A DNA stretch of 26,861 nt from Planctomycetota bacterium (GTDB lineage Bacteria; Planctomycetota; PUPC01; JACPCR01), in contig JASLXP010000063.1 in the NCBI GenBank assembly GCA_030740295.1, forward strand, positions 1 to 26,861, written 5' to 3'. Within the stretch, counting starts at the first letter, position 1, and the number at the start of each line of letters is the position of its first letter. The position numbers and the translations under genes were made by a program. This document shows, in pieces, positions 1 through 26,861 of this stretch. Below the pieces are notes generated by a model, which saw only the letters and a list, made by a program, of their open reading frames with translations, searched no databases and was not told where the DNA came from.

Positions 1-443
1 CTGCCGTAAGTTATCCATCGTCTCTGCGTGACCAGAGTCTTTTTAATCGCTGACCCGTCATCCACCTGCACGTTTCTGAGATTGAAGGGCTGGCCCTGAT
101 CCAGCCAGATCTCTACCCTCTTCCAATCACCACTGAGCGCCTTGAAGGTGGCCTCTGACGTACCCGGCTCGATGGTCAATTCATCGGTTGGCTCGCCATC
201 GACGAAGAGGTCAACCTTCAGATTCTCCGGTACTTCCGCAAGTCCGAGCCCGATCTGTCTTGAATCCGTACTGAAACAGAGACGAATCCCCGAACAGACA
301 CGAGCCACCCTGTCCCGGAGGAACGGATAGAAGTCGATGTGTGAGTAATCCACTCGCCAGGGCGCGACGAAATCATCTTCGACCTGGACGGATGCCGCGC
401 CTTCAAAAGAGAATACATTGTCTGAGTAGGTGTATGTAGCCAT
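1..443 (-). CDS. SGNH/GDSL-type hydrolase, N-terminal part (cut by window edge)
   Basis: Reading the minus strand from the ATG at 443-441 gives 147 uninterrupted codons to the window edge. The product has no signal peptide. It starts with a beta-rich region containing a GIRLCFSTDS-type segment, which matches the N-terminal beta-sandwich domain found before the catalytic domain in carbohydrate-esterase-like SGNH hydrolases. The last residues are RRWITYG followed by the codon start AG. This fits block I of the family (YGSSIT), whose first Ser is the nucleophile, so the window ends at the active site. Family knowledge suggests an esterase or deacetylase acting on acylated sugars; the substrate cannot be told. 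The start codon is directly abutted by an array of five heptanucleotides (444-478) and has no Shine-Dalgarno sequence. The gene is divergent from the vWA gene at 668. The family call is good; the exact start is less certain. Confidence 0.75.
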   Translation of the reverse strand, partial: MATYTYSDNVFSFEGAASVQVEDDFVAPWRVDYSHIDFYPFLRDRVARVCSGIRLCFSTDSRQIGLGLAEVPENLKVDLFVDGEPTDELTIEPGTSEATFKALSGDWKRVEIWLDQGQPFNLRNVQVDDGSAIKKTLVTQRRWITYG

Positions 444-478
444 GGTGCGTGGTGCGTAATGAATAATGAGTGATGCGT
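444..478. repeat. Degenerate heptanucleotide array (5 units) abutting a start codon
   Basis: Five consecutive 7-bp units on the plus strand: GGTGCGT twice, then AATGAAT, AATGAGT and GATGCGT. The loose consensus is RRTGMRT. The array is in exact register and touches the SGNH hydrolase start codon (441-443). There is no SD-like sequence in between. Confidence 0.7.
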
Positions 479-585
479 ATATAAGATGGCTGCTCGCTTC
501 TGATGTTTCAAACGTTCGGTCGTACTCGACGGTGCAAACGTGCCTTTTTCTCCATTCTCCTCTTTTCATCCCAACTCCCTCAAAG

Positions 586-613
586 TTGCGGCCCGTCACC
601 CTTTCGGTAATTT
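586..613 (+). promoter_or_regulatory. Possible sigma70-type promoter for the vWA-ExbBD operon
   Basis: TTGCGG (586-591) and TAATTT (608-613) are separated by 16 nt and lie about 55 nt before the vWA start codon, in the only intergenic region upstream of the operon. The match is moderate and this is a pattern guess. A pyrimidine-rich stretch with weak 7-nt periodicity (about 548-582) lies just upstream. Confidence 0.2.
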
Positions 614-667
614 AGCTTTTCGCCTGCCAGGCTCCCGCAAGACAAATTTCGCGCCGAACATTTCACC

Positions 668-1771
668 ATGGCAAAACGGGTTCAAAAGGACTCCTCGAAC
701 AAGGAGCCGTCTGAGAATTATCTGCTGCAAGGGGGCAAGTATGGGGCCGTTTTCGTGGCCGTATCCTACCTGCAGGCAGTGCCGGCATGGATTGGCTCAC
801 TCCTGATACATGGCGGGCTGGTGGCCACTTTGGCGGCCATCACCTTCAAGATTGAACAGCCACCGGAGGTCGAGACCGTCGTCGAGGTGGTCATGGCTGA
901 ACCCGATGACGAAGGGAAGCTCGAATACCGCAGCCGCGACCGGCTTAACGTCGAGCAGAATACCGGCGCGCAGTCCTCGCTCAGCGAGGCTATCAAACAG
1001 TCAACCAATGAGTCCCTGCAGACGTCGGCCGAAGTTCAGGACGTCGAGGCGGATCTCATCAGTGTCGATGTCAATGCCGGCATTACATCCAGCCCTTTCA
1101 GTAACCTCAGTTTTGGTTCGTATTCGGGTCCAAGCGGCACTTACGGCGAAGAGATCGCAAAGCTGAAAAAGGTCGGGCTCAACGTGGTGTTTGTGTTCGA
1201 CAGCACAGGAAGCATGAACCGGGTGATCGAAAACGTTCAGCAGGAAATCGATCGGCTGATGGGCGTCCTTTTCGATCTCGTACCCAAGGCCCGTATCGGG
1301 CTGGTGACCTATCGCGATCGAGGCGAAGCATATGTGACGAAAAGCGTCCCTCTCACTCGAGATCGCAGACGTATCCGCGAATGGCTTTTCAAGGTGAGAG
1401 CCGACGGTGGCGGCGATTTGCCAGAAGCAGTCGACAAGGGTCTCGACGTTGCGATAAACATGCGCTGGCAGGCGAGAGCCAAAAAGATCATCCTTCTCTT
1501 CGGAGACGCAGAGCCACATCCGGCCCGCGTGAATTACATCGAGCGTCGCTGCAAGTATTTCAACACGCGCAAGAAGGGCATCATCAGCACCATCGTGACC
1601 GAGCTCGGCGGCCCGGCGACTGGCCCCTTCGAAGACATCGCCGCGGCCGGCGGCGGCGAATCCTTACCCATCACGAGCAGTAAGGAAATCACCAAGAAAC
1701 TGCTCGTTCTTGCCTTCGGCTCCAAGTGGGAGAAACAGTTGAGTGATGAGTTCAAGGCAAGGCTGAAATGA
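668..1771 (+). CDS. vWA-domain protein with TonB-like N-terminal membrane anchor
   Basis: The 367-residue protein has one membrane helix (about 40-60) preceded by a basic, hydrophilic N-terminus, so the bulk should be periplasmic. The helix reads SLLIHGGLVATLAA. S44 and H48 form the SxxxH pattern that energises TonB/TolA helices through ExbB-ExbD. The following segment (61-80) is proline/acid-rich, as after the TonB anchor. A low-complexity linker (about 85-165) leads to a vWA domain (about 170-350) with MIDAS residues D178-S-T-G-S182, a likely threonine at T214 (GLVTYRD), D250 in GGGDLPEA and D280 in LLFGDAEPH. A metal-dependent adhesion fold is therefore expected to be functional. It is first gene of a tight operon and overlaps the next gene by 4 nt. 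There is no clear SD before ATG 668. No TonB C-terminal domain is present. The domain call is strong; the TonB-like role is inference. Confidence 0.85.
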   Translation: MAKRVQKDSSNKEPSENYLLQGGKYGAVFVAVSYLQAVPAWIGSLLIHGGLVATLAAITFKIEQPPEVETVVEVVMAEPDDEGKLEYRSRDRLNVEQNTGAQSSLSEAIKQSTNESLQTSAEVQDVEADLISVDVNAGITSSPFSNLSFGSYSGPSGTYGEEIAKLKKVGLNVVFVFDSTGSMNRVIENVQQEIDRLMGVLFDLVPKARIGLVTYRDRGEAYVTKSVPLTRDRRRIREWLFKVRADGGGDLPEAVDKGLDVAINMRWQARAKKIILLFGDAEPHPARVNYIERRCKYFNTRKKGIISTIVTELGGPATGPFEDIAAAGGGESLPITSSKEITKKLLVLAFGSKWEKQLSDEFKARLK

Positions 1772-2745
1772 CAATGGTTCTCCTTCCTTCACTCGCGCTG
1801 CTCACCTTCAGCGTTCATGCTGACCTGATCGTCCTGAAAAATGGTCAGCGGATAAGGGGAACGATCACTCGCGTGGACGAGAGGCAGGTATCCATCAAAT
1901 CAGGTCCTGGCGAACTGACCTATCCCCGCGCCGCGGTGCAATCGATGGACATGAGTGAGCCGGGAACATTCAAGGGCGCAAAAGAAGCATTCAAGCGCGG
2001 AGACTTTGCCCGCACCCTGAAACTCTTCGATGAGAGCATGAAATACACTAAACATCCGGTCCTGATGATTCATGCGATGGAGGCCAAATCTGTGGCCTAC
2101 CTGAAAAGCGGACAGGCCGGCAATGCGCTCAAAGAGTGGGCACCGCTTGTCGAAAAAAATCCAAAATACGCCGCTCTCACTCTTGCCGATTTTCTAATGA
2201 ATGCTTCCACCTGGGATTCTTCCATCGCCTCTGTGATCGGAAGCACGAGCGCAACAGGAGCCGAGACGATAGCGGCCATCGCCGCGCTGAAGGCCATGGC
2301 CTCGATCAACGAAAAGAACTGGGCTGAAGCCGAAAGTGCAATCGCCGGTCTGCGAACCGGCCCAACACAACTCGCCAAAGATGCGGCAGAGTACATTCAG
2401 GCGAGACTTTTCATCGGCCAGGGAAAATCGAAACAGGTGATCGATGAATTTTACCAACGGGCCGAGAGCCTGACTGGCCACGGCCGGGCCTACGGCTTTT
2501 ATGGCGTCGGCCTTGCCCACCTCCGGGAACAACAGGGCGAAAAGGCCATGCTCGCCTTTCTTCGGGTGGGTCTGCTGCATCCTGAGCTCGCCGCACTGGC
2601 GGGCGATGCCCTGTACGAAGGCGCGGTCATCCTTGAAGAATCACAGCCCAAAGCGGCGGCAAACTTCTATAAACAGATCGTTCGAAACCACCTCAGTTGC
2701 AGCCATTGGGAGGACGCGAAAAAGCGCCTGGCCAAGCTGCAGTAG
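1768..2745 (+). CDS. Secreted TPR protein with N-terminal small beta domain
   Basis: The 325-residue protein starts with a short signal peptide (1-18, ending SVHA before D19). A beta-rich segment follows (about 19-62, LIVLKNGQRIRGTITRVDE and a PRAAV end), of the SM-like type often placed before TPRs in planctomycete-like proteins. The rest (about 70-325) is alpha-helical, with TPR-like helix pairs such as AKEAFKRGDFARTLKLFDES and AKSVAYLKSGQAGNALKEW. It is probably a periplasmic scaffold. Its ATG overlaps the vWA stop (ATGA), so it is translationally coupled; a second ATG lies two codons on. ExbB follows after 16 nt. Partners are unknown. Its position between the vWA transducer and the ExbB/ExbD genes suggests it serves the same complex. 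Confidence 0.8.
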   Translation: MTMVLLPSLALLTFSVHADLIVLKNGQRIRGTITRVDERQVSIKSGPGELTYPRAAVQSMDMSEPGTFKGAKEAFKRGDFARTLKLFDESMKYTKHPVLMIHAMEAKSVAYLKSGQAGNALKEWAPLVEKNPKYAALTLADFLMNASTWDSSIASVIGSTSATGAETIAAIAALKAMASINEKNWAEAESAIAGLRTGPTQLAKDAAEYIQARLFIGQGKSKQVIDEFYQRAESLTGHGRAYGFYGVGLAHLREQQGEKAMLAFLRVGLLHPELAALAGDALYEGAVILEESQPKAAANFYKQIVRNHLSCSHWEDAKKRLAKLQ

Positions 2746-2751
2746 GGCCAC

Positions 2752-2757
2752 GGAGAA
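2752..2757 (+). promoter_or_regulatory. Ribosome binding site deciding the ExbB start
   Basis: GGAGAA with the GGAG core 6 nt before ATG 2762. The open frame extends upstream to 2501 inside the TPR gene, but this site together with the normal family length supports 2762 as the start. Confidence 0.6.
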
Positions 2758-2761
2758 CTTA

Positions 2762-3505
2762 ATGACCACCCCTCTTTCAAAATCGTTCAGACTCGGACTC
2801 TTCTTAACGGGCTTCATCGCACTGATCCTGATTCTTGAAGTGCCTCTGATGGCCGAAGACGGGGGCGAGCCGGAAGCTCCGACCATCAGCATTCTGGATT
2901 TCGTCAGGAAGGGGCGGGCCATTGGATACGTCCTCATCCTGTTGAGCTTTGTCAGCGTCGGCTTTGCCATCGAGCACGCGCTTACCATCAGCCGCGGCAA
3001 TCTCATTCCGAGGGGTTTCCTGGAAGAGGTCAATCAGCTCCTTGACGCAAAACAGTACGACGAAGCCGCCAAACGCTGCGAGAATAATCGGTCCTTTGTC
3101 GCCGGTATTATCGCGGCCGGACTCTCCGAACGGGGCAAAGGAGTCATGGGCTACATCGATATGCAGACCGCGATGCAGGAGGCCGGTGAAGCCCAGGCCG
3201 GAAGGTTCTATCGCAAAATTGAAGTGCTCAGCGTCGTGTCACGAGTCGCACCCATGCTCGGATTGCTCGGGACGGTCACCGGAATGATCCGGGCCTTTGA
3301 GACCATCGCCCGGGCGGAGTCAGCTCCTAATCCGGCCGACCTCGCCATCGGTATTTCAGAGGCGCTGGTGACCACTTGTATGGGCCTAATCGTGGCCATC
3401 CCCACTTTCTGTATTGTCTCGTTCTTCCGCAACAAGCTCGACGGATTGGTCAGTGAAGCTGAAGCCACAGTCGAACACATGATGAGCCGATTCAAAAAGG
3501 GATAG
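2762..3505 (+). CDS. MotA/TolQ/ExbB proton-channel family protein
   Basis: The 247-residue protein forms the pentameric inner-membrane channel subunit of ExbB/TolQ-type motors. There is an N-terminal hydrophobic segment (about 10-30, ending PLMAEDG) that may be a signal peptide or an extra helix. A helix lies at about 52-72, then a cytoplasmic loop (about 75-155), then the two conserved pore helices at about 158-183 and 200-223. The signature VAPMLGLLGTVTGMIRAF (162-179), the SEALVTTCMGLIVAIP block (199-214) and the TT pair that helps proton transfer are all present. The start is set by the RBS at 2752 and normal family length. It is followed after 1 nt by ExbD, the usual arrangement. The specific partner is not TonB by sequence; the vWA protein two genes upstream is the best candidate. 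Confidence 0.93.
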   Translation: MTTPLSKSFRLGLFLTGFIALILILEVPLMAEDGGEPEAPTISILDFVRKGRAIGYVLILLSFVSVGFAIEHALTISRGNLIPRGFLEEVNQLLDAKQYDEAAKRCENNRSFVAGIIAAGLSERGKGVMGYIDMQTAMQEAGEAQAGRFYRKIEVLSVVSRVAPMLGLLGTVTGMIRAFETIARAESAPNPADLAIGISEALVTTCMGLIVAIPTFCIVSFFRNKLDGLVSEAEATVEHMMSRFKKG

Positions 3506-3506
3506 G

Positions 3507-3938
3507 ATGAAGAGCACTCGCCCAAAAACAGTCACCGACAGCTCACCGGATATGACGCCGTTCATCGACTGCGTCTTTCTGTTGATTGTCTTCTTCATGA
3601 CCGTTTCCCGGTTCTCGACCCAGGAATACGAGACGCTCAAGCTCCCGAACGCCAAGTCCGGCCAGGAGAAACTGCCAAAGAAGAAAAAGAAGCTCGTCAT
3701 CAATCTCAATGTAGACGGCGATACCATCATCGGTGGCCGCCATCTCAACCCGCTCCAACTCGAAAGCCAGCTCACAATGGAAGCCCGTCTCAATGACGGC
3801 CCCGAAAACGTCATCGTCATCGTCCGGGCCGACCGGCAAGCCAGATTCGAATACATCCAGGACCTGATGACCACATGCGCCCGAGCCGGCGTCTGGCAAT
3901 TGTCGTTCGCGGTCGTGAGCGAACCGGTTCCTGATTAA
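3507..3938 (+). CDS. ExbD/TolR family protein (first copy)
   Basis: The 143-residue protein has the standard ExbD layout. A short cytoplasmic N-terminus precedes one helix (about 17-35, MTPFIDCVFLLIVFFM) containing the proton-carrying aspartate D21. A periplasmic TolR-like domain follows (about 60-140), with strands such as LVINLNVDGDTIIGG and VIVRADRQARFEYIQDLM. A lysine run (about 58-63) follows the helix. The ATG lies one nucleotide after the ExbB stop, with AGGG just upstream, so the two genes should be cotranslated. It differs clearly from the second ExbD at 4024 outside the membrane helix. The two may form a heterodimer in the ExbB pore or serve alternative complexes. Confidence 0.92.
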   Translation: MKSTRPKTVTDSSPDMTPFIDCVFLLIVFFMTVSRFSTQEYETLKLPNAKSGQEKLPKKKKKLVINLNVDGDTIIGGRHLNPLQLESQLTMEARLNDGPENVIVIVRADRQARFEYIQDLMTTCARAGVWQLSFAVVSEPVPD

Positions 3939-3945
3939 CGCGGCC

Positions 3946-4015
3946 TGAATCCTTTGAATCCTGAGCCCCGTTGAATCTTGAATCCCGCTGAATCCTGATT
4001 CTGATCCCTGATCCC
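3946..4015. repeat. TGAATCC/TGATCCC heptanucleotide array inside the operon
   Basis: TGAATCC or a one-base variant occurs at 3946, 3955, 3972, 3979 and 3989. A six-base TGATTC (3996) and two TGATCCC units (4002, 4009) follow. The array fills the only sizeable gap (85 bp) of an otherwise overlapping operon and ends 8 nt before the second ExbD start. No SD is visible there. Confidence 0.65.
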
Positions 4016-4023
4016 AGCACTAA

Positions 4024-4470
4024 ATGCGCTTAAACCGCCCACCAAGAGTCGAAAACGATGAAATCGAAATGTCGTCCATGATCGACATCGTTTTCCAGCT
4101 CCTGATCTTCTTTATGGTCGGAACGAATTTTTCCGTGCCAGAAAAGAAGATGGTCACCGATCTGCCACGCTCCGGGGCGCCGCCGGTGGAGCAGAAGAAA
4201 CTCGAGCTCATCAAGATTTATCTGAAGTACGCCGAAGGACGCTCGGGCATCGAGATCACCTGCAACGATGAGCCGCTTGGGGAAGACTGGGGCGCCCTGT
4301 TCGGCATGATGAAACAGATAGCGGAAATCGACCCTGAAGTGCCAGTCGTCATCGATGCCGAAAAGTCGATGTCATTCGGTTACGTGGTCAAGGCCATGGA
4401 TACCAGCAAGCAGGCGAATCTGAAACAGATCGCTTTTTCGGCAGGGAAGGCAGAGAAACTGAACGAGTAA
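4024..4470 (+). CDS. ExbD/TolR family protein (second copy)
   Basis: The 148-residue protein has the ExbD/TolR layout. The helix (about 17-37, MSSMIDIVFQLLIFFMVGTNF) carries the conserved aspartate D21 at the same index as the first copy. The periplasmic domain (about 58-146) contains KIYLKYAEG, PLGEDWGALFG and VPVVIDAEKSMSFGYVVKAMD elements. The following TPR gene starts within its stop codon (TAATG). The upstream 85-bp gap is a heptanucleotide array without an SD sequence, so its translation may depend on coupling or on a leaderless mode. Two non-identical ExbD proteins next to one ExbB are common in planctomycete-like genomes, and their division of labour is unknown. The family call is secure; the function of the pair is inferred. 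Confidence 0.92.
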   Translation: MRLNRPPRVENDEIEMSSMIDIVFQLLIFFMVGTNFSVPEKKMVTDLPRSGAPPVEQKKLELIKIYLKYAEGRSGIEITCNDEPLGEDWGALFGMMKQIAEIDPEVPVVIDAEKSMSFGYVVKAMDTSKQANLKQIAFSAGKAEKLNE

Positions 4471-6971
4471 TGAAACGCATCCTCCCTTTCCTAATCATTA
4501 CTTCGGCGCTTACCGCCGAAACGCTCACGCAGGAAGATGAACGATTCATCCACCTCCTGACCGAACAGGGGCTTCACAAGCTTGCGTACGATTTCGCCAA
4601 AGACCGCCTCGCCAGGGGTGGGCTCGAGGACGATATCGAAACCCTTCTCCAACTCCGCGTCGGTAATCTCGCCCTGACCCTGGCTTCTAAGACCATCGAC
4701 CCGGAAGAGAGAGATGCATATACCCGAGAATCAGAACGGATGATCAATGTGATCCTGCCAAAGGCTGCCAGGATCACAAAGCTGCCAAAATCTGCGATCG
4801 AGTTCATCCGCCTGCTCGTCAACCGCGGCAACATGGCGCTCACCGAGTGGCGCAATTCCAAACGCGAAACTGACCGAAAGACAGCCTATCGCCTCTGCGC
4901 GCTCGCGCTCGCGCATGTCGATACCATGCTTGATACTTTAACCGAAAAGATTGCGGACATAGAAGCGACCGCAGACGAGGTGCAGCTCGAAGGCAATACG
5001 GAATACAAGCAACTCGATTCGTGGGTAGCCGAAGGGAATTACCGCAAGGCGTGGGGATCGTTCTACCTGGCCCAGACACTCAAGAAAGACAGCCCCGAGC
5101 GCCCTCCTTTGCTCGAACAGGCCGATGAGTTCTTCGACGAATTCACGGGCGAATACATGAACAACATCGTCGTCGTGAACTGCTTTCTCGGTAAGGCCCA
5201 GGTCATGTATGAGATGGGCGATATCAGCAAAGCCATCAAAATCCTCGGGCCTATCAAGCGCGGCACCGCACCGAAGGTTCTCGTCGACCAGGCAAACGTC
5301 CTCCGCATCAACTGGATGCAGGAGCAGAAACGTTACATGGGCGCCATCGAGATGATCGACGAGATCCTCGAACCCTACTCCTCAGATAAAATGATGGGGA
5401 ATGCCGAAACGCTCATGTTGCTCAAGCAGGCCGAGTGTTACTTCATGCGCTACGCCGAAGAGAACCGCCCAGCCGACCGAAAGCGGGGAATCCAGATCTC
5501 AGAAAGAGTTTCGGCGAAGGGCGGCGCCTGGCGTAATCAGGCCCTCTCGCTCGTGACCCGTTATCCGGCCGGCGGGCTGGTCAAGACGGACAAGGGGCCG
5601 TTGGAAGTCTGGATCGAGGCCGAGAAGCGTTATGCAAGCAAACACTACCCGCGAGCGGAAATGCTCTACTCGAAGGTCATAAAAGATAAAGACAGACTCA
5701 CTGATCCGACCCTTCTGCCGCCGGCCTATTTTCGCCGTGCTTCGTGCCAGTACCTGATGAATGATTTCAGACTTTCCGCGATATCATTTGAAAAATTCCT
5801 TCGCCAGTATTCGAAGCACGAGCTTGCCGAGAAGGCAGCCTTCCTGGTGGCCCAGTCTTACTATTTCATCTACCTGCGAAGCCAGGACGAAAACGACGGC
5901 GCCAAAGCTCTCAGCGTGATGAAGAGTTTCACGACCAGCCATCCGAAATCGAAGGACATCTCCCGAACGAGCATGGCCAGCGGCGATACGCTCTCCCTCA
6001 TGGGCCGGCACGAAGATGCGCTCGAAGTTCTGAAAAAGGCAAAAGATGTTGAAGGTGGCGAGGCCGTCATCCTTCTCACCCGCCGTCGCCAGCTCGATGA
6101 AGCGCTTCAGGATGGAGATGCCGGCGCCAAGGCCAAAGCCAGAAAACTCGCGGCAGACATGACCACCTACATGGATCGCCGCGGCGGGCAGGGCACCTGG
6201 GTGGCCCAGGTCCAACTCAGCCTGGCGGAGATGTACATGTCCGCCGCGTTCAATCAGGCAGATGACGCGCTCGATCTTCTTGAGAACTTCAGCCAGATCC
6301 ACTCCGGCGTGCCCAGCCGCCTGAAGCTCCAGGCCATTCGGAATCGGCTTACCCTGTACTGCCGGCAGAAACAGTGGGCCGCGGCCGAAGTCGAACTCGT
6401 GAAGTTTCTCGACCGGCCATCGACTTCCGAGGCGAGCGGCGCGGCGCTGCTGCTCGCCGCGCAAGGCATGAATACCGCGGGACGCGCCGCCCTGGGCAAA
6501 AAAAAATACAAAGACAGCACCCGTTACTTTCGCCGCTCCGCCGCGGCTTATGAAGCACTCCTCGAGTGGATGGATGCAAATCAATTGGACGACGCGCAGA
6601 AACGCGAGGCACACATTCGAGCCATCCAGATCTATCTTTACGTCCAGGATCCTGAAAAGGCCGGTCCGCACCTCCAGGCCATCTACGACCCCAATCGCAA
6701 AGAACACTTCATCGAGCGCGGTATCGCGCTCGTCGAACAGATGCGAAAGAATTACAGGGAAGCGCTCCAACGCTGGCAGGCCATTGAGAAGGGGGTCGAA
6801 CGCCGAACGAACGACTGGTTCGAGGCCCGCTTCTACATCATCAAGGATATGGCCGAGGCCGGACAGAAAGAGAAGGCGATCAAGCTCCTCAAATTTACGA
6901 AGGTGCTCTCGCCCGGCCTGGGCGGCGCCAAATGGAAGCCGAGGTTTCTGAAACTGGAGAAGGAGTTGTAA
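4470..6971 (+). CDS. Large secreted TPR-repeat protein
   Basis: The 833-residue protein has a signal peptide (1-16, MKR then a hydrophobic core, ending ALTA before E17). The remainder is almost wholly helical repeats. TPR-like units include AEMLYSKVIKDKDRLTDPTLLPPAYFRRASCQYLMN (described by its start, residue about 394), ISFEKFLRQYSKHELAEKAAF and AGPHLQAIYDPNRKEHFIERGI. No catalytic motif was seen. It is likely a periplasmic scaffold or outer-membrane-linked partner of the motor encoded upstream. Its ATG shares one base with the second ExbD stop (TAATG), which shows operon membership and fixes the start. The stop codon TAA runs straight into a heptanucleotide array. Which component it binds cannot be read from sequence. 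Confidence 0.85.
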   Translation: MKRILPFLIITSALTAETLTQEDERFIHLLTEQGLHKLAYDFAKDRLARGGLEDDIETLLQLRVGNLALTLASKTIDPEERDAYTRESERMINVILPKAARITKLPKSAIEFIRLLVNRGNMALTEWRNSKRETDRKTAYRLCALALAHVDTMLDTLTEKIADIEATADEVQLEGNTEYKQLDSWVAEGNYRKAWGSFYLAQTLKKDSPERPPLLEQADEFFDEFTGEYMNNIVVVNCFLGKAQVMYEMGDISKAIKILGPIKRGTAPKVLVDQANVLRINWMQEQKRYMGAIEMIDEILEPYSSDKMMGNAETLMLLKQAECYFMRYAEENRPADRKRGIQISERVSAKGGAWRNQALSLVTRYPAGGLVKTDKGPLEVWIEAEKRYASKHYPRAEMLYSKVIKDKDRLTDPTLLPPAYFRRASCQYLMNDFRLSAISFEKFLRQYSKHELAEKAAFLVAQSYYFIYLRSQDENDGAKALSVMKSFTTSHPKSKDISRTSMASGDTLSLMGRHEDALEVLKKAKDVEGGEAVILLTRRRQLDEALQDGDAGAKAKARKLAADMTTYMDRRGGQGTWVAQVQLSLAEMYMSAAFNQADDALDLLENFSQIHSGVPSRLKLQAIRNRLTLYCRQKQWAAAEVELVKFLDRPSTSEASGAALLLAAQGMNTAGRAALGKKKYKDSTRYFRRSAAAYEALLEWMDANQLDDAQKREAHIRAIQIYLYVQDPEKAGPHLQAIYDPNRKEHFIERGIALVEQMRKNYREALQRWQAIEKGVERRTNDWFEARFYIIKDMAEAGQKEKAIKLLKFTKVLSPGLGGAKWKPRFLKLEKEL

Positions 6972-6992
6972 TGCGTAATACGTAATGCGTAA
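6972..6992. repeat. Heptanucleotide array (3 units) touching a stop codon
   Basis: Three 7-bp units, TGCGTAA, TACGTAA and TGCGTAA, start at the first base after the TPR stop codon. The stop TAA itself fits the same phase. The array is in inverted orientation relative to the one at 7087-7149. Confidence 0.7.
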
Positions 6993-7086
6993 GCAGAAAC
7001 CTGTTGCGAAGCTTCTTCAGCCGGTCCCTGGCAGGTCTGAGTTATTCGGAGAATCCCGCTGAAGCCATTACTCTAACTTTCAGCCA

Positions 7087-7149
7087 TCTACGTATTACGC
7101 ATTACACATTACGTATCATTCATTACTCTTTACGCATTACGTATTACGC
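7087..7149. repeat. Heptanucleotide array (9 units) ending exactly at a start codon
   Basis: Nine consecutive 7-bp units in perfect register, consensus ATTACGY. The exact units are TCTACGT, ATTACGC, ATTACAC, ATTACGT, ATCATTC, ATTACTC, TTTACGC, ATTACGT and ATTACGC. The next base is the A of the LmbE-family ATG (7150), so there is no SD. Together with 6972-6992 it forms an inverted pair bordering the gap between the two genes. Confidence 0.8.
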
Positions 7150-7950
7150 ATGCACATCCTTGTTATCGGCGCCCATCCTGATGATCCCGAAGTTGCTGTC
7201 GGCGGCACTGCCATAAGATTCTCCGACCGCGGCGATCACATAAAATTCGTCACGGTCACGAACGGCAACAAGGGCCACTTCAGCGACGAATACAAAGCCG
7301 ACCCGGACAAACTGGTGGCACGCCGCATGGCCGAAGCGCAGGCCGGTGCGCGAGTGGCAGGCGCCGAATTCGAATGTCTCGGTGTCCCGGACGGAGAAGT
7401 GTTTGTAACTCAGGAGCTCACGGAAAAACTGGTTGAAGTCATCCGGAATTTCGGCCCGGAAGGCGAAGGCCCTGACCTTGTCCTCATCAACCGCCCCTGT
7501 GATTATCACCGCGATCATCGGTACACCGCGCAGTCAGTCCTCGATGCCTCGTACATGCTGACGGTGCCTCTCTACTGCCCGCACGTCCCACACCTCATGA
7601 GGATGCCCGCCTTCGCCTACTGGGCAGACCGGTTCACCGAGGAGGGCCTTTTCAGGGCGGATATCGTGGTTGATATCTCAGATGTTCTCGAACGAAAGGC
7701 CGAGGCCATCGCGGCGCACGAGTCTCAGTTTTTCGAGTGGCTGCCATACAACAGCCGTTCGCCGAAGCTCCCGTCCGATGGCAGCCTGCGGATGGAGGCT
7801 GTGATGAAATATGTCCACAATCGCTGCAGGAGGGTGGCAGCAGTTTCCGGTGACGCGGTGGAAGGGATCGAATTTCCTGAAGCATTTCAGATCAGTGAAT
7901 ACGGCGCGCAGCCGAATGAGGAAGAGCTGGCCGTGCTGTTTCCTGGATGA
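7150..7950 (+). CDS. PIG-L/LmbE-family deacetylase
   Basis: The 266-residue cytoplasmic protein belongs to the zinc-dependent N-acetyl(glucosaminyl) deacetylase family. The AHPDD motif (8-12) supplies zinc ligands H9 and D12 and the probable base D11. The downstream HRDH motif (120-123) supplies the third ligand, H123. A GG pair and TVTNGNKGH follow, as in the family. The start is well fixed because the first beta strand, ILVIGAHPDD, begins at residue 3. It has no Shine-Dalgarno site: the nine-unit heptanucleotide array ends at the base before the ATG. An oxidoreductase gene follows after 82 nt on the same strand, so both may act on amino sugars or glycosides. The substrate is unknown. Family assignment is strong. 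Confidence 0.92.
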   Translation: MHILVIGAHPDDPEVAVGGTAIRFSDRGDHIKFVTVTNGNKGHFSDEYKADPDKLVARRMAEAQAGARVAGAEFECLGVPDGEVFVTQELTEKLVEVIRNFGPEGEGPDLVLINRPCDYHRDHRYTAQSVLDASYMLTVPLYCPHVPHLMRMPAFAYWADRFTEEGLFRADIVVDISDVLERKAEAIAAHESQFFEWLPYNSRSPKLPSDGSLRMEAVMKYVHNRCRRVAAVSGDAVEGIEFPEAFQISEYGAQPNEEELAVLFPG

Positions 7951-8032
7951 GCGCCCGGGCCTGAACATTGACACGTAGGATGCGTGCGACCAAGATGCTG
8001 GCCAAAACCTCTTTCACTCGCGAGTATCCAGA

Positions 8033-9145
8033 ATGTCCACCATGCGCGCTGCTGTCATCGGCCTCGGCCGAATGGGCAGCACTTTTGACGATGAAATCAA
8101 GACCGGCGGCTCCATCATGCTCCCTTACTGCCACGCGCCGAGCTTTGTCGCTTCGCCGCTGACCACTCTCATCGCCGGAGCGGACCCACACGACGGGCAG
8201 CGCGAGACTTTTGGTGAACGCTGGGGAATTGATGACGCGCACATGTTCACCGACTACCGCGAGATGCTCGAGAAGGAGAAGCTGGAGATTGTCAGCGTCT
8301 GCACCACCGCAAAGATCCGGTCGCAGATCGTCGTCGATTGCGCGGAAGCGGGCGTCAAAGCCGTCTGGGCGGAAAAACCAATTTCCATCAGCCTGGCCGA
8401 GGCCGATGCCATGGTCGATGCCTGCAACAAGAGCGGGACGGCTCTGGCCATCAACTGCGCACGCAGATGGAATCCTTACTTCACTACCGCAAGACAACTG
8501 ATCGATGAGGGCGAGATCGGAGACGTCCTGCAAGTGACCGCGTATGCACCTTGCGGGCTTTCTCACAACGGCAGTCACATGCTGGATGCCATCCGTTTTC
8601 TTGCGGGCGGCAACGTGGAATGGGTGTTCGGAGAGATGTCGTCCGCCGAAGCCGCGGCAAAGGAAGAAGACCCCCAGGGCAACGGCTACCTGGCTTTTGA
8701 CAACGGAGCCCGTGCCTTTGCGCGAGGCACTTCCTGTGGCTGCACCAGTTGGGAATTCGAGGTACTCGGAACGAAAGGGAACATTCGCTCCCGCAACAGC
8801 GGCGTTACGTGGGAATGGCGCCAGGCGGATGAGTCCCTCGCCCTGCGCCGTTCAGGCACGGCCGTCAAGCCCTGGCCATTACCGAACTATCCGGAAGGCA
8901 TGGGCATCACCATCGTCCGAGACATCATCGAGGCATACGAAAACGGAGGAAAGCCCAAGTGCAGCGGAGAGGATGGCCGCGCGGCCCTGGAGATAGCGAT
9001 CGCCCTGCGCGAATCCCATCGCCGCGGTTGCGTGAAAGTTGACCTGCCACTTGAAGACAGAGAGTTGAAGATCTTCTCCGCTGAAACTCTGTCCGGTGAT
9101 GAGCCGGCGATCGTCAGAAGACAGAAGCGTGAGGGGAAGCGATAG
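8033..9145 (+). CDS. Gfo/Idh/MocA-family oxidoreductase
   Basis: The 370-residue protein is a typical NAD(P)-dependent sugar or inositol dehydrogenase-like enzyme. The Rossmann loop is VIGLGRMG (8-15). The family motif AEKPIS (113-118) follows the fourth strand and contributes the lysine K115. The C-terminal alpha/beta domain includes GDVLQVTAY and HNGSHMLDAIRFLAG (about 178-192), where catalytic histidine and aspartate residues usually lie. There is no Tat or Sec signal, so it is cytoplasmic. ATG 8042 (Met4) is an equally possible start. It lies 82 nt after the LmbE-like gene and ends 57 nt before the convergent nucleotidyltransferase gene. The exact substrate cannot be inferred. Confidence 0.92.
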   Translation: MSTMRAAVIGLGRMGSTFDDEIKTGGSIMLPYCHAPSFVASPLTTLIAGADPHDGQRETFGERWGIDDAHMFTDYREMLEKEKLEIVSVCTTAKIRSQIVVDCAEAGVKAVWAEKPISISLAEADAMVDACNKSGTALAINCARRWNPYFTTARQLIDEGEIGDVLQVTAYAPCGLSHNGSHMLDAIRFLAGGNVEWVFGEMSSAEAAAKEEDPQGNGYLAFDNGARAFARGTSCGCTSWEFEVLGTKGNIRSRNSGVTWEWRQADESLALRRSGTAVKPWPLPNYPEGMGITIVRDIIEAYENGGKPKCSGEDGRAALEIAIALRESHRRGCVKVDLPLEDRELKIFSAETLSGDEPAIVRRQKREGKR

Positions 9146-9202
9146 GCGCAAGTTCGTCGAGGCCGATTCCTGCCCGGCAGTGAATGGTGAACCTTCATTT
9201 CT

Positions 9203-9802
9203 TCAACTTTTCAATCCGGCGTCATCGAGTGCCCGGTCAAGAAGGTCAGTTACTTTGAGTGCGTCGGCCCAGTGTTCGAGATACTCGCGATCGAGCTGAT
9301 CGCCCTGAACTTTCAGCACGCCCAAAATGTCGTTCCACTGGCGGTCGGAGATGCCACCACCTTTGCGATACCAGTCGAGTTTGGCGAGGACGGTGTCTTC
9401 CGGGCTGGCAAGTTGGACATCGAGCGAATCCGATTGTCCGAGCGTATGTTGACACCGGCGGGTCCATTGAGACCGTCCGAAGGGAGTTGGTTTCGCAATA
9501 AAGACATCGATCTTGACCATCGTGGGCAGGTGGATCAGGTTGAACGAACTTTGGCGATTGATGGCTCTCAATATCGTGTCTTGATCTGCATAGAAGTCGC
9601 CGGACAGTTCATGCGCCAGTGGGGCCGCGTGGTCGGTTTTGAGTGCAGCCACGATGTCCACATCCCTGGTGGCACGCGGGTCACCGTACACGCTGCTTGC
9701 AACAGACCCACCGACAAGGTAAGGCACATTCAGCGCATTCAGCAGGCTCACTACCGGCCGAAGCGCGGAGAGCATTTCGACCTCGGTGGGATCATTCGCC
9801 AT
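9203..9802 (-). CDS. Nucleotidyltransferase-fold protein (toxin-like, AbiEii/MNT-type)
   Basis: The 199-residue protein has the minimal nucleotidyltransferase signature: GGS (31-33), then RATRDVDIV with metal-binding D47 and D49, and a third acid D99 in VKIDVF. The C-terminal region has the [18 protein letters not shown] element (about 132-150) and a helical end, as in stand-alone NTases grouped with AbiEii or MNT toxins. Such enzymes transfer nucleotides to RNA or protein targets. The gene overlaps the small upstream gene by 11 nt, giving the two-gene layout of a toxin-antitoxin or mobile accessory module. It converges with the Gfo/Idh gene. Toxin activity is inference; a housekeeping NTase is unlikely given its size and partner. 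Confidence 0.8.
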
Positions 9803-10058
9803 TTGCAGTCTGCGTCTCGATTGGGCCGTAAGCCTTCATCGCCAGTTCTTCGCCGAGCAGCAGGTCAGCCAGGCGGCGCTTCAACTGCCCATCCGATTCA
9901 CTCGGGTGCCGCTCTCGCAGCCCCGCCATCGCTGCACATCGCACAAGGCGTTGATTGGCTTCAACCATCTGAAATTTTCGGGTGGCCGAAGCCTGACGCA
10001 GAAGCTCAATCATGACTTTTTCGGCTTCTGGACTGGTATCAGGTGACTGTGTACGCAT
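9792..10058 (-). CDS. Small helical partner of the nucleotidyltransferase
   Basis: The 88-residue protein is read from ATG 10058; the frame extends upstream to 10232 but those residues look non-coding. It begins with a hydrophilic segment and is then mostly helical, with the pattern [20 protein letters not shown] followed by [17 protein letters not shown] near the C-terminus. Small proteins ending in an RRLADLLLG...A..YG pattern are commonly found next to stand-alone nucleotidyltransferases. Its stop overlaps the NTase start by 11 nt, so translation is coupled and the stoichiometry linked. It is probably the antitoxin or regulatory half of the pair. No DNA-binding motif was recognised. The start choice is moderately sure; the role is inferred from context. 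Confidence 0.65.
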
Positions 10059-10219
10059 GATCAATAGTCTACGGTCGTTGCATGTGAGAGCAATGAACGA
10101 GCGCAACGAGCCGCGAGTGTCAGTCACGATGGCGAAGGTATCCACGGTGCGCAGATCGTGGCGGCTATCGAGGCCGGTGCGTCTGTGCAATCTGATTCTG
10201 ACTCGCTTATCGACACGGC

Positions 10220-10247
10220 CACCATTCACCATTCACCTCCCCCTCAC
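10220..10247. repeat. CACCATT heptanucleotide array overlapping a gene end
   Basis: CACCATT (10220), CACCATT (10227), CACCTCC (10234) and CCCTCAC (10241) are in register. The last unit contains the stop codon of the SUMF1-like gene (TCA at 10244-10246 on the plus strand). This resembles the other arrays that touch gene boundaries. Confidence 0.5.
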
Positions 10248-11272
10248 TCCCTCTCCAGCACCACACGAAAACCGATGGTGCAATTCGAATAAGGCGGGCA
10301 GTTGAAATTCGCCTGGAAGACGGTGCAGTCGCGGGCCGCATGAATGAAGCTCCCGCCTCGGAGCATGCGATTCACTTTGCCGGGCAGCTCTGTCCAGCCT
10401 GGGAAAGGAACGTCGCTTTCCGGCGGCTTGCGGGTCATGGTCACGAATTCCTGCAGATTGCCGAGCATGTGATAGAGGCCCCATCTGTTCGGGGGATAGG
10501 TAGCCTGCGATTCCAGTCCCCCTTCGCCTGACAGCAACGCGGTTCCTGTCTCCTCCTCCTCTTCCGCGTCTTCGAATCCCTCTTCAGCGTCTGCGTCCAA
10601 ATCTCCGGGGTTGGCGCGAATCACCTTATCTTTCGCCAGGGCGCCGTTGATCTTTGTCGGATCCAGTTCTTTCCATCGTTGGAATGCCTTTTTGCTGCCG
10701 GCCCGTGCAGCGTATTCCCATTCGACTTCGGTCGGGAGTCGGTAGGTGCGCCCTTCCTTTTCCGAGAGCCATTTACAGAAGGCGAGTGCATCTTCGAATG
10801 AGACACAAGCGATCGGTAGGTGAGGGGATGACCAGCCTTCGGTTTCGAGCGGCTTGAATTCGCTTGTCCACCGTTGTGCCTTTGGCGTGTAGAGCTCGCC
10901 CTGGGGCTCCGCGTGGTCTGTCGCTTTCATGAATGCCTGATAATCGCGCACACGGACTTCGTGCACGCCCATGTAAAACGATTTTGTGAGTGTGACGCGT
11001 GATCCCGCGGCCGGATTACCGGTCAGCCAGGGCGCTTCATCCTTGCTGGTCTCCGACGGGCCGGGAATGAATCTGCCGGCGGGGATGAGACGGAATGCCA
11101 TCTCCAGTGAGTTCCGGTAGGTCTTCTGTTGGGCATCTGCACTTTTGAGAAATAGAAGGCAAAAAAATGGAAGGCAAAAAAATGAAAGTTTGAGAGATGG
11201 AAGGCTAAGAAATGAAAGCCTGAAAGATGGAAGGCAGAAAAACGGAAGGCAAAAAAATGGAAGACACTTCAT
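10244..11272 (-). CDS. SUMF1/formylglycine-generating-enzyme-like secreted protein
   Basis: The 342-residue protein contains the SUMF1 (FGE-sulfatase) fold from about residue 54. The diagnostic blocks are NSLEMAFRLIPAGRF, the RLPTEVEWEYAAR motif (178-190), NRWGLYHMLGNLQEF (262-276), RGGSF (305-309) and the C-terminal GFRVV. In true formylglycine-generating enzymes two cysteines follow RGGS. Here the first aligns with H311 and only C316 remains, so cofactor-dependent formylglycine formation is doubtful. An acidic insertion (about 224-242) is unusual. Residues 3-43 are eight pentapeptides of the CLPFF type encoded by a 15-bp tandem repeat, and appear to be the signal peptide. The start is supported by its TAATG overlap with the upstream GH20-like gene. 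The role could be binding or modification of a partner protein; this is uncertain. Confidence 0.85.
   Translation of the reverse strand: MKCLPFFCLPFFCLPSFRLSFLSLPSLKLSFFCLPFFCLLFLKSADAQQKTYRNSLEMAFRLIPAGRFIPGPSETSKDEAPWLTGNPAAGSRVTLTKSFYMGVHEVRVRDYQAFMKATDHAEPQGELYTPKAQRWTSEFKPLETEGWSSPHLPIACVSFEDALAFCKWLSEKEGRTYRLPTEVEWEYAARAGSKKAFQRWKELDPTKINGALAKDKVIRANPGDLDADAEEGFEDAEEEEETGTALLSGEGGLESQATYPPNRWGLYHMLGNLQEFVTMTRKPPESDVPFPGWTELPGKVNRMLRGGSFIHAARDCTVFQANFNCPPYSNCTIGFRVVLERE
11152..11264. repeat. 15-bp tandem repeat encoding the signal peptide
   Basis: Seven full 15-bp units (11152-11256) and a partial one follow the plus-strand consensus ATGGAAGGCAAAAAA, with two to seven changes per unit. 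Read on the minus strand in frame, each unit gives a pentapeptide such as CLPFF, CLPSF, RLSFL or KLSFF. The repeat lies just after the start codon of the SUMF1-like gene. Confidence 0.85.
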
Positions 11273-14200
11273 TAATCTATTCCCTCGAATTCGTCTTTGA
11301 CTTCTTCATCTGAAATCTCGTCCGTCCTGGAAGCTTCATCCCCGATGGTGATGCTCGATTTATCCATTTTGGTCGGTTTGAAACGCGCAGGGGGCAGTGC
11401 GCCTTTCCTGGCGTACAGGTGAACAGCACTGAGACCATCGCCTTTACTCACGAAAACTTCAATTCCGGAAGCTCTAATGGGGCTCTCGAAAACCCAGCGT
11501 TCCGCGCCTTCCTGGCCTTCGTGTCCGGCAATGGGGCCGAGTTTGATGTCATTGCCATTCCCCGCAAACACCTTTGCCTGGAAATCGATCGGGTAAAAAC
11601 CCGGGTAGCGAATGCGCGGCAAGACTCCCTTGACCTCCACCGCAGAAAGATCGATGTAGCGTTTAAAATTGATCGTAATCCTACTGGGGTTCACCTTACC
11701 CCTCGAAGCAAAACGCCAAGGGTCGTCATCCGGGTCAAGGGCCGCGTAAGCCCCCCGGTTCATTTCTGATTTCTCGAAGGCGTATGGAATGCCCGTCACA
11801 GATTCGATGGCCGCGCTAAACCACTTATCGTTCGTTGTCCATTCCTTTTTGTAACCCATCATCTGGGGAAGTGGCGGCGGAGAACGCCGAACAAGATCGA
11901 TCGTCTCAACACCCTCGGGCAGCGCGGGTCGGGACCGGTATTTTCGCAGCGCCGGCAGGGGCATCCCACTGGTCGCACGCACATCGAGCTCTGTCGGGAC
12001 ACGTCCACTGATGGCAAACAGGCAAAGCTGATTGCCACCGCTCTCCGATTGCGCGGACGCGAGGACATCCATCGCGGCGATAGTTTTGTCGGGATACGGA
12101 TTGCGCCACGGCATCATGAACAGGGTGACATCGCTGCCATCGTCCGTCCCGCCTCGCCAGGCCACGGTTGCGCCGGCCAGCGGTGCGCCCGCGGGTTCAA
12201 ACTCCAACTGCCGGTATCCGAAATCCCTGGTCCATTCAGCGATGTGATAGCCGAAGTGAATGGGCACAGTCAGGAACGTGCCGTCTTCGAAGCGAATGCG
12301 ATAGAAACCAACGAGCAAGACGCGGCGTCCAAGACTCGACCAGACTTCCTTCCCGCAGGTGTGAAGGAAATACAACTCGGCCGCTTTTCTGCCGATGGGA
12401 ATATCCGTCACCTGGTCAGGAAAACGGCCGGTCGCGTTTCCCGGCCCCGCGACGACGATCGCCGCTTGCTCGTCCTGCGAAATAGCCAGAGGAACATCCC
12501 TGCACGTCAGCGTTCCGGTCGGCAAATGCCGAAGGTCTTTGCCGGGCCCTCCGTCGAGCCAGCCTTTGCCGTCCGCTAAGGCATCATCCTTTAACGACCG
12601 GTTTACCTGCCCGGTGAGATCGGCGGTGAAGAACTCCTGTCTCTCGCCCGGCACGGGCAGCGGGATGCGGTCGATTATGTGCGTCACAAAATTCATCGCC
12701 CGATTCACACGTGAATGCCACACCGGGGATTCCCATTCCGGTTTGTCGGTCGACCAGTTCTGCTCTGCGATAATGACCTGCGAACGGATTTTGCCCTCGC
12801 CGAACATGGCGGCCTTATCTTCCGAGCCCCAGTTCCAGACCACGGCTGCGTGCAGAGGCGAGCCCTTCTCGATCTGCACAGGCCTTGTTGAGCCGCCGAT
12901 GACCCGGTAGCCGTGGCCTTTTAGCTCGGTGTTTTCTTTTACACGGAGGTAATTGGCGATCACGGAATCGGCAGGCACCTGTGTATAAAAATCGAAAGGT
13001 TCATAACGCCTGAATCCGGTCGCGAAGGCATAGACGCCCATGTTGCGTTTTTTAAGGAATCGATATGCCTTCATGTACGCGTCGAAAATGTTCTCCTTTG
13101 TTGACAGTCCTCGCGCCCGGCAGCGCGGGCAGATGTTGAACGGGTTATCGAGCATCTCATCGAGCCCTAAATCCACGAGGTCACCTTCCCAGCCCTCGAT
13201 GTTTTTCTCCAGAATGGGGATTGTGCGATTCCAGTAATCAGGATGACTGGGACACGCGCTGAGGCGAGTGATATCGAGAGAGTGTTTTCGCACGCCGGGT
13301 TTTGCTTCGAGAAGATCGCCTCCCGTCCCGCACCTCGAACTGGGGAAGAGCTGCCCCTTCACAAAGTATCGGAGGTAGTTGGCGCGCATGAGTTCCCGCT
13401 GCGGACGCGATCCCTGCAGGAAACTGTACTTGAGTGTCGCCAGCGCAATAGCCTGCTGGCGTTTGAAGTCGCCTTCCCAGCCGCCGAATGCGAATGCAGG
13501 CCGAATCTCGCCCCGAGGAAAATCTCGAACGTAACCATGCGGAACCGCGGCACCACGCCTTTGAGGTTGAAGCAACATCAGAAAAGTACGGGTGGCGTAA
13601 TAAAGTCCTCGAAGGTCGCGTCCAACAAGCGTCGCGCCGTCGGGGCCGATCTCGACTCCGTATCCTTCGGGCTTGATTTCGTCTTGTCCAAGTTTGCGGC
13701 GCTTTGCCATCTCCGACCATCTGCCGTTGTCCGTCGCGAGCCCCAGCCAGACGGCGACACGTTCGGGCGGCTTGTCTGTCACTTCAAGATCCATGAAGAC
13801 CAGGCCCGACGCGTGCCTGGCCAAAGCCTGCCCGATCTGGCGGACCTTTTCGTCCGCATCTTTAGCCACCACGATCGGGCACTTCTCAGGCAGTTGCAGC
13901 AGTTCCTTCGAAAACAGCATCTCACTCGGCTGCGGATACACGAACGGATCCGGCGCCATCGGCGGCGTGGCTGAGGGCTTCATCGAAAGCCCTTTGAACG
14001 GTTTGTCAGCAGCCACAGGTGGCAGCGGTTTCGGTGTGAAAAGGCTGGCCGCTTCCCCGAGCGGCTTCCCCCAGATCTCCAATTCACCGGCATTGCCGCC
14101 GTACTCGATTCGAAAGTGGTCGGTCCGAAATCCGTTTACCGTCGCCTCCGTTGCGCCCTTCGCCAGTGGTAGCCAGCGTTGTGCTTTCTTCGAAAGACCT

Positions 14201-14637
14201 TTGAGGATTACGAACCGCGCGCCCGCAAGTTTCACCTTCTTCACTTCGCAGACTTCGCCTAAAACGACCTCGAGTGAGTAGCCTTCCTCTGGCCACGCGT
14301 ATCCCGTGTACCTGACGACGTCCCGCTGCTTGCCCTGGAACGGCAGCCCGGTCGAACTGCCGTCGCACAGGTAGCCCTCTTCGAAGGAAATCCACCCCGC
14401 GGTATATCGATCCGCCGGGAACATCGTCTGATTGGTGTCGGCCCAGACATACCTGTACCCGGAATTCTCCAGCCTCTGATTCAGCGGCTTTATCGCCGAG
14501 TTGCCCGTGAGGCAGAGATCGGATTGCGCGGATGCGGCAGCGGCGAATGTGAGGATGGGAAGGAATCGGTGAAGCACAACGAGACGAGACGAGGTAGAGA
14601 ATTGCGCCGAAAGCGTGACGCTCCACTGGGCGAACAA
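11272..14637 (-). CDS. Large secreted GH20-like (beta-N-acetylhexosaminidase-related) protein
   Basis: The 1121-residue protein has a signal peptide ending near residue 37 (AAAASA before Q38). An N-terminal beta domain (about 105-190) contains a discoidin-like VVLGEVCEVKKVKLAG segment. The GH20b-type domain (about 245-360) is recognisable from KPEGYGVEIGPDGATLVGRD and GLYYATRTFLMLL. A TIM-barrel-like region follows (about 375-650) in which LGLDEM (490-495) supplies the Asp-Glu pair (D493, E494) typical of GH20 catalysis, then a CPRCR motif. The C-terminus (about 960-1075) again looks like a discoidin/beta-sandwich. It probably acts on N-acetylated glycans outside the cytoplasm. The start is unusual: TTG at 14637 has GAGG a few bases upstream; GTG 14577 is an alternative that gives a shorter signal peptide. 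Its stop overlaps the SUMF1-like start. Confidence 0.7.
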   Translation of the reverse strand: MFAQWSVTLSAQFSTSSRLVVLHRFLPILTFAAAASAQSDLCLTGNSAIKPLNQRLENSGYRYVWADTNQTMFPADRYTAGWISFEEGYLCDGSSTGLPFQGKQRDVVRYTGYAWPEEGYSLEVVLGEVCEVKKVKLAGARFVILKGLSKKAQRWLPLAKGATEATVNGFRTDHFRIEYGGNAGELEIWGKPLGEAASLFTPKPLPPVAADKPFKGLSMKPSATPPMAPDPFVYPQPSEMLFSKELLQLPEKCPIVVAKDADEKVRQIGQALARHASGLVFMDLEVTDKPPERVAVWLGLATDNGRWSEMAKRRKLGQDEIKPEGYGVEIGPDGATLVGRDLRGLYYATRTFLMLLQPQRRGAAVPHGYVRDFPRGEIRPAFAFGGWEGDFKRQQAIALATLKYSFLQGSRPQRELMRANYLRYFVKGQLFPSSRCGTGGDLLEAKPGVRKHSLDITRLSACPSHPDYWNRTIPILEKNIEGWEGDLVDLGLDEMLDNPFNICPRCRARGLSTKENIFDAYMKAYRFLKKRNMGVYAFATGFRRYEPFDFYTQVPADSVIANYLRVKENTELKGHGYRVIGGSTRPVQIEKGSPLHAAVVWNWGSEDKAAMFGEGKIRSQVIIAEQNWSTDKPEWESPVWHSRVNRAMNFVTHIIDRIPLPVPGERQEFFTADLTGQVNRSLKDDALADGKGWLDGGPGKDLRHLPTGTLTCRDVPLAISQDEQAAIVVAGPGNATGRFPDQVTDIPIGRKAAELYFLHTCGKEVWSSLGRRVLLVGFYRIRFEDGTFLTVPIHFGYHIAEWTRDFGYRQLEFEPAGAPLAGATVAWRGGTDDGSDVTLFMMPWRNPYPDKTIAAMDVLASAQSESGGNQLCLFAISGRVPTELDVRATSGMPLPALRKYRSRPALPEGVETIDLVRRSPPPLPQMMGYKKEWTTNDKWFSAAIESVTGIPYAFEKSEMNRGAYAALDPDDDPWRFASRGKVNPSRITINFKRYIDLSAVEVKGVLPRIRYPGFYPIDFQAKVFAGNGNDIKLGPIAGHEGQEGAERWVFESPIRASGIEVFVSKGDGLSAVHLYARKGALPPARFKPTKMDKSSITIGDEASRTDEISDEEVKDEFEGID

Positions 14638-14684
14638 CTGACCTCATTTGCCATCAGCACACTACGCGAGGAAGAAACGTGGAA

Positions 14685-14705
14685 ACCACTGGGCAAGCCA
14701 GTGGT
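14685..14705. terminator. Perfect 8-bp stem-loop between symporter and GH20-like genes
   Basis: ACCACTGG, a 5-nt GCAAG loop, and CCAGTGGT form a perfect inverted repeat in the 134-bp gap after the symporter gene. No T-run follows on the minus strand, so it may be an attenuator or mRNA-stability element rather than an intrinsic terminator. Confidence 0.4.
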
Positions 14706-14771
14706 CTCGAGGCTGGGCTTGTAGGTAAGGCTGAAGACTAATGCCCCAGGGCTTGATGTGAGCTACAGACC

Positions 14772-16310
14772 CTACTCAGCCTCCTCACCTGCTTCGGTTT
14801 CAGCTACAGATTCATCCTTTGGAAAAGCGCAGTTCGCGGCGAGAGCGACGATTACGCACACCGGATTACAAATGATCGGCCTCATCAGGAAGCTCACCTT
14901 TGAGGCATCCTCGCCCCAGATCGCAGTTGGTCTGCCCATCAGGAATGAGAGGCAAACATAGCTGGCGGCGAAGCCGATGATGGCAGCCCACTTGTTCACT
15001 TTGATGGGCAGGAAAGCGAGGACCATCAGGCCAAGCACGCCATTGGTCAGCACACCCATGACCGTATTAAAGACCACCTGCATGCTGGCCTTCTCTTTGG
15101 TGAAGCTGAGCGCTGCGATGATGGTGAAAATGCCCAGGATCACCGTCAGAATGCGCGCGAGGTTGAGACACTGTTCATCGGTCTTTTCGCCATCGGACAA
15201 CCGTTTATAAAAATCTTCCACGATCACTGTTGAAGTCGAATTCAAAAGCGAATCGATGCTTGACATCGCCGCGGCACAGATGGCAGCGATGATGGCGCCG
15301 GCGAGGCCGGCAGGAAGCTTGGTTGCGATAAAGTAGGGATAGATGGCGTCCTTCCTTCCGCCTTCGAGCAGCAACGGGACATTGGGATCTGGATTGGCCT
15401 GGTAGAAAACGAAAAGCGAAGCGCCGATAAAGTAGAACGCATACCCAAGTGGGATGTATCCGAGCGCAGAGATCCAGACGCTTATGTTTGCCTTCTTTGT
15501 GGACTCGGTCGTCATGTAACGCTGGGTCATATCCTGCTGCGAGCCGTAGATGCGAATCGTTTCGAATATCGTCTGCAGGACAAGCCAGACAGTTCCCAGT
15601 TTCATGACGTCCATGTTCCAATCGAACGTCCGGAACTTATCATGCTCTTTTGCTATCTCGCCAAAGTTCGCGTCGCCCATCCCGGTCATGATGAAAAAGA
15701 TGGTAAAGACGGCAGCAACAGAAAAGAGAATCACCTGGATGGCATCCGTCCAGACCACGGCCTCGATGCCACCTATGACGGTGTAGATGGTGATGACGAC
15801 GCCCATGATCACGATGGTCGTTGGGAGCGAGAATCCGGTGATGATGTGGAACGCCAGCGCCGGCAGGTAGAGCACGATCCCCATCCTGGCCACCGAGAAG
15901 AGACAGAAACAGATGGCGGCCATGATTCGTGAAGAGACGTGAATCTTCTGTTCAAGATATTCATACACACTGATCACCCCAGCCTCGCGATAAGCCGGCA
16001 GCACGAACTTCGTGATGACAAAGGCCGTGAGGATCAGAAATGGAAGCTGCACCGTCCAGGTCATGTCGAGGTCACCAAATGCGAGCCCCGAAAGCGCCAT
16101 CATGGTAAGCGCGGAGAGATACGTGCCAAGGAGTGACAGGCCGACGGCAATGTGATTGAGCTTGCCTTCCGCAATGAAAAAGCCCTTCGCACTTTTGATC
16201 TTTCGGCTGCAGTAGAATCCGATACCGAGCATGCCGAGGAGATACAGGACGAGAACAGCGTAGTTGGCAGCACCAAAATCGGGGTGTGTGATTTGCGGCA
16301 GATTTTCCAT
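14772..16310 (-). CDS. Sodium/solute symporter (SSS family)
   Basis: The 512-residue polytopic inner-membrane protein has the 13-14 helix pattern of sodium:solute symporters. Recognisable elements are the first helix (YAVLVLYLLGMLGIGFYCSR), the AEGKLNHIAVGLSLLGTYLSA segment with the helix-unwinding region used in substrate and Na+ binding, YEYLEQ, GGIEAVVWTDAIQ after helix 6, and AAICAAAMSSIDSLLNS, which holds the Na2-site serines. The start at 16310 is chosen over an upstream in-frame ATG at 16385 because AGGAAAG lies just before it and the protein then starts at the usual family length. It is followed on the same strand by the GH20-like gene, which suggests uptake of a sugar or sialic-acid-like product. 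The substrate is not readable. Confidence 0.93.
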   Translation of the reverse strand: MENLPQITHPDFGAANYAVLVLYLLGMLGIGFYCSRKIKSAKGFFIAEGKLNHIAVGLSLLGTYLSALTMMALSGLAFGDLDMTWTVQLPFLILTAFVITKFVLPAYREAGVISVYEYLEQKIHVSSRIMAAICFCLFSVARMGIVLYLPALAFHIITGFSLPTTIVIMGVVITIYTVIGGIEAVVWTDAIQVILFSVAAVFTIFFIMTGMGDANFGEIAKEHDKFRTFDWNMDVMKLGTVWLVLQTIFETIRIYGSQQDMTQRYMTTESTKKANISVWISALGYIPLGYAFYFIGASLFVFYQANPDPNVPLLLEGGRKDAIYPYFIATKLPAGLAGAIIAAICAAAMSSIDSLLNSTSTVIVEDFYKRLSDGEKTDEQCLNLARILTVILGIFTIIAALSFTKEKASMQVVFNTVMGVLTNGVLGLMVLAFLPIKVNKWAAIIGFAASYVCLSFLMGRPTAIWGEDASKVSFLMRPIICNPVCVIVALAANCAFPKDESVAETEAGEEAE

Positions 16311-16316
16311 GAGACT

Positions 16317-16321
16317 TTCCT
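16317..16321 (-). promoter_or_regulatory. Ribosome binding site of the symporter gene
   Basis: AGGAA on the minus strand, 6 nt before ATG 16310. It decides between this start and the in-frame ATG 75 nt upstream. Confidence 0.5.
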
Positions 16322-16349
16322 GGGAGAAATGCAGATATATCGACGAAGG

Positions 16350-16378
16350 ATTGTAAGCAGACCGAATCAAAAACCCAA
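16350..16378 (-). promoter_or_regulatory. Possible promoter of the symporter gene
   Basis: On the minus strand TTGGGT (16378-16373) and TACAAT (16355-16350) are 17 nt apart and about 40 nt before the start codon at 16310. The -10 element is good, the -35 weak. It lies in a divergent intergenic region. Confidence 0.3.
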
Positions 16379-16406
16379 GCCCCAAATTTCATCCTCTTGC
16401 CTGGCC

Positions 16407-16434
16407 TTGAACCGACCGGTTCGCGCACCATAAT
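16407..16434 (+). promoter_or_regulatory. Promoter with overlapping palindromic operator before the YbjN-like gene
   Basis: TTGAAC (16407-16412) and CATAAT (16429-16434) are separated by 16 nt and about 30 nt before ATG 16465. The spacer contains the inverted repeat GAACCG-AC-CGGTTC (16409-16422), which overlaps the -35 element, as repressor operators often do. AGGA (16456-16459) serves as SD. Confidence 0.4.
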
Positions 16435-16464
16435 TCCAGAACATGTCAATGGCGCAGGATTAAC

Positions 16465-17139
16465 ATGAACGACGAACAGGAACACACCAGCGAAGCGCAC
16501 AAGATTACCGAACCGGAAACAGGGCAGGACTGCCCCGCAGAGAGGGTTGTTACGCCTTCCAATATTGTCGACGCCGGTTCGACCATTGAACTGCCGGATG
16601 CGGAGACCGGTGAAGATCGGGCCACGACCGATACCGCCTTTATGGTCGAAACCGCTACAGTGACTTCATCGGTCCTGGGCACGACCGTGCCGCCCATTAC
16701 GGACTCCGGGGCCCTGGCTCCGATGATCGATTACAGGCGGCTGATCGATATGGCCCTGGAAGGGACGCCTTACGAATTCATCCCCGACACCGATGGCAAA
16801 AAACATCATCGCATTCACGTGCCGTTGAGGGAGGGCCGGAAGCAGACCGTTTATCTGATCGCGGATACGCTGGACAGTGAAAGCGCGCCGCTCATCTGCC
16901 TTTATACGATCTGCGGTCCGGCGAATGGCCTCCATCATGAAGAGCTGCTCAAACGCAATATGCGCCTTTCATACGGCGCCTATGCCATTGCCGAGCACCG
17001 CGGCGAGAGATACTTTGTGATGGTCAACAATCTGATGGCGGAGGCGACTTCCCCGCTCGAACTTCGCAAGAGCATCAGCTATCTTGCCAGACATGGGGAC
17101 TCACTGGAGAGGGCGCTCTCAGACGAGGATGTGAGATAG
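16465..17139 (+). CDS. YbjN/CesT-like chaperone-fold protein with disordered N-terminus
   Basis: The 224-residue protein has no signal peptide. Residues 1-85 are acidic, Thr/Glu-rich and probably disordered. Residues about 88-224 resemble the YbjN or type III secretion chaperone-like fold: a RKQTVYLIAD strand, LICLYTICGPA, LLKRNMRLSYGAYAIAEHRGERYFVMV, and the closing helix LRKSISYLARHGDSLERALSDEDVR. The N-x-x-L-x-Y-G-x-x-A pattern and the final LE-x-x-L-x-x-x-D are typical of the family. YbjN-like proteins are linked to stress and motility regulation; here the role is unknown. It has a good SD, AGGA, and its own promoter-like region. It is divergent from the symporter gene. The fold call is moderate. 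Confidence 0.6.
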   Translation: MNDEQEHTSEAHKITEPETGQDCPAERVVTPSNIVDAGSTIELPDAETGEDRATTDTAFMVETATVTSSVLGTTVPPITDSGALAPMIDYRRLIDMALEGTPYEFIPDTDGKKHHRIHVPLREGRKQTVYLIADTLDSESAPLICLYTICGPANGLHHEELLKRNMRLSYGAYAIAEHRGERYFVMVNNLMAEATSPLELRKSISYLARHGDSLERALSDEDVR

Positions 17140-17279
17140 CCTCAAGGTCGATTCAGGACTACGAGTGAATGTTCCTTCAGTGTTGGAGTGTTTTCTGTTG
17201 GAGTTAGGCGCTTTTTTAGGCGCTAAGGGGTCTCAAACCTAAAGAACTTTTTTCGATTTGGTTGGCAGCGACATATGGC

Positions 17280-17339
17280 CACAGGCTGCCAGCCTGTGAG
17301 CCGAAATAAATCAAATGAGCCTACAGGCTGGCAGCCTGT
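17280..17339. repeat. Pair of inverted ACAGGCTG palindromes
   Basis: The first copy, CACAGGCTG-C-CAGCCTGTG (17280-17298), has 9-bp arms. The second, ACAGGCTG-G-CAGCCTGT (17323-17339), has 8-bp arms. Flanking AGCC/GGCT bases show the copies are in opposite orientation, 24 bp apart. Confidence 0.8.
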
Positions 17340-17460
17340 GGCTACGCTGGTCTGTTGCCCGAAGGGCCATTTCTTCGCAGCGCAGTCTGAGAAGAATCGT
17401 AGAGTCTGACTCTATGACTTCTCCGCGCCGTGCGAAGATGTTGGACTGCTTGCTGGGTGC

Positions 17461-17553
17461 GCCGGCGTCTCGCCGGCATAGCGACCTCCGGTCGCTTCCG
17501 AAAGCCAGCGGGGCGCTGGCGTGCCTAAGTTGCGGCCGCAAGGTAGCCTTAGG
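17461..17553 (+). repeat. Multi-hairpin dispersed element, copy 1
   Basis: Three consecutive hairpins with 3-nt loops: GCCGGCG-TCT-CGCCGGC (17461-17477), GCGACC-TCC-GGTCGC (17481-17495) and GCCAGCG-GGG-CGCTGGC (17504-17520). A fourth structure follows, CCTAAG (17524-17529) pairing with CTTAGG (17548-17553) around the palindrome TTGCGGCCGCAA. A second, inverted copy of most of it lies at 20470-20529. Confidence 0.8.
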
Positions 17554-17644
17554 GCTTTCTTCGGAAACGCGTGAAGGCGTCACAACACAACGGAGCTGAT
17601 ACTGAGCTAGGAACACTTGTTAACCAGACTGTATCTCTTCACCA

Positions 17645-18193
17645 ATGGGAAGCCCCGCCAGCAAGACAAAGCGATTACTGAAGCTCTCATTCGTCATTGT
17701 CTGTAGTTCTGCCGGTCTGGGCCTGGCCATCGGTTTGGGGTGGGCTCTCTGGGGCGACATCAAAGGCCAGCATCTAGCGGTCATTGTTATCAGTGTTGTT
17801 GTCGGGACCATACTCGGACTCCCGGTCACCGCCTGTTTTATCATCGACAGTTGGTTAAACCGCCTGTCGAGGAAGATTCTAACGGCCCTTTTACCCCTGT
17901 TCGTATTGTCATTCTGCGTTCCATACTACGGCGGCTTGGTCATGTTCCTGCAGCTATCGGCCATACTCTTCCCAACCTTCGTACCAGTTAGATGGTGGTC
18001 TGCGCTTCTGGTCAGCCTGATAGCAGGTTTCGCTTTCTTGTGGCTATGGTTCCTTCTTCGGACCAACCACCTCGCGCCCATAAGGTCATCTGACGATATT
18101 TTCGTTTTCTATCCTTTCGCAATTGTCGTTGTCTCACTGTCCGCGTGTGTTGCCAAAGCCCTCAAGAGGACATACGTTGACGTTGGCTCCTAA
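17645..18193 (+). CDS. Small multi-pass membrane protein of unknown function
   Basis: The 182-residue protein is very hydrophobic, with about five predicted helices (near residues 12-34, 43-66, 78-97, 101-130 and 148-168) separated by short charged loops, such as the basic KTKRLLK at the N-terminus and NRLSRK in the middle. I do not recognise a family and no catalytic motif stands out. There is no clear SD before ATG 17645, and the upstream region is a palindrome-rich spacer. It ends 15 nt before the DUF6785-like transporter, so the two are probably co-transcribed. Base composition is slightly more AT-rich than its neighbours. It is probably a real gene because the frame stays open with a consistent membrane pattern, but the start is uncertain. 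Confidence 0.55.
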   Translation: MGSPASKTKRLLKLSFVIVCSSAGLGLAIGLGWALWGDIKGQHLAVIVISVVVGTILGLPVTACFIIDSWLNRLSRKILTALLPLFVLSFCVPYYGGLVMFLQLSAILFPTFVPVRWWSALLVSLIAGFAFLWLWFLLRTNHLAPIRSSDDIFVFYPFAIVVVSLSACVAKALKRTYVDVGS

Positions 18194-18208
18194 TGAACAC
18201 TTCCTATC

Positions 18209-20245
18209 GTGACACCTCGCGGCATCATCCTTGGTCTTGCCGGTGCGCTGTTTGTCTGCGCCTACACCTACTTTAACGATTGGGTGCTGCGGCAGACGCA
18301 TTTTATCGGCAATCACATGCCGGTGGCGGTGTACGGGATGCTGGTTTTCTTTCTGCTGTTCATAAACTCCCAGCTCAAGCAAGCGGCCCTGAAGGGCGGC
18401 GAGGTGGCGGTCGCGCTGGGATTGGTTCTGATGGTTTGCGTGATACCGGGCTCGGGTCTGATGCGCACGTTTACGTTCGCGCTGATGCTGCCTAATCACC
18501 TGAACAAGCTCGAGCCCGGCTGGCGCAAGGAACAGGTCCTCAGCAATGTTCCAGAGGGCATGCTGGTAAATCCCGGCAAAGATGAGGACAAGATCCTCGG
18601 CAGTTTTCTGCAGGGCTACAGCGGGTCGTCCGGACATATTCCAGTCGATGACATTCCATGGTCCGCGTGGGCGAAGCCCCTCGCGTTCTGGGTGCCGCTC
18701 ATCTTCTGCATGTGGCTGGCTTTGATGGGACTGAGCCTGGTTCTGCATCGTCAATGGTCGGCGCACGAACAACTGCCATATCCGATCGCGTCGTACACCA
18801 ATGAGCTGATGCCGACCGATGGACAAACTGTGAGCCACATCTTTACCAACCGGCTTTTCTGGATTAGCTGCGGCGGTGTGTTTCTTATTCATTTCAACAA
18901 TTATTGCTTCCAGTGGTTTCCAGAGACCTTTCTGCGGGTGCCCCTGCAACTGGACTTCGGTTCGTTACGCGCAGTGGCGCAGACTTTTCTCGACGGCGGT
19001 GGATGGATGGTCCTCAGACCGATCATATTCTTCACGGTGATTGGGATTGCTTATTTCATCCCCAGCGACCTCTCCGGAGCGTTTGGGTTTGGCCCGTACA
19101 TCTGGGCCTTCATCGCGGGGTCGCTTGTCAGCTACAACATCTCGCCAAATGCGCCTGTCATCGGCACGGGATACATCAGCCCGTCACCGATCATGTTTAT
19201 TCAGTTTGGCGCGGCCATCGGCGTCTTCCTGTTCGTGCTCTACAACGGACGGCACTTCTACGGCTGCGTATGCAAGGCTGCGTTCAGTGGGGACAAACCG
19301 GGGGAGGTGGATGATTTTGCCGTCTGGGGATTGCGGGTGTTCCTGGTCGCTTACGCCTGCTGGGCAGGGCAGATGATCCTGGGAGGGGTGGACTGGATTC
19401 TTGCTATCGCTTTCACCTCGATCATCGTCGTATATGCAGTCGTGGTCAGCCGCATCATTGCAGAGGCCGGCCTTTTTCATCTGCAACTCGTCGTGTTTCC
19501 GTGCGCCATTCTGTGGGGCCTGTTCGGGAGATCCCTTGGCGCGACCCAACTACTGATTCTGGAAATGTGCACCATCATCATGATCATCGATCCGAGGGAG
19601 TGCTTCATGCCGTTCCTGGTGAACACCCTTCGCCTGGTCGAGCTGCAGGGCGAGAGCCTGGGCCGTTTCTGCAGGTATGGCGCGCTGGCGCTGTTGGTCG
19701 GATTGTTCGTTGCCCTGCCGGTGACGATTTACATCCAATACGATCTGGGCGCACAGGCGATCCCGGATTCCTGGGCGCAGAGACATGTCCCGCGTTTTCC
19801 ATTCAACAATGTGGTCAAAGCCACGGAACGTCTGACCTCCCAGGGCTCGCTCGAGGAAAGTGAGTCGCTGTCCAGTTTGCAGAGGCTCCGGCAGATGTCC
19901 CCCAACCGGGCCTGCGTGATTTCACTGGTGATTGGGATTGGTCTAGTGATTTTCTGTTCCGGGATGCGTCTGCGCGTTTCCAGATGGCCCGTCCACCCGC
20001 TGGCTTTCCTCGTCTGCGCGACATGGCACATCAAGCATTTCGCGTTCTCATTCATCATCGGCTGGGCCATAAAGATCCTGGTGATCAAATACGGCGGTGC
20101 GGGCACGTATAACAAAGTCAGGCCCTTGATGATCGGACTGATCGTTGGCGAAGTGATGGGGGCCATCGCGCCCAGCCTGGTGGGGCTGATTTACTTTCTA
20201 CTGACGGACCAACAGCCGCCGTCGTTCAGGGTGTTGCCGGGGTGA
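18209..20245 (+). CDS. DUF6785/OPT-like multi-pass transporter
   Basis: The 678-residue inner-membrane protein has about 14-16 hydrophobic segments and a large non-membrane loop (about 100-165) with LEPGWRKEQVLSNVPEGML, characteristic of the DUF6785/DUF6784 proteins related to oligopeptide transporters and common in planctomycete-like genomes. Family-like stretches include PWSAWAKPLAFWVPL, RQWSAHEQLPYPIASYTNELM and a C-terminal RWPVHPLAFLV and IKILVIKYGG. Start codon GTG 18209 is chosen because an in-frame stop (18194-18196) lies just upstream and the ATG at 18193 is out of frame. No SD is present; coupling to the previous gene 15 nt upstream may drive translation. The substrate, perhaps peptides or metal chelates, is unknown. 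Confidence 0.75.
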   Translation: MTPRGIILGLAGALFVCAYTYFNDWVLRQTHFIGNHMPVAVYGMLVFFLLFINSQLKQAALKGGEVAVALGLVLMVCVIPGSGLMRTFTFALMLPNHLNKLEPGWRKEQVLSNVPEGMLVNPGKDEDKILGSFLQGYSGSSGHIPVDDIPWSAWAKPLAFWVPLIFCMWLALMGLSLVLHRQWSAHEQLPYPIASYTNELMPTDGQTVSHIFTNRLFWISCGGVFLIHFNNYCFQWFPETFLRVPLQLDFGSLRAVAQTFLDGGGWMVLRPIIFFTVIGIAYFIPSDLSGAFGFGPYIWAFIAGSLVSYNISPNAPVIGTGYISPSPIMFIQFGAAIGVFLFVLYNGRHFYGCVCKAAFSGDKPGEVDDFAVWGLRVFLVAYACWAGQMILGGVDWILAIAFTSIIVVYAVVVSRIIAEAGLFHLQLVVFPCAILWGLFGRSLGATQLLILEMCTIIMIIDPRECFMPFLVNTLRLVELQGESLGRFCRYGALALLVGLFVALPVTIYIQYDLGAQAIPDSWAQRHVPRFPFNNVVKATERLTSQGSLEESESLSSLQRLRQMSPNRACVISLVIGIGLVIFCSGMRLRVSRWPVHPLAFLVCATWHIKHFAFSFIIGWAIKILVIKYGGAGTYNKVRPLMIGLIVGEVMGAIAPSLVGLIYFLLTDQQPPSFRVLPG

Positions 20246-20295
20246 GGAGGTGTGGGAGGATGGTGTGTGTCAGTAAAGACCTGTCTGCCCCATCT

Positions 20296-20323
20296 GATGC
20301 TGGATACTGGATACTGGATTCTC
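20296..20323. repeat. GATACTG heptanucleotide array (4 units)
   Basis: GATGCTG, GATACTG, GATACTG and GATTCTC are in exact 7-bp register. It is the inverted partner of the array at 20380-20414, and both lie between the convergent DUF6785-like and STN-domain genes. Confidence 0.7.
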
Positions 20324-20379
20324 GCTATTCCGATTCGCTCATGACCCCGGTCTCAAATCAGACGCATTAAGAGGACCAA

Positions 20380-20414
20380 CATCCAGCATCCAGCATCGAG
20401 TATCCTGTATCAGG
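20380..20414. repeat. CATCCAG heptanucleotide array (5 units)
   Basis: CATCCAG twice, then CATCGAG, TATCCTG and TATCAGG, in exact 7-bp register. The reverse complement carries the CTGGATR words of the array at 20296-20323, so the two can pair across a 56-bp spacer. Confidence 0.7.
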
Positions 20415-20469
20415 ACCGAATGAGATGACACACAGGTGCATTCCCAAAAAGCAGGCGATGTGAGCCGCC

Positions 20470-20529
20470 CCTAGGCACGCCAGCGTCCCGCTGGCTCCGG
20501 GAGCGACCGCAGGTCGCAAAGCCGGCGAG
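20470..20529 (-). repeat. Multi-hairpin dispersed element, copy 2 (inverted)
   Basis: On the minus strand this matches 17471-17530: the second half of the GCCGGC stem, GCGACC/GGTCGC with a different 3-nt loop (20503-20517), the GCCAGCG/CGCTGGC stem (20479-20495) and the GTGCCTA end. Several loop differences keep the stems paired. It abuts the 3' end of the STN gene. The rest of the 284-bp gap (20246-20529) holds only the two heptanucleotide arrays. Confidence 0.8.
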
Positions 20530-21183
20530 TCAGTCTGTTTCAGGTGTCTGTTTCTCGTCAGAGCCCTTGGCACTTGCAGCGATGAATTCTGTGATGAATT
20601 CATCGACCGGCGCGATGAATGGGGGCTTGTTCCTCACCACCAGGCGGCCGTCCACGAATCTCAACAGGGTGCCATTAATCTCCCAGTCAGCCTTAGGTAT
20701 AAGATCCTTCACCGCTTCAAAAAGTGCCTGCTCTGCACCCGTGGTCAGGATGCCACGACAGTCATAAGCCCTGGTCACGGTGGTTGGCTCGAAACGGTCA
20801 GGTGAAGCAATGAATAAGGCGCCGTGCCGGTAATCGTAAGTGAGGTTGGTCAGGCGGAGAATCCACTCCAGCGCGGCAACAGTTTTCATATCACCAACTT
20901 TCAGGGTGACCGGGTGATCATCACCAGCAAGGGCCGCGGGGTCGACGACGATATTCGTACCAGTCAGACCTATCAGGTGCGAAACCACATCCTTCAATGG
21001 TGTGTCGACAAAATCGAAATGGATCCGCTTCTCGAGAGCCTTCTCTATCTTCTGTTGCCATTCCGGTTTCTTTTCCTTCCTTGCTCTGTGCGTTGGCTTG
21101 GCCTTGATCAAAACATCAGGCCCGTTCTCGCTGAACGCAGCGGACGGGATACAGAAGACCATCATCAGGCTCAGCGTCCTCAT
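20530..21183 (-). CDS. Secreted STN-domain (secretin/TonB short N-terminal-like) protein 2
   Basis: The 217-residue protein has a signal peptide (1-18, ending AAFS before E19). A basic spacer (KKPEWQQKIEKALEKR) precedes an STN-like domain (about 53-130): IHFDFVDTPLKDVVSHLIGLTGTNIVVDPA, then VTLKVGDMKTVAALEWILRLTNLTYDYRHGALFIA. The last part has the RLVVRNKP element shared with its neighbour. Secretins and TonB receptors use this domain, but no secretin pore or barrel is present here. It is a tandem paralogue of the upstream gene (shared KPEWQ, FDFV-TP and TLK-DMK blocks) and overlaps it by 4 nt (ATGA), with AAGGA as SD. Its role is probably periplasmic protein interaction. Confidence 0.7.
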   Translation of the reverse strand: MRTLSLMMVFCIPSAAFSENGPDVLIKAKPTHRARKEKKPEWQQKIEKALEKRIHFDFVDTPLKDVVSHLIGLTGTNIVVDPAALAGDDHPVTLKVGDMKTVAALEWILRLTNLTYDYRHGALFIASPDRFEPTTVTRAYDCRGILTTGAEQALFEAVKDLIPKADWEINGTLLRFVDGRLVVRNKPPFIAPVDEFITEFIAASAKGSDEKQTPETD

Positions 21184-22070
21184 TTTGCAGGGTCCTTCAA
21201 TGTCTTTGATTGGTTGCTGCCTGAACTGAATTCATTCATGAATCTGTCGACCTCGCGGACCAGCCATTGCTCATTCCTGACAACGAGCCTTCCCTCTATG
21301 AATCGCAGGAGAAGACCATTCTTTTCCCATTCAGCGGCAGGATGGAGGGCCTGAATGGTTTGCAGCAGTTGCATTTCTGTGCCAGGCCGAATGAGCTTTC
21401 GACAGTCGAAAACTCTCGTTATCAGAACAGGCATCTGCCTGTCCCTCGAGGTGATAGTGATGGGTTTCCAGTGTCGGATGTCCCGAGCCGTTGCGGCGCG
21501 TGTAATCCTCCAAACCAGGCCAGCCTGATCCATGATCAGATCCATGGCGTGACGAAGTTTCATGTCTACGGCTTTGAGAGTGATTGGAAGGTCATCCTTG
21601 CCGACAGCTTTCGGATCGAGGGAACAGCCTGTGCCTGTCAGGTTCGTCACGAATGCCACAACATCGACGATTGGTGTGTTCACAAAATCAAAGGAGATTC
21701 TCTTCTTCATCTGCTCCTCGAGTTGCTTCTGCCACTCCGGCTTTGTGCCGTGCGGATTTGACCGTGTGGGGGCCTTGATGGCTTTGACAGAGAATGTCTG
21801 CTGGTCGTGTGTTGCCTTTTCCGCGGACACTCTCGGCACGGCGAGATGTAGTGGCATGATCGGATTCTTCTCCGCTTTCAGATCGCGTATGACTAATGGC
21901 GATTCACCCCGCGCCATCATCGATTTCTCATCCACGATGAGATACAGGAAACGCGCGGTCGGCGCCAGGTGCACCGTCAGACCTTCGCAGCGAAAGTCTC
22001 CTTCTGTTTCGCCCGAGTGGAGCGATGCAGTGCAGGCGAAGGCAAGATGAACCAGGAACGGCAGATTCAT
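21180..22070 (-). CDS. Secreted STN-domain protein 1
   Basis: The 296-residue protein has a signal peptide (about 1-19, MNLPFLVHLAFACTASLHS). An extra N-terminal region (about 20-110) is absent from its paralogue. An STN-like domain follows (about 124-205), with RISFDFVNTPIVDVVAFVTNLTG and LPITLKAVDMKLRHAMDLIMDQAG. The C-terminus contains RVFDCRKLIRPGTEMQLLQTIQALHPAAEWEKNGLLLRFIEGRLVVRNE, matching the paralogue. No TonB box, barrel or secretin domain is seen. It lies 76 nt after the HtrA gene, in the same direction. The start has no SD; an ATTACTC/CTCACTC-type word repeat lies just upstream. The function is unknown, but the linkage to HtrA suggests periplasmic quality control or signalling. 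Confidence 0.7.
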   Translation of the reverse strand: MNLPFLVHLAFACTASLHSGETEGDFRCEGLTVHLAPTARFLYLIVDEKSMMARGESPLVIRDLKAEKNPIMPLHLAVPRVSAEKATHDQQTFSVKAIKAPTRSNPHGTKPEWQKQLEEQMKKRISFDFVNTPIVDVVAFVTNLTGTGCSLDPKAVGKDDLPITLKAVDMKLRHAMDLIMDQAGLVWRITRAATARDIRHWKPITITSRDRQMPVLITRVFDCRKLIRPGTEMQLLQTIQALHPAAEWEKNGLLLRFIEGRLVVRNEQWLVREVDRFMNEFSSGSNQSKTLKDPAK

Positions 22071-22079
22071 TGTTGAGCC

Positions 22080-22100
22080 AATGAGTGAGGAGTAATGGGC
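22080..22100. repeat. Short heptanucleotide array upstream of an STN gene
   Basis: AATGAGT, GAGGAGT and AATGGGC are in 7-bp register, 9 nt before the start codon of the STN gene. AATGAGT is also a unit of the array at 444-478. Confidence 0.4.
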
Positions 22101-22146
22101 AAGTTGCTGCTGCCTGAATCCTGCATCGGGAGAACGCTGGCCACGC

Positions 22147-23274
22147 CTATCGCGACAGTTCCTGAAGCGTTATTTTGAACTGCTTCTTCTCGCGGCCACG
22201 AAGCACGGTGACGGTCACGGTATCTCCAATTTCATACCGGTTTAAAACTCGAAAGAGATCCAGCTTGTTTCGGATCGTGATGCCTTCCATGGTGATGATA
22301 ACGTCTCCCAGGATCAGCCTTCCATTTGGCCCGAGCCGGCTGGGGAGGATGCCTGCCTTGTCCGCGGCCCCGTCCGACAGGACTCGCATCACCTGGACGC
22401 CTTCCATTCCCATACGGCGCAATATCTGGTCAGGAGCGACCTGAATGCCAAGGCCCGGGCTTTTGACTTTTCCGTATTTGATGAGCTGCGGAACGATGTG
22501 GTTGACTGTATCCACCGGCACCGCGAAACCGATCCCGGCATAGGCGCCGGACGGGCTGTAAATGGCAGTATTCACACCAATCAGGCGTCCTGCGCTGTCC
22601 AGCAGCGGTCCGCCCGAATTGCCCGGATTGATCGCAGCATCGGTCTGGATGACGCCTGAGATCGGCCGGCTGGTATCGGAAAGTATCTCGCGATTCAGCC
22701 CGCTGATGACGCCGGTGGTAAGAGTCTGGTCGAGCCCGAACGGATTCCCGATCGCCAGCACATTCTGTCCGACCTGCAAATCGCTGGAACTGCCGATGGG
22801 CACCGGATGCAGCGTTGATGGGTCCGCGGTAATCCGAATGACTGCCAGGTCTTTGTCCGGCGCAACGCCTACCAGAGACGCGTCCCACGAAGAATGGTCG
22901 GAGAGTGTTACCCGTGCCGCGTTCGCCCCTTTGATCACGTGATAATTTGTGACCACATGCCCTGCCCTGTCCCAGATAAGCCCTGACCCGGTTCCCTTGG
23001 GGATCTCGGTCGCACGCATACTGAACGAATAACGTCGGACCTGGACAGTGGTGATATGCACCACGGAAGGCGACGCCTTCTGAAAGAGCTGGATGGTCGT
23101 TTTCTCGTCGCCCGCCAGGTCTCCTCGTGGTGTAATGACCCGGGCGTCAGTGGAAATGCTCGTCCTGAACTTGCCCAGCAGGCTGTTAAGCATGATCCCC
23201 GCGAGCACGCCGAGAAGCGCGGCCAGCAGCCATTTAGCGATGCTCTCGCGTCGTGAATGGTGGGAGGTGTTCAT
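22147..23274 (-). CDS. HtrA/DegP-type serine protease with one PDZ domain
   Basis: The 375-residue protein has one N-terminal membrane helix (about 14-35) that anchors it in the inner membrane. The trypsin-like domain (about 60-255) carries the complete catalytic triad: H112 (VTNYHVIKG), D142 (DKDLAVIR) and S220 (NPGNSGGPLLD). One PDZ domain follows (about 265-370), with GLGIQVAP, DGAADKAGI and GDVIITMEGITIRN. One PDZ and an anchor make it DegS-like in layout. ATG 23274 is preferred; an upstream TTG at 23313 would add 13 residues, but neither has an SD. It is followed by two STN-domain genes on the same strand, so a shared envelope role is likely. Upstream is an inverted-repeat-rich spacer. 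The family call is very secure. Confidence 0.95.
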   Translation of the reverse strand: MNTSHHSRRESIAKWLLAALLGVLAGIMLNSLLGKFRTSISTDARVITPRGDLAGDEKTTIQLFQKASPSVVHITTVQVRRYSFSMRATEIPKGTGSGLIWDRAGHVVTNYHVIKGANAARVTLSDHSSWDASLVGVAPDKDLAVIRITADPSTLHPVPIGSSSDLQVGQNVLAIGNPFGLDQTLTTGVISGLNREILSDTSRPISGVIQTDAAINPGNSGGPLLDSAGRLIGVNTAIYSPSGAYAGIGFAVPVDTVNHIVPQLIKYGKVKSPGLGIQVAPDQILRRMGMEGVQVMRVLSDGAADKAGILPSRLGPNGRLILGDVIITMEGITIRNKLDLFRVLNRYEIGDTVTVTVLRGREKKQFKITLQELSR

Positions 23275-23352
23275 GGGGTTGCTGTTGGCGGGGAACTTAT
23301 CTGAGGCCGGCAAAGGGCAAAACGACTAGCAGGCCGAGACGAGGGCAATCCT

Positions 23353-23588
23353 ACGGATTTGATGACAATTCTCAGGGGCAAAGCCCCGGTCCGTTTGCCT
23401 AGCCCAGCCCAACGGGCTGGGTTTTCGGGCAGATCATCCTTAGGGGCAACGCCCCGGTCATTTGCCCCAATGAATGGCTTCCTCATAAATGGCCGGGGCG
23501 TTGCCCCTTTTCAAGTCTTTGTACCATTCACCCAGCCCGTTGGGCTGGGCTAGGCAAACAGCCCGGGGCTTCGCCCCTGAAATCCGTC
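23353..23588. repeat. Large inverted-repeat element (three-block palindromic pair)
   Basis: The left part (23353-23457) and right part (23493-23588) are inverted copies. An outer block, CAGGGGC-AAA-GCCCCGG (23373-23389), matches 23562-23579 with one change. A middle 30-nt block (23393-23422) is an exact reverse complement of 23530-23559. An inner 16-nt AGGGGCAACGCCCCGG (23442-23457) is exactly inverted at 23493-23508. Each block is itself a hairpin. The loop is about 35 bp. No gene is supported in 23275-23659; this element explains most of it. Confidence 0.85.
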
Positions 23589-23659
23589 AAAACGACTCCG
23601 TCTTGGTGGACTGGCAGAATCCTCGTGAGGCAAAAGACGAGAGTCTAAGAACATCCTCT

Positions 23660-25696
23660 TCATCGCTTCGTCTCTGAGCCACCAAGGCTTTCAAGAACTT
23701 TCTTTGCACCGGCATGGCCGGGCTCGATCCTGAGCGTCCGGGTAAACGATTCAATTGCCTCCGGCAAGCGATTCATTTTGAGATAGGAATGGCCCAATCG
23801 AAAGTGATTGTCTGCGTGATTTGGCTGGATCTTGACGAGGCGGGCGTAGTTAATCACTGCGAAATTATAGTTGCCTTCTTTGAAGTAAATCTCGCCAAGG
23901 CGGCGGGACCCGTGCGGATCTTTGGGACGCAGTTCGCGGGCCCGTTCGTATGCTTGAATCGCTTTCGCTGGCATGGCCAGTTTTTCGGAGATGTCACCGA
24001 ATGCCCGTAAAGCTTCAAACGAACCGGGCGCGACGGTAACGGCCTTGTTGACCACCGGAAAGGCACGGGAGGGGGCCCCATCAGCTTCGAGGGTTCTCGC
24101 CAGCCCGACCAGTCCTTCCAGGCTGTTTGGATGTTTCTGCAGGACACCCGTAAAGATGAAACCGGCCTGTTCAGTGTCGCCCCTCGCGAGAAGCACCTGT
24201 CCTTTGACCAGATTGGCGCCCATGTCATCCGCGTTTTTCTTCAAGACTGATTCACAGAGCTCATCGGCTTCCTTCCATTCGTCGCGAGCTGCCAGGGCTG
24301 CAGCCAGATTCACAGCGACGTCATCAGAATCCGGCTGGTTCTCTTGCACCTGGAGGAGAAGCGGTGCCGCACGTTTGGGCTTCGCTTTCCGCAGGTAGTT
24401 GGTGGCAAGGTTGAACTGTGCCTTGGTGTTTTCCGGTGAACGTTCCAGCGCATTCCGCCAGAGCAGCTCTGAATCGCTCCACAGGGAGTTTCTGTGAATG
24501 GTCAGGCCCGCCAGGCTCAACAGTGCCAGGGCAGCCAGCATCCTGGCCGCGGCATTCCACTTGATGAACGAGACTAAACCGATCGAAAGCAGGCCGCATG
24601 CGGCAATCGAAGGGAGATAAAAATAACGATCAGCCACCAGTGTGCTGGTCATCAGAATCCCTGACACCGGCAGGAGGCAGACTCCAAGCCAGGCAAACAG
24701 CAGTAGAGGGCTCGAATGCGCCTTACCAGCCTTTACCACTTTATGAATGAGCCACACGGTCACCAGCCAGGCGAGGAGGACGCGGAGGCTCAGGATTGGC
24801 AGTTGGATCGGATAGGCAAGGCTGAGATGGCTCGGGAACAGGAACTGCCAGAAGTAGTGAGCATAAACCGGAATGATATTGAGCAGGCGTTCCGGCCCGG
24901 GGCTGCCGCCAGTGGTGCCGCCTTTGACCGCGTAGTACGCATGGATCAGCGTGAGGATCAGCCCCGCCGCCAGAAAGGGCAGCCAGTCGTTGATGCATTC
25001 GCGCATCTTCTGTTTCGGATCGCCTTCGCCGCTGAAGCGGGACAGATCAAGAGCGATCACTAATCCGGGAAAGATTATCGCGGTAGCTTTACACAGGCAG
25101 GCCATGATGAACAGAAACATCACGGCCAGGTTTGGCAGTCTGTCGCGAGCCTTCGGATGGCACCTGATGAGCAACGCTGAGAGCAGGAAGAAACCGGACA
25201 GCAGATCCTTCCGGCCGGAAATCCAGGTGACCGATTCCACGTGAATCGGGTGGCAGGCAAAGAGGGCCGCGCCCAGCAGCGTCACCCGCTGCTCCAGTCC
25301 AATTGCGCTCAAGAGGAAGTAGACGAGCAGCACATTAAGTGTGTGGAGAATCAGATTCGTCACGTGAAGCTGCTGCTCGATGCCATCGAAGTAGCCGCCG
25401 CCGCCTTTCCGCATATCAAGAATGCTGTAATCGTAAATGATGCTGAGGTCGCGCAGGGGAAGGAATGCCTTGCGCCATTCACCTTTCTGCGGGGCCGAGA
25501 ATGCATGCGCGATGTTGTCTGCCGAAATGCCGTGAACGTGCCGGTTGTATTCGATGCCGTACTGGTCGTCGTAATCAATGAACGGATTCGGAATCGCGTT
25601 GACGAAACAGACGTAGCAGATGGCTACGAGCAGGCAGGCGTCGCGGCTCGTCCTTCGCCAGGAAGGTGGCTGCGGGTTCGCGTCCTCGTGAGTCAT
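23660..25696 (-). CDS. TMTC-like GT-C-fold membrane protein with C-terminal TPRs
   Basis: The 678-residue protein has about nine to eleven membrane helices (about 20-420). The first periplasmic loop carries the acidic motif FIDYDDQYG (about 38-46), as in GT-C glycosyltransferases and TMTC proteins. Further elements are LRDLSIIYDY, FACHPIHVESVTWISGRKDLLSGFF (a TMTC-typical stretch) and ADRYFYLPSIA. About seven TPR units fill residues 425-675, including KAIQAYERARELRPKDPHGSRRLGEIYFKEG. TMTC proteins are protein O-mannosyltransferases in eukaryotes; bacterial homologues are probably lipid-linked-sugar transferases acting at the periplasmic face. The gene overlaps the upstream beta-helix gene by 4 nt (ATGA), with AAGGGG just before. 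Donor and target are unknown. Confidence 0.85.
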   Translation of the reverse strand: MTHEDANPQPPSWRRTSRDACLLVAICYVCFVNAIPNPFIDYDDQYGIEYNRHVHGISADNIAHAFSAPQKGEWRKAFLPLRDLSIIYDYSILDMRKGGGGYFDGIEQQLHVTNLILHTLNVLLVYFLLSAIGLEQRVTLLGAALFACHPIHVESVTWISGRKDLLSGFFLLSALLIRCHPKARDRLPNLAVMFLFIMACLCKATAIIFPGLVIALDLSRFSGEGDPKQKMRECINDWLPFLAAGLILTLIHAYYAVKGGTTGGSPGPERLLNIIPVYAHYFWQFLFPSHLSLAYPIQLPILSLRVLLAWLVTVWLIHKVVKAGKAHSSPLLLFAWLGVCLLPVSGILMTSTLVADRYFYLPSIAACGLLSIGLVSFIKWNAAARMLAALALLSLAGLTIHRNSLWSDSELLWRNALERSPENTKAQFNLATNYLRKAKPKRAAPLLLQVQENQPDSDDVAVNLAAALAARDEWKEADELCESVLKKNADDMGANLVKGQVLLARGDTEQAGFIFTGVLQKHPNSLEGLVGLARTLEADGAPSRAFPVVNKAVTVAPGSFEALRAFGDISEKLAMPAKAIQAYERARELRPKDPHGSRRLGEIYFKEGNYNFAVINYARLVKIQPNHADNHFRLGHSYLKMNRLPEAIESFTRTLRIEPGHAGAKKVLESLGGSETKR

Positions 25697-26838
25697 CGGC
25701 GCCCCTTCCGCTCCACCACCAGCTGTTTTGAAAACGTTTTGGCCGCCTCAACGGTGCCGGCCTTCCACGATTGCTTATCGATGCTTACTTGAAGCTCGTG
25801 CGGCGTGCTGTTGTTCACGACATCGAGCCTGGATGGATTAAACGGGGAGGCGACGAACTCGGTGAGGATCAAAGTGACTTTGCCGTCGCTGCCGGTTCGT
25901 CCGCTTACCGTTTCCGGTTTACCGCAATCCTCGTGGCTGGCGGCAGTGACCAGGGCATTGGACTGCGGCGCGCCCTTTTTATCTTTTACTGAAAACTCGA
26001 CCGACCACTTGATGACGATTTCGCCGTTGAGCTGGTTGAAGCTGATTTTGTCCTTGCGGAAATCACAGTCCTGCAGCACGACATCGGCATCTTTGCCCCC
26101 ATGATGGATGTCCGAAGCGACACCTCGCAGCTTGCATCGGATGAGGCGCAGCGGGTCCGTGCCCGGCCCTATGACCACGAATCCATGATTGCCGCGGCTG
26201 ACAAATTCGGAATCAACAATCTTGACCTTCGAGCCGTGAACGTTGTCAGCAAAGAAGGAATTATCGTCCGTATCCACAAACCTGGATTTGGAGATTCTGG
26301 CACTCGCATCGCCTCGCACTGTACGTCCGAAATTTCCTGAGAGGAAGGACATGGTCGCCCCCTCCAGTTCGAATCGGCCGTCGTTGAAGATCGTATACCC
26401 GCGAGCACACATTTTTTCGTCAAAGGAGCGAAGCACAGTGGCGATCTCCGAATGGAACACCTTCAGGGCCCCGCCCGGACGGATGCGGATACTGCGGTCC
26501 CCGCAGGCATAAGTGCGAATTTCGAGAGTCTCCTTCTTTGCTGCATTCTCCGGATCACCCATCAATAGACTCCCGGTTACCTCGATGTTGGCATTGCAGT
26601 AATAGGCATCCTTCTTCTCATCGAATCGAAAGACCTCATGATCTTTGACGGCCGCCTCGATGGCCGCAAGGGTTACCTCTTTGCCTTCGACATGAATCGT
26701 ACCCTCCAAGAGCCGCACACCGGTATCGCGTTCGTCCGGTGAGGGCTGCTTTTTCTCGCCGCGGTTCAAACCGAATATCGCCGCAATCACAATGCAGATC
26801 GCGATCACCGCACTGAGGATGTGGATGTGTCGAGGCAT
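25693..26838 (-). CDS. Secreted beta-helix-like protein with C-terminal Ig-like domain
   Basis: The 381-residue protein has an N-terminal hydrophobic segment (about 5-23) that acts as signal or anchor. A region of beta-strand turns follows (about 85-265), with repeated asparagine, aspartate and glycine corners such as RIRPGGALKVFHSEI, FELEGATMSFLSG, SKSRFVDTDDNSFF and VKIVDSEFVSRGNHGFVVI, matching a right-handed parallel beta-helix. A KWSVEFSVKDKKGAPQSNALVTAAS segment starts a CarboxypepD-reg or Ig-like domain (about 280-345), where S-G-R-T-G-S-D-G-K-V is typical. It ends with a short basic tail. It overlaps the TMTC-like gene by 4 nt, so it could be its substrate or co-function with it. No catalytic residues are evident; there is no SD before ATG 26838. 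Confidence 0.7.
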   Translation of the reverse strand: MPRHIHILSAVIAICIVIAAIFGLNRGEKKQPSPDERDTGVRLLEGTIHVEGKEVTLAAIEAAVKDHEVFRFDEKKDAYYCNANIEVTGSLLMGDPENAAKKETLEIRTYACGDRSIRIRPGGALKVFHSEIATVLRSFDEKMCARGYTIFNDGRFELEGATMSFLSGNFGRTVRGDASARISKSRFVDTDDNSFFADNVHGSKVKIVDSEFVSRGNHGFVVIGPGTDPLRLIRCKLRGVASDIHHGGKDADVVLQDCDFRKDKISFNQLNGEIVIKWSVEFSVKDKKGAPQSNALVTAASHEDCGKPETVSGRTGSDGKVTLILTEFVASPFNPSRLDVVNNSTPHELQVSIDKQSWKAGTVEAAKTFSKQLVVERKGRR

Positions 26839-26861
26839 GATGAACGGCGTGAAATGGAAAA

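What the first reader, a model, noticed from the sequence alone, without database searches (positions are those of the whole stretch)
668..6971. Candidate motor: TonB-like helix fused to vWA, next to ExbB, two ExbDs and two TPR proteins
Seen: six same-strand genes with overlaps or gaps of -4, +16, +1, +85 and -1 nt. The vWA protein's only helix contains SLLIHGG with the SxxxH pattern, in the same local context as Escherichia coli TonB (SVCIHGA, then a Pro/acid-rich stretch). Known: S16 and H20 of TonB couple it to ExbB-ExbD. Inference: this is an energy transducer whose receptor-binding domain has been replaced by a metal-dependent vWA domain, so force would act on a vWA ligand, perhaps one of the TPR proteins, and not on a TonB-box receptor. 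I know of no characterised system with this arrangement, but could not search.
Basis: partly seen in the sequence, partly recalled or inferred. Interest (0 to 1): 0.8.

Follow-up and report, generated by a model that had tools for sequence, protein, structure and literature searches.

The report
TonB-like motor protein with vWA head
A planctomycete gene cluster appears to encode a membrane motor that pulls, through a TonB-like helix, on a protein with a von Willebrand A head instead of the usual TonB head; the helix evidence is strong, but this kind of system was already predicted in a 2025 paper and its task is still unknown.

Summary
In detail: window 668-6971 holds six same-strand genes, vWA, TPR1, ExbB, ExbD, ExbD, TPR2. 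The TonB-like reading passes the tests I could run. In 157 non-redundant vWA relatives the helix His is kept in 146 of 150 and the Ser in 128 of 149; His at other helix columns is 3 of 3187. A profile of this helix puts 15 of 19 TonB helices above the 99th percentile of 178 control helices. ExbB and two ExbDs stand beside the vWA gene in 9 of 81 loci, window included, and TPR2 follows in 7 of 7 that reach far enough. In the other 72 loci, 65 with a Zn-ribbon-like motif or a long N-terminus (FHA-type in about 20), no ExbBD was found nearby. The idea is not new: Williams-Jones et al. 2025 (PMC12204202) predict vWA force transducers beside TolQ, two TolRs and a TPR gene. Docking, ligand and task are untested. 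New member of a published, uncharacterised kind.

The parts
668..1771 (+). vWA transducer, 367 aa: short N-terminus, TonB-like helix, disordered linker, vWA domain
   Evidence: Pfam VWA_4 5.6e-11; model; PDB fold matches to TEM8/CMG2 and integrin beta A-domains
797..811 (+). S44-L-L-I-H48 motif codons in the transmembrane helix
   Evidence: S44 128 of 149, H48 146 of 150 (4 Asn) in 157 non-redundant relatives; His at other helix columns 3 of 3187
1199..1417 (+). MIDAS-type metal site of the vWA domain (D178-x-T180-x-S182, T214, D250)
   Evidence: D178, T180, S182, D250 invariant and T214 at least 90% in A2, 60 sequences; that these are MIDAS positions is recalled knowledge
1768..2745 (+). TPR1, 325 aa, signal-peptide-like start, small N-terminal domain then TPR-like repeats
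   Evidence: no Pfam hit; NCBIfam Lepto_7_Nterm 2.6e-6, YbgF 3.3e-5, both below cut-off; found only in window and L001 of 81 loci
2762..3505 (+). ExbB/TolQ-like motor pentamer subunit
   Evidence: PF01618 3.6e-28; T171, T205, P214, S62 invariant in 9 linked ExbBs
3507..3938 (+). ExbD/TolR-like axle subunit 1
   Evidence: PF02472 8e-22; ion-site Asp D21 in 17 of 18 linked ExbDs
4024..4470 (+). ExbD/TolR-like axle subunit 2
   Evidence: PF02472 2.6e-23; Asp present
4470..6971 (+). TPR2, 833 aa, signal-peptide-like start, all-helical repeat protein, candidate partner
   Evidence: weak TPR/YbgF hits; counterpart after the motor genes in 7 of 7 linked loci that reach far enough, found from the window's TPR2 alone at E 2.1e-9 or better; model nearly all-helical

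Best explanation
An ion-driven 5:2 motor (ExbB pentamer around a dimer of the two ExbDs) is coupled, through Ser44 and His48 of the vWA protein's single helix, to the vWA domain in the periplasm, in the way TonB and TolA are coupled. The roughly 90-residue disordered linker lets the vWA domain reach away from the membrane, where it binds a partner through its metal site, most likely the co-encoded exported TPR2 protein, and pulls on it. Shown here: gene content, helix conservation, TonB-like profile, motor residues, vWA fold, linkage. Inferred: docking, heterodimeric axle, metal-dependent binding, TPR2 as ligand. Unknown: the process driven (adhesion or surface movement as in Agl-Glt, or envelope transport).
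For: S44/H48 are the two most conserved of the mostly occupied N-terminal columns; His elsewhere in the helix 3 of 3187. The vWA-helix profile scores 15 of 19 TonB N-termini above the 99th percentile of 178 control helices. The one TonB_C protein found in the genome of the nearest relative (L001) has SFLLH where the vWA protein has SLLIH. The exchanges seen in the vWA family (S to A, H to N) also occur among those 19 TonBs. ExbB and two ExbDs adjacent in 9 of 81 loci; 0.047 ExbB-family genes expected within 1 kb downstream on the same strand. Motor residues kept. SHLS is S-3x-H-6x-L-3x-S and contacts a Ser of ExbB TM1, linked to a TM3 Pro (PMC12905483 passages): the window has S44, H48, L55, T59.
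Against: The last Ser of SHLS is Thr here and column 59 is poorly kept (T or S in 56 of 156). 4 of 19 TonB helices do not pass the control limit. The Trp that the review names on ExbB TM1 is not seen in the window's ExbB. 72 of 81 loci show no ExbBD nearby. TPR2 is only 17-19% identical between the window and the five more distant linked loci. No complex was modelled. No Pfam TonB model hits the N-terminal 110 residues at E up to 0.1.
Confidence: 0.85

Rival explanations
1. Envelope hydrophobe transport: the motor-vWA-TPR2 module powers movement of lipid-like cargo between membranes, together with an RND (MMPL) pump, a LolA-like carrier (DUF1329) and an outer-membrane barrel (DUF1302).
For: Near the module: MMPL in L051, DUF1302 in L021, DUF1329 plus a LolA_like lipoprotein in L056, LolA_like lipoprotein in L074: 4 of 9 linked loci, 4 of the 7 that are not of the window type, against 0.6-0.7 expected from the genome-wide densities (rough P 0.001-0.002; the families were chosen after seeing the neighbours, so this is not a clean test). 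AmeABCD (PMC6394551 passages) combines DUF1302, DUF1329 and an RND pump.
Against: None of the four families was listed within the fetched flanks of L061, L062, L063 or L001 (against the vWA places; the lists were cut at their weak end). G001, the genome of L001 and nearest to the window, has no DUF1329, DUF1302 or LolA_like match and 6 MMPL matches. The larger sample I wanted did not complete (and nine earlier tries).
Confidence: 0.2
2. Agl-Glt-like surface machine: one TolQ, two TolRs, a TonB-like bitopic transducer and exported TPR proteins, used for adhesion, gliding or movement of surface polymers.
For: The Myxococcus core holds AglR plus AglQ and AglS (two ExbD/TolR), GltG (FHA, helix, TonB-like; two-hybrid contact with AglR) and exported TPR proteins GltD and GltE (PMC3169522 passages): an inventory close to the window's. 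About 20 of 72 unlinked relatives of the vWA protein carry an FHA-type cytoplasmic domain, as GltG does.
Against: The Glt core also has GltC, not seen here. No gliding-named NCBIfam model hits the TPR proteins; TPR1 has no counterpart in the seven other linked loci; no GltD or GltE sequence was compared; no motility evidence. The FHA-bearing relatives are not the linked ones.
Confidence: 0.3
3. The vWA protein is an ordinary inner-membrane-anchored vWA protein (BatA or YfbK-like) and the ExbBD genes next to it act with something else.
For: 72 of 81 loci show no ExbBD near the vWA gene; vWA domains are common.
Against: A plain anchor gives no reason for a His kept in 146 of 150, for top-ranking similarity to TonB helices, or for SxxxH in only 2 of 178 other anchors.
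Confidence: 0.07
4. The vWA protein replaces ExbD as the axle in the pore (the second vWA family of PMC12204202).
For: Such a family is described beside TolQ.
Against: Two ExbDs with the ion-site Asp are present; the vWA helix has S/H and no Asp; the paper says that the pore family lacks SHLS and co-occurring tolR/exbD.
Confidence: 0.02

Closest known systems
vWA force transducers (Williams-Jones et al. 2025, PMC12204202; predicted, Tichowtungia family)
   Same: Helix with SHLS-type motif and conserved His, disordered linker, vWA C-terminal domain; adjacent TolQ-like, two heterologous TolR-like and a TPR gene; Planctomycetes named among the hosts.
   Different: Here the vWA gene comes first rather than downstream of the motor genes; an extra TPR1 lies between it and ExbB; the last SHLS Ser is Thr.
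TonB-ExbB-ExbD and TolA-TolQ-TolR
   Same: Motor subunits, ion-site residues, helix with S-3x-H, flexible linker.
   Different: vWA domain in place of the TonB/TolA C-terminal domain; two different ExbD genes; TPR partner.
Myxococcus AglRQS with GltD/E/G/C core (PMC3169522)
   Same: One TolQ, two TolRs, one bitopic TonB-like transducer, exported TPR proteins.
   Different: GltG has FHA and a TonB domain; homology of the TPR proteins not tested; GltC not seen.

Membership tests
vWA force transducer family (PMC12204202) | single helix with SHLS motif and conserved His | tested here: met
   S44 128 of 149, H48 146 of 150; L55 kept in 95 of 154; last position Thr here (partial)
vWA force transducer family (PMC12204202) | disordered linker of about 100 residues | tested here: met
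   low-pLDDT stretch about 67-156
vWA force transducer family (PMC12204202) | C-terminal vWA fold | tested here: met
   Pfam, Foldseek E 1.9e-9 to TEM8
vWA force transducer family (PMC12204202) | synteny with tolQ, two heterologous tolR and a TPR gene | tested here: met
   different gene order
vWA force transducer family (PMC12204202) | predicted docking on the edge of the motor via His | not testable with these tools
   Structure prediction takes one chain only
vWA force transducer family (PMC12204202) | sequence homology to the Tichowtungia founder | not tested
   founder sequence not fetched
TonB/TolA | TonB-type N-terminal helix | tested here: met
   profile puts 15 of 19 TonB N-termini above the 99th percentile of 178 controls; TolA helices not tested
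TonB/TolA | TonB_C/TolA C-terminal domain | tested here: not met
   vWA instead
5:2 ion motor (ExbBD/TolQR) | two TM Thr and a TM3 Pro in ExbB, TM Asp in ExbD | tested here: met
   T171, T205, P214 invariant in 9 linked ExbBs; D21 in 17 of 18 linked ExbDs
Agl-Glt core | GltD/GltE homologues | tested here: inconclusive
   no gliding-named NCBIfam hit; direct comparison not done
pore-type vWA (second family of PMC12204202) | no ExbD; TM Asp in the vWA helix | tested here: not met
   two ExbDs present; no Asp in the vWA helix

The most novel reading that the evidence does not exclude
The window type is one branch of a vWA transducer family, one strong copy per genome in the 20 genomes looked at, in which most of the sampled Planctomycetota members carry a cytoplasmic FHA-type or Zn-ribbon-like domain in front of the TonB-like helix. 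They would be force transducers whose coupling to a remotely encoded ExbBD motor is switched by a cytoplasmic signal (phosphothreonine for FHA), a vWA counterpart of the FHA-bearing GltG. The section of PMC12204202 that I read in full does not mention such domains; its supplements were not seen.
Probability: 0.35. Interest if true: 0.65.

Novelty: new member of a known kind. Interest (0 to 1): 0.4.

Why it matters
It would show that the ExbBD motor can be tied to a general adhesion-type domain and not only to TonB or TolA heads, so one ion motor could drive tasks other than nutrient uptake or outer-membrane upkeep. The conservation and profile tests here add sequence-level support to what was published as a structure-based prediction without reported deletion phenotypes, and they single out TPR2 as the partner to test first.

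Tried and rejected
Pfam scan of the N-terminal 110 residues for TonB: no hit, so I built a helix profile and a control set. TPR2 against the large protein set: two close relatives only (100% and 81%). TPR2 fold search: generic repeat proteins, TM-scores about 0.2, no information. TPR2 against plasmids: no match. vWA against PDB sequences: one weak match. TolR-like axle reading rejected (two ExbDs present).

Limits of the counts. The search for related loci kept the best 80 of 109 relatives found with two vWA peptide patterns, so the census is of vWA-close relatives only. Of 201 vWA sequences 9 were dropped (L076, L080, P0006, P0024, P0038, P0067, P0094, P0108, P0110: too little sequence before the vWA motif, or motif not matched), then 35 by 85% identity; 7 of 157 have a gap at the His column. 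In one search sequences were cut to 190 residues before the motif, so the class 'short, not seen linked' (66) is mostly database proteins of unknown neighbourhood, some with a cut Zn-ribbon or FHA domain; its name says nothing about them. One search gave 26 TonB_C matches, 20 became loci, 19 were used: L114's 189-aa frame has no TM-like N-terminal segment. The 19 frames agree in strand and length with the table. The control set has near-copies. The ExbB profile found 13 of 20 PF01618-positive places at E 1e-5, the same 13 that the ExbD profile found; 3 more were weak and 4 missed, none with an ExbD hit, so a motor gene without ExbD could be overlooked in the 72 loci. The TPR2 profile also hits another TPR gene of the window (23660-25696, E 5e-9), so it is not fully specific.
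Full report
What is there. Pfam confirms vWA, MotA_ExbB and two ExbD domains; TPR1 has no Pfam hit and only weak NCBIfam hits, TPR2 weak TPR hits. Both TPR proteins begin with signal-peptide-like stretches (read by eye). The window's own genome is not held; its vWA protein is 99% identical to P0001 and 88% to P0002, named Planctomycetota, and locus L001 (Planctomycetota MAG, 88%) carries the same six genes in the same order.

The vWA protein. A model from 60 sequences (mean pLDDT 72.8) shows one long helix 24-62, a low-confidence stretch of about 90 residues and a vWA domain. The fold matches TEM8/CMG2 and integrin beta A-domains (best Foldseek E 1.9e-9). D178, T180, S182 and D250 are invariant and T214 at least 90% conserved in that alignment; that these are the MIDAS positions, in a DxTxS form, is recalled and comes from no call.

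Is the helix TonB-like? In a first set of 21 sequences S44 and H48 are invariant. In 157 non-redundant sequences H48 is His in 146 and Asn in 4 of the 150 with a residue there, and S44 is Ser in 128 of 149; these are the two most conserved of the columns for residues 1-165 that hold a residue in more than half of the sequences. His at the other helix columns (38-59) is 3 of 3187. Among 178 other ORFs of the same loci with an N-terminal TM-like segment, 2 carry SxxxH. By class: linked 7 of 7 for both residues; Zn-ribbon-like motif 42 of 57 Ser and 53 of 57 His; long N-terminus 27 of 27 for both; the remaining 66, mostly database proteins of unknown neighbourhood, 52 Ser and 59 His with 7 gaps. 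The published SHLS motif is S-3x-H-6x-L-3x-S (PMC12905483, passages); the window has S44, H48, L55 and T59, three of four positions exactly and Thr for the last Ser. Across the family L55 is kept in 95 of 154 and T or S at 59 in 56 of 156.

Profile test. TonB_C proteins were sought in the genomes of the eight linked loci (26 matches, 20 loci given); 19 N-termini were used. A profile of the vWA helix, built from 149 sequences, scored 15 of the 19 above the 99th percentile of the 178 control helices; the top 14 scores were all TonBs and 4 TonBs did not pass. Ten of the 19 carry SxxxH, among them the one TonB_C protein found in the genome of L001 (SFLLH). Six others have Asn at the His position, and four have Ala at the Ser position (read), the same exchanges seen in the vWA family. 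Common descent rather than convergence is not proved by so short a stretch.

Linkage. Of 81 loci (80 fetched plus the window), 9 have an ExbB and two ExbDs beside the vWA gene on the same strand: window, L001, L021, L051, L056, L061, L062, L063, L074. By record title L056, L062 and L063 are Thermodesulfobacteriota, Syntrophobacteria and Desulfobacteraceae, L021 and L074 Deltaproteobacteria, L051 and L061 unnamed bacteria. The gap to ExbB is under 100 bp (or an overlap) in seven and about 990 bp in the window and L001, where TPR1 lies between. TPR2 follows in 7 of 7 that reach far enough; L021 and L051 end just after ExbD2. The six TPR2s outside the window were found with the window's TPR2 alone at E 2.1e-9 or better, though five are only 17-19% identical. 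From the 20 genomes (138 MotA_ExbB matches in about 118 Mb) one expects 1.1 such genes over all flanks and 0.047 within 1 kb downstream on the same strand; near-copies (window/L001, L061/L062) leave seven independent rows. In the other 72 loci no ORF matched the ExbB or ExbD profile even at E below 5; 54 of the 72 have at least 2 kb on both sides. As a control, the same profiles found 13 of 20 PF01618-positive places of 12 other genomes, the same 13 for ExbB and ExbD; the other 7 had no ExbD hit and may be MotA-type, which I did not check. On a tree of 82 vWA domains the window groups with P0004 and P0005 (100/100) and, weakly (89/62), with the other linked rows; L037 lies inside that branch but its contig ends 114 bases after the vWA gene, and the branch also holds database proteins of unknown neighbourhood. 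So every genome locus of that branch that can be judged is linked, and none was seen linked in the other branches.

The unlinked relatives. Of the 72, 38 have a double CxxC motif before the vWA domain and 27 a long N-terminus. Pfam at E 0.001 finds FHA in 17, the related Yop-YscD_cpl domain in 20 and Zn_ribbon_4 in 18 of the 72.

Motor. In nine linked ExbBs T171, T205, P214 and S62 are invariant, which I take, by position in the alignment and the ExbB/TolQ matches, for the channel Thr residues, the TM3 Pro and the TM1 Ser described for ExbB/TolQ (PMC12905483 passages); the matches do not reach TM1, so S62 rests on position alone. The TM1 Trp named there is not evident. The ExbD Asp is present in 17 of 18, L051 ExbD1 having Asn.

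Prior art. Williams-Jones et al. 2025 (PMC12204202; [quoted passage not shown] A search on vWA, force transducer, TolQ and ExbB listed six papers, of which only this one uses vWA more than once. So the window is a further member. Its gene order differs (vWA first) and it has an additional TPR gene.

What it may do. (a) The inventory resembles the Myxococcus Agl-Glt core: AglR, two TolR-like AglQ and AglS, the bitopic TonB-like GltG that contacts AglR in a two-hybrid test, exported TPR proteins GltD and GltE, and GltC (PMC3169522 passages). GltG has a cytoplasmic FHA domain, as about 20 of the 72 unlinked relatives do. A 5:2-motor review likens GltG/GltJ to TonB and describes a pulling model (PMC9389320 passages). 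(b) In four of nine linked loci the neighbours belong to a hydrophobe-transport set (MMPL in L051, DUF1302 in L021, DUF1329 and a LolA_like lipoprotein in L056, LolA_like lipoprotein in L074). Against genome-wide densities 0.6-0.7 of the seven loci not of the window type would show this by chance, 4 do; the families were picked after seeing the neighbours. The genome of L001 has no DUF1329, DUF1302 or LolA_like match, so for the window this is only a lead. The larger census did not complete (last try).

Copy number. Each of the 20 genomes looked at, all chosen because they hold a relative, has one strong vWA-transducer match; further matches in 7 of the 20 are much weaker and do not cover the helix region.

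Verdict. Observation confirmed; interpretation supported for the transducer, untested for docking and ligand; already in print as a prediction; new member of a known kind.

Noticed in passing
unlinked loci among L002-L080, e.g. L043, L048, L012 (FHA) and L008, L029 (Zn-ribbon): 38 of 72 unlinked relatives have a double CxxC motif and 27 a long N-terminus (FHA-type by Pfam in about 20) in front of a similar helix and vWA domain, with no ExbBD found nearby.
   Followed up: partly
L051:1-3054: An MMPL (RND) reading frame runs without a stop into the helix-vWA protein: either a fusion or an intergenic stretch without stops on a short contig.
   Followed up: no
L051:3942-4409: First ExbD of this locus has Asn where the ion-site Asp is expected; the only such case of 18.
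   Followed up: no
L056:8912-10708 and L074:13022-14803: A lipoprotein-like protein with a C-terminal LolA_like domain follows TPR2 directly in two linked loci.
   Followed up: partly
window 6967-7151: After the end of TPR2 lie 14-nt-spaced ATTACGCATTACGTA-type repeats and inverted arms (29 nt at 90%, 18 nt at 100%); four matches to an 18-nt unit where none is expected.
   Followed up: partly
window 1795-1941: TPR1 begins with a small domain resembling the Leptospira LA_0442/LA_0875 N-terminal domain (NCBIfam 2.6e-6, below its cut-off).
   Followed up: no
window 20530-22070 (-): Two adjacent ORFs share a similar stretch by eye; the one scanned (21180-22070) has no Pfam family over its cut-off.
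   Followed up: no
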